Shown: positions 1 to 42,577 of the stretch, one piece after another
Numbering within the stretch: position 1 is the stretch's first letter
How the letters are laid out: the number at the start of each line of letters is the position of its first letter
Assembly: GCA_003223515.1 (NCBI GenBank)
Contig: QHVI01000040.1
Location: 1-42,577, forward strand
From: Candidatus Angelobacter sp. Gp1-AA117
GTDB taxonomy: Bacteria; Acidobacteriota; Terriglobia; Terriglobales; Acidobacteriaceae
Length of the DNA stretch: 42,577 bases
Direction of reading: 5' to 3'
Translations under genes and position numbers: made by a program
Notes under the pieces: generated by a model
The model's database searches: none
What the model saw: the letters and a program-made list of their open reading frames with translations, nothing else
What the model was told of the DNA's origin: nothing

Positions 1-253
1 GATATCAGGATCAGTCTGCCCTGCGTGCTTCCTGAGAGGAGCAACAGTTTCGGGTACGATGCGATGTCCAAGCCAGACTGCGGTGCGGGCTCTTGCAGGC
101 GCCACAGAGATTCGGCTTTCGCCCACGCAGTCGCTCATACCTATTTTCATCTTTTCTGGGTGGGACTCAAGTCCCATGTCCGACTGCGGTAAATCTCAAA
201 TGCATCAGCCTGTATGGCACTCAAGGTTCACGAGAATGCTCAGGGGCTGATTG

Positions 254-2230
254 CTAATACTGCATACCAAAATTGATCAGATTCCAGTGAATCACGAACC
301 ACGTGAATCCAATGCAGGCCAGCATGATCAGGAGGTTGAAAATCTTGGTCCAGCGCCACAGGTCGCGTTCGCGCCAGCTTTGGAAAGTGGCATAGATCAC
401 CAGCAGGGTGCCTATAGCGCCCAGTAATCCTATCACCTCACAAAACAGTATCCAGGGATCGAGTTTTCCGCTCAACAAACTCAGGTCATCGGTGGCAGAT
501 AAGACGATCACCAACCCCAGCACGAACACGGCGTCCAGAACACACACTAGGCGAATCCATCTGCGCCACCGCCGCTGGGTTGCGGTAAGTGCAAGCCGCC
601 ATCCATAGTGTTTGCGTACTATGGCGGCGACCGGCCAAAGCAGCAGCACCAGCCCAAGAATTCCAAGGCAGTAAATCCGCACGAATGTATTGAATGGAGT
701 GGCGTTGACCCATGAAACCCGCTGGTCAAGAACTGCAGGAAAGTTCACCAGCATTTCCATTTGCCCGTTTTGATTGCGGAAGGCAATGCGGTCCTGTCCT
801 TTCGCGTCCCGGTAAACCATGGGAGCGATCTCGCGCCAGGTCTTTACTTCCCCATTGAAATCTTTAAACGAAGTGATTTTGATCATGCCATCCTTATCAA
901 GGATCACGTGTGCTTCCCCGAAAGGATTGCCGGCCGCCAGAAAACTGCTTTCCTCGCGCCGGCTGGTCAGGTAGTAACCCGCAACTGCCTTGGCATCGGA
1001 TTCAGCGCTGGCAACTTTGGGAACGTCTGGCGGAGTGTATGGAAAATAGCGATCAAGGAAGTGGAACCAGAGGGCCGAACGTGGGCTGATCTGCCCCTTA
1101 CCGGCGCTGTTGTAAGAGACGAAAAATCCCACGCCTGCATCGAGCATCAGGTGCAGGTCGCTGTGAAAGTAGAGCGTGTCGCCGCCATGGCCAATGATGT
1201 GGTGCCCGTTGCGGTTTTCCTCGTAGAAGCCGAGATCCATGGGATTGAGGTCGGGATGAAATCCCGGCTGGCGTGAATGCATCTGCCGCGTGGTCTCAGG
1301 ACTCAGAATCTGCGCGTTCTCGTACTTTCCATCCTGAAGATGGGCAATTATGAAGTGGGAAAGATCCGATGCGGTAGCGGAGAGGCTCCCGGCCGGGGCT
1401 GGCTCCAGGATCTCAAAAGGCTTGGCCTTGCCGCTTCCCACTTCATAACCTTCAGACATCAGAGGCTTCAAGTCGGCGGGCAACGGCTGAGCAAAGCTGG
1501 AGTGCTGCATGCCCAGTGGCTTAAAGATATTTTCGGTCACATAATCATTGAAGAGCCTGCCTGAAACTCTTTCCACAATATAGCCGGCCAGCGTGGCGCC
1601 GTAATTGGAATAGGCCGGAACCTCGCCCGGAGGAAAGATGCGTTTGGGCATGTGGTTGGTGAGATAGTCTTTCAGGGGAACAAGCTTTTTGTTCTCCGGA
1701 ATGAACAGCTCTTTGATTGTTTCTTCAAAGCCCGGACTATGGGTCATCAGGTTGCGCAGGGTAATGGGCTTGCCGAAGGCTGGGGGGATCTTGAAGTCCA
1801 GGTAATCATTGATGTCGCGGTCGAGATCAAGCTTGCCCTGCTGTACCAACTGCATCACCGCCGTCCAGGTAAAGAGCTTGGAGATGGAGCCGGGACGGAA
1901 TAACGTGCTATCGGGAGACACCGGTGTCTTCTTTTCCACGTTGGAGTAGCCGTAGCCCCTGGCGAACAACACCTTGCCATCTTTCACCACCAGCACCACG
2001 GCCCCGGCGATGTTTTCGCGCTCCAACTGCATGGGCATAAAGCCGGCAAGGAAGGAATCGATGTCGATTGCCGTCATCTCATGCGGTGGCTCCTTAAATT
2101 TCTGTTCGCTGGGCACTGATGGTATTTGCGGGGAAGGAGGAACGGGCGTGACTTGCGGTTTCTGCGCCCAAATCAAAGCACAGCAGATCAGGCAGGCAAT
2201 GGCAATATACAGAATGCGCGCTTTCATCAA
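254..2230 (-). CDS. Membrane-anchored serine beta-lactamase-like hydrolase (class C/PBP4*-like)
   Basis: The 658-residue product starts with a signal peptide (hydrophobic residues 7-22, then WAQ). A beta-lactamase/transpeptidase-like domain covers about residues 50-390. The SxxK nucleophile motif is S115-I-S-K118, a YSN motif lies near residue 205 and an HGG triad follows near residue 345. These are the three active-site elements of the serine beta-lactamase/D-alanyl-D-alanine peptidase/esterase fold. A linker domain follows, and the C-terminal ~140 residues hold about four hydrophobic segments, so the hydrolase is probably tethered to the inner membrane facing outward. Proteins of this architecture are common in Acidobacteria and are usually of unknown substrate (peptide, ester or beta-lactam). 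The gene is the last of the left-hand minus-strand set, and an intergenic repeat separates it from the L,D-transpeptidase gene upstream. The family is clear, but the substrate is not. Confidence 0.9.
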   Translation of the reverse strand: MMKARILYIAIACLICCALIWAQKPQVTPVPPSPQIPSVPSEQKFKEPPHEMTAIDIDSFLAGFMPMQLERENIAGAVVLVVKDGKVLFARGYGYSNVEKKTPVSPDSTLFRPGSISKLFTWTAVMQLVQQGKLDLDRDINDYLDFKIPPAFGKPITLRNLMTHSPGFEETIKELFIPENKKLVPLKDYLTNHMPKRIFPPGEVPAYSNYGATLAGYIVERVSGRLFNDYVTENIFKPLGMQHSSFAQPLPADLKPLMSEGYEVGSGKAKPFEILEPAPAGSLSATASDLSHFIIAHLQDGKYENAQILSPETTRQMHSRQPGFHPDLNPMDLGFYEENRNGHHIIGHGGDTLYFHSDLHLMLDAGVGFFVSYNSAGKGQISPRSALWFHFLDRYFPYTPPDVPKVASAESDAKAVAGYYLTSRREESSFLAAGNPFGEAHVILDKDGMIKITSFKDFNGEVKTWREIAPMVYRDAKGQDRIAFRNQNGQMEMLVNFPAVLDQRVSWVNATPFNTFVRIYCLGILGLVLLLWPVAAIVRKHYGWRLALTATQRRWRRWIRLVCVLDAVFVLGLVIVLSATDDLSLLSGKLDPWILFCEVIGLLGAIGTLLVIYATFQSWRERDLWRWTKIFNLLIMLACIGFTWFVIHWNLINFGMQY

Positions 2231-2309
2231 TCGGTGTTCCTTTGAATTGTCCGGGAAAGAGAAGAGAAGGATATCACGTAAATAGCCGGGAAATCGGGCA
2301 GGAGGAATT

Positions 2310-2381
2310 TAGTAAATGAGCAATTGGTAAGTGGGTAATTTGAAGATTTGAGACACGACTTCCATTTACCCATTTACCAAA
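2310..2381. repeat. Dispersed 'TTTACC' palindromic repeat, copy 1
   Basis: The short gap between two minus-strand genes contains two arms built from variants of GTAAATGAG/GGTAA on the left and CATTTACC/ATTTACCAA on the right. Together they could fold into an imperfect hairpin. Related arms recur at 39452-39543 and 41219-41255. No coding potential was seen in it. Confidence 0.55.
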
Positions 2382-2397
2382 TCTGGCGGCCTGACTG

Positions 2398-2901
2398 CTA
2401 CGGTTTAATTTCAACCTTGGTGCCCACCGGAACCAGCGTCCATATTTCTTCAATCTCCTGGTCGCTCACGGCGATGCATCCATCTGTCCAGTCCATTTTG
2501 CGGTGCAGGGGGCCAATCCGGGAAAATGACGGCGCCAGGCCATGGATAAAGATGTCTCCTCCGGGGTTTACGCCCAGTTTGCGCGCGCGTTCGCGGTCAG
2601 CAGCATTGGGATAGGAGATGCGCAGCGAGAGATGGAACTGGCTATGGGCATTCCTGGACCCAATTACATAACTGCCCTCGGGCGTCTTGCTGTCGCCCTG
2701 GCGTTCCTTCGCCCCAACCGGATGGCCGCCGAGCGCCACCAGGTATGTCTTCAGGACTTTATTTCCGCTCATCAGGGTCATGGTGCGCCTGGCCTTTTCC
2801 ACCACAATCAGGTCTGCCTGCGGCTTGGCGGCGGCGAATCCTGAAGCTGAGAACAACAAGATCGAACAAATGATCAGGACGATTTTGTGAAGGCGAGCCA
2901 T
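2398..2901 (-). CDS. Exported L,D-transpeptidase (YkuD/ErfK-type catalytic domain)
   Basis: This 167-residue protein has an N-terminal signal peptide (about residues 5-24, ending FAAAKP). A compact YkuD-type domain follows. The conserved HG is near residue 125, and the catalytic cysteine lies in the motif WTDGCIAV near residue 142, the counterpart of the family's SxGCIR/TAGCIAV motif. Such enzymes make 3-3 cross-links in peptidoglycan or attach proteins to it, or in YafK-type members cleave such links, in the periplasm. There is no LysM or other wall-binding domain, so this is the minimal single-domain type. The start is ATG. The gene lies between the SprT-like gene and the beta-lactamase-like gene, both minus strand, but with gaps over 100 bp, so cotranscription is not assured. 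Confidence 0.9.
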   Translation of the reverse strand: MARLHKIVLIICSILLFSASGFAAAKPQADLIVVEKARRTMTLMSGNKVLKTYLVALGGHPVGAKERQGDSKTPEGSYVIGSRNAHSQFHLSLRISYPNAADRERARKLGVNPGGDIFIHGLAPSFSRIGPLHRKMDWTDGCIAVSDQEIEEIWTLVPVGTKVEIKP

Positions 2902-3021
2902 TCTGAATGCATTAGACTCCAGCAGCTTGGAATCTGTTCCATATTAATTTTCCCTGCGCTCTCTGAGGCCTCTGTGGTGAAAAAGGATCTTGTTACCTTT
3001 CGTCCTTCGCGTTCTTTGTGA

Positions 3022-3702
3022 TTAAAGCTGCTTGAGGTATTTCTTCGCTTCCTCCAGTTGCGGGAAGAGCTTTTCTTCCGCCTGGAAGGCCGCCGGATGG
3101 ACGCATCTTCTGCTGCCACGCAGCTTCACCGGATGCCGCAGGTGCAGCATTTCATGGTAGACCAGATATTCCACGGCATACCGGGGCACATCGGCTCCGT
3201 CAAAAACGCTGCTGACCACAATGGTGTTATGCGCCGGATCATAGTGGCCGAGGCTCAGGCGGGAATGGTTGCCGCTCCAGGTCATCTGCGGACGCGCCAT
3301 CAGGCCATGAAAAAATTGTGTGTTCAAGTCTTCGAAGATCTGCTCCAGGTCGTAATGCCTGCCCTTTGTGCCAAGAATGCGTTTGCGTCCACGCATCTGC
3401 CGGATCAGGTTCATCTTGGAGGCAATATTCTGGCTGCCGGCAAATTTGCGGAAGCGGACCGCGTGGGCGTTGTCGATTTCTTTCCGGTAAATTTTGGCAA
3501 TCAGGATATGCAGGATGGAATGAATGACCGGTTCGGGTGCTCCCTCCAGCAGATCGGAGAGGCGGACAAGGATACGCCCTCCACGCAGGCGAATGGTGTT
3601 GTTCAGCTTGGTGAAAGGGAAGAACTGAATTTGAAATTCCGGCAGCGGCGCTCGCGGCCGCAGTTCCCGGTAGGCCTGGTGAAAAATGGAGTTAAGGTTC
3701 AC
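3022..3702 (-). CDS. SprT-like zinc metalloprotease-fold protein
   Basis: The 226-residue product has an HExxH zinc site in the sequence YHEMLHLRHP near residue 185, with a further histidine in CVHPAAF about 20 residues later. The C-terminal half (an 'IFEDLNTQFF' helix, then the HExxH helix) fits the SprT/Wss1-like fold. The N-terminal ~100 residues are helical and not recognised. The reading frame opens with GTG and no clear ribosome-binding site, so the start is less certain than the body. Bacterial SprT proteins are poorly characterised; the eukaryotic relative SPRTN digests DNA-protein crosslinks. Any such role here is inference, although uvrA lies in the same strand block. A degenerate copy of the ACGCAGAGG-type repeat follows the stop codon. 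Confidence 0.75.
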   Translation of the reverse strand: MNLNSIFHQAYRELRPRAPLPEFQIQFFPFTKLNNTIRLRGGRILVRLSDLLEGAPEPVIHSILHILIAKIYRKEIDNAHAVRFRKFAGSQNIASKMNLIRQMRGRKRILGTKGRHYDLEQIFEDLNTQFFHGLMARPQMTWSGNHSRLSLGHYDPAHNTIVVSSVFDGADVPRYAVEYLVYHEMLHLRHPVKLRGSRRCVHPAAFQAEEKLFPQLEEAKKYLKQL

Positions 3703-3888
3703 TTTTATGTGAATTCCGAGCGCAGCGAGGAATTCCTACAGCCACACAGATTTCAAGTTTCAGATCACGAATATTCTATGTTGTTTTCTTGTGGATATTG
3801 CGATCCTCGCCCATCACAATACGATAAGCCACCAAATCCTAGCGCGCGCAGGGTTCCCTCGCTGGCGCTCGGGACAAAACCAAAAAAA

Positions 3889-4443
3889 TCACTTCTTCTT
3901 CGTAGTCCCTGTGTTATCGCTTTCCTTATCCGCCATATATTCCCGCGCCATGTCTGCATTCGACTTGAGTGCTTCCATCGCGTCCTGAAGAACGAACTGA
4001 AAGTCGCTGGCTTCTTTCTTCATCTGGGGATCGGTTTCGGTAGCCGATTTCAGGGTGCGAAGCTTCAACTCAAACTTGCCATCCGCCTCAATCACTTCCT
4101 TCAAGCCTTTCTTGAAGTCTTTGCGATCATCTTTGCTCAGTGGGCGTCCTTCGTACTGGTCGACATTGTCGTTAATCTCATCAAGAATGGCGGTGAAGTC
4201 TTCAAGCAGGTCATGGATACGCTGGCCACGGCCCGGGCTCATCTTGGGGTCAGTACGCATTTGATCAATGGCCACAAGGCGGACTTCGGCAAACTTAATG
4301 TAAAGCTTTAAGCGCTTGTAAGGCTCCATGGCCACTTCCCGCAACTGGTCCGTCTCGGCATCATTCAGGGGGTCGCGCCTTCTTGCGGAAGCTAGAGTCA
4401 CAAGCACCAGAAGAACCAGGAAGATTCTGTTTGCCGACCTCAT
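3889..4443 (-). CDS. Small exported alpha-helical protein, unknown function
   Basis: The 184-residue product has a signal peptide (about residues 5-20, cleavage near ASA-RRR). The rest is highly charged and helical and ends in TTKKK. No catalytic motif or known domain is visible. Its ATG overlaps the stop codon of the preceding 150-residue protein by 4 bp, so the two are almost certainly cotranslated from one message with the TPR gene. The three encode exported or periplasmic helical proteins and may work together, but the sequence does not show what they do. Confidence 0.8.
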   Translation of the reverse strand: MRSANRIFLVLLVLVTLASARRRDPLNDAETDQLREVAMEPYKRLKLYIKFAEVRLVAIDQMRTDPKMSPGRGQRIHDLLEDFTAILDEINDNVDQYEGRPLSKDDRKDFKKGLKEVIEADGKFELKLRTLKSATETDPQMKKEASDFQFVLQDAMEALKSNADMAREYMADKESDNTGTTKKK

Positions 4444-4892
4444 GATTTTTTCTCCTTCTTCTTGGGACCAAACATCTCATCCAGCAGGTCTTGCCGGAGT
4501 TGCTCAACTTTTTTTTCGATCATGTCCATTGCGGGACGGTCTTCAACCGCCAGCGTCCGCTTCACGGCCCCGATGCGGCGCTGGGTCTCGCGCAGGATTA
4601 TCTCCGTATCCTTCATCTTTCCGTGCGATTGGATCGAAGCATCGCGGGCCTTGGCTGCATAATTCGCTACATCGCGCATGGTGGCGTGGGCTTGCTCGTT
4701 ATTGCCCTGGGTGAATTGCTGGTCGGCAATATCTACCAGGTATTTTGCCAGTTCGGCATATTGCTTGGCCTGGTTTCCACCGCTGGCCCGCTCGGCTGCG
4801 GCTTTCATCTGCTCGATATTTCTCTGGAATGCAAATGCTCCCAGGCTCACCAGCAGCAGCGCGATGATTGGAATCGATTTCTTCATGATCAT
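4440..4892 (-). CDS. Small exported alpha-helical protein, unknown function
   Basis: The product is 150 residues with a signal peptide (residues 4-22, MKKSIPIIALLL... to AFAFQ), followed by an all-helical region rich in Lys, Glu and Gln and a basic tail (GPKKKEKKS). The start codon at 4892 overlaps the stop of the upstream TPR gene in an ATGA arrangement. A second in-frame ATG lies two codons further on and could also be used. No enzymatic motif is visible. Its place between a TPR protein and another exported helical protein suggests a small periplasmic assembly, which is inference only. Confidence 0.8.
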   Translation of the reverse strand: MIMKKSIPIIALLLVSLGAFAFQRNIEQMKAAAERASGGNQAKQYAELAKYLVDIADQQFTQGNNEQAHATMRDVANYAAKARDASIQSHGKMKDTEIILRETQRRIGAVKRTLAVEDRPAMDMIEKKVEQLRQDLLDEMFGPKKKEKKS

Positions 4893-6148
4893 TGTGGCTC
4901 AATTGCTTTCAAACGGTGGCGCGCTTGAAATTCCTGATCGGGAGATTTGCCTCCCGAGGCGGCCAGAAACAGCTTGTAATTTTCCGCAGCCGGTTTATAA
5001 ATACGCAGGTTGTCATAGGACGTTGCGCGCAGCCAATATGTACCGGCGGTTTCAGGCAGCAGCTTGGCCCGCGCATCCAGAACCCGGACGGCCAATTCAT
5101 AATGCTTATTTTGGTCTGCCGCGTAGGCCAGCTCCCAGTAAGCATCCGTCAGTTTGGAATTCAGTTGTAGCGCCTTAATCAGCTCCGCTTCGGCATCGGC
5201 ATAGTTGTGCTGGTGCAGCAGGGCCTCGCCATAATTCCAATGCAGCTCGGCATTGCGCGGAGATTGCTCTACCAACTGCTGCAACAGTTTAGACGCTTCA
5301 GCATACTGTTTGTTTTCAGCGTATAAATTCGAAAGCACGCGGCTCACGGCAGGATCAGGCGACGCAGTATTGACTGCCTCAAGATTGGCGATGGCTTCTT
5401 TGGTCTTTCCTTCAGCCATCAGCACCTTGCCCAATTGAGCCTGGGCGAGGGTGTTTTTGGGATTCTTCTCGACATATTTCTGCAGCCAGGTTTCGGCATC
5501 GGCCAGCCGCTTCTGTTTCAAGTAGAGATCCACCAGGCGCTCCACTCCTGCATTGCTGCCCATCGTCGCAGCTTTTATATACTGCTGCTCCGCGCCCGCA
5601 GCATCGCCGGTGCGTTCCATCATCCGGCCCTTGCCGGAGATCACCTCGGCATCGCCGGGACGAAGTTCCTCCAGCCTGGCGTACGCTTCCAGCGCTTCCT
5701 TCGCGTCAGTCTCTTCGAGCACCTGGGCCAGCGATTGCCACGCTTCGATCAGGGCTTTCTGGCCACCCACTGTGGGCTTCAGTTGGACGGCGGTTCCCAG
5801 AGCCTTGGCTGCTTCCGGGAAGTTTCCGGCCCGGGCCAGAGTCAGCCCTAGATTCTGGTTGGCTTCAAACCACTTGGGGCTGAGTTCTGCTGCTTTCCTG
5901 TATGCCGTGATGGCTTCAGGGTTTTTATTGAGATGGCTCTCGGCAAAACCGAGATCAAACCAGGCTTGCGGATTGCCGGGTTGCGTCTTGACCAAACCTT
6001 GAAGTCTTACTTCAGCTTGTTCGTATTGCTGCTTCTGTAAGAAGGATTCAGCTTCCTGAAGCGTATCGGCAGAAGGGGCCTGTGCAGGCGACTGCAAGGC
6101 CAATGAAGCCAGCACCACTGCGGCCGAGATGGCATTACTTATGCCCAT
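4889..6148 (-). CDS. Exported tetratricopeptide-repeat protein
   Basis: The 419-residue protein has a signal peptide (about residues 5-24, LASLALQSPAQA) and then roughly ten consecutive 34-residue TPR units. Diagnostic spacing is seen in runs such as 'PGNPQAWFDLGFAESHLNKN' and 'PRNAELHWNYGEALLHQHNY'. TPR proteins are protein-protein scaffolds, and this one should sit in the periplasm or on the outer face of the membrane. Its start overlaps the 3' end of uvrA by 14 bp, and its stop overlaps the next gene by 4 bp. Translation with the two downstream small exported proteins is therefore coupled. The link with uvrA appears to be one of transcription rather than function. Confidence 0.88.
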   Translation of the reverse strand: MGISNAISAAVVLASLALQSPAQAPSADTLQEAESFLQKQQYEQAEVRLQGLVKTQPGNPQAWFDLGFAESHLNKNPEAITAYRKAAELSPKWFEANQNLGLTLARAGNFPEAAKALGTAVQLKPTVGGQKALIEAWQSLAQVLEETDAKEALEAYARLEELRPGDAEVISGKGRMMERTGDAAGAEQQYIKAATMGSNAGVERLVDLYLKQKRLADAETWLQKYVEKNPKNTLAQAQLGKVLMAEGKTKEAIANLEAVNTASPDPAVSRVLSNLYAENKQYAEASKLLQQLVEQSPRNAELHWNYGEALLHQHNYADAEAELIKALQLNSKLTDAYWELAYAADQNKHYELAVRVLDARAKLLPETAGTYWLRATSYDNLRIYKPAAENYKLFLAASGGKSPDQEFQARHRLKAIEPQ

Positions 6149-9089
6149 TCGATTGAGAGTTCTCGCTGAATTGTAAGATGCGCGCCAGCCATTTTCCGGT
6201 GTAAGAATTTGCGGTCTCGGCCACCGCCTCCGGAGACCCCGCTACCACGATCTTTCCACCCCGGTCGCCGCCTTCGGGCCCCAGGTCGATGATCCAGTCA
6301 GCGGTCTTGATCACGTCCATATTATGCTCGATGACCAGCACCGATCCGCCGGAATCAATCAGCTTGCGGAAGGCCGCCAGCAGCTTACTGACATCGTCAA
6401 AATGCAATCCGGTGGTGGGTTCATCGAAGATGTAGAGCGCGCCTTTGCCGGCCCGCCGCTTCTTGCGTTCTTCCTTTTCTTCTTCCGACTCAGCCTCGAA
6501 ATCTTTGACCCGCACTGCGGGAATCAGGTGAGCCGTCAGCTTCATGCGCTGGGCCTCGCCTCCGCTGAGCGTAGTAGCCGATTGCCCCAGCCGCAGATAG
6601 CCAAGTCCTACCTCTTCAAGAACCCGTAATTTATCAGTGATCTTCGGTACCCCGGCGAAAAAATGCAGGGCCTCGCGCACGGTCAGGTTCAGCACTTCAT
6701 GGATGTTCTTGCCCCTATACCGGATCTCCAGCACACCCGCCTTGTAACGCGTGCCTTTGCAGTCCTCGCAGATCAGCTCCACGTCTGCCAGGAACTGCAT
6801 TTCTACGGTGACCGTGCCGTCGCCCTGGCATGTCTCGCAGCGTCCGCCGGGAATATTGAAGGAGAAATGGCCCGAACTATAGCCGCGCTTGACCGCCTCG
6901 GCCGTGGAGGCAAATGCGTCTCGAATAGCGTCAAAAGCCTTGATGTAGGTCACCGGATTGGAGCGCGGGGTGCGTCCGATGGGCGACTGATCCACCAGCA
7001 CGACGTCAGAAATGTACTGCCCACCAGTGACCTTCTTAAAGCCGTTGACCGCCGGGCCGGGGCCGCTGGTGATGCCTTTCTCTGCCGCCAGAGCCTGGTA
7101 GAGGACATCATGCACCAGCGTGGATTTGCCTGATCCGGAGACACCGGTCACAGCCACCAGCATTCCCAGAGGAATTTCGACAGCAATATTTTTCAAGTTG
7201 TGAGCGCGCGCGCCTTCAATGCGGATGGCAGGAGTACCGGGCCGTCTGCGATTTTGCGGCACCTGGATGCGCAACTCATTGCTCAGATACCTGCCGGTGA
7301 GCGAGCCGGGAATTTTCTGCAGATCGGGATAGCTGGCAGCGGCCATCACCTTGCCGCCGTTTTCACCTGCGCCAGGACCCAGATCGAGGATGCGGTCGGA
7401 GGCGCGCATCACGTCAGGATCGTGCTCCACCACCAGGATGGTATTTCCCAGGTTGCGCAACTCATGGAGAATATTGACCAGCCGCTCAGTATCACGGCTA
7501 TGCAGCCCGATGGAGGGCTCATCCAGAACATAAAGCGCGCCCACCAGCCGTGAGCCGAGCGATGTGGCCAATTGAATGCGCTGTGATTCGCCTCCGGAAA
7601 GCGTGGAAGCCAGACGGTCGAGCGTGAGATATTCCAGACCTACATCATTCAGGAACTTCAGTCGTTGCTGCACCTGCTCCAGAATCTTTCCGGCAATCTC
7701 AAGCTGCTCGCCGCTGAGCTTGAGTCCATGGAAGAACTGGGCAGCCTGCTCCACCGTGAATGAAGTAACCTCACAGATGTTCTTGCCGTCAATCTTGATC
7801 TGCCGTGCTTCCCGCCGCAGGCGCGCACCGGCACAATCCGGACACTGCGCGTATCCGCGATAACGGCTGAGAAACACCCGCACATGCAGCTTGTACTTCT
7901 TGCGTTCCACATATGCGAAGAATCCCTGGATACCAGGGAAGCGTCCTTCGCCTTCCATCACGAGCTGCTGCTGCTGGCGCTCCAGTTCGCGCCACGGCAC
8001 ATCCATGGGAATGTCATTTTGCCTGGCGAACTTCTTGAGCTCCGTTTGATAGGCGCGATACTTGGGCTTGGTCCAGGGTTCGATGGCGCTATCACCCAGG
8101 GTCTTGTATGAATCCGGAATTACGAGATTCATGTCGAAATCAATGGTGTTGCCAAAGCCCTGGCACCGTGGACACGCGCCAAACGGATTGTTAAAGGAAA
8201 ACAGGCGCGGCTCGGGTTCCTGATAAGTAATGTGGCAGGTTTTGCACTCGAATTTCTGGGAATAACGAAACTGGCGGGGGGCCTCTTCGTCGCGCGGCGC
8301 TGTCTGGAAGATGACCTCGCCCGCCTCACGGTACGCCAGCTCTACCGCATCGATGATGCGTGAGCGCTGATCGGGTGCAATCGCGATGCGGTCCACCAGC
8401 ACGTAGACGGGCTGGCTGAAATCAATGTCGAGCAGCGATTCAGGCGTGGAGAATTCGAATATCTGAGCATTCTGAATCAGCCGGTTGAAGCCGCGCTTGC
8501 GCAGATCAAACAGCCGCTCCTTCATCGATGTATCAGCTTCCGGGGATGCCTTGGCCGCTTTCTTCGCTCGGCCTTTCGGTTTCTTTGTCTCTTGAGGAGG
8601 GGCGGCGCTGCGGATTGGGAAAAGCACATTCAGCCGTGTGCCTTCACCCAAAGCCAGAATGGTTGCGGCAATCTCGTCTACGGTGTCTTTCTTTACTTCC
8701 TGTCCGCAGTTCCAGCAGTAGGTTTTGCCGACGCGGGCAAAGAGCAGACGCAGGTAATCGTAAATCTCCGTTGCCGTGGCTACAGTCGAGCGGGGATTGC
8801 GGGTGCTATTCTTCTGCCGGATGGCAATGGCCGGAGCAATGCCTTCGATGTGATCGACATCCGGCTTCTCAATGCGCTCCAGAAACTGGCGGGCATAGGC
8901 AGAGAGCGATTCCACATAGCGGCGCTGGCCTTCGGCGTAAATGGTGTCAAAGGCCAGGGAAGACTTGCCCGAGCCGGACACCCCCGTGACCACCGTCAAG
9001 GCGTTATGAGGGATCTCAAAATCGATGTTCTTAAGATTATGGACCCGTGCACCGCGTACAACGATGCTTTCATTGGCAGGAATAGACAT
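6135..9089 (-). CDS. uvrA: Excinuclease ABC subunit A (UvrA)
   Basis: UvrA is the damage-recognition ATPase of nucleotide excision repair. The 984-residue product contains the first Walker A (GVSGSGKSSLAFDT) near residue 37 and a first zinc module (CKTC...CPRC) near 280-310. The first ABC signature (LSGGESQRIQLATSLG) and Walker B (VLDEPSIGLHSRD) come next. The second Walker A (GVSGSGKSTLV), a second zinc module (CETCQGDG...CEDCKG) and the second LSGGEAQRMKL/IFDEPTTGLH pair complete the two-cassette UvrA layout. It is slightly longer than the usual ~940 residues because of a Lys/Ala-rich insertion near residues 165-190. The gene heads a minus-strand block that runs into a TPR gene with a 14-bp overlap. 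No uvrB or uvrC is in the window. Confidence 0.97.
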   Translation of the reverse strand: MSIPANESIVVRGARVHNLKNIDFEIPHNALTVVTGVSGSGKSSLAFDTIYAEGQRRYVESLSAYARQFLERIEKPDVDHIEGIAPAIAIRQKNSTRNPRSTVATATEIYDYLRLLFARVGKTYCWNCGQEVKKDTVDEIAATILALGEGTRLNVLFPIRSAAPPQETKKPKGRAKKAAKASPEADTSMKERLFDLRKRGFNRLIQNAQIFEFSTPESLLDIDFSQPVYVLVDRIAIAPDQRSRIIDAVELAYREAGEVIFQTAPRDEEAPRQFRYSQKFECKTCHITYQEPEPRLFSFNNPFGACPRCQGFGNTIDFDMNLVIPDSYKTLGDSAIEPWTKPKYRAYQTELKKFARQNDIPMDVPWRELERQQQQLVMEGEGRFPGIQGFFAYVERKKYKLHVRVFLSRYRGYAQCPDCAGARLRREARQIKIDGKNICEVTSFTVEQAAQFFHGLKLSGEQLEIAGKILEQVQQRLKFLNDVGLEYLTLDRLASTLSGGESQRIQLATSLGSRLVGALYVLDEPSIGLHSRDTERLVNILHELRNLGNTILVVEHDPDVMRASDRILDLGPGAGENGGKVMAAASYPDLQKIPGSLTGRYLSNELRIQVPQNRRRPGTPAIRIEGARAHNLKNIAVEIPLGMLVAVTGVSGSGKSTLVHDVLYQALAAEKGITSGPGPAVNGFKKVTGGQYISDVVLVDQSPIGRTPRSNPVTYIKAFDAIRDAFASTAEAVKRGYSSGHFSFNIPGGRCETCQGDGTVTVEMQFLADVELICEDCKGTRYKAGVLEIRYRGKNIHEVLNLTVREALHFFAGVPKITDKLRVLEEVGLGYLRLGQSATTLSGGEAQRMKLTAHLIPAVRVKDFEAESEEEKEERKKRRAGKGALYIFDEPTTGLHFDDVSKLLAAFRKLIDSGGSVLVIEHNMDVIKTADWIIDLGPEGGDRGGKIVVAGSPEAVAETANSYTGKWLARILQFSENSQSNGHK

Positions 9090-9184
9090 CGGTAACTGAA
9101 CACAGCTTTTTCCATGGCCCTACAGAGGACTCCGGGAATGTGGCTGAATCTCTCTATTATAGCGGACGACAACGCATGGCGGAT

Positions 9185-9214
9185 TAACCGCAAAGGGCGC
9201 GAAGGACGCAAAGG
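9185..9214. repeat. Dispersed 9-bp-periodic repeat (ACGCAAAGG type)
   Basis: The sequence AACCGCAAAGGGCGCGAAGGACGCAAAGG-like is made of three 9-bp units of the form ACCGCAAAGG / GCGCGAAGG / ACGCAAAGG. Similar copies lie at 12011-12040, 25800-25829, 27945-27974, about 36923-36945 and 37702-37780. This copy is immediately outside the left end of the IS1-type element. Confidence 0.7.
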
Positions 9215-9226
9215 AATAAAACTTAC

Positions 9227-9242
9227 GGTAGTGTCCTAATTT
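9227..9242 (+). repeat. Left terminal inverted repeat of the IS1-type element
   Basis: GGTAGTGTCCTAATTT matches the reverse complement of 11967-11982 at all 16 positions. The inward sequence TTAGGACTAC at 9248-9257 pairs with the same arm to form a local stem. Confidence 0.88.
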
Positions 9243-9326
9243 GCCTGTTAGGACTACTGCTAACCGGGTGGCGGGAGTTCGCGGGAAGTCGCGGGAGATG
9301 GCGGGGCAAAAGGGGATTGCGGCGGG

Positions 9327-9355
9327 TTTTCCACAGTCCATCCACAATATCCACA
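9327..9355 (+). promoter_or_regulatory. Cluster of three DnaA-box-like 9-mers inside the element
   Basis: TTTTCCACA (9327-9335), CCATCCACA (9338-9346) and ATATCCACA (9347-9355) follow one another within 29 bp. The first fits the relaxed DnaA box TTWTNCACA, and the others share its TCCACA core. AT-rich DNA follows and a G-rich, GCGGGA-repeated stretch precedes it (9270-9326). Chance occurrence of TCCACA words is possible, so any DnaA-binding role is inference. Confidence 0.3.
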
Positions 9356-9423
9356 ATTACCGTAACACAAAAATTCTTTGCGGATTCCACCCCTCGGCGT
9401 ACTCTTTCGTCAGAGGGTAACGA

Positions 9424-10191
9424 ATGCATTCAATTTGGTCTGACCTTTTGTCGTTTCTGTGGGCGTACTTGTCCCATTGGCAGAGTTATGCCACTGGAGG
9501 CGTTGTGACGGGAATCATAGGAGTTTCCGAGCGCCTACTCGGAAAGCAGCTTCCCAAAAAAGTGTATGCCGCGATTTTTATTCTGGTGTTTTCACTTGCC
9601 GCTTTTTTCTTAGCATGGCGAGACGAGTACATCAGAGCTAACGAATTAGCTAAGGTCAGCATTCAACTGCAAACCACTACTGACAATCTACGGCAACAAG
9701 TTCGTGGTAGCGATGAAAAGGATGCTGAGATTAAACAATTACGAGCAAAACTGGAAGCGCGAACACCGCCAGAATCGCCTAATTCCTTAAGACGAAGAAC
9801 GCTCAAGCTTGTTAATGACTTAAATCTATTTTGGAGTCGCAGACCTCAACAGTATCGGGCGAAAGTTCAAAATCCGACCACGGATGAAGAACGGCAACGC
9901 AATGCCGCATTCGATAAATATTGGATTGAGGCAGAAGCAGCATATCGAAACGCTAACTTTAGAGATCGGCTTCTCGGAATAGTAAGAGAATACAAAGGCA
10001 AGGGCATTGCGAGTGGATATCTGGAGCAAGGGTTCGAGCAGTCCAACCGTATGGTAGGAGCTGATGCCTTCGGCGGTTCGGATTTGGAAGATTGCTTCAG
10101 ATTTATGAGTGACATATGTACGTTGCGCGAATTGGCTTATCACGTTGACGCTAACGATCAGCCGATTATTTTAGTGCTTGACAAACAATAA
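9424..10191 (+). CDS. Element-encoded membrane protein with coiled coil, unknown function
   Basis: The 255-residue product has a weakly hydrophobic N-terminus, a clear transmembrane helix at about residues 47-64 (YAAIFILVFSLAAFFLAW) and a predicted coiled coil at about 75-115. A soluble helical C-terminal domain follows. The ATG is preceded by AGAGGG at suitable spacing. It lies inside the inverted repeats of the IS1-type element, 39 bp upstream of the transposase start and on the same strand, so it is a passenger gene likely cotranscribed with the transposase. No domain is recognised. A role in the element's upkeep or in host interaction cannot be told from sequence. Confidence 0.75.
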   Translation: MHSIWSDLLSFLWAYLSHWQSYATGGVVTGIIGVSERLLGKQLPKKVYAAIFILVFSLAAFFLAWRDEYIRANELAKVSIQLQTTTDNLRQQVRGSDEKDAEIKQLRAKLEARTPPESPNSLRRRTLKLVNDLNLFWSRRPQQYRAKVQNPTTDEERQRNAAFDKYWIEAEAAYRNANFRDRLLGIVREYKGKGIASGYLEQGFEQSNRMVGADAFGGSDLEDCFRFMSDICTLRELAYHVDANDQPIILVLDKQ

Positions 10192-10230
10192 TTATTGTAT
10201 TACATTAATGTCCATAGGGAGAATACGCCT

Positions 10231-11058
10231 ATGGCAAACGTTCTGAGCATGGACAAACAAATCGCGGTCGTAAGCATGTTAGCCGAAGGATGCAGCCTGA
10301 GAGCTATTGAGCGCATTACGGGCATTCACCGCGATACCGCCATGCGGTTAGGCGTTCGTATTGGCAAAGGCTGTGCAGCCGTCATGGACGCAAAGATGCG
10401 CGATCTGGATTGCCACTTACTGCAATTCGATGAAATTTGGGGATTCATCGGGAAAAAGGATAAGCATGTCACGGTAGACGATAATCCCGAATTGGGTAAC
10501 GTTTGGACGTTCTGCGCGATTGATGCGGAAACGAAGTTAGTTCCTGCCTACAAGGTTGGAAAGCGCGACCATGCCACTGCAAACGCTTTTGCTCAAGACG
10601 TTGCCTCACGTATGAAAAACCGTGTTCAGATTTCTACCGATGGCCTGAGAGCCTATGTTGATGCGATAGAAAAAGCCTTTGGCGCTGACGTGGATTACGG
10701 GCAAATCATCAAGACCTATGAGCAAGACGACAGCCTGCACCCGCACCGCAGATACAGTGCGCCTGAGATGGTCACTACAGAGAAAAAACGCATCTCTGGC
10801 AATCCCGATATGCGGCTCGTTTCCACCAGCTACATTGAGCGGCTGAATGCTACTACCCGCCTGCACATGCGCCGTCTCACTCGTTTAACTCTGGCATTCA
10901 GCAAGAAACTGGAAAACTTTGAAGCGGCTGTAGGCTTGCATTTTGCGTATTACAACTTTGTAAAACCACACAAAGCAATCCGCTGCACTCCTGCAATGGA
11001 AGCGGGAATAGAGCGGGATTTCTGGAGTGTCGGGGAACTGGTAGAGGCTGCATCGTGA
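10231..11058 (+). CDS. IS1-family-type DDE transposase
   Basis: The 275-residue enzyme moves the surrounding element by cutting and joining DNA ends. An N-terminal helix-turn-helix (about residues 6-45, 'CSLRAIERITGIHRDTAMRL') precedes a catalytic domain with the acidic triad D67 (QFDEIW), D137 (STDGL) and E203 (YIERLN). The C-terminal ARLT/LENFEAAVGLHFAYYNF-like helix is typical of the IS1 DDE domain. The frame is single and uninterrupted, unlike classical IS1, which needs a frameshift. The reading frame extends upstream to 10195, but the ATG at 10231 is preceded by AGGGAG at good spacing and begins the family's normal N-terminus. All catalytic residues are present, so the element may be active. 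Confidence 0.88.
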   Translation: MANVLSMDKQIAVVSMLAEGCSLRAIERITGIHRDTAMRLGVRIGKGCAAVMDAKMRDLDCHLLQFDEIWGFIGKKDKHVTVDDNPELGNVWTFCAIDAETKLVPAYKVGKRDHATANAFAQDVASRMKNRVQISTDGLRAYVDAIEKAFGADVDYGQIIKTYEQDDSLHPHRRYSAPEMVTTEKKRISGNPDMRLVSTSYIERLNATTRLHMRRLTRLTLAFSKKLENFEAAVGLHFAYYNFVKPHKAIRCTPAMEAGIERDFWSVGELVEAAS

Positions 11059-11366
11059 AACACATTGAAGAACTGAAAGACGTAATTCGCAAGCTGCACA
11101 GTGCAGAGGCTACGCATGTAGAGAGTGTTCCGATAAAAGAGCAATTCCAGGGGCAGACGGTTTGGGATGGAATCGTGGAAGTGTTCCACCTGAGAGGCCA
11201 TCCAAAGACAGACAGAGTTTATGCGTGGTCACATGAAACTGATAACCCGCAAAAGCCTAAGAAGCATGTAACGATTCTTCATGTTCACCCTGTCACTTCG
11301 CCACAAGCGGCAGTAAGAGCAGCAATCATTCAGGAGTACAGAAATGCAGAGCCAGCAGAAAGCTAA
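11055..11366 (+). CDS. Small transposase-associated protein, unknown function
   Basis: The 103-residue product has a GTG start that overlaps the transposase stop codon by 4 bp (GTGA), so it is translationally coupled to the transposase. The centre holds a conserved-looking core with 'VWDGIVEVFHLRGHPKTDRV' followed by a YAWSHET segment and a C-terminal helix with 'SPQAAVRAAII'. I recall similar short genes beside IS1-type transposases in other Acidobacteria, but could not check this. It has no signal peptide or membrane segment. A transposase accessory or regulatory function is plausible from position alone. Confidence 0.72.
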   Translation: MKHIEELKDVIRKLHSAEATHVESVPIKEQFQGQTVWDGIVEVFHLRGHPKTDRVYAWSHETDNPQKPKKHVTILHVHPVTSPQAAVRAAIIQEYRNAEPAES

Positions 11367-11532
11367 AAAAGTCGGTCGCCCGAAGCTCCCAAAGGGAGAA
11401 GCAAAAGGGCGCATCGTGCCTGTGAGATTCAATGCCTATGATTTGAAACTGGTAACAGCGGCAGCAAAGGCCAGCAATCAAACTGTGTCGGATTGGATTC
11501 GGAGCAAGGTTAATGCGGCAATTCAGCAATAA
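11344..11532 (+). CDS. Small basic ribbon-helix-helix-like DNA-binding protein
   Basis: This 62-residue, strongly basic protein starts inside the 3' end of the preceding gene (23-bp overlap). A Lys/Arg-rich N-terminal arm (residues 5-24) precedes 'RIVPVRFNAYDLKLVTAAAK' and 'NQTVSDWIRSKVNAAI'. This is the strand-helix-helix pattern of MetJ/Arc-type ribbon-helix-helix repressors and antitoxins. It closes the plus-strand gene set of the IS1-type element and could regulate transposase expression, or could be the antitoxin-like partner of the gene before it. Neither role has been shown here. Confidence 0.65.
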   Translation: MQSQQKAKKVGRPKLPKGEAKGRIVPVRFNAYDLKLVTAAAKASNQTVSDWIRSKVNAAIQQ

Positions 11533-11536
11533 AAAT

Positions 11537-11556
11537 GCCCACCTGTTAGGGTGGGC
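11537..11556 (-). terminator. Intrinsic terminator for the minus-strand passenger gene
   Basis: GCCCACC (11537-11543) pairs with GGTGGGC (11550-11556) around a 6-nt loop. Read on the minus strand, the hairpin is followed by ATTTTTATT. It lies 22 nt past the end of the minus-strand gene at 11579-11857 and between convergent genes, so it may also block plus-strand read-through. Confidence 0.7.
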
Positions 11557-11578
11557 TGAGAGTGCAGCTAATGTCCGG

Positions 11579-11857
11579 TTACGTTCGCGGAATCTTGCTC
11601 TTGACTGATTTATACCGCTTAATGACTTTCTCATTTCCCTTTGGCCAGTCCGACAGGATGGGGAATACGGTAGCCGATGGCTCAATGATGAGAGTCAATG
11701 TGGTTCTGTCCTGAAAGCTGATGGTAATGGAGAAAAACTCCAGATCGGAAGAAACTTCGATGTCGGAAATGACTTTATCTTTGACCTCATCAAAGTTGGC
11801 GATTTCTCTCAGGCTTGAGTGTATCCGCTGTATGTGTGTACGCTTATTAACAGCCAT
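11579..11857 (-). CDS. Element-encoded small protein, unknown function
   Basis: The product is 92 residues. The frame is open further upstream (to 11968), but that extension would run into the terminal inverted repeat. The ATG at 11857 is preceded by AAAGGAG at ideal spacing, so it is the likely start. The sequence shows alternating strands and helices, with no signal peptide, membrane segment or recognised motif. It is the only passenger gene on the minus strand, converges on the ribbon-helix-helix gene and has its own terminator. That suggests separate regulation from the transposase unit. Confidence 0.65.
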   Translation of the reverse strand: MAVNKRTHIQRIHSSLREIANFDEVKDKVISDIEVSSDLEFFSITISFQDRTTLTLIIEPSATVFPILSDWPKGNEKVIKRYKSVKSKIPRT

Positions 11858-11966
11858 TGGTGCAGCTCCTTTGCATTGGTGGTTAGGGCTGCGTTCGTGC
11901 TTAGAACACGGGCGCTGCCCGCTGACAACCGTAGCAATCCCACCAGCAAAAGAAAAGCGAAACTTC

Positions 11967-11982
11967 AAATTAGGACACTACC
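11967..11982 (-). repeat. Right terminal inverted repeat of the IS1-type element
   Basis: AAATTAGGACACTACC is the exact reverse complement of 9227-9242 and marks the right boundary of the element. Confidence 0.88.
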
Positions 11983-12010
11983 AAACCGCTGATTAGACTG
12001 ATTTGCGCTG

Positions 12011-12040
12011 AACCGCAGAGAACGCAGAGGTCGCAGAGGA
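12011..12040. repeat. Dispersed 9-bp-periodic repeat (ACGCAGAGG type)
   Basis: Three 9-bp units occur in the order ACCGCAGAG / AACGCAGAGG / TCGCAGAGG, just outside the right end of the IS1-type element. A related 'AATCTGCGGAATCAGCGG' stretch follows before the ctaE stop. Confidence 0.68.
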
Positions 12041-12084
12041 ACTTATCAGCGTGAATCTGCGGAATCAGCGGTAAGGTTTTGCCG

Positions 12085-12849
12085 TTACATCGCGAAGCGC
12101 AGCAGCACGAAGATGTAGAGCCACAGCACGCCCATAAAGTGCCAATACCAGCCGGTTACGTCCACGGCGATCTGCTGAGAGTCAAAGCGCAGTTTGAGCC
12201 AGCTTCCGAATAGCGATATAAGCAGCGCCAGCAGCCCTCCGCTGAGGTGGATGGCATGCAATCCGGTCAGCAGGTAGAAGAAAAAGCTGTTGGGGTTCTG
12301 GGAAGCCAGGTAGAGTCCCTGCGCGCGCAATGAATGCCAGACGATTATCTGACCTGCAAGAAAGGCAAATCCGAGCAGCGCGGTAATGGCGATCCAGGGG
12401 AACTCCGTCTGCAATTTCGGCGGACGGATTCCCATAGAAACAAATTCTGATTTCTTCAACAGCCCGCGCCGGCCCAACTCCAGCGTGATACTGCTTAAGA
12501 GCAGCACAACAGTATTGATGATTAAGATTCGGTAGGGAAGAATGACCGGCTGCCAATTTTCCAGGTAGGTTTTTTCAACCGGGTCCCACGGCCCATGAGT
12601 GCCGCGCAGGAAATAAACCGTGGTGACTCCCACGAATAGCGCAGTGACTGAGACTATGGTGATGACCATAGCCACCCGGTAGCGGCGCAAACGGTCTCTG
12701 CGGGAAACAAAGTCTTCGTGATGCCCGTAGTCTCCATCGTCACCGCCTCCAAAGCCCCAGCGATGAGGAATCTTTCCCGGCCCGCCACCACCCAGCCTGG
12801 GTTTCTGCGGCTTCTTGTCCAATTCAACGTGTTCGACTACCGGAGGCAT
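12085..12849 (-). CDS. ctaE: Cytochrome c oxidase subunit III
   Basis: This 254-residue membrane protein is the third core subunit of a heme-copper oxidase. An unusually long, Gly/Pro-rich and charged cytoplasmic N-terminus (residues 1-55, with HHED) precedes about five transmembrane helices. These include 'YRVAMVITIVSVTALFVGVT', the LLTGLHAIHLSGGLLALL helix and the final 'WYWHFMGVLWLYIFVLLRFA' helix. The last two are family signatures; HxxHLxGG and WHFxxxxWxxxF are typical of subunit III. It follows ctaD by 18 bp, so the two are cotranscribed. The subunit stabilises subunit I and the proton-entry site. It is the last gene of the oxidase cluster before the IS1-type element. Confidence 0.93.
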   Translation of the reverse strand: MPPVVEHVELDKKPQKPRLGGGGPGKIPHRWGFGGGDDGDYGHHEDFVSRRDRLRRYRVAMVITIVSVTALFVGVTTVYFLRGTHGPWDPVEKTYLENWQPVILPYRILIINTVVLLLSSITLELGRRGLLKKSEFVSMGIRPPKLQTEFPWIAITALLGFAFLAGQIIVWHSLRAQGLYLASQNPNSFFFYLLTGLHAIHLSGGLLALLISLFGSWLKLRFDSQQIAVDVTGWYWHFMGVLWLYIFVLLRFAM

Positions 12850-12867
12850 AGGAGACTTAGATGGTCG

Positions 12868-14592
12868 TTACTGCGGAGTGGCTGTTGAATCCTGCATGAG
12901 AAAATCTTTTGACGCGCCCGGCACACTATACTCGTACGCGCCCTGATATACGAGCGGACTCTGGTTGCCGAATCCCTCGCGTGGCGGAGGCGATGGCAAA
13001 GTCCACTCGAGCGTGGTGCACTCCCACGGGTTTGCGCCCGCGGCTGCTCCTTTAAACATACTCCAGAAGAAGTTTATAAGAAAGAGCAGTTGGCCGCAGA
13101 TGGTGATGATGGCTGCTGCGGTGATGAACTGCTGCAGCGGCGCCATGGCTGCAACATACTGAACGCCAGTCAGTTCCGAATACCGGCGCGGATGTCCTGC
13201 GATTCCGAGCAGGTGCATGGGCATGAAAATTGCGTAAGCGCCAAAAAACGTCACCCAGAAATGCGCGCTTCCGAGAGTTGAGTTCATCATGCGTCCGAAC
13301 ATCTTGGGGAACCAGAAATACGTCGCAGCAAACACGGCGAACAATCCCGCCATAGCCATGATCAGGTGAAAATGTGCCACGACGAAATAAGTATCGTGCA
13401 GGTAGGCGTCCAGCGCCGGCTGCGCCAGTATGGGCCCGGTCAATCCTCCGGTAATGAACAGCGAGACAAAACCGATGGAGAAAAGCATGGGCGTGGTGAA
13501 GCGAAAGCGTCCGCCCCACAGGGTTCCCAGCCAGTTGAAGACCTTGATGGCCGAAGGCACGGCAATGGCCGTGGTCAGAGAGGAAAAGGCAAACCCGGCA
13601 TAAGGATTCATTCCACTTACAAACATGTGATGACCCCAGACCATGAAGCCCAGGAAGCCGATCGCCAGAATCGCGCCCACCATCGCCTTGTAGCCGAATA
13701 CCGGCTTGCGGGAAAACACAGAGAGCAGATGCGAGGTGACTCCCATGCCCGGCAGGATGGCAATGTAGACCTCAGGATGGCCGAAGAACCAGAAGAGATG
13801 CTGCCAGAGCAACGGAGAGCCGCCCTGATGATCTACAGCGTGTCCGCTGATCAAGAGGTTTGCGGGGACAAAGAAGTTTGTACCGGCATTGCGGTCCAGC
13901 AGCAGCATAATCACCGCCGCCAGCAAAATGCTGAATGCCAGCAGGATCAGGATTGCTGCAACAAACCATGTCCAGCAGGTCAGCGGCATGCGCATCAGAG
14001 TCATGCCCCGCGTGCGCATCTTGAGCGTGGTGGTGATGAAGTTGATGGAACTCAGGACTGAAGCCACGCAGAACAGGCCAATACTGACCAGCCACAAATC
14101 CGTGCCTGTGCCTTGCCCCGGCCCTGCTGATGGAACGGCGCTGAGTGGTGGATACTGCGTCCACCCGGCCAGCGAGGCGCCCCCAGGAGCAAAGAAGGCG
14201 GCGATCAGGACAAAGAAAGAAAGCAGTGTGATCCAGAAACCAGCCATGCTCAGCCGCGGAAGGGCCATCTCTGAAGCGCCCAGTTGCAACGGCAGCAGGT
14301 AAGTGCCGAAGCCATTCTGCGGTACCGTGGAGAGCACAAAGAACACCATCAGCGTGCCGTGAATGGTGAGATAGGCAAGGTAGTTCTCCGGCTTGATCTG
14401 TCCGAGGAAGGGAATCGCTGCCTGAGGCCAGACCAGATGAATCCGCATCAGCAGTGACAGGAACGTGCCCACCAGCACCGCCGCCAGCGAGAGAAAGAAA
14501 TACTGCAGACCGACGACTTTGTGATCGGTGGTAAAGACGTAACGGCGCAGCAACCCCTGAGCGGTTGGTTTAGTTGTGCCCAAGAAACTCAA
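12868..14592 (-). CDS. ctaD: Cytochrome c oxidase subunit I (catalytic, heme-copper)
   Basis: The 574-residue, 12-helix subunit carries low-spin heme a and the heme a3-CuB site where oxygen is reduced. Metal ligands are visible in the helix with 'YLTIHGTLMVFF', in FWFFGHPEVYI (CuB histidine, with the proton-channel glutamate of HPEVY), in GHHMF and in 'HDTYFVVAHFHLIMAM'. This makes it an A-type oxidase. The reading frame begins with TTG at 14592; an in-frame TAG lies 12 nt upstream and no ribosome-binding site is visible. The 5' region is taken up by a REP-like palindrome and an opposite-strand GIY-YIG gene that separate it from ctaC. Loss of the native leader by insertion is likely. Confidence 0.96.
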   Translation of the reverse strand: MSFLGTTKPTAQGLLRRYVFTTDHKVVGLQYFFLSLAAVLVGTFLSLLMRIHLVWPQAAIPFLGQIKPENYLAYLTIHGTLMVFFVLSTVPQNGFGTYLLPLQLGASEMALPRLSMAGFWITLLSFFVLIAAFFAPGGASLAGWTQYPPLSAVPSAGPGQGTGTDLWLVSIGLFCVASVLSSINFITTTLKMRTRGMTLMRMPLTCWTWFVAAILILLAFSILLAAVIMLLLDRNAGTNFFVPANLLISGHAVDHQGGSPLLWQHLFWFFGHPEVYIAILPGMGVTSHLLSVFSRKPVFGYKAMVGAILAIGFLGFMVWGHHMFVSGMNPYAGFAFSSLTTAIAVPSAIKVFNWLGTLWGGRFRFTTPMLFSIGFVSLFITGGLTGPILAQPALDAYLHDTYFVVAHFHLIMAMAGLFAVFAATYFWFPKMFGRMMNSTLGSAHFWVTFFGAYAIFMPMHLLGIAGHPRRYSELTGVQYVAAMAPLQQFITAAAIITICGQLLFLINFFWSMFKGAAAGANPWECTTLEWTLPSPPPREGFGNQSPLVYQGAYEYSVPGASKDFLMQDSTATPQ

Positions 14593-14624
14593 GTAAATAT
14601 TCTACGCTGCCCCCGAAGGCTGTC

Positions 14625-14685
14625 ATTCCGAAGGCCCGTTAAGCTCGCGCGCGTTTTCTTCAGCGCGCGAGTAGGGCCGAGGAAT
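14625..14685 (+). repeat. REP-like structured palindrome, copy A (left of GIY-YIG gene)
   Basis: A nested stem pairs ATTCC (14625-14629) with GGAAT (14681-14685), GGCCC (14633-14637) with GGGCC (14674-14678), and CTCGCGCGC (14644-14652) with GCGCGCGAG (14663-14671). The innermost stem closes a 10-nt GTTTTCTTCA loop. A nearly identical element in reverse orientation is at 25975-26035. Two of the stem pairs differ by compensatory changes between the copies. Confidence 0.85.
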
Positions 14686-14769
14686 CTGCTCCGCTGCAGC
14701 TTATCCAAAGAAAATACTGTGCAAGTCTTCAACTGCTGGGCGGTCTAATATGTGGTTATCACGGCATCA

Positions 14770-15132
14770 ATGAAAACCTACTTTGTCTACATCATGTCCA
14801 ATAAATCTCGCCGCTTGTATGTAGGATTCACTAGTAAGTTACGGGCACGAGTCTTTCAACACAAAAACAAGTGGTTTAAGGAATCGTTCACTGCGCGTTA
14901 CAAGTTTGACATGCTTGTGTATTTCGAATCGTTTGCTGATCCAAATGACGCAATCCAGAGGGAGAAAGAGATAAAAGGATGGAGGCGAGACAAGAAACTC
15001 AAGCTGATTCTGGCTGTGAATCCCGATTGGGCAGACTTGAGCGCGGAATGGTATGAAGATGAACGCTGGCAAGGTATGCCGGACGCTCATCCCTTAGACG
15101 TATGGCGCAGACGCTCTCGCCTGAACAACTGA
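14770..15132 (+). CDS. GIY-YIG domain nuclease (small, YhbQ/UPF0213-like)
   Basis: The 120-residue protein is a single GIY-YIG domain. The first strand holds 'YFVYIMSNK', followed by RLYVGFT, in the place of the family's GIY...YIG. Further on are the arginine helix (LRARVFQHKN) and the catalytic glutamate in 'REKEIKGWRRDKKLKLI'. Members of this small family are DNA nucleases or nuclease-like proteins of uncertain role. The frame opens at 14752, but the ATG at 14770 begins the family's usual MKTYxVYI. It lies on the opposite strand inside the cytochrome oxidase cluster. A REP-like palindrome stands on each side in inverted orientation, so it appears to be part of a small mobile unit. Confidence 0.88.
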   Translation: MKTYFVYIMSNKSRRLYVGFTSKLRARVFQHKNKWFKESFTARYKFDMLVYFESFADPNDAIQREKEIKGWRRDKKLKLILAVNPDWADLSAEWYEDERWQGMPDAHPLDVWRRRSRLNN

Positions 15133-15143
15133 CGGCGGGGCAG

Positions 15144-15240
15144 ATTCCTCCTCGCTACTCGCGCGCACGTTCCCCATTGGCTCGCTGCGCTTCACCAATG
15201 GGGCCCCTCGTAAACACGCGCTCCCTACGCTCGTCGGAAT
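15144..15240 (-). repeat. REP-like structured palindrome, divergent copy B (right of GIY-YIG gene)
   Basis: GCAGATTCCTC...CTACTCGCGCGC at 15141-15166 and the closing GTCGGAATGACAT at 15233-15245 match the ends of copy A in inverted orientation. The outer pairing is ATTCC (15144-15148) with GGAAT (15236-15240). The centre holds a different hairpin, CCCCATTGG with CCAATGGGG (15172-15203), which replaces the copy-A loop. Confidence 0.75.
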
Positions 15241-15266
15241 GACATTCTTCCTGCAGCGGATGCATC

Positions 15267-16049
15267 TTACGGATGACGCGACTGTAGCCACGCACGGAAT
15301 CCTTCCTCACTCATCACCGTTACCACCGCCCGCATCCGGTAATGTCCCAACCCGCACAACTGTGAGCAGGCAATTTCAAAGTTGCCAGGCTGTGTAGCTT
15401 GCAGATGAGCGTGTACTTCCATTCCCGGCACGGCATCCTGCTTGAAGCGCATGGCGGGAATGAATACGCTGTGGATCACGTCCTGCGCCCGCAAGATCAA
15501 TTCAACCTCGCGATCCACCGGCAGCACCAGCGACGTTGAGACGATGTCATCATTCCCGGCCTCATCTGCAGGGTCGATTCCCAGAGGATTGCCTTCATCC
15601 GGCTTGGCGAACCGTTGCGCATCCGTGCGTCCGAACTTGCCATCACCACCCGGATAGCGGAAGTACCACTGAAACTGCACACCGGTGACCTCGATCTGAA
15701 GCGCGTCAGGACTATGCTGGTGAGGATGTATGGCGGACCACAGCCGTTCGCCTTTCACGTTGAACCAGAAGAACAGAATCGCGATAGCCAATGTCCACGT
15801 CACCTCTGCCGGCCAGTTACCCCCCAGGTATGGTGCATTTTTCGAGCGTGACCGGATCAGAAAGAAAGCCAGCAGCAGTTGTGCCGCAACAAAAAGGCCG
15901 CCGAGCAGCCACAAGGCAGTAAGAAATTGATGGTCCATGGCAGCAGCATGAGCGGAAACTCCGGCAGGGAGCCACCACGGATGAGCGGCAAACAGATAAA
16001 TGCAACCGGCAGTGATCAGAAGAATCGCAAGCAGCAGCGCAACTGCCAT
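15267..16049 (-). CDS. ctaC: Cytochrome c oxidase subunit II (CuA)
   Basis: This 260-residue subunit takes electrons from cytochrome c. Two N-terminal transmembrane helices lie at about residues 3-22 and 43-65, followed by a cupredoxin domain outside the membrane. The dinuclear CuA ligands are visible as a histidine in VIHSVFIPAM and the cluster CSQLCGLGHYRM, with two cysteines, a histidine and a methionine. There is no fused cytochrome c domain. The ATG overlaps the TAA of pdxT (TAATG), so translation is coupled to the upstream vitamin B6 gene. Downstream, a REP/GIY-YIG unit of about 0.65 kb separates it from ctaD, its normal operon partner. It lacks a heme-binding CxxCH. Confidence 0.95.
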   Translation of the reverse strand: MAVALLLAILLITAGCIYLFAAHPWWLPAGVSAHAAAMDHQFLTALWLLGGLFVAAQLLLAFFLIRSRSKNAPYLGGNWPAEVTWTLAIAILFFWFNVKGERLWSAIHPHQHSPDALQIEVTGVQFQWYFRYPGGDGKFGRTDAQRFAKPDEGNPLGIDPADEAGNDDIVSTSLVLPVDREVELILRAQDVIHSVFIPAMRFKQDAVPGMEVHAHLQATQPGNFEIACSQLCGLGHYRMRAVVTVMSEEGFRAWLQSRHP

Positions 16050-16627
16050 TACCCGGAACGGCGCCCGTTCTGCACCAGCTTCAGAAACTCCTCATGAACG
16101 CGGGTATCTTGCGAGAGTTCAGGATGAAACGTGCAAGCCATGATCTTGCCCTGGCGCACCAGCACCGGATTGCCGCCCTCGCTAGCCAGTACTTCCACAT
16201 CCGCACCGGTATCTACGATTCGCGGAGCGCGAATGAAGACCATCTCCAGCGGCTTGTCACCCAGCTTGGTTCTTTCCTGGCGGATGGAACTATCAATCTG
16301 CCGGCCGTAGGCGTTGCGGCGTATGCGGATATCGAGCGCTCCTAAAGATACCTGCGGCGGATTTTCAACTTCTTTGGCCAACAGGATAGCCCCCGCACAA
16401 GTTCCGAATGCCGGTTTGCTGCTGACAAAGTCGCGCAGTTTGTCGAGAAATCCGCGTTCAGTCAGAAAATTGAGAAAGGTGCTGGATTCACCGCCGGGGA
16501 TCACGATGGCGTCGATAGCATCCAGTTGCTCGGGCTTGCGCACCAGTGTGACCTCTGCGCCCAGCCGCTCCAGCACGGCCTTATGCGCCTCATAATCCCC
16601 TTGGATTGCCAGTACGCCGATTTTCAT
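16049..16627 (-). CDS. pdxT: Pyridoxal 5'-phosphate synthase glutaminase subunit
   Basis: PdxT hydrolyses glutamine and passes ammonia to PdxS for pyridoxal phosphate synthesis. The 192-residue product matches a single class I glutaminase domain. The N-terminus is MKIGVLAIQGDYEAH, the motif PGGESST is near residue 45, the nucleophile cysteine lies in FGTCAGAILLA near residue 78, and the catalytic His/Glu pair is in FHPELSQD near residue 170. PdxS, its partner, is not in the window, which is unusual because pdxS and pdxT are commonly adjacent. The stop codon overlaps the start of ctaC, so the pair shares a message. The ATG has no strong ribosome-binding site in front of it. Confidence 0.95.
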   Translation of the reverse strand: MKIGVLAIQGDYEAHKAVLERLGAEVTLVRKPEQLDAIDAIVIPGGESSTFLNFLTERGFLDKLRDFVSSKPAFGTCAGAILLAKEVENPPQVSLGALDIRIRRNAYGRQIDSSIRQERTKLGDKPLEMVFIRAPRIVDTGADVEVLASEGGNPVLVRQGKIMACTFHPELSQDTRVHEEFLKLVQNGRRSG

Positions 16628-16733
16628 ATTGGTATGGATGAGGAACGTGTGTTCTCAGATTCTTGTTTTGCAGCACGGAAGAATAGAAGCACAAATCCAT
16701 TTTCATGGAACTGAGCCTCTGCTGCAAGTGGTA

Positions 16734-16760
16734 GTGGATCAGTTCCGCGAACGGATCCAC
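16734..16760. repeat. Inverted repeat upstream of pdxT
   Basis: GTGGATC (16734-16740) and GTTC (16742-16745) pair with GAAC (16749-16752) and GATCCAC (16754-16760), an 11-bp stem with one A-G mismatch and a 3-nt loop. There is no T-run on either side, so it is not a standard terminator. It may be a protein-binding site or a repeat remnant. Confidence 0.5.
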
Positions 16761-16817
16761 GATCCCGTATCAGTCTAGAATAAAACCAAAGTTGCTGTAG
16801 CCTGAAAGGAACGTGTG

Positions 16818-16839
16818 GCACAGCCGCCTTCGGCTGTGC
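16818..16839. repeat. Hairpin repeat between kinase and pdxT (GCAGCCG...CGGCTG type)
   Basis: GCACAGCCG (16818-16826) and CGGCTGTGC (16831-16839) form a perfect 9-bp stem with a CCTT loop, 20 nt after the kinase stop. Related GCAGCCGAGGGCGGCTGC sequence is the target into which the MITE-like element at 25902-26084 appears to have inserted. It lacks a T-run but may still act as a weak terminator. Confidence 0.5.
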
Positions 16840-16858
16840 GGAGGGCTACGGTGATCTC

Positions 16859-19681
<2,823 letters not shown>

Positions 19682-19963
19682 AATTTCACCATTCCCGGAA
19701 AACGGTTGTCTGTGGGGGAGCCTGGGTAATTATCCACGGATTGTGCTCTGTTTGCACAAGAATATTTAGTGAATCCTTAGACTAATGAGAATCCCTGCTA
19801 TTAATTAAAATTTACTAATAATATGCCTCAAATGGTTATAAACATTGCCATAAACATTCGGGCTTCATACCCGTCAATTGCCCTTTTGAGTCCAACAATG
19901 GCTGAAGAGACAATGACATATCGTACAAAAGGTCAGGGTGTTGTCGAGCTAATGAGTAATTTC

Positions 19964-20671
19964 TTAGATTTCGAAAGTTCTGTAGGGGCAAGGCGGACTC
20001 TGCGCCATTAACAAGGATAAGGCTACGTTGTGAACGGGAACCCCGGCAGTAGTCTTGCCGTCAGGATGGCCATGATGAGCGTGGCCGTGCAGCGCGATGG
20101 TTGCGCCATGGCGATCAATCACCTCGGCCAGGCGTGAACTCCCCAGGTAAGGCCAGATTTCAGTAGGCTCACCTCTTACTGTATCGATGACAGGAGCATA
20201 GTGGGTCACGATAACGGTTTTTTCCGAGCGCATCATGGAAAGGGCCCGCTCCAGCTTCATGGTTTCATCGATGGAAGCCTGCACGAAAGCCTTGACTTCG
20301 CGCTCGCCGAAGGCCGTGAGCACGCCCCGTCCAAAACCACCCAGAAATCCCTTGGTGCCGGCAAAACCCACGCTGTCACGCTCATAGCTGCTGCCATCGA
20401 GCACCTTGATGCCTTCGGTAGTCATCAGCCGGATCAACTCCTGCTCCTGCCCACTCTCATAATCATGATTGCCCAGCACCGCCACAATCGGAATGCGCAA
20501 GCGCACCAGCGCGTTGAGCAGGGAGTGCATCTCTTCAGGCTTGCCGTAGTTGGTGAGATCGCCGGCAATCACCAGCACATCCGCGTCATCGCGGACGTGC
20601 GAGAGCGGCTCGCGAATGCGGTCGTAGTTCTGAGGAGTAAAGTGGAGATCGGCGGTGGCTGCAATTCTCAT
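19964..20671 (-). CDS. Calcineurin-like metallophosphoesterase
   Basis: This 235-residue, soluble protein shows all the metal-binding motifs of the family. They are DLH near residue 8, GDLTN near residue 37, GNHD near residue 67, a THYAP histidine near residue 158 and GHAHHG near residue 195. It should hydrolyse phosphomono- or diesters with two metal ions in the cytoplasm. The substrate is not predictable: nucleotide, nucleic acid end or phosphoprotein. It follows the nucleotidyltransferase gene by 31 bp on the same strand, so the two are probably one operon. The AT-rich 282-bp gap between this gene and the kinase holds no feature that I could support. Confidence 0.9.
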   Translation of the reverse strand: MRIAATADLHFTPQNYDRIREPLSHVRDDADVLVIAGDLTNYGKPEEMHSLLNALVRLRIPIVAVLGNHDYESGQEQELIRLMTTEGIKVLDGSSYERDSVGFAGTKGFLGGFGRGVLTAFGEREVKAFVQASIDETMKLERALSMMRSEKTVIVTHYAPVIDTVRGEPTEIWPYLGSSRLAEVIDRHGATIALHGHAHHGHPDGKTTAGVPVHNVALSLLMAQSPPCPYRTFEI

Positions 20672-20702
20672 GGTGCTGAGTTCGTACAGCGGATTGGCGT
20701 GA

Positions 20703-21584
20703 TTAAGCTGCTTCCTCCGTCCCGTTCTGGATCAACTCAACCCGCTGCCGGTACTCGTCAATCACATTCCGCTGTCCCCATTCCGCTACATCGATGTTGA
20801 ACATGTTTTCATCGATCAGGCTGCCCCGGAACTGTAAGGCTTTATTGGGATGATCGAGCTCCACCCGGAAGCGTTCCAGCAACTCGTCCCATATCTTGCG
20901 CGGCACATAGTCACTGAATGCCGGATAGATGTATTGATACAGAATCAGGCACCAGAGCAGCATCTCCCAATGCTCGCCCATCAGGTGCATCAGGTGCCTC
21001 CATTCAATGTTGCCCCTGGTGCCATAGATAATGTGGCAGATGTCCGCACCATCGAAACGCTCCCGGCGGGTCACAAATACCTTGGAGGCAATCAGCTCTT
21101 CCGGCGACAGTATCCGCACTGGAATGCCAAAGACTTGTGAATGGGTGGCGCGTCTGATCCAGGAATAATCCACGCGGATCACGGCATTGCTCATTCCGGT
21201 GATCAGGTCTACGAAGTAGTCGCCGCGCCGCGCTTTGGCCAGCCATACGGGATCGGTGATCTCGGTTTCAAAGCCGTCCTGCTTCAGCAGTTGCAGGGCG
21301 CGGGGCACCTCCGGCGGGGGCAGGAAGAAATCGAGGTCCTTGGTGTCGCGCCAGATTCCAGTATGCTCATGCAAGGCGAATGCCCCGGAGATGACGAACT
21401 GCACACGATGGCGGTTCATCAATTCGAGCACTTCGCGGAACAGCGCCTCATGGTCGGCACAGAAAACCGGAGGCCTTGAAGAACTCACTGGCAGCGGCTT
21501 TTCTTCGATAGGCACACCCATTAGATGGCAAATAGAGCTGCTATGTTGTTGAATAGGAGCATAAAAACCAGGTATGCGACTCAT
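20703..21584 (-). CDS. Nucleotidyltransferase-fold protein (AbiEii/MNT-like)
   Basis: The product of about 293 residues contains a minimal nucleotidyltransferase core. The sequence VQFVISGAFALHEHTG is followed by 'WRDTKDLDFFLPP', the usual G-(A/S)...(T/K)DxDhh pattern with the two metal-binding aspartates, and a later VDLITG supplies the third acidic position. The C-terminal ~120 residues are helical. The reading frame extends to 21629 only through a TTG codon. ATG starts exist at 21584 and 21521, and none has a good ribosome-binding site, so the N-terminus is uncertain. It is paired with a metallophosphoesterase downstream and transcribed away from the LigD-like polymerase. A toxin-type or tRNA/RNA-modifying function is possible, but the sequence does not decide it. 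Confidence 0.75.
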   Translation of the reverse strand: MSRIPGFYAPIQQHSSSICHLMGVPIEEKPLPVSSSRPPVFCADHEALFREVLELMNRHRVQFVISGAFALHEHTGIWRDTKDLDFFLPPPEVPRALQLLKQDGFETEITDPVWLAKARRGDYFVDLITGMSNAVIRVDYSWIRRATHSQVFGIPVRILSPEELIASKVFVTRRERFDGADICHIIYGTRGNIEWRHLMHLMGEHWEMLLWCLILYQYIYPAFSDYVPRKIWDELLERFRVELDHPNKALQFRGSLIDENMFNIDVAEWGQRNVIDEYRQRVELIQNGTEEAA

Positions 21585-21655
21585 GGGGATGTGTAAAACT
21601 ACGTCCGGAGCAGGCCCGTTAGCATCCAAAAATTGCAGGCGTTCAGCGCGTAGCC

Positions 21656-22672
21656 ATGAATCAGGAGGCGAGCTTGGCCAAACAGGAGCAGGTCATCGAT
21701 ATCGAAGGACGGCACATCAAGATTTCCAACCTTGATAAGGTCCTTTATCCGAAGGTGGGTTTCACCAAGGGGCAGGTCATTGACTACTACGTCCGCATTG
21801 CGCCTGTGCTGCTGCCGCACCTGCAAGGCCGCCCGCTTACCCTCAAGCGTTATCCCAATGGAGTGGATGGCATGTTCTTTTATGAGAAGAACTGCCCGCC
21901 GCATAAGCCCGACTGGGTAAAGACCGCCAAAATCTGGAGCGAAGGCAACAACCGCTACATGTTTTATTGCACCGTGGCTGACCTGTCCACGCTGGTATGG
22001 CTGGGGAATCTCGCGGACCTGGAGTTGCATACCTCGCTTTCCCGCGCCACCCACATGCAGCAGCCGACGGTCATTGCCTTCGATCTCGACCCTGGTACTC
22101 CGGCAAACATCGTGCAGTGCTGCCAGGTGGGGCTGTGGGTGCGCGACATCTTCGAAGGACTGGGTTTGCAGGCATTTCCGAAAACTTCCGGCTCCAAAGG
22201 ATTGCAGGTCTATGTGCCGCTGAATACACCGGTGACCTATGACCAGACCAAGCCCTTCGCCAAGGCCATAGCGCGGCTGCTCGAAGACCGCCATCCCGAC
22301 AAAGTCGTTTCAGACATGAAGAAGGCGCTGCGGGTGAATAAGGTCTTCGTGGACTGGAGTCAGAACGACGATTACAAAACCACAGTATGCGTCTATTCAC
22401 TGCGTGCCAAAGATCGGCCCACGGTGTCGACGCCGGTCACATGGAAAGAAGTCGAGAACTGCCTGAAAAAAGAAGACCCGGAAACCCTGGTGTTTACCTC
22501 CGATGAAGTGCTCAAGCGCGTAGATAAAACGGGCGACCTGTTCGAACCAGTGCTGAAGCTCAAACAGAAACTGCCGAAAGTGGAAGCGTTGCAGGAGTTG
22601 GGAGGAACTGTCCAGCCGGCCTCACCTACCAAAGCCGCCAAAACCAGAGCGCGAAAAGAGAAGCGGGCGTAG
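21656..22672 (+). CDS. ligD: Stand-alone LigD-type polymerase (primase-polymerase) domain
   Basis: The 338-residue protein matches the polymerase module of bacterial ligase D, which fills gaps and adds ribonucleotides at double-strand breaks in non-homologous end joining. There is no ligase or phosphoesterase domain attached. Visible motifs are 'GVDGMFFYEKNCPPH' near residue 70, metal-binding FDLDPG (D143, D145), KTSGSKGLQVYVPL (176-189) and VDWSQND (D233). Where the family usually has histidine after SGSKGL, this protein has Q184. The C-terminal ~40 residues are Lys-rich. No Ku or ligase gene is in the window. It diverges from the nucleotidyltransferase/phosphoesterase pair with under 75 bp between starts, so the two units probably share a control region. 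Confidence 0.88.
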   Translation: MNQEASLAKQEQVIDIEGRHIKISNLDKVLYPKVGFTKGQVIDYYVRIAPVLLPHLQGRPLTLKRYPNGVDGMFFYEKNCPPHKPDWVKTAKIWSEGNNRYMFYCTVADLSTLVWLGNLADLELHTSLSRATHMQQPTVIAFDLDPGTPANIVQCCQVGLWVRDIFEGLGLQAFPKTSGSKGLQVYVPLNTPVTYDQTKPFAKAIARLLEDRHPDKVVSDMKKALRVNKVFVDWSQNDDYKTTVCVYSLRAKDRPTVSTPVTWKEVENCLKKEDPETLVFTSDEVLKRVDKTGDLFEPVLKLKQKLPKVEALQELGGTVQPASPTKAAKTRARKEKRA

Positions 22673-23223
22673 CGAGAATATGCTCTCTCACTTTTTGTCA
22701 TCCTGAGAGGCTGTGACTTTTTGCATTTACAACATTGCCGCTTCTGTGAGCGATCTATTTGCATGGCAGTCAGAGTGCTTTGACAATTAGATGAGATGAA
22801 CCGGAACACGGAACAAGTGGAGTTAAGTCCTTTCACTGCTTCACATCTGCTGTTCCGGTTGACGTTCCGTGTTCCGGTTCAGAAGCGGAACAAGAGGCTT
22901 TTATAGCAGCGTGGCGAGCCACAACCAAAAGCTAACCACAAAGGGCACAGAGGAAAGTGGGGTGCACCCCTCAAGATACACGTGTGCTGCAAGCGTGAAT
23001 GTATATTCAGTTTTCAAAGAACAAGCCTGCGCTTCCGCCTGGGCGGAGCATAGATACTATAGTAGCTACTTTATAGAAATGCAACCGGATTTAACCGACA
23101 TGGGAGGGAATCGTTGCCCATTGACCTATGACCACTTCAACCCGCGCAACAGTGGGAGTGTTGGGATCCATTGTGGTTCCTTGAAAAGTCACAGCCTCCG
23201 AGCGCCCGCATCCAAGAATACTC
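22673..23223. other. Non-coding gap with inverted repeats
   Basis: This is a 551-bp region without a convincing gene, between convergent ligD and the acyltransferase fusion. It holds a perfect 17-bp inverted repeat (22798-22880, listed separately) and a weak ACCACAAAGGGCACAGAGG copy of the dispersed repeat near 22920-22950. The frames open here run into the acyltransferase gene on the opposite strand and have no ribosome-binding site. Confidence 0.6.
22798..22880. repeat. Perfect 17-bp inverted repeat
   Basis: GAACCGGAACACGGAAC (22798-22814) and its exact complement GTTCCGTGTTCCGGTTC (22864-22880) are separated by 49 bp, inside which TGTTCCGGTTGAC forms a further partial copy. No T-run follows. 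It could be a transcription-end structure for the convergent genes or a dispersed palindromic repeat. Confidence 0.65.
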
Positions 23224-25731
23224 TTACAGTTCCAGGACGATCTGCTGCAATCTCTTCGCAATCTCCTCCGGATCCTCGGTCGTTTCAAATCGAACCGGCT
23301 CCCCAATATGTACCTGTACCATCCCCGGCCTGCTGAAATGTTTTTTCTGCTGCTTCAATGCATACAATCCATCGATGCGCATGGGAATCACCGGAAGATT
23401 CAGCCGTGTGGCCAGCAGGCCAATGCCTTTGCGGAATTCGTTTAACTCTCCGGTCTCGGTGCGCTTGCCTTCCGGAAAGACCAGCACATTCCAGCCACTA
23501 TCAGCCAGTTGTCCGGCGTATTGGAAGCTCTCGCGATAACCCGCCCGCTGCGGAAGAGAGAACACGTTGAACAGCGCGGCCACCAGCGCATACTGAAGCT
23601 GCTCATACCAGCGGCGCAGGAAGAACCATTCTTTTGGCGGATAGCGCATGCTGCGCAGCATCTCTCCCTGCATGGCTGCTGCCAGCCGGTGACGAAAACG
23701 CACGGGGAGCGCTGCCAGGATGAAGCCGATATCCGTCTGGGTTACATGATTGGAGACGATCAGCGCCGGACCGGAAAAGCCTTTGAGGCTCTCACGTCCA
23801 ATGATGCGGGGTTTGGCCATGATCATGGTTGCGGGCCAGACGAACAGGTAATAACTAAGGAGACGAACCCAAGTGACCGGCCAGCGCTGCGCCCAGGGAG
23901 AATACGGATAATTGAGGGGCTCGCCTTTGGCCGAAGATTTTTTGACAAGGTCTTCGAGATCGGCCACGGTCGCGACCTGCGCGAAATCGCGTCCGCTCAG
24001 GTCCATCTGATAGCGGTCTTCAATGGCGCTCATCAACTCGATGCGGTCCAGCGAACTCAGCCCGAGATTATCTTCCAGCCGCGCCTCCGGACTCAGCTTT
24101 ACCGGATGCCGCGCTACTCCCTGAATGAGTTCCTGAAGAGTTCCCTGAGCGGCAGAGGCGTGCCTGTTCCCGGCGAGTTGCGATTCTACTGCGTCACGTA
24201 TCAGGGCCAATTTTGGTTTCTGTGTGGAAGTGCGCGGGAAATCTTCATCGGGCCACTGAAACCAGCAGCGAATCTTCTGGAAATCAGCCAGTGACTGGTT
24301 GGCCTGTTTCACCACACTTTCGGCAGAAGCACTATCATGCAGCAGCAGCACCGCGCAGGGCTCGGCATTACCGCCGCGTGCCACGCCAAAAACTATGCAG
24401 TCGCGGACCTCCGGCTGCGCGCGCAAGGCTTCTTCCAGGTCTTCAGGATAAATGTTGAGGCCGGCGGGAGTGATGATCACATTCTTGTTGCGTCCCTTGA
24501 AGTAGAGATTGCCTTGCTCATCTACCGCGCCCAGATCACCGGTACGGAACCAGCCTTCTTCGCCTGCCACAGGCTTCAACTCTTTTCCCTGCCAGTACTG
24601 CCGGGCCACGTTTTCACCGCGCACCAGAATCTCGCCGGTCTGTGGATCGAGTTTGATCTCGCGTCCGGGAAGCACTTTGCCGATGGATTTGTGCCCGACT
24701 TTGAAGGGATGATTCAGGCTGATGAGCGAACTGGTTTCCGTGAGCCCATATCCCTGGATCACCACATAACCCAGCCTGCGCCAGAATTCTTCTGTGCTGG
24801 TATCCAGGGCAGCGCCTCCGGAAACCACCGCCCAGAATTTCCAGCCAAACTCCCGGTGAATCTTTCTGAAGCGCCACCAGCGCAGCAGAAAATGATGCTG
24901 TGCCGAAGCCGCGAAATGCCTGCTTAGCTGGTTAGGGAATTCATGTTCGATCTTGTGCTTCAGCGACTCCATCACGCGCGGCACGGCCACCAGCACTGAC
25001 ACGCGCTCGCTTTTGATTGCGGCGATGATTTCGCGTGGATTGAAGCTGTCCTGGAAGATCACCGTGCCCCCGATCAGCGGAGGAATGAAGATGGCCATGT
25101 ACTGCCCGAATACATGGCTGAGCGGCAGCAGGTTCAGAAAACGAATGGGATGAAAGATTCGTTCATATCTGATGTACTTCGGGATTTCCTGCTCGATCGG
25201 GCTGAGGCTGGCCAGCAGGTTGCCATGCGTGAGCACCACGCCACGCGGCTCCGCTGTAGTGCCGGAGGTAAAGACAATCTGGGCGGTGTCATCACGCGTG
25301 AGAGGAATGGGCGCATCAACATCTCCAGGAAGATGGGCCAGCGATTCCCGGAGATTTTCCAGTTCAAGATGCGGCCATGCTGCGGCTGCATCTGCTAATG
25401 CCTTCGAGCAGACCACCAGCCTGGCTTCCACATCCCTGGCGACGCGCTGCATGAAGTCAGGTGCGGCGATCTTGTCCATGGGAACGGCAACAACGCCGCG
25501 CAGCATGCATCCCAGGAAGGCCGCAACCCACTCCGGAGAATTCTCTCCCCAGAGCACCACGCGCTCACCTTTTTTGATTTCTCTCTGTTCCAACTCGCGG
25601 GCAAAGCGAAAGGCCAACTCCGCGGTCTCACCGTAGCTCCAGCGCAGGGTGCGGTAGCCGCGATGATGGACGAAGGCGGTATCGTGCGCGAACTTTTGAT
25701 AAAGCTGCGTGATTTCGGCAAGGGAGTTCAT
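23224..25731 (-). CDS. Fused AMP-ligase / acyl carrier / 1-acylglycerol-phosphate acyltransferase
   Basis: The 835-residue product joins three activities. An adenylate-forming domain (about residues 1-510) has 'IVFTSGTTAEPRGVVLTHGN', YGLTETS and a TGDLG motif, and should activate a fatty acid. An acyl-carrier domain (about 525-605) has 'NLGLSSLDRIELMSAIEDR', the serine of which would carry phosphopantetheine. A PlsC-like acyltransferase domain (about 625-835) has VSNHVTQTDIG (the HX4D motif) and VFPEGKRTETG. The layout resembles E. coli Aas, which re-acylates lysophospholipids, but here the ligase comes first and an ACP domain is built in. It probably acts at the inner membrane in phospholipid remodelling or in a dedicated lipid. 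It is a single gene with no obvious operon partner. Confidence 0.9.
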   Translation of the reverse strand: MNSLAEITQLYQKFAHDTAFVHHRGYRTLRWSYGETAELAFRFARELEQREIKKGERVVLWGENSPEWVAAFLGCMLRGVVAVPMDKIAAPDFMQRVARDVEARLVVCSKALADAAAAWPHLELENLRESLAHLPGDVDAPIPLTRDDTAQIVFTSGTTAEPRGVVLTHGNLLASLSPIEQEIPKYIRYERIFHPIRFLNLLPLSHVFGQYMAIFIPPLIGGTVIFQDSFNPREIIAAIKSERVSVLVAVPRVMESLKHKIEHEFPNQLSRHFAASAQHHFLLRWWRFRKIHREFGWKFWAVVSGGAALDTSTEEFWRRLGYVVIQGYGLTETSSLISLNHPFKVGHKSIGKVLPGREIKLDPQTGEILVRGENVARQYWQGKELKPVAGEEGWFRTGDLGAVDEQGNLYFKGRNKNVIITPAGLNIYPEDLEEALRAQPEVRDCIVFGVARGGNAEPCAVLLLHDSASAESVVKQANQSLADFQKIRCWFQWPDEDFPRTSTQKPKLALIRDAVESQLAGNRHASAAQGTLQELIQGVARHPVKLSPEARLEDNLGLSSLDRIELMSAIEDRYQMDLSGRDFAQVATVADLEDLVKKSSAKGEPLNYPYSPWAQRWPVTWVRLLSYYLFVWPATMIMAKPRIIGRESLKGFSGPALIVSNHVTQTDIGFILAALPVRFRHRLAAAMQGEMLRSMRYPPKEWFFLRRWYEQLQYALVAALFNVFSLPQRAGYRESFQYAGQLADSGWNVLVFPEGKRTETGELNEFRKGIGLLATRLNLPVIPMRIDGLYALKQQKKHFSRPGMVQVHIGEPVRFETTEDPEEIAKRLQQIVLEL

Positions 25732-25799
25732 TCAGCCCCTTTGATTTTGACACGTGGCTGGATACCGTGTCGTGCGGCAATCGGCGACAAACGGCTTTT

Positions 25800-25829
25800 A
25801 CCGCAAAGGACGCAGAGAGCGCAGAGGAA
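25800..25829. repeat. Dispersed 9-bp-periodic repeat (ACGCAGAGG type)
   Basis: The units ACCGCAAAGG / ACGCAGAGA / GCGCAGAGG occur in the gap upstream of the acyltransferase fusion gene, with the same polarity as the copies at 9185 and 12011. Confidence 0.68.
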
Positions 25830-25888
25830 GAATGAAAGTAGATGCCATGTTGTACATGCGAATTTCAAATCCAAGCGTTAATCCGCGC

Positions 25889-26096
25889 AGCCGAGGGCGG
25901 CCAATGTCACTTACTTTGCACATTCGAGCATGAATTTAAAAGAATTTTCGCATGGGCGGGCAGCAGCGGGGCAGATTCCTCCGCCCTACTCACGCGCTGA
26001 AGAAAACGCGCGTGAGCTTAACGGGCGTTCGGAATGACATCTCTCATTGGGATACAGCATGGTGTCCTAAAGTAAGTGACATTAGCCGAGGGCGGC
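25889..26096. mobile_element. MITE-like element with 13-bp flanking duplication
   Basis: A 15-bp perfect terminal inverted repeat, AATGTCACTTACTTT (25903-25917) and AAAGTAAGTGACATT (26069-26083), bounds about 181 bp with no gene. It is flanked on both sides by the identical 13-mer AGCCGAGGGCGGC (25889-25901 and 26084-26096). Removing the element rejoins a GCAGCCGAGGGCGGCTGCG palindrome of the kind seen at 16818. A 13-bp target duplication is in the range known for IS4-family elements. There is no transposase, so it would need one in trans. It also contains a REP-like palindrome (25975-26035). Confidence 0.7.
25975..26035 (-). repeat. REP-like structured palindrome, solo copy C
   Basis: This is nearly the same as copy A at 14625-14685, in reverse orientation. 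ATTCC (25975-25979) pairs with GGAAT (26031-26035), CGCCC (25982-25986) with GGGCG (26023-26027), and CTCACGCGC (25989-25997) with GCGCGTGAG (26008-26016). The 10-nt loop is identical to that of copy A when read on the minus strand. No GIY-YIG gene adjoins it. Confidence 0.85.
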
Positions 26097-26157
26097 TGCG
26101 ATCCATAAAGTTCCTTTTTGAATCAGCCAAAAGCCAAGAAAACTAAGAGTCAAAGCT

Positions 26158-26192
26158 AGTTGCCAGTTGCCAGTTGCTATTTGCCAGCTGCT
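26158..26192. repeat. Short tandem TTGCCAG repeat after argJ
   Basis: AGTTGCCAGTTGCCAGTTGC-type units, about four degenerate 7-bp copies, lie just beyond the argJ stop codon. No hairpin with a T-run was found here, so the 3' end of the arginine operon is not marked by a clear terminator. Confidence 0.45.
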
Positions 26193-26195
26193 TTC

Positions 26196-27383
26196 TCAGG
26201 TACTGTAATCCGCATTAATACGCACATACTCCGTCGTGAGATCGCAGGAGAGGAATTCAAGCGAAGTCTTACCTGATCCTAATGCAATCCGAATGTCATA
26301 CGCAGGCTGCGACATATATTCATGTGCTTTGCTGGCGTCGAACTTTGCGGCGGCTCCGTTTTTGCAGATTTGCTGGTTGCCTAAATAGATATTGATCTTT
26401 GTGGGATTCACTTTTACACCGGAGCGGCCGATAGCTGCCAGGATGCGTCCCCAATTCGGATCGGCCCCGGCCCAGGCGGTTTTCACCAGGGGTGAAGTAG
26501 CAATGGTACCGGCAATCCGGCGGGCTTCTTCCATGGAGCGCGCCTGCTCAATCCTCAACGTGACCACGTGCTTTACGCCTTCACCATCGGCAATGATCTG
26601 CTGTGCCAGCGAACGGCATACATTGCGCAGCGCGCCCTCAAACTGTTTGCGTACCTGCTTGAGCTGCACATTACTCTTGCCGCTGGCCAGCAGCAGCACG
26701 GTGTCATTGGTCGAGGTATCGCCATCTATGGAGATGTTGTTGAAGCTCTGATCCACTGCATCCTTCAATATCTTCTGCAGATCGCGAGGAGAAGCCTCTA
26801 TGTCTGTGAACAGATAGACCAGCATGGTGGCCATGTTGGGATGAATCATCCCCGCGCCCTTGGCTACCCCCACAATACCGGCCTTTCTGCCTTTGAATTC
26901 GAATTCTTCCGAGGCAATCTTGGCCTTTGTATCTGTAGTCATGATCGCGGTGGCGAAAGCAATGAAAGCTTCCGGGCTGGCTACCGCGATCAGGCCGGGC
27001 AGAGCAGTGGTGACCTTTTCCACCGGCAGCGGCACGCCGATGATCCCGGTCGAAGAAGGGAAGACCTGCTGCGGCCGCGCTTTGATTTTAGAGATTTCAG
27101 AAGCGACGGCCCGGCAGACCGTTTTCGCCGCCTTGATACCCTGTGCCCCAGTGGCGCAGTTCGCGTTCCCGGCATTCACGATGAGTGCATGGATTTTTCC
27201 ATGTGAAGCCCGCAGGTGCTCGCGTCCTAGAGTGACGGGCGCGGCGACCACCTGGTTGCGGGTGAACACGGCGGCAGCCGATGCGCCTTCAGGAGCCAAC
27301 ACAAAGGCCAGATCGGGCTTGCCGCTGGCTTTGAGTCCGGCTGCGCAGGCAGAAAAGAGAAAGCCGCGGGGCAGGTGGATCAC
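26196..27383 (-). CDS. argJ: Glutamate N-acetyltransferase / amino-acid acetyltransferase
   Basis: ArgJ recycles the acetyl group from N-acetylornithine to glutamate, and in bifunctional forms also makes N-acetylglutamate from acetyl-CoA. The 395-residue precursor has the self-cleavage motif PNMATMLVYLFTD, with nucleophile T186 after A185, which would split the chain into alpha and beta subunits. SSTGIIGVPLP and GDTSTNDTVLLLASG are also conserved ArgJ segments. The GTG start overlaps the stop of the GNAT gene by 4 bp. It is the last gene of the arginine operon. As a separate acetyltransferase gene precedes it, ArgJ may act only in the recycling reaction here, which is inference. Confidence 0.95.
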   Translation of the reverse strand: MIHLPRGFLFSACAAGLKASGKPDLAFVLAPEGASAAAVFTRNQVVAAPVTLGREHLRASHGKIHALIVNAGNANCATGAQGIKAAKTVCRAVASEISKIKARPQQVFPSSTGIIGVPLPVEKVTTALPGLIAVASPEAFIAFATAIMTTDTKAKIASEEFEFKGRKAGIVGVAKGAGMIHPNMATMLVYLFTDIEASPRDLQKILKDAVDQSFNNISIDGDTSTNDTVLLLASGKSNVQLKQVRKQFEGALRNVCRSLAQQIIADGEGVKHVVTLRIEQARSMEEARRIAGTIATSPLVKTAWAGADPNWGRILAAIGRSGVKVNPTKINIYLGNQQICKNGAAAKFDASKAHEYMSQPAYDIRIALGSGKTSLEFLSCDLTTEYVRINADYST

Positions 27384-27904
27384 CGCTCCAGCCTCACCAG
27401 CGGGATGGGAATATTCAGTGAGCCGCGCTGCTCCAGGTAAAGTTCGGGAAGTTTGCCGCGCACCATGGCAATCTCATCGCAGGCGTATAGGTTAGGACAG
27501 TGAATGCAGTCTTTATAAATCTTGTCCGGCAGTTCGTCGCGTGAGGCCACAATGAAGCCCATCTTCGCGAAAAAGTCGGGTATGCGTGTGAACAGGCAGA
27601 CACAGGTCACATGATGCCGCTCAGCTTCTTCCAGGAGCGCCTCAACCACCAGCATTCCCGCACCCTGTCCTTTGGCTTTGGGATCGACAGCAATGGAGCG
27701 GACTTCGGCAAGATGTATGCCGTAAAGATGAAGGGCACCACAGCCGATGATTATGCCGTTTTCTTCGGCCACCACAAAATCGCGGATGTTCTCGCACAAT
27801 TCAGGCACAGTGCGGGGCAGAAGAGTACCGTTGCCCGCATAGGGCTGAATGATGGCGTGGATGGCCTTCACATCCGGCAGAATCGCGTTACGAGTTTGGA
27901 CCAT
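27380..27904 (-). CDS. GNAT N-acetyltransferase, ArgA-type (N-acetylglutamate synthase candidate)
   Basis: The 174-residue product is a GNAT fold. The acetyl-CoA site is seen in VDPKAKGQGAGMLVVEALLEE (Q/RxxGxG/A type), preceded by a strand with LAEVRSIAV. The segments 'CVCLFTRIPDFFAKMGFI' and CIHCPN match short ArgA-like acetyltransferases that make N-acetylglutamate in bacteria without the long ArgA. Its place between argH and argJ supports this. The frame is open to 27934, but the ATG at 27904 (MVQTRN) gives the usual N-terminus and leaves 7 bp after the argH stop; ATG at 27922 is an alternative. The stop overlaps argJ in GTGA. Confidence 0.85.
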   Translation of the reverse strand: MVQTRNAILPDVKAIHAIIQPYAGNGTLLPRTVPELCENIRDFVVAEENGIIIGCGALHLYGIHLAEVRSIAVDPKAKGQGAGMLVVEALLEEAERHHVTCVCLFTRIPDFFAKMGFIVASRDELPDKIYKDCIHCPNLYACDEIAMVRGKLPELYLEQRGSLNIPIPLVRLER

Positions 27905-27911
27905 GTTCACG

Positions 27912-29354
27912 TTAAGTCTCATGCGAGCGGACACATTTGCGATTTACCGCAGAGGACGCAAAGGACGCAGAGGAAACAAAAGAAGAAAGTTTCTTGCGTG
28001 CATCCTGCAGTGCCTGTTGTACGCGCTGCGGGGCTGTGCCTCCATCCACATCATGGCAGGCAAGCACCGCTTCGATGGTTAAATGGTCGTAAATATCTTT
28101 GCCAAAGGCAGGGCTAAACTGCTGCAGTTCTTCCAGCTTTAAGTCTTGCAATTCGCATCCCTGCTCCAGGCACCTCTGCACCGCGTTGGCCACTGCCTCA
28201 TGCGCCTGGCGGAAGGGAACACCCCGCCTGGCCAGATACGTGGCGGCGGCCATGGCGTTCATGAATCCTTTTTCGCAGGCCCGGCGCATGGTTTCACAGT
28301 TGAAGGCCACCTGCCGCATGAAGCCGTGGGCAATCTCCACGCAATGCTTTACCGTAAGCGCAGCTTCAAAGAGTGGTTCCTGCGTCTCCTGCATGTCTTT
28401 GTTGTAGGCCAGCGGGAGACCCTTGAGTGCCGTAATCAAGGCCATCTGGTTGCCAATCACCCGCGCAGCCTTGCCGCGAATCAGCTCCAGCGCATCAGGA
28501 TTCTGTTTCTGCGGCATGGCGCTGCTGCCAGTGGCATACGCTTCCGGCAGCCGTATGAACCCATATTCCTGCGTGGCAAAGAGAATGAACTCTTCCGCCC
28601 AGCGACTCAGGTGAATGGCCAGCAGCGACAACGCATTCACAAACTCGATCACGAAGTCGCGGTCGCTGGTGGCATCCATGCTGTTGGCTGTAGGGCGGTC
28701 GAACTGCAATTCCCGGCTGCTGACCTCCCGATCCAGCGGCAGTGTCGCCCCTGCTACCGCGCCTGACCCAAGCGGCGATTCATTCATCCGCTTGCGGCAG
28801 TCTGCCAGACGCTCCAGATCACGCCAGAACATCTGGAAGTAAGCCATCAGCCAGTGCGCCACTAATACCGGTTCAGCCCGCTGCAGGTGCGTGTAGGCAG
28901 GCATCACTGCCGATTTTGCCTGCTCTGCGCGAGCGACCAACGTTTCCAGCAGATCGCGTAGATTGGTCTGAAGCTCGTCAATGCTGTCACGCGCGAACAG
29001 CCGCAGGTCGGCGGCAATCTGTTCGTTGCGGCTGCGTCCGCTGTGCAGCTTCTTGCCGGTCTCGCCAATCAGGCTGACAAGCTGTTTCTCGACAAAATGA
29101 TGGACGTCTTCGGCTTCTGGATCATCAAAAAATTCCGGCTCTTCTTCACCTTTCTTCTCGATCTGGTCCAGCCCGGCGGCCATCTTCTCCCACTCTTCCG
29201 CAGACAGCACACCGGCAGCGCGCAATGACTGGGCATGGGCGCGGCTGGCGGCCAACTCATAGAGCAGCAGCCGCTGGTCAAACGGAAACGACCGCTGCCA
29301 CTGCTCGAAATGCGGATCGAGTGGTTGCCGGAACCGGCCCGACCACATCTTCAT
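27912..29354 (-). CDS. argH: Argininosuccinate lyase
   Basis: ArgH splits argininosuccinate into arginine and fumarate, the last step of the pathway. The 480-residue product shows the fumarase/aspartase superfamily signature [15 protein letters not shown] near residue 285, with '[18 protein letters not shown]' near 105 and [10 protein letters not shown] near 235. The ATG overlaps the argG stop (ATGA). The last ~25 residues ([17 protein letters not shown]...) are encoded by a copy of the dispersed ACGCAGAGG repeat at 27945-27974. The natural C-terminus has been extended or replaced by repeat-derived codons. The catalytic core is unaffected. Confidence 0.96.
27945..27974. repeat. Dispersed 9-bp-periodic repeat inside the argH 3' end
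   Basis: The units ACCGCAGAGG / ACGCAAAGG / ACGCAGAGG lie within the reading frame of argH. Read on the minus strand, they encode the Ser/Ala/Phe-rich C-terminal tail. This is the only copy in the window that lies in a coding region. Confidence 0.75.
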
Positions 29355-30556
29355 TTGGTAACCTCCTGGTGAATGCGCGCCCGTGAACGTGCAGGCAGCC
29401 CCAGGATGCGGATGAACCCGGCGGCATCTTTCTGGTCATAGCTCTCGCCCATGGTGAACGACGATAGGTCGGTGCGATAGAGCGAGAACTCAGACTCACG
29501 GCCGGCCACAGCGATGTTGCCCTTGTAGAGCTTGAGCGTAACCGTGCCGGTGATGTCATTCTGTGTTTCGTTAACAAATGCATCGAGGGCTTCACGCAGC
29601 GGAGTGAACCACAGGCCGTAGTAAACCAGCTCGGCATATTTGAGGGCGATCTGCTGCTTGAAGTGCATCAGGTCGCGATCCAGACACAGGGCCTCCAGTT
29701 CGCGATGAGCCGTGAGCAGCAGCGTTCCTCCGGGAGTCTCATAGCATCCACGCGACTTCATGCCCACGAACCGGTTTTCTACCAGATCGATGCGGCCAAT
29801 GGCATTACGCGCGCCAATCTCGTTGAGCAGCTCCACCAGCGATACCGGATCGAGTTTTTGTCCGCCAACAGAAACCGGTGTCCCGGCTTCAAAGCCAATG
29901 GTGACTTCTTCCTCGCGATCCGGAGCTTCCTGGGGCGAGCGCGTGAGCTGCCACGTGGAATCGAGCGGCGCGTTGGCTGGATCTTCCAGTTCGCCGCCTT
30001 CGTGGCTCAAGTGCCAGATGTTGCGGTCACGGCTATGGATCTTCTCGCGGCTGGCGGTTACCGAGATGCCACGCTGCTCGGCGTAATCAAGACAGTCTTC
30101 GCGCGATTTCAGGTTCCATTCGCGCCACGGTGCAATCACCTTCAACTCCGGAGCTAGCGCCTGGAAAGCATGCTCGAAGCGCACCTGGTCGTTGCCTTTT
30201 CCGGTGCATCCGTGAGCAACGGCGGTGGCGTTCTCCTGGAGCGCCACTTCCACCTGGTACTTGGCAATGACCGGACGAGCCATCGAAGTACCCAGAAGAT
30301 ATTTGTGCTCGTACACTGCCCCGGCGCGCAGCGTGGGGAAGACGTAGCCGGTTAGAAACTCCTGCCGCAGATCAACCACGGTGACCTTGGAAGCGCCGGT
30401 CTTGCGGGCCTTTTCAGCGACTGCATCAACGTCATCACCCTGGCCGACATCGGCGATCATGGCAATGACTTCGCAGTCATAATTTTCCTTCAGCCAGGGA
30501 ATGATGATAGAGGTATCCAGACCTCCGGAGTAGGCCAGCACTACTTTCTCACGCAT
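29351..30556 (-). CDS. argG: Argininosuccinate synthase
   Basis: ArgG joins citrulline and aspartate with ATP to form argininosuccinate. The 401-residue protein begins with '[20 protein letters not shown]', in which SGGLDTS is the ATP-pyrophosphatase P-loop. [15 protein letters not shown] near residue 115 and [16 protein letters not shown] near 175 are typical of this family. The frame extends to 30589, but the ATG at 30556 follows AAGGAG at good spacing and starts the family's usual N-terminus. It overlaps the argF stop by 8 bp and the argH start by 4 bp, within the operon. Confidence 0.97.
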
Positions 30557-31559
30557 GATTGCTCCTTGAAGGGAAGCGGCGCACACCACTGCCCAGCAGT
30601 AAAAGTAAAATCGCTTTCTGCACGTGCATACGATTTTCAGCCTGATCGAAAACTACCGAACAGGGTGAATCGATCACGCCGGTTGTAACTTCCTGCTCGC
30701 GATGCGCCGGAAGACAGTGCATAAAGACCGCATGGGGCGCAGCCTTTGACTTCAGCGCCTCATTCACCTGATAGGGCGCAAAAATAGCCGCGCGCTCTAT
30801 GGCCTCATCTTCCTGCCCCATGCTGGTCCAGACATCGGTATAAATGGCGTCTGCGCCGCTCACCGCCGCCCAGGGATCTTCAGTCAGTTCCAGCCTTGCG
30901 CCGGTGGTTGCGGCAATCGCGAGAGCAGCCGCCGTAATCTCAGGATTGGGAGCATAGCCGGCAGGTGTAGCCAGGGTGAGGCTGCTGCCCAGACTGGCTG
31001 CGGCCAGCATGAGTGAATGAGCCACGTTATTGCCATCGCCGAAGTAAGCCATGCGCACCTGGCGAAGATCACCGAACTTTTCCTGCAGGGTAAAGAAATC
31101 GGCAAACGCCTGGCACGGATGCTCCAGGTCACTCAGCGCATTGATGACGGGAATGCAGGCGTGTTGCGCCATCTCCACGATCGTCTGGTGCTCATAGGTG
31201 CGCAGCACCACCGCATCTACCCAGCGTTCCACGTTGTGGGCGATATCGCGCAGGGGCTCGCGTTCATGCAGGCGCGCCCGTGTCTGATCCATAAAAAACG
31301 AGGTGCCGCCGAGACTGGCCATGCCCGCTTCGAAAGTGAGATGGGTTCGCAAAGACGCCTTCTCAAAGAACAGCACAAGCTGTTTACCGGCCAGTGCTCC
31401 GCGAAAATCCGCAGGACGGTTCTTGATGATGTTCGTCAGTTCGAAGAGCGACCTGATTTCTTCGGGAGAAAAATCCTGCACCGAGATGAGATCGCGGCGG
31501 ACAAACGGCTGCTCCAGCGGCTCGCCTAACGCGGCGTAATCGTAAACCCGTGCTCCCAT
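30549..31559 (-). CDS. argF: Ornithine carbamoyltransferase
   Basis: This enzyme makes citrulline from ornithine and carbamoyl phosphate. The 336-residue product has the carbamoyl phosphate motif near residue 70 ([13 protein letters not shown]), HPCQ near residue 150, '[10 protein letters not shown]' (the SMG ornithine loop) near 245 and MHCLPAHR near 285. The usual fifth residue of the S-T/L-R-T-R motif is arginine, but here it is histidine. HPCQ and SMG mark it as an ornithine enzyme rather than acetylornithine or aspartate carbamoyltransferase. A 108-bp gap separates it from argD, longer than the other junctions in the operon. The gap holds an AATCTGTGTCATCTGTG-like repeat, so a second promoter there is possible. 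Confidence 0.94.
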
Positions 31560-31624
31560 CAGCTATGTTCTCCTCTCCTGGCTCAACTTCTCGATATCCC
31601 AAACTTTATTTCTAAACCTGTGCC

Positions 31625-31664
31625 GATCTGTTTAATCTGTGTCATCTGTGTTGAGGTTTCAGCG
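31625..31664. repeat. ATCTGTG-type repeat in the argD-argF gap
   Basis: GATCTGTTTAATCTGTG / TCATCTGTG / TTGAGG units form a degenerate ~9-bp-periodic repeat in the only long gap of the arginine operon. A related AATCTGCGGAATCAGCGG string is near 12048-12070. Confidence 0.5.
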
Positions 31665-31667
31665 TCA

Positions 31668-32921
31668 TCAGCGTTTACCAGCGGCAAAAATTTTGCTCAC
31701 GGCGCCGCTATTCTGCATTTTGAGCACCTGTCCCAACTGCTCCATCGCCACATCCACATGCTTTCTGGTGATTAGATAGGGCGGCAGGAAGCGGATCACC
31801 GTTTCATCCGTTCGATTCAGAATGATCTTCCGTTCCAGCATCTGTTTCATCACCGCTTTCGCCAGATCCGGGGAATCAAGTTCCATGCCGACCATCAATC
31901 CCATTCCGCGCACTTCCTGAATTGCGCTGTGCTGCTTCTGCAATTTCTTGAGCTGATCGATCAGATAGCTGCCGACCGCCTGCACATGCTTGAGCAACTT
32001 GTGCTTCTCAAGGATGTTGAGCAATTGCAACGCAACCGCGCACGCCAGCGGACCACCGCCAAACGTGGTTCCATGCATGCCGGGATGAATGCACTGCGAG
32101 ACTTTCTCGCTGACCAGCAGTGCGCCCAGAGGAAGCCCCCCGGCAATCGGTTTGGCCACTGTGACCAGGTCCGGCTGAATGCCGTAATGCTGATAGGCAA
32201 ACCAGCGTCCAGTGCGCCCCATGCCGCTCTGAATCTCGTCGGCAATCAGCAGGGCATTATGCTTGCGTGACAACTGGCAGGCAGCCTCCGCAAACTCTTT
32301 GCTCACCGGACGTATGCCGCCCTCGCCCTGAAGGAACTCAAACCCGATGGCGCAGACCGTATCATCGAAGTTGCGCTCCAGGTCGGCCACATCATTGAAT
32401 TTCACGAACTGCACGCCCGGTAGAACCGGAGCAAAAGGCGCGCGGTATTTTTCCTTATGAGTGGTCGCCAGCGAGCCGAAGGTGCGTCCATGAAACGCAT
32501 GTTCCAGGGCCAGGATGCGCCACTTCGGCTCTTTGCCTTGGGCGCAGTTTTCCCGCGCATAGGCCCGTGCCAGCTTCAGCGCCCCTTCCCACGCTTCCGT
32601 GCCGCTGTTGGTGAAGAAGGCGCGGTCTAATCCAGAAATCCTGGTCAGCACCGCCGCCAGCTTTCCCTGGTATTCGTGATAAAAGAGGTTGGAGGTGTGA
32701 ATCAGCAGCCTGGCCTGCCGCGCAATGGTCTTGCTGATCACCGGATGCGCATAACCCAGCACATTCACGCCAATGCCGCTGAGCAGGTCGAGATAGCGCC
32801 GGCCCTTGTCGTCATAGACGTAGACGCCCCGCCCGCGCTTGAGCATCACCGGGTAGCGCTCATACGTAGAGAGCAGGTATTTCGATTCGAGCTTGCTGAT
32901 CTGCTCCAGATTAACGCTCAC
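31668..32921 (-). CDS. argD: Acetylornithine aminotransferase
   Basis: ArgD converts N-acetylglutamate semialdehyde to N-acetylornithine with PLP. The 417-residue class III aminotransferase shows 'FTNSGTEAWEGALKLARAYA' near residue 105, LEHAFHGRTFG near 145 and the 'LIADEIQSGMGRTGRWFAYQ' segment near 225, with its PLP-binding aspartate. The PLP lysine falls in VTVAKPIAGGLPLGALL near 255. The GTG start overlaps the argB stop by 4 bp. The sequence does not exclude activity on succinyl-diaminopimelate, as in other ArgD enzymes, but its operon context makes arginine the main role. Confidence 0.95.
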   Translation of the reverse strand: MSVNLEQISKLESKYLLSTYERYPVMLKRGRGVYVYDDKGRRYLDLLSGIGVNVLGYAHPVISKTIARQARLLIHTSNLFYHEYQGKLAAVLTRISGLDRAFFTNSGTEAWEGALKLARAYARENCAQGKEPKWRILALEHAFHGRTFGSLATTHKEKYRAPFAPVLPGVQFVKFNDVADLERNFDDTVCAIGFEFLQGEGGIRPVSKEFAEAACQLSRKHNALLIADEIQSGMGRTGRWFAYQHYGIQPDLVTVAKPIAGGLPLGALLVSEKVSQCIHPGMHGTTFGGGPLACAVALQLLNILEKHKLLKHVQAVGSYLIDQLKKLQKQHSAIQEVRGMGLMVGMELDSPDLAKAVMKQMLERKIILNRTDETVIRFLPPYLITRKHVDVAMEQLGQVLKMQNSGAVSKIFAAGKR

Positions 32922-33700
32922 GCGACCAGTACCTCCGTGCCGGAATCAATTTTTGTGAAGTAAAACTGCGGCAGCCTCTCTACTTCGGCCACAGGAAGTA
33001 TGCGGACGCGGTGCACGCCTTTCAGCAACGCCTGCCGGCACGCTTCCAGCTTGGGCAACATGCCCCCGCAAATCACAGACTGCTGCGCCAACTCAGAGGC
33101 GTGATTCAGCTTGAGCCAGCGAATGACCAGTCCGTCAGCGCCCTTGACTCCGGGAACATCCGTCAGGAAGATCAATGCATTCGCGTGGCAGGCCACGGCG
33201 CAGGCTGAGGCCATCTGATCGGCATTCACGTTGTAATACTGCCCATCACCGCCCAGCGCCACGCTGGAAATCACCGGGACCGAGTGTTGCTGCCAGATGG
33301 TGGTGATCCAGCTCGGATCAACCGCCGAGATTTCACCTACGTATCCAAGATCATGGCCGTTCGAAGTCTTCTTGCGGGCGCGGAAGGCGAGGCCGTCACC
33401 GCCGCAGAGTCCCATCGCAGGCTGTCGGGCCGCGGCCAGCGCAGCCACCAGCTTCTTGTTCATCTGTCCGGCAAGAACCATCACGGCGAAGTCGCGGGTT
33501 TCAGCGTCAGTCACCCGCAGTCCATCGACAAATTCGGTGATCTTTCCCACCTTTGAGAGCATGCGCGTGAGCGCCGTGCCCCCGCCGTGTACCACGGCAA
33601 CCTGGTGGTCAGTGGCCAGTTGCCTGATGGCCTGGGCAGCCCGATGCAGCAGAGCCGGGTCATCCAGAGTGGCCCCGCCGAGTTTGACTACGATTTTCAC
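32918..33700 (-). CDS. argB: Acetylglutamate kinase
   Basis: ArgB phosphorylates N-acetylglutamate, the second step of the route. The 260-residue amino-acid kinase has 'MKIVVKLGGATLDD' at the N-terminus (lysine K6 and the glycine loop) and VVHGGGTALTRML near residue 37. 'FVDGLRVTDAETRDFAVMVLA' near 57 and a C-terminal VNADQMASACAVACHA/LIFLTDVPGV region complete the fold. It is of the short type, lacking the N-terminal helix linked with arginine feedback inhibition in hexameric enzymes; control may then rest mainly on ArgR, which is inference. The GTG start overlaps the argC stop (GTGA) and the stop overlaps argD. Confidence 0.95.
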   Translation of the reverse strand: MKIVVKLGGATLDDPALLHRAAQAIRQLATDHQVAVVHGGGTALTRMLSKVGKITEFVDGLRVTDAETRDFAVMVLAGQMNKKLVAALAAARQPAMGLCGGDGLAFRARKKTSNGHDLGYVGEISAVDPSWITTIWQQHSVPVISSVALGGDGQYYNVNADQMASACAVACHANALIFLTDVPGVKGADGLVIRWLKLNHASELAQQSVICGGMLPKLEACRQALLKGVHRVRILPVAEVERLPQFYFTKIDSGTEVLVA

Positions 33701-34743
33701 TTCAGCCCCTCCTGTTCATCAAACCCGAACATCAGGTTCATGTTTTGTACTGCCTGCCCGGCCGCGCCCTTCATCAGGTTGTCGAGACAGGAAACCATCA
33801 CCACCCGCCGGCCATCCGGCGCCAGGGTGAAGCCAATATCGCAATAGTTCGTATGCAGCGAATACTGGATCTGCGGCAGCTTGCCATGCGGGAAGATCCG
33901 CACCCACGGCGATCCTGCATAAAATTCACGCAGGCAGCTTTCCACCGCTTGCGGCGGCATCACCGAATTCAGCCGCACATAAATCGTGGACAGGATGCCG
34001 CGCGGAATCGGCAGCAGGTGCGGCGTGAATACCAGTTGCTCCGGCGTAAGCCCAAGCTGCTCCAGAATCTCTCCTGTGTGCCGGTGATTGAAAACTGAAT
34101 AGGCAGAGAGGTTCTCCGCCACCTCAACAAAGTGCGTCTTCTGCGTCGGCTCTTTGCCTGCGCCGGAAACGCCCGATTTTGCATCGCAGATCGCGCCAAA
34201 GCTCAGATCTATGAGCCCGCTACGCACCAGCGGAGCCAGCGCCAGGATCACCGAGGTCGCATAGCAGCCTGCATTCGCTACCAGCGCCGCATCTTTCAGT
34301 TTGTCGCGGTGCAGCTCAGGAATTCCGTAAACTGCCTGTCCCGTGAGTTGGTCGGCCACTTTCGCATCGGCATCTTCAAACTTGTAAATGCTGCGGTATT
34401 CAGGGGTGCCAATGCGCCACGCACCGCTCAGGTCAACCACCTGCAAACCTTGATGCATGGCTTCAGGGACCCACCCGCGTGAGAACTCATGCGGAGTAGC
34501 CAGAAACACCACGTTCACACCTTTTTTATGCAGCGTCTCCCAGCTCAACGGCTCCAGCGGATGACCGCCATTGCCGCTGATGTGCGGATACACCTCGTCA
34601 AGCTGCGCCGTCTTGCCATGGTGGGCCTCGCGCGTGAATAACACAGGCTTCTTCATCTGCGGATGCCGCAGGAGCAGGCGTGTCAGTTCGAATCCGGCAT
34701 AACCGGTAGCGCCAATGATCGCGGGTTGGATGGTGGCCGGCAT
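33697..34743 (-). CDS. argC: N-acetyl-gamma-glutamyl-phosphate reductase
   Basis: ArgC reduces N-acetylglutamyl phosphate with NADPH. The 348-residue product opens with a dinucleotide-binding glycine motif, 'IIGATGYAGFELTRLL', and has the catalytic cysteine in VANAGCYATSVILAL near residue 157. It also shows AKSGVSGAGKEP and HLLPIPRGILSTIYV, which are characteristic of ArgC. Its ATG overlaps the stop of argR, and its own stop overlaps argB, so it is the first biosynthetic gene of the operon after the regulator. Confidence 0.96.
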   Translation of the reverse strand: MPATIQPAIIGATGYAGFELTRLLLRHPQMKKPVLFTREAHHGKTAQLDEVYPHISGNGGHPLEPLSWETLHKKGVNVVFLATPHEFSRGWVPEAMHQGLQVVDLSGAWRIGTPEYRSIYKFEDADAKVADQLTGQAVYGIPELHRDKLKDAALVANAGCYATSVILALAPLVRSGLIDLSFGAICDAKSGVSGAGKEPTQKTHFVEVAENLSAYSVFNHRHTGEILEQLGLTPEQLVFTPHLLPIPRGILSTIYVRLNSVMPPQAVESCLREFYAGSPWVRIFPHGKLPQIQYSLHTNYCDIGFTLAPDGRRVVMVSCLDNLMKGAAGQAVQNMNLMFGFDEQEGLK

Positions 34744-35183
34744 CAGGTGCGCATCGCCTCCAACCGGATCTGGAGCTGCCGCGCAGTTTTGTTGCTGGTG
34801 CTCACGATGAGCAGGGTGTCATCACCGGCTACGGTGCCCACAACTTCGTCCCAGGCTTCAGCATCGATGGCAACCGCTACCGGTTGCGCGCTGCCGGGAA
34901 TCGTCTTGATGACCAGCAGGTTCTGCGCGCGCCGCACCTCGCGCACGAACTCCCGCACCACTCGCGATACAGCAGGCATAGGCTCGGCAGGCGCATCGCC
35001 GCTGGGCAACACGTAACCTTCAGACGTTTTCACCAGACGCAGTTCGGTAAGATCGCGCGAGAGTGTAGCCTGCGTGACCTGGATTCCCCGCCGCCCCAGC
35101 AACTTGCACAACTCCTGCTGGTTGGGCAGGGGCCCTTCGTGTGTAAGTTCAATAATGATCTGTTGCCGCGCGAGTTTCGACAT
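34743..35183 (-). CDS. argR: Arginine repressor
   Basis: ArgR is the arginine-sensing hexameric regulator. The 146-residue product has the N-terminal winged helix-turn-helix (residues 1-70), with 'NQQELCKLLGRRGIQVTQAT' and LSRDLTELRLVK. The C-terminal oligomerisation domain holds IKTIPGSAQPVAVAID and VVGTVAGDDTLLIV, which carries the GTIAGDDT-type arginine-binding motif. The frame runs upstream to 35237, but the ATG at 35183 (MSKLARQQ) gives the normal start and leaves the operator free. It is unusual in being the first gene of the operon it would repress, which gives direct autoregulation. Confidence 0.95.
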   Translation of the reverse strand: MSKLARQQIIIELTHEGPLPNQQELCKLLGRRGIQVTQATLSRDLTELRLVKTSEGYVLPSGDAPAEPMPAVSRVVREFVREVRRAQNLLVIKTIPGSAQPVAVAIDAEAWDEVVGTVAGDDTLLIVSTSNKTARQLQIRLEAMRT

Positions 35184-35190
35184 ATTGCTC

Positions 35191-35228
35191 AATGTATAAT
35201 TATTCAAATGTATGTATAAATATGCATT
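35191..35228. promoter_or_regulatory. Tandem ARG-box operator for the arginine operon
   Basis: Box 1 (35191-35208, AATGTATAATTATTCAAA) fits the ARG-box pattern wnTnAATwwwwATTnAnw with one mismatch. Box 2 (35211-35228) fits with two mismatches. The boxes are 18 bp each with 2 bp between them, so centres are 20 bp (two helical turns) apart, which is the arrangement an ArgR hexamer needs. Box 1 begins 8 bp upstream of the argR ATG, and box 2 covers the -10 region of the likely promoter. Confidence 0.82.
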
Positions 35229-35248
35229 ACTAGGCAAACCTGTGTCAA
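35219..35248 (-). promoter_or_regulatory. Predicted sigma-70 promoter of the arginine operon
   Basis: On the minus strand, TTGACA (35243-35248) is followed after 18 bp by CATATT (35219-35224) as a -10 candidate (GCATAT at 17 bp is equally possible). The -10 lies inside ARG box 2, so ArgR binding would block RNA polymerase. The start region falls within 40 bp of argR. Confidence 0.6.
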
Positions 35249-35359
35249 GGAAAAATATTTATTGAACCGTTTAGAAGGTGCTCTGCGGCATAACAGGAAA
35301 TCTGTTGCCGCCTCACCCAATCACATTTATAAACATGGTTCCATGAAAGGATTCTTTTT

Positions 35360-36925
35360 ATGCATCGCTTGAACAGGACTGTCATTTTTATTTCTGTGGT
35401 ATTCATCCTGGCCACGGCCTCGACCGCGCAGATTGCCGACCCGGTAAAAGTGGAGCAGGGCTTGCTTTCCGGCGCCACCGGCAAACAGCCTGATGTTCGT
35501 GTATACCGTGGAATTCCATTCGCAGCGCCGCCCGTTGGTGAATTGCGCTGGAAGGGACCGCAGCCGCCCGCGGCCTGGAAGGGAGTGCGGGAGGCGAAAG
35601 AGTTCTCCCATGCATGCTGGCAGACCCCTTATCCGGCAACTGCGGTGTTGTACCGCAGCGAGTTGCCGCCGCTCAGCGAAGATTGCCTGTACCTGAACAT
35701 CTGGACAGCCGCCAAATCGCCCAAAGCCAAGCTGCCTGTGATGGTGTGGATTCACGGCGGGGGCTTCACCCGCGGTCATGCCGACTCGCGTGCTTATGAT
35801 GGAGAGTCTTTGGCGCGTAAAGGCGTTATTGTAGTCACCATCAATTACCGGCTGGGCATCTTCGGTTTCTTTGCCCATCCCGAACTCACCGCCGAATCGA
35901 AACATCACGCTTCAGGAAATTATGCGCTGCTCGATCAGCTTGCCGCGCTGCAATGGGTGAAGAAGAACATTGCCGCTTTCGGCGGTGATCCGGGCCGTGT
36001 AACCATCTTTGGCGAATCCGCAGGATCGTGGGCCGTGAATGCCCTGATGGCCAGCCCACTTGCCAAAGGCCTCTTCCATCGCGCCATCGGCGAAAGTGGC
36101 GGTATCTTCTCTTCGATGCCGACTCTGGCCGAATCAGAAAAGGCCGGCGTGCGGCTAACCACAAAACTGGGCATTGAGCAGCACGAATTGAAGGTCTTGC
36201 GTGAGCGTTCTGCGGAAGAATTGCTGAAGGCCACCGACGGCGAGATAATGCTCGCCATTGTCGATGGCTGGGTGGTGCCACAGGACGTGCATACGATCTT
36301 TGCTCGGGGAAAGCAGAATGATGTCCCACTGATCGTGGGCAACAATGCCGATGAGGGCACGGCACTGGCGCCGCAGATGATCAACACCAAGGCTGCATTC
36401 TTTGCCGCTGGTGTGCAGCAGCGCTATGGAGAGCGCGCCCCGGAATTCCTGAAGATCTATCCGGCAGGCAGCGATGAAGAGGCGGTGCATTCGTTTTACG
36501 CTGCTTATCGTGACCAGGTGTTCGGCTGGGAGATGCGTACCTGGGCCGCCATGCAGAGCCACACCGGACACCAGCCCGCTTATCTTTATTATTTCAGCCG
36601 CAGGCCACCCGGCCCGCAAAGTAGTCGCTTTGGCGCGTTCCATGGAGCGGAGATCGCTTACGTCTTCGGCAGCTTCGTCTGGCCCTTCCCCTGGGAAGAT
36701 GCCGATAAGAAGCTGAGCGAGACCATAGAGCAATACTGGGTGAACTTCGCAACCACAGGTAATCCCAATGGTGAGGGGCTGGTCCGCTGGCCCGCCTACG
36801 ATCCCGCAAAAGATCAGGCGCTGGAACTCGGCGATGAGGTAAAAGTGCGCGCACAGGTGAACAAAGCCGGTCTGGATTTCTTTGACAAGATCAACCAGCC
36901 ACGCAGCGCTGCAGGGAGCAATTAA
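35360..36925 (+). CDS. Secreted type-B carboxylesterase
   Basis: The 521-residue product is exported (signal peptide about residues 6-23, ending TAQ). It is a complete alpha/beta-hydrolase of the carboxylesterase type B family. Visible are YRGIPFAAPPVGELRW at 49-64, SEDCLYLNIW at 106-115 and the oxyanion HGGGF at 132-136. The nucleophile elbow GESAGS carries S220, and a glutamate in NADEGTA near 330 and a histidine in FGAFHGAEI near 430 complete the triad. It should hydrolyse carboxylic esters outside the cytoplasm. AAAGGA precedes the ATG. It diverges from argR, and its last 30 codons are duplicated downstream at 37614-37703. Confidence 0.94.
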   Translation: MHRLNRTVIFISVVFILATASTAQIADPVKVEQGLLSGATGKQPDVRVYRGIPFAAPPVGELRWKGPQPPAAWKGVREAKEFSHACWQTPYPATAVLYRSELPPLSEDCLYLNIWTAAKSPKAKLPVMVWIHGGGFTRGHADSRAYDGESLARKGVIVVTINYRLGIFGFFAHPELTAESKHHASGNYALLDQLAALQWVKKNIAAFGGDPGRVTIFGESAGSWAVNALMASPLAKGLFHRAIGESGGIFSSMPTLAESEKAGVRLTTKLGIEQHELKVLRERSAEELLKATDGEIMLAIVDGWVVPQDVHTIFARGKQNDVPLIVGNNADEGTALAPQMINTKAAFFAAGVQQRYGERAPEFLKIYPAGSDEEAVHSFYAAYRDQVFGWEMRTWAAMQSHTGHQPAYLYYFSRRPPGPQSSRFGAFHGAEIAYVFGSFVWPFPWEDADKKLSETIEQYWVNFATTGNPNGEGLVRWPAYDPAKDQALELGDEVKVRAQVNKAGLDFFDKINQPRSAAGSN

Positions 36926-36950
36926 CCGCAAAGGGGGCAGGACGCAACGA
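36926..36950. repeat. Dispersed 9-bp-periodic repeat after the carboxylesterase
   Basis: The sequence after the stop codon (CCGCAAAGGGGGCAGGACGCAACG) is a worn copy of the ACGCAAAGG repeat. A fuller copy follows the duplicated carboxylesterase tail at 37702, so the repeat is part of the duplicated block. Confidence 0.55.
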
Positions 36951-36996
36951 AATATTATTTATTCGTAATATTTTTTCAGGCATATCATTTCTGCTT

Positions 36997-37605
36997 ATGG
37001 AAAGCGTCGACCAGCAATTGCGGCAGCACAAGGAAAACTACGAGCACATGACCGAAGCCGAGCTTTGCGCTCTCGCAGAGGATGCCTATGATCTCACGGA
37101 GATCGCCCGCAAAGCGCTGCAGGCAGTCCTCTCCAAGAAAGGCATTACTGTTCGGCTCAGGTTGGAGCCTCCGCTGCCTCCGCGCGCCGACGATGAGGAC
37201 CTTGTGATCTTCTACCGGCCGGAGAACCTTTATCAAGCCAGGCGCACAATGGAGTTTCTAGCCGCATCCGGGATTCCGTCTTTCCTCAGCCTGGACGTCC
37301 GGGCTGACGATCTGAAACGCGCCCGTGCCGCGTGGTATGCAGGCGAGGATGGCGACGATCAGGAAGAGGAGAAGGATCGCGCCGTCCTGTGCCCGAAGTG
37401 CCACTCGGCGGCGGTGGTTCTGGAAAGAGGAGAGCCGGAGTCGGCGCAGCCTCTTTTCACGGCCAAGTTCCAGTGGAACTGCGATGCCTGCGGCTATCAG
37501 TGGGTGGACGATGGCATCGTGCAGGAAGTTGCCGGCGGCCAGTCCTGGCCGGGAGAAGAGTTTCCCCCTGGTGATAAAGACTCTTCTGAGTGGGACCCGA
37601 AATGA
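36997..37605 (+). CDS. Cytoplasmic zinc-ribbon protein with DUF2007-like segment, unknown function
   Basis: The 202-residue product has three parts. A helical N-terminus occupies about residues 1-60. The middle (about 65-105) contains 'LVIFYRPENLYQARRTMEFL' and a following strand pattern that resembles the DUF2007 signal-transduction-type fold. A C-terminal zinc ribbon (about 125-180) has CPKCHS and CDACGYQW. The ends of the chain are acidic. It lies between the carboxylesterase and a remnant copy of that gene's 3' end, so it may have arrived with a rearrangement. No function can be given. Confidence 0.75.
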   Translation: MESVDQQLRQHKENYEHMTEAELCALAEDAYDLTEIARKALQAVLSKKGITVRLRLEPPLPPRADDEDLVIFYRPENLYQARRTMEFLAASGIPSFLSLDVRADDLKRARAAWYAGEDGDDQEEEKDRAVLCPKCHSAAVVLERGEPESAQPLFTAKFQWNCDACGYQWVDDGIVQEVAGGQSWPGEEFPPGDKDSSEWDPK

Positions 37606-37613
37606 CGACGAGC

Positions 37614-37703
37614 GAGGTAAAAGTGCGCGCGCAGGTGAACAAAGCCGGTCTGGATTTCTTCGACAAGATCAACCAGCCGCACAGCGCTGCAGGAGGCAAT
37701 TAA
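37614..37703 (+). pseudogene. Remnant of a second carboxylesterase (3' end only)
   Basis: The 90 bp differ at six positions from 36836-36925, the last 30 codons of the carboxylesterase, and end in the same TAA followed by the same repeat. The product would be EVKVRAQVNKAGLDFFDKIN plus nine residues, with no start codon of its own. Upstream sequence no longer matches, and the zinc-ribbon gene ends 8 bp before it. It looks like the tail of a lost tandem copy. Confidence 0.85.
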
Positions 37704-37780
37704 CCGCAAAGGGCGCTAAGGACGCAAAGGAACAAAAACCTTCTCACCGCAGAGGTCGCAGAGAACGCAGAGAAACACAG
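37702..37780. repeat. Two adjacent 9-bp-periodic repeat blocks
   Basis: The first block (37703-37733) runs AACCGCAAAGGGCGCTAAGG / ACGCAAAGG. The second (37746-37780) runs ACCGCAGAGG / TCGCAGAGA / ACGCAGAGA. This is the densest occurrence of the dispersed repeat in the window. Confidence 0.7.
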
Positions 37781-37829
37781 AGTCTCCTTTGCGTCCGTCC
37801 GTTGCCCTTTTCGCTTAATCCTGAAGGAG

Positions 37830-39404
37830 TTATTTCAGCGAATTATTGAGGAACGCCCCAATATCCTTGCGTAATTGCCCCAGCGATTCATCCTGGATAT
37901 ACATCATGTGTCCAGCGGGGTAGTAGCCAAGGCTTACGCGCTGGTGCTGGGTTTCGTTCAGTTCCATGTGGTTCAGCGTGTACTGCGTAGCATAATAAGG
38001 CGTGGCCAGGTCATAAAATCCTGAACCCACGAACAGCTTCATAAATGGATTCTTCTGAAAAGCATCGCGCAACGCATTGCCGGTATCAGGGAAGCCATTC
38101 ATGGCAGATCCCCAGTCCCAATCGAAGAATCCGAAGCCGCCGCCCAGGATGTAGTACTCCAGGTCTGATTTGTAGCCAAGCTCAGTTCTTACATACTGGT
38201 TGAACATCGCCGTATATGGCGGACGGATGGCGCTCATGCTGGGATCGAAATTGGTTGCAGCCGAAAGCAGATCGCTGTCACTCCCGGTAAAGCGGCTATC
38301 CAGGCGGCCGGCCACCAGCTTCCGATCACGCAGCAGCTCTTTGCAGAAATGCGACTGCTCCACCCGCAGGTTGGCCTGATCCAGATACGTTTTGCTGAGA
38401 CCGGTGTAACGCGCCAGGCGGTCAAGCACCGCATTGCGTTCTTCGGCGGTCAGCCGGTCGCCTTTGGCCAGCGCGTCGGTATATCCAGTCGAGGCCCATT
38501 GCTCCACCTCGTTGCGCAGCTTCTGGAAATCCTGCTGCAAGTCGGGACTGAGTTTTTTGTGATACCACGCTGTAGCGGCATACGTGGGCAGGTACAGGAT
38601 ATAAGGAAGGTCATTGCCGGTAGCGAATTCCAGCGTTTGGAAATTCAACACGCTGGAGATCAGCATGATCCCGTTGAACGCGATTCCATGCTCCACAAGA
38701 TAACCGGAGAGTCCGGCAGCACGAGTTGTTCCGTAGCTCTCGCCAACCAGAAACAGCGGTGACGACCAGCGTTCGTAGCGCCCCAGGTACAACCGGATGA
38801 ACTCGCCCACCGACTCAATATCACCTCGCACGCCCAGGAACTTTCTCTTCAAATCAGCTTTCACTGCGCGGCTGTAGCCGGTGCCTACCGGATCGATGAA
38901 TACCAGGTCGGTCTGATCCAGCCATGTGTACTCATTATCAACAAGCTGATAGGGAGGAGCAGGCATCATTCCATCCGGCTGCATGCGCACGCGCTTGGGA
39001 CCGATGGCGCCCAGATGCAGCCACACCGAGGCCGAACCCGGGCCACCGTTAAATGAAAACGTTAACGGACGCCGCTCCGGTGTCTGCCCGTCCAGCGTAT
39101 AGGCCATAAAAAAGATGTTGGCCTCAATCTCTCCATCATTGTTGCGCAACGGCATCAGGCCGGCTGTGGCAGTGTATTTCAGCACCTTTCCGCCCACATG
39201 AATTTCATGGTGTGTGACTACCGGGGGTGGCTCCGGCGTCTCCTTCTTCGGTTCAGGCGGCTTGGCAGCTTGCGCAGGCTGATTCTGTGCGGCAGCGGTT
39301 GCAGGCGGCTGTCCCTGGCCGCGGCCCTGAGCGAACGCGCTCCAGAGCGAAAAAGGCATCAGAAGAATGCAGAACGAGACAAAGCGGCGTAGAGTCATGA
39401 ACAC
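37830..39404 (-). CDS. Secreted serine carboxypeptidase-like (S10) peptidase
   Basis: The 524-residue product has a signal peptide (about residues 5-26) and a long Pro/Ala/Gln-rich linker up to residue 60. An S10-type alpha/beta-hydrolase domain follows. 'PLTFSFNGGPGSASVWLHLG' near residue 117 holds the NGGPG oxyanion loop, VGESYGTTRAAGL near 225 holds the nucleophile serine, GFYDLATPYYAT near 460 supplies the aspartate and GHMMY near 500 the histidine. It should remove C-terminal residues or cleave peptides outside the cytoplasm. It converges on the carboxylesterase/zinc-ribbon set. Confidence 0.92.
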   Translation of the reverse strand: MFMTLRRFVSFCILLMPFSLWSAFAQGRGQGQPPATAAAQNQPAQAAKPPEPKKETPEPPPVVTHHEIHVGGKVLKYTATAGLMPLRNNDGEIEANIFFMAYTLDGQTPERRPLTFSFNGGPGSASVWLHLGAIGPKRVRMQPDGMMPAPPYQLVDNEYTWLDQTDLVFIDPVGTGYSRAVKADLKRKFLGVRGDIESVGEFIRLYLGRYERWSSPLFLVGESYGTTRAAGLSGYLVEHGIAFNGIMLISSVLNFQTLEFATGNDLPYILYLPTYAATAWYHKKLSPDLQQDFQKLRNEVEQWASTGYTDALAKGDRLTAEERNAVLDRLARYTGLSKTYLDQANLRVEQSHFCKELLRDRKLVAGRLDSRFTGSDSDLLSAATNFDPSMSAIRPPYTAMFNQYVRTELGYKSDLEYYILGGGFGFFDWDWGSAMNGFPDTGNALRDAFQKNPFMKLFVGSGFYDLATPYYATQYTLNHMELNETQHQRVSLGYYPAGHMMYIQDESLGQLRKDIGAFLNNSLK

Positions 39405-39451
39405 TCCCGGTAAGTTCGACGGTTGATATTGGAATAGGTGAGTGTAACAGA

Positions 39452-39543
39452 GTGGGTAAATGGGTAATTTGGTAAATGAGTCAATGAGATTCTCTCGGCA
39501 TCTTCAACTTACCTATTTACCAATTTACTCATTTACCCATTTA
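39452..39543. repeat. Dispersed 'TTTACC' palindromic repeat, copy 2
   Basis: The left arm (39452-39482, GGGTAAATGGGTAATTTGG then TAAATGAG) and right arm (39509-39543, ACCTATTTACCAATTTACTC then ATTTACCCA) are near-complementary and could form a long stem with a 26-nt loop. It is the best-formed of three copies. Confidence 0.65.
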
Positions 39544-39604
39544 TTTCCCGGTGGCCGTAGGATGTTTTGGCTGGTACAGTCCATGAATTGTCGTGCTATT
39601 TGTC

Positions 39605-39766
39605 TTATTGTGAAGACTGAGGTTGCGTCGCCGGCACCACCTGTATGGCGCCCTTATGTCTGCGTGCCTCAAACACTGCAATGAAGAGGAAGACGATAAT
39701 AATGATCATCAGCAGGACAAAACGTCCTCCCCCGGGATGCGAGATTCTGGAGTTGCGGTTTGCCAT
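39605..39766 (-). CDS. Small single-pass membrane protein (53 residues)
   Basis: This minus-strand frame runs from ATG at 39766 to TAA at 39605. It gives a basic N-terminal arm (MANRNSRISHPGGGR), one strong transmembrane helix (VLLMIIIIVFLFIAV, residues 17-31) and a short charged tail. The basic-arm/helix order places the N-terminus inside. No strong ribosome-binding site is seen (AGGG directly before the ATG), so this is a moderate call. It lies alone between the S10 peptidase gene and the glycine-zipper gene. No family is recognised. Confidence 0.45.
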   Translation of the reverse strand: MANRNSRISHPGGGRFVLLMIIIIVFLFIAVFEARRHKGAIQVVPATQPQSSQ

Positions 39767-39910
39767 CCCTGATTAGATGCGTTACCAGGGGGAATACATC
39801 GGAGAAATTGCGTATTGCCAGCCGTTGCAGCATCGCCAATAATGTGCGCCGGAAAATGATATGTCCAGTTTTGCGTCCTTGGCGTCCTGCGGTGAAAAAC
39901 CACAACAAAA

Positions 39911-39940
39911 GCAAAGGCCGCGGTTATCCGCGGCCTTTGC
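39911..39940 (-). terminator. Strong intrinsic terminator
   Basis: GCAAAGGCCGCGG (39911-39923) and CCGCGGCCTTTGC (39928-39940) form a perfect 13-bp stem with a TTAT loop. On the minus strand it is followed by TTTTGTTGTGGTTTTT. It lies 38 bp after the end of the glycine-zipper gene, so it ends that transcript. Confidence 0.9.
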
Positions 39941-39978
39941 TCAGTTCTAATTACTAACTTCTAAATACTATCGCTTCA

Positions 39979-40719
39979 CTATCGACTCGGCACCACCAGG
40001 TCTCGATCCAAACGCACTTCCAGTTGCGTGTCCTTATCGAGCTTCACATCGCTGCCTTTAAACAGCAGGCCGGTTCCAGTCCCGATGCCCGCTCCCGCTG
40101 CAGCGCCAATGGCTGCACCCTTGCCTCCGCCAACCGCCGCGCCGGTCGCTGCACCAATGCCTGCACCGATGGCCGCATCGGTAATTACCTTGCGCTTGTC
40201 CGGGCCTTTGCGGGTAATCTCGCCTTCGTTGCCGGTCGACTTCACTGACGAGTCTCCGGGAACTCCGGTAACCGTGCCCACCAGCGGAACCCAGCCTTTG
40301 CGGGTCTCAATTTCATCCAGCGCCAGCAGCAGGTGTGCGCCGGTATAGCCGCGATCAAAGCTGCCTACGTGGCCTTTAATGGTGCGTCCTTTGGGGATAA
40401 CCAGTCCGCTGGGGGTAGTCAGGTCTTCGCGCAATTCGGCCTTGAAGCGCTTGCCCTGATCCATCTTCTTGGTATCCAGCGTGTCCTTCAGCTTGATAAT
40501 GAAGCGGGTGCCCTCAGAAATCGCATTGGGCGGAGCGCTGGGATTTGGGCGGTACACAGTCGATTCAGACGAAGGACTGGACTGTGTGGTGTTTGTGCCG
40601 GTGTTAGGGCGCGTCTTGAGCACCGGGTTATTCTGTGAACTCCCGTTGTCCTGGGCCACTGCGCCCAGACTCAGGGCCAGCAGTACGGCACAAACGGAGG
40701 CCATCCCTGTTGCCTTCAT
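39979..40719 (-). CDS. Exported protein with C-terminal glycine zipper
   Basis: The 246-residue product is led by a signal peptide (about residues 5-22, ending GAVAQ). A low-complexity Asn/Thr/Ser/Pro stretch up to residue 65 and a folded middle ('GTRFIIKLKDTLDTKKMDQG' onward) come next. A Gly/Ala-rich glycine-zipper segment of about 40 residues lies near residue 175-215 (IGAGIGAATGAAVGGGKGAA), followed by a strand ending in RDLVVPSR. The middle resembles the barrel of TrbI/VirB10-like proteins, but this is uncertain. The ATG at 40719 is preceded by GAGGTAA at good spacing; the frame is open to 40845 but that extension has no signal peptide. The protein is likely associated with the envelope. 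It has its own strong terminator. Confidence 0.8.
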   Translation of the reverse strand: MKATGMASVCAVLLALSLGAVAQDNGSSQNNPVLKTRPNTGTNTTQSSPSSESTVYRPNPSAPPNAISEGTRFIIKLKDTLDTKKMDQGKRFKAELREDLTTPSGLVIPKGRTIKGHVGSFDRGYTGAHLLLALDEIETRKGWVPLVGTVTGVPGDSSVKSTGNEGEITRKGPDKRKVITDAAIGAGIGAATGAAVGGGKGAAIGAAAGAGIGTGTGLLFKGSDVKLDKDTQLEVRLDRDLVVPSR

Positions 40720-40958
40720 GGTGGTTACCTCATTTTTGAAATCGTTTACGGTAAGATGCGGCCCACAAGCAGAAAAGCTGCACCTTATCCTCATATTTTT
40801 TAAACCCGGAGAACAGCAGTCAGTTTCGCAGCGCCTTAAAATCAAAAATTGTCATGGCCGGAAGGTCAGGACCTGACGAAAGTAACCTGCAAGTACTAGC
40901 TTTTCAGCACTTTGCGGCATCATACTTAGGTACAGGTCTGAATCATTCCGGGGGGATC

Positions 40959-41171
40959 ATGAAAAACTGGTGGTTTCCTGCAGTTGTCTTGGGAGTCAGT
41001 GGAGTTGGACTGGTCTTTGCCAGTGAACGGGGCCGTGAACACGTACGTGTTTTCTTCGACCGCATCTCCAAAGGGGAAGACCCATTCGTGGATTTCAACA
41101 GGGCCGTCGAGCGCCAGCTTGAAAACATTCAGCATACGCTCGATCAACTCTCTGAAGCGCTGGAAAGCTAA
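40959..41171 (+). CDS. Small membrane-anchored protein (YtxH-like)
   Basis: The 70-residue product starts at the ATG at 40959, preceded by GGGGGATC. It has one N-terminal transmembrane helix (residues 4-20, WWFPAVVLGVSGVGLVF) and a charged helical cytoplasmic tail with a coiled-coil-like 'FNRAVERQLENIQHTLDQL'. The layout resembles small YtxH-type envelope proteins, but no diagnostic motif is present. The frame is open further upstream (40854), but that part has no ribosome-binding site and no sensible N-terminus. Confidence 0.65.
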   Translation: MKNWWFPAVVLGVSGVGLVFASERGREHVRVFFDRISKGEDPFVDFNRAVERQLENIQHTLDQLSEALES

Positions 41172-41218
41172 TAAAGCATCCTGACGCACTCACCCGCGAT
41201 TTGATGGGGTTTGGTTTC

Positions 41219-41255
41219 AATTTACTCATTTACCAACTTACCCACTACCAAATTC
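41219..41255. repeat. Dispersed 'TTTACC' repeat, partial copy 3
   Basis: AATTTACTCATTTACCAA-CTTACCCACTACC matches the right arm of the copy at 39452-39543. The left arm is missing, so this is a half copy. Confidence 0.5.
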
Positions 41256-41311
41256 CAGGCGAGAGCCACACCGCCTCCACCGCAAGTTCTGGGAGTCATT
41301 GGTATAACGGC

Positions 41312-41614
41312 CTAACCCGCAATCTGATTGATTCTTTCCGCCATACGCACATCACGCTGCGTCACTCCCCCGGAATCATGTGAAATCAGCGCCATCGTCA
41401 CTTTGTTGTACCGGATATCTATGTCCGGATGATGATTGGCCTGCTCCGCAGCGTCAGCTATCTTGTTGACGAACTCCATGGCTGCTTTGAAATCAGGAAA
41501 CTCAAAAATACGTTGGATCGCCTTGCCGTTGCGTTGCCATCCCGAAAGCGACGCCAGCGCCTGCTGAACTTCAGAATCAGTGAGAACCGCCACAGTCTTG
41601 CACCTCAGGAACAT
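41312..41614 (-). CDS. phhB: Pterin-4a-carbinolamine dehydratase
   Basis: The enzyme dehydrates 4a-hydroxytetrahydrobiopterin, the by-product of aromatic amino acid hydroxylases. The product of 100 residues has the family active-site region 'EQANHHPDIDIRYNKVTMAL' near residue 58, with the HHP triad, a following tyrosine, and a later histidine and aspartate (SHDSGGVTQRD). The size is normal for the single-domain family. The frame is open to 41629; the ATG at 41614 is one of two possible starts. No phenylalanine hydroxylase gene lies nearby. A role in moco-related or general pterin recycling is also possible. Confidence 0.92.
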   Translation of the reverse strand: MFLRCKTVAVLTDSEVQQALASLSGWQRNGKAIQRIFEFPDFKAAMEFVNKIADAAEQANHHPDIDIRYNKVTMALISHDSGGVTQRDVRMAERINQIAG

Positions 41615-41629
41615 TCTAAATCGAATCAT

Positions 41630-41940
41630 CCGGTCATCGGGAAATCGGGCCGTTGAAAATCGTGAGATCTGGTGATCGCGCGTGATCAGAAGGCCGGCTG
41701 TGGGTTTTCAATTATGGCAATTACAAATTATGGCAATTCACCAAGCCGTGTTTGCGGGTGGTGGGTCAGTCTGAATTTCCACAGGCGCCTAAGAAAGCTG
41801 TATCAAACGTGAAAGCAACAGAAAGGGCCATTGATCTTTAAGTCGCTCAGTAATACACGGAATGTGTAATGAACAGTGTAATCTTCACAGGCGGGCGGGC
41901 CACACCGCCCGCTTGGAGGCTGCTGCTACCAAGCCATCTT
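41630..41940. other. Non-coding gap
   Basis: The 311-bp region holds a 12-13-bp direct repeat of AATTATGGCAATT separated by a few bases near 41710-41740, and an 8-bp stem hairpin (41891-41912, listed separately). No frame with a start and ribosome-binding site was found on either strand. I found no RNA structure that I could name. Confidence 0.6.
41891..41912 (-). terminator. GC-rich hairpin after the short precursor gene
   Basis: GCGGGCGG (41891-41898) and CCGCCCGC (41905-41912) pair around a 6-nt loop, 28 bp past the stop of the minus-strand gene at 41941-42111. The T-run of a standard terminator is lacking, so it is only a candidate transcript end. Confidence 0.45.
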
Positions 41941-42111
41941 TTAGACGCCTACTCGGAGACAGTTTGTACACTCTGAAGCAGTAAACATGTCCGGGCAGGT
42001 GCGGTCAGTGTTGCAGAAAATCAGCGTATCTTTTCTAGGTTTAGACCCACTGGACACTACAAGATTTCGTAAGGTTTCCTGATGGAGCACAAGTTTTTTC
42101 TTCTGGTTCAT
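41941..42111 (-). CDS. Candidate RiPP (class I lanthipeptide-like) precursor peptide
   Basis: This very short gene encodes 56 residues, starting at ATG 42111 with AGGAG at an 8-nt spacing, and ending in TAA. The N-terminal 17 residues, MNQKKKLVLHQETLRNL, fit the LxLxxETLRxL-type leader of class I lanthipeptide precursors known from Bacteroidetes, Acidobacteria and other phyla. The C-terminal half carries four cysteines (C33, C39, C48, C51) among Thr and Ser residues (T35, T38, T44, S46, T49), as expected for a core with thioether rings. No GG cleavage site is present. No LanB, LanC, transporter or protease gene is visible, so it is either an orphan or its cluster lies beyond the window end. 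A zinc-binding peptide is an alternative reading of the cysteines. Confidence 0.6.
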   Translation of the reverse strand: MNQKKKLVLHQETLRNLVVSSGSKPRKDTLIFCNTDRTCPDMFTASECTNCLRVGV

Positions 42112-42336
42112 GCTTTAACTCCTACTTTGATTTGATTCCGGGTTGCGATTTTATCATGGTACTGCCCGACCGCTTCATGCCCCTTATCAACAGGGTGCAA
42201 TTAAAAGTGCGAGTCAATGCCTGACGGGGCAATGCCGGGGGAGGTGACTTGCGAGGTTCTTGCAACAGTTAAGGCTGAACATTTCCTGGCGAGTGAGATA
42301 AATCAACATGGGTGAATCCATTTTCGAGGAGCACCT

Positions 42337-42577
42337 ATGACCGAACGTTTTTCCGATAGGGAGAAGACTTGTCCAAGCCAGCAACCGAGCTTGGAAGAAC
42401 GACTGAAGGAGTACCCAGAACTGAAAACCAAGATTGAGGCGATGCTGGGCATTATTGAGAACGCGGGCGGGGATGTGGAGAAGGCGGCCGAAGCCGAGCG
42501 GCGGATCTTGGAGGAATTGCGGCGCATGGGGAACGAGGCTTTGCACAGTTGGGGGCGCCGGCAGCAGCAAAAAAAGG
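42337..42577 (+). CDS. ISKra4-family transposase, 5' part (cut by window end)
   Basis: The 80 visible residues start at ATG 42337, with GAGGAG just upstream. They contain 'LKTKIEAMLGIIENAGGDVE' and a following helix EAERRILEELRRMGNEALHSW, the charged N-terminal helical region typical of ISKra4-type transposases. The catalytic DDE part lies past the window. The left end of the element should lie between about 42112 and 42336, but without the right end its inverted repeats cannot be found. The gene is divergent from the RiPP-like precursor gene at 42111. Confidence 0.75.
   Translation, partial: MTERFSDREKTCPSQQPSLEERLKEYPELKTKIEAMLGIIENAGGDVEKAAEAERRILEELRRMGNEALHSWGRRQQQKK

Follow-up and report, generated by a model that had tools for sequence, protein, structure and literature searches.

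The window (the whole 42,577-nt stretch of DNA that was analysed) corresponds to contig C199 of genome G000, an assembly of 6.48 Mb in 206 contigs with a completeness of 100 and a contamination of 1. Close to its right end, the minus strand carries a short gene with an ATG start that encodes the peptide MNQKKKLVLHQETLRNLVVSSGSKPRKDTLIFCNTDRTCPDMFTASECTNCLRVGV (Table 1). The first-pass annotation had proposed here a 56-residue precursor with a good ribosome-binding site and a core containing four cysteines. Indeed, the open reading frame is real and its peptide is confirmed, the AGGAG is present, and all four cysteines are found beyond the leader motif. The more general motif L.L.[QKR]ET[LIV] has a single match over all six reading frames of the window and none in the reversed window. 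The promoter and terminator scans of the locus revealed neither a standard sigma-70 promoter nor a terminator, and a Gly-Gly cleavage motif is absent from the peptide. In agreement with the annotation, which had seen no modification enzyme, Pfam scans of 13 ORFs of the window, a subset that includes the precursor, detected neither LanB nor LanC. The gene is adjoined by an ordinary neighbour coding for a pterin-4a-carbinolamine dehydratase (window positions 41312-41629, minus strand) and by the left part of a repeated element whose coding sequence starts at 42337. This element had been named ISKra4-type. Its repeated nature is borne out by the two other copies in the genome, but the name received no support from Pfam or NCBIfam for the 80-residue fragment that the element encodes.

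Table 1. Coordinates of the features at the window locus and of related loci discussed in the text
Feature	Coordinates	Strand	Basis
Precursor gene, 56 codons + stop	41941..42111	-	ORF and translation; eight paralogues in G000
Leader motif KLVLHQETLRNL	42061..42096	-	7/12 positions invariant across the nine paralogues, each coded by 2-5 different codons
Post-motif variable part, 39 residues, four Cys	41944..42060	-	Translation
Ribosome-binding-site-like AGGAG, 7 nt before ATG	42119..42123	-	Sequence; GGAG precedes all nine paralogues
-10-like TAAAAT, 42 nt before start	42148..42153	-	At least 5/6 matches in 7/9 paralogues
Repeated element, left part, likely insertion sequence; cut by contig end	42191..42577	+	About 97% identity, two other genome places
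RVLSRxGARxLTxEE peptide loci	C194 (L282 6346-12147), C38 (L283), C139 (L284), C185 (L269)		
Pre-LanB repeat-protein gene of G003	L092 about 12396-12930	-	
Pre-LanB repeat-protein gene of G007	L093 12572-13210	-	
Pre-LanB repeat-protein gene of G001	L095 3416-4108	+	

The window gene is one of nine such genes in G000, the others being found on C148, C168, C31, C22, C173, C92, C128 and C185, with one gene per contig. They have in common the leader K-L-x-L-x-Q-E-T-[LI]-x-x-L, which is followed by a Cys/Ser/Thr core that differs in each of them. As a single query, the window peptide retrieved the C148 paralogue at E 5e-5 and the C173 paralogue at E 0.005, and an alignment of six peptides found further members. 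All nine frames are open and GGAG is located upstream of every start codon (ATG or GTG). A degenerate DNA pattern of the leader matched nine times in the whole genome, against no match for the pattern written backwards; eight of these matches are precursors, while the one on C190 is not. Two other leader-like matches (C54 and C2) were excluded from the set since their motif has no nearby ATG or GTG start with a ribosome site, and they look like remnants. The conservation of the leader is accompanied by synonymous change, since the 36 pairwise comparisons of the 12 motif codons gave 121 identical, 203 synonymous and 108 non-synonymous pairs. Cysteines are likewise unevenly distributed in the nine peptides, with none in the 157 residues through the end of the motif and 28 in the 292 residues beyond. 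The window ORF is short and without an HMM match of its own, as a chance open frame would be, but this reading is in effect excluded by the match to C148, the nine-versus-none result of the leader pattern and the codon comparison.

The leader-HMM search proposed in the first-pass annotation gave no match for the window peptide, even at E 10. All nine peptides fall short of the NCBIfam leader models: compared with the curated cut-off of 22 bits of NF038153, the C22 and C185 peptides score 13 and 11.7 bits, respectively, and the other seven are without match. The window peptide, the only one of the nine scanned against Pfam, also has no match there at E 10, Nif11 included.

The nine genes are dispersed in the genome, and inspection by eye of the ORFs listed within 6 kb found no neighbour common to them. 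Six are more than 10 kb away from both contig ends; for the others, the nearest end is at 466 nt (C199), 1198 nt (C128) or 2584 nt (C92), and some of these three could therefore be neighbours. The C168 precursor starts 30 nt after a tRNA-Ser. A TANNNT element that agrees with TATAAT at five or more of its six positions starts 25-46 nt upstream of seven of the nine genes, compared with 3.8% of random 60-mers. Besides this -10-like element and the ribosome site, nothing clear emerged by eye from the alignment of the sequences that precede the nine genes. Each precursor gene would probably have a promoter of its own.

The genome-wide search for modification enzymes, also suggested by the first-pass annotation, succeeded outside the window. 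G000 possesses one full-length LanB, encoded on C144 (1089 aa; PF04738, E 1e-154; PF14028, E 2.9e-65), in which the glutamylation and elimination domains are both present. Directly upstream of lanB and on the same strand lies the gene of a LanC (439 aa; PF05147, E 2.5e-46), and both frames are intact. Among known structures, LanB has four matches including NisB (E 3e-39), the two best being 9g04 and 5ehk, and LanC has seven including NisC (E 6e-14). The LanC-NisC alignment keeps the AWCYG and CHG stretches, which we take to be the zinc ligands. Downstream of LanB, a fragment that is 81% identical to residues 986-1079 and contains one internal stop codon (C144:13202-13459, minus strand) is apparently what remains of a second lanB copy. 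The 19.9 kb examined around lanB contain no leader motif, and no precursor match falls on C144. None of the nine precursors is clustered with the enzymes, an arrangement that is usual but not essential. The first-pass annotation had considered either an orphan substrate or the edge of a cluster extending past the contig. The gene is an orphan, albeit only locally, and the cluster edge has to be abandoned since the set is scattered and the enzymes are on another contig.

Such a dispersion could also be that of decaying remnants of a former cluster whose peptides are no longer modified. This scenario would fit with the C54 and C2 matches, with the fragment of the second lanB copy and with the absence of a common neighbour among the listed ORFs. 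However, the residues of the leader are kept while their codons differ among the nine paralogues, the nine frames are open with GGAG upstream, the LanB and LanC frames are intact, and the scattered arrangement recurs in distant genomes (see below), which makes decay very unlikely.

A second alternative is that the nine genes code for RiPP precursors modified by other enzymes, as LanB-like and ATP-grasp enzymes are present in G000. The candidates would be LanB-like proteins of C180, ATP-grasp maturases of C194 and C38, or a radical SAM enzyme. Some homologous leaders indeed show weak matches, below the cut-off, to TIGR04149, which models peptides modified by radical SAM enzymes, and the C185 precursor adjoins a peptide of an ATP-grasp-associated family. 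On the other hand, the peptides of that family carry a different leader, and the two C180 proteins (L045 6772-17377), which flank an NRPS-like protein of 1766 aa, match the N-terminal LanB domain only and are therefore without elimination domain. Moreover, the leader type of the nine genes is found near a full-length LanB in the relative G056 and at up to 36 of 80 LanB loci, and we consider a modification by another enzyme as unlikely. As a side observation, G000 contains a second RiPP-like family with the leader RVLSRxGARxLTxEE (four peptides on C194, two on C38, one on C139 and one on C185). These peptides are located near a C39-peptidase ABC transporter and ATP-grasp maturase-like proteins (below curated cut-offs), and the copy on C185 immediately precedes the lanthipeptide precursor of that contig.

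The reading that we favour, in which the C144 enzymes act on the nine peptides, can be examined through the co-occurrence of leader and LanB in other genomes. Among 150 genomes (G000 and 149 relatives), precursors at E below 1e-4 are present in two (G000 and G056) and a LanB of this type in five (G000, G001, G003, G007 and G056). The probability that the two precursor genomes both belong to the LanB genomes by chance is 0.0009 when G000 is counted; since the peptides of the query alignment came from G000, the figure without it is needed, which is about 0.03, with G056 as the one precursor genome and four LanB genomes in 149. In G056, the nearest relative with such a precursor, the gene adjoins the orthologous LanB. 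A family search of 398 genomes gave four with a match at E 0.01, of which G000 and G056 are present by construction; the weak matches of G036 and G123 are internal to long frames and were left out of the precursor count. With the single 56-residue peptide as query, 71 of 120 genomes (its own included) matched at E up to 10, and no match outside G000 was better than 0.028. Finally, the exact leader DNA pattern, which demands Q at a position where homologues mostly carry K or R, had no match in genome contigs, a searched set from which G000 and its closest relatives may be missing.

No short precursor was found in the LanB-bearing sister genomes G001, G003 and G007. The gene that precedes lanB in these three genomes (Table 1) codes for a protein with a signal-peptide-like start, cysteines, ITKG(N)-type repeats and an internal KLxLxQxTLRQQN-like motif, which has no Pfam match at E 0.001 in the case of G003. 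This repeat protein is possibly an unusual LanB substrate.

A wider set of LanB loci was collected with an alignment of four LanB proteins as query, the 80 loci retained, from many phyla, being the best 80 of 510 confirmed relatives. Up to 36 of them have a short ORF that contains cysteine and carries the leader motif, an upper figure because L146 is clearly doubtful and L130, L131 and L164 are divergent. The reversed DNA of the 80 loci gave no match to the motif. The association between this type of leader and this type of LanB is observed in other genomes, and seven of ten homologous precursors tested pass NF038153. Together with the nine-member family and the LanB/LanC pair of the genome, these matches support the class I lanthipeptide-type leader that had been proposed for the window gene.

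Whole-genome searches performed for 44 of the 80 loci extended the precursor family well beyond G000. The query alignments of the whole analysis contained peptides from G000 (A1 and A2), the G056 peptide in addition (A3), or also peptides from 13 LanB loci (A5). A match at E 0.01 was obtained in 36 of the 44 genomes, each source genome of A5 having one match by construction; 12 of the 13 source loci fall within the 44 genomes, including G465 and G472 and excluding G460, G461 and G462. The most extended sets are those of G465 (Thermoanaerobaculum sp. MAG, 50 matches), G461 (Thermoanaerobaculia MAG, 30), G462 (Phycisphaerae MAG, 21) and G472 (Holophagales MAG, 10). Among the matches listed, 47 of 50 are spread on 28 contigs in G465, 27 of 30 on 24 in G461, 18 of 21 on 9 in G462 and 9 of 10 on 8 in G472, in metagenome assemblies where single contigs may be mis-binned. 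The cores are hypervariable in these four sets. The examination of 80 regions (39 of G465, 20 of G461, 12 of G462, 8 of G472 and 1 of G488) yielded 92 candidate peptides against one in reversed DNA. Since the regions were picked by HMM match, these candidates are a check of gene structure and not an independent count. A ribosome site, post-motif cysteines and a motif start within the first 12 residues are found in 88 of the 92 (43 in G465, 21 in G461, 15 in G462 and 9 in G472), and the single G488 region contained no candidate. PF04738 matches over 450 bits amount to two in G465 and to one each in G461, G462, G472 and G460; in G462, the LanB gene is near LanC and the gene of a C39-peptidase ABC transporter. 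Besides the set of G000, these much larger dispersed sets in related genomes with a LanB are a new observation.

The first-pass annotation was right about the kind of gene. Of the three observations that it had named as speaking against its proposal, only the lack of a leader-HMM match was encountered, as homologous peptides and a dehydratase both exist. In our opinion, the window gene is probably a class I lanthipeptide precursor, and the LanB/LanC pair of C144 would have the nine scattered precursors as substrates. The single full-length LanB would recognise the leader of the window precursor, glutamylate Ser/Thr residues of the variable part and carry out the elimination, after which (methyl)lanthionine rings would be formed with the cysteines by the adjacent LanC. 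In the same way, this one pair would modify all nine peptides encoded by scattered single genes and, since leaders are conserved and cores variable, could generate several products. These would presumably be released by leader removal, exported and active. A scattered precursor set, most likely served by one remote LanB/LanC pair, is the novelty of G000.

Compared with known systems, the C144 enzymes resemble those of nisin-type class I lantibiotics through their matches to NisB and NisC, but their contig is without precursor and the leader is other than the FxLD leader described in PMC7268733. The same paper reports an LxLxKx5L leader motif for class I precursors of Bacteroidetes, of which the G000 leader is a variant. 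Precursors with such leaders, of the NF038153 (lant_leader_L1a) type, share with the G000 set an L-x-L-x-[K/R/Q]-E-T-...-L layout, a Cys/Ser/Thr core and LanB plus LanC in the genome. The nine peptides differ from them by a Q in place of K/R, a leader without Gly-Gly end, scores below the cut-off or no match, and a location far from LanB instead of beside it. The genetic organization rather resembles that of the class II prochlorosins and synechococsins (ProcM/SyncM), whose many precursors, alike in their leader and variable in their cores, are described in PMC10783134 and PMC7268733 as single genes dispersed over the genome. In contrast to prochlorosins, the G000 enzymes are LanB and LanC and not LanM, and Pfam does not report the leader of the window peptide as Nif11. 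According to PMC7268733, many prochlorosin precursors were missed, being far from their LanM; the same limit would therefore hide a set of the G000 type. No precedent for class I precursors dispersed in this way turned up in the accessible text of the literature (PMC12328550, PMC8960859 and PMC13083261 included), which was searched for scattered, trans-encoded or orphan class I precursors and for lanthipeptides of Acidobacteria(ota) and Thermoanaerobaculia, with subscription papers mostly outside this scope. It is an evenly balanced question whether Acidobacteriota, Phycisphaerae and relatives hold a class I counterpart of the prochlorosin strategy, with one or few LanB enzymes for tens of scattered precursors that combine one leader with hypervariable cores, together with a LanB that sister species of G000 have turned to a long, apparently secreted repeat protein with an internal leader-like motif. 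If the LanB enzymes of this clade do act on tens of distant substrates, a large peptide repertoire has escaped notice and such enzymes would be naturally tolerant tools for peptide libraries. Finally, the reason for keeping such diversity is a question in common with prochlorosins, which could here be addressed in an independent enzyme class.
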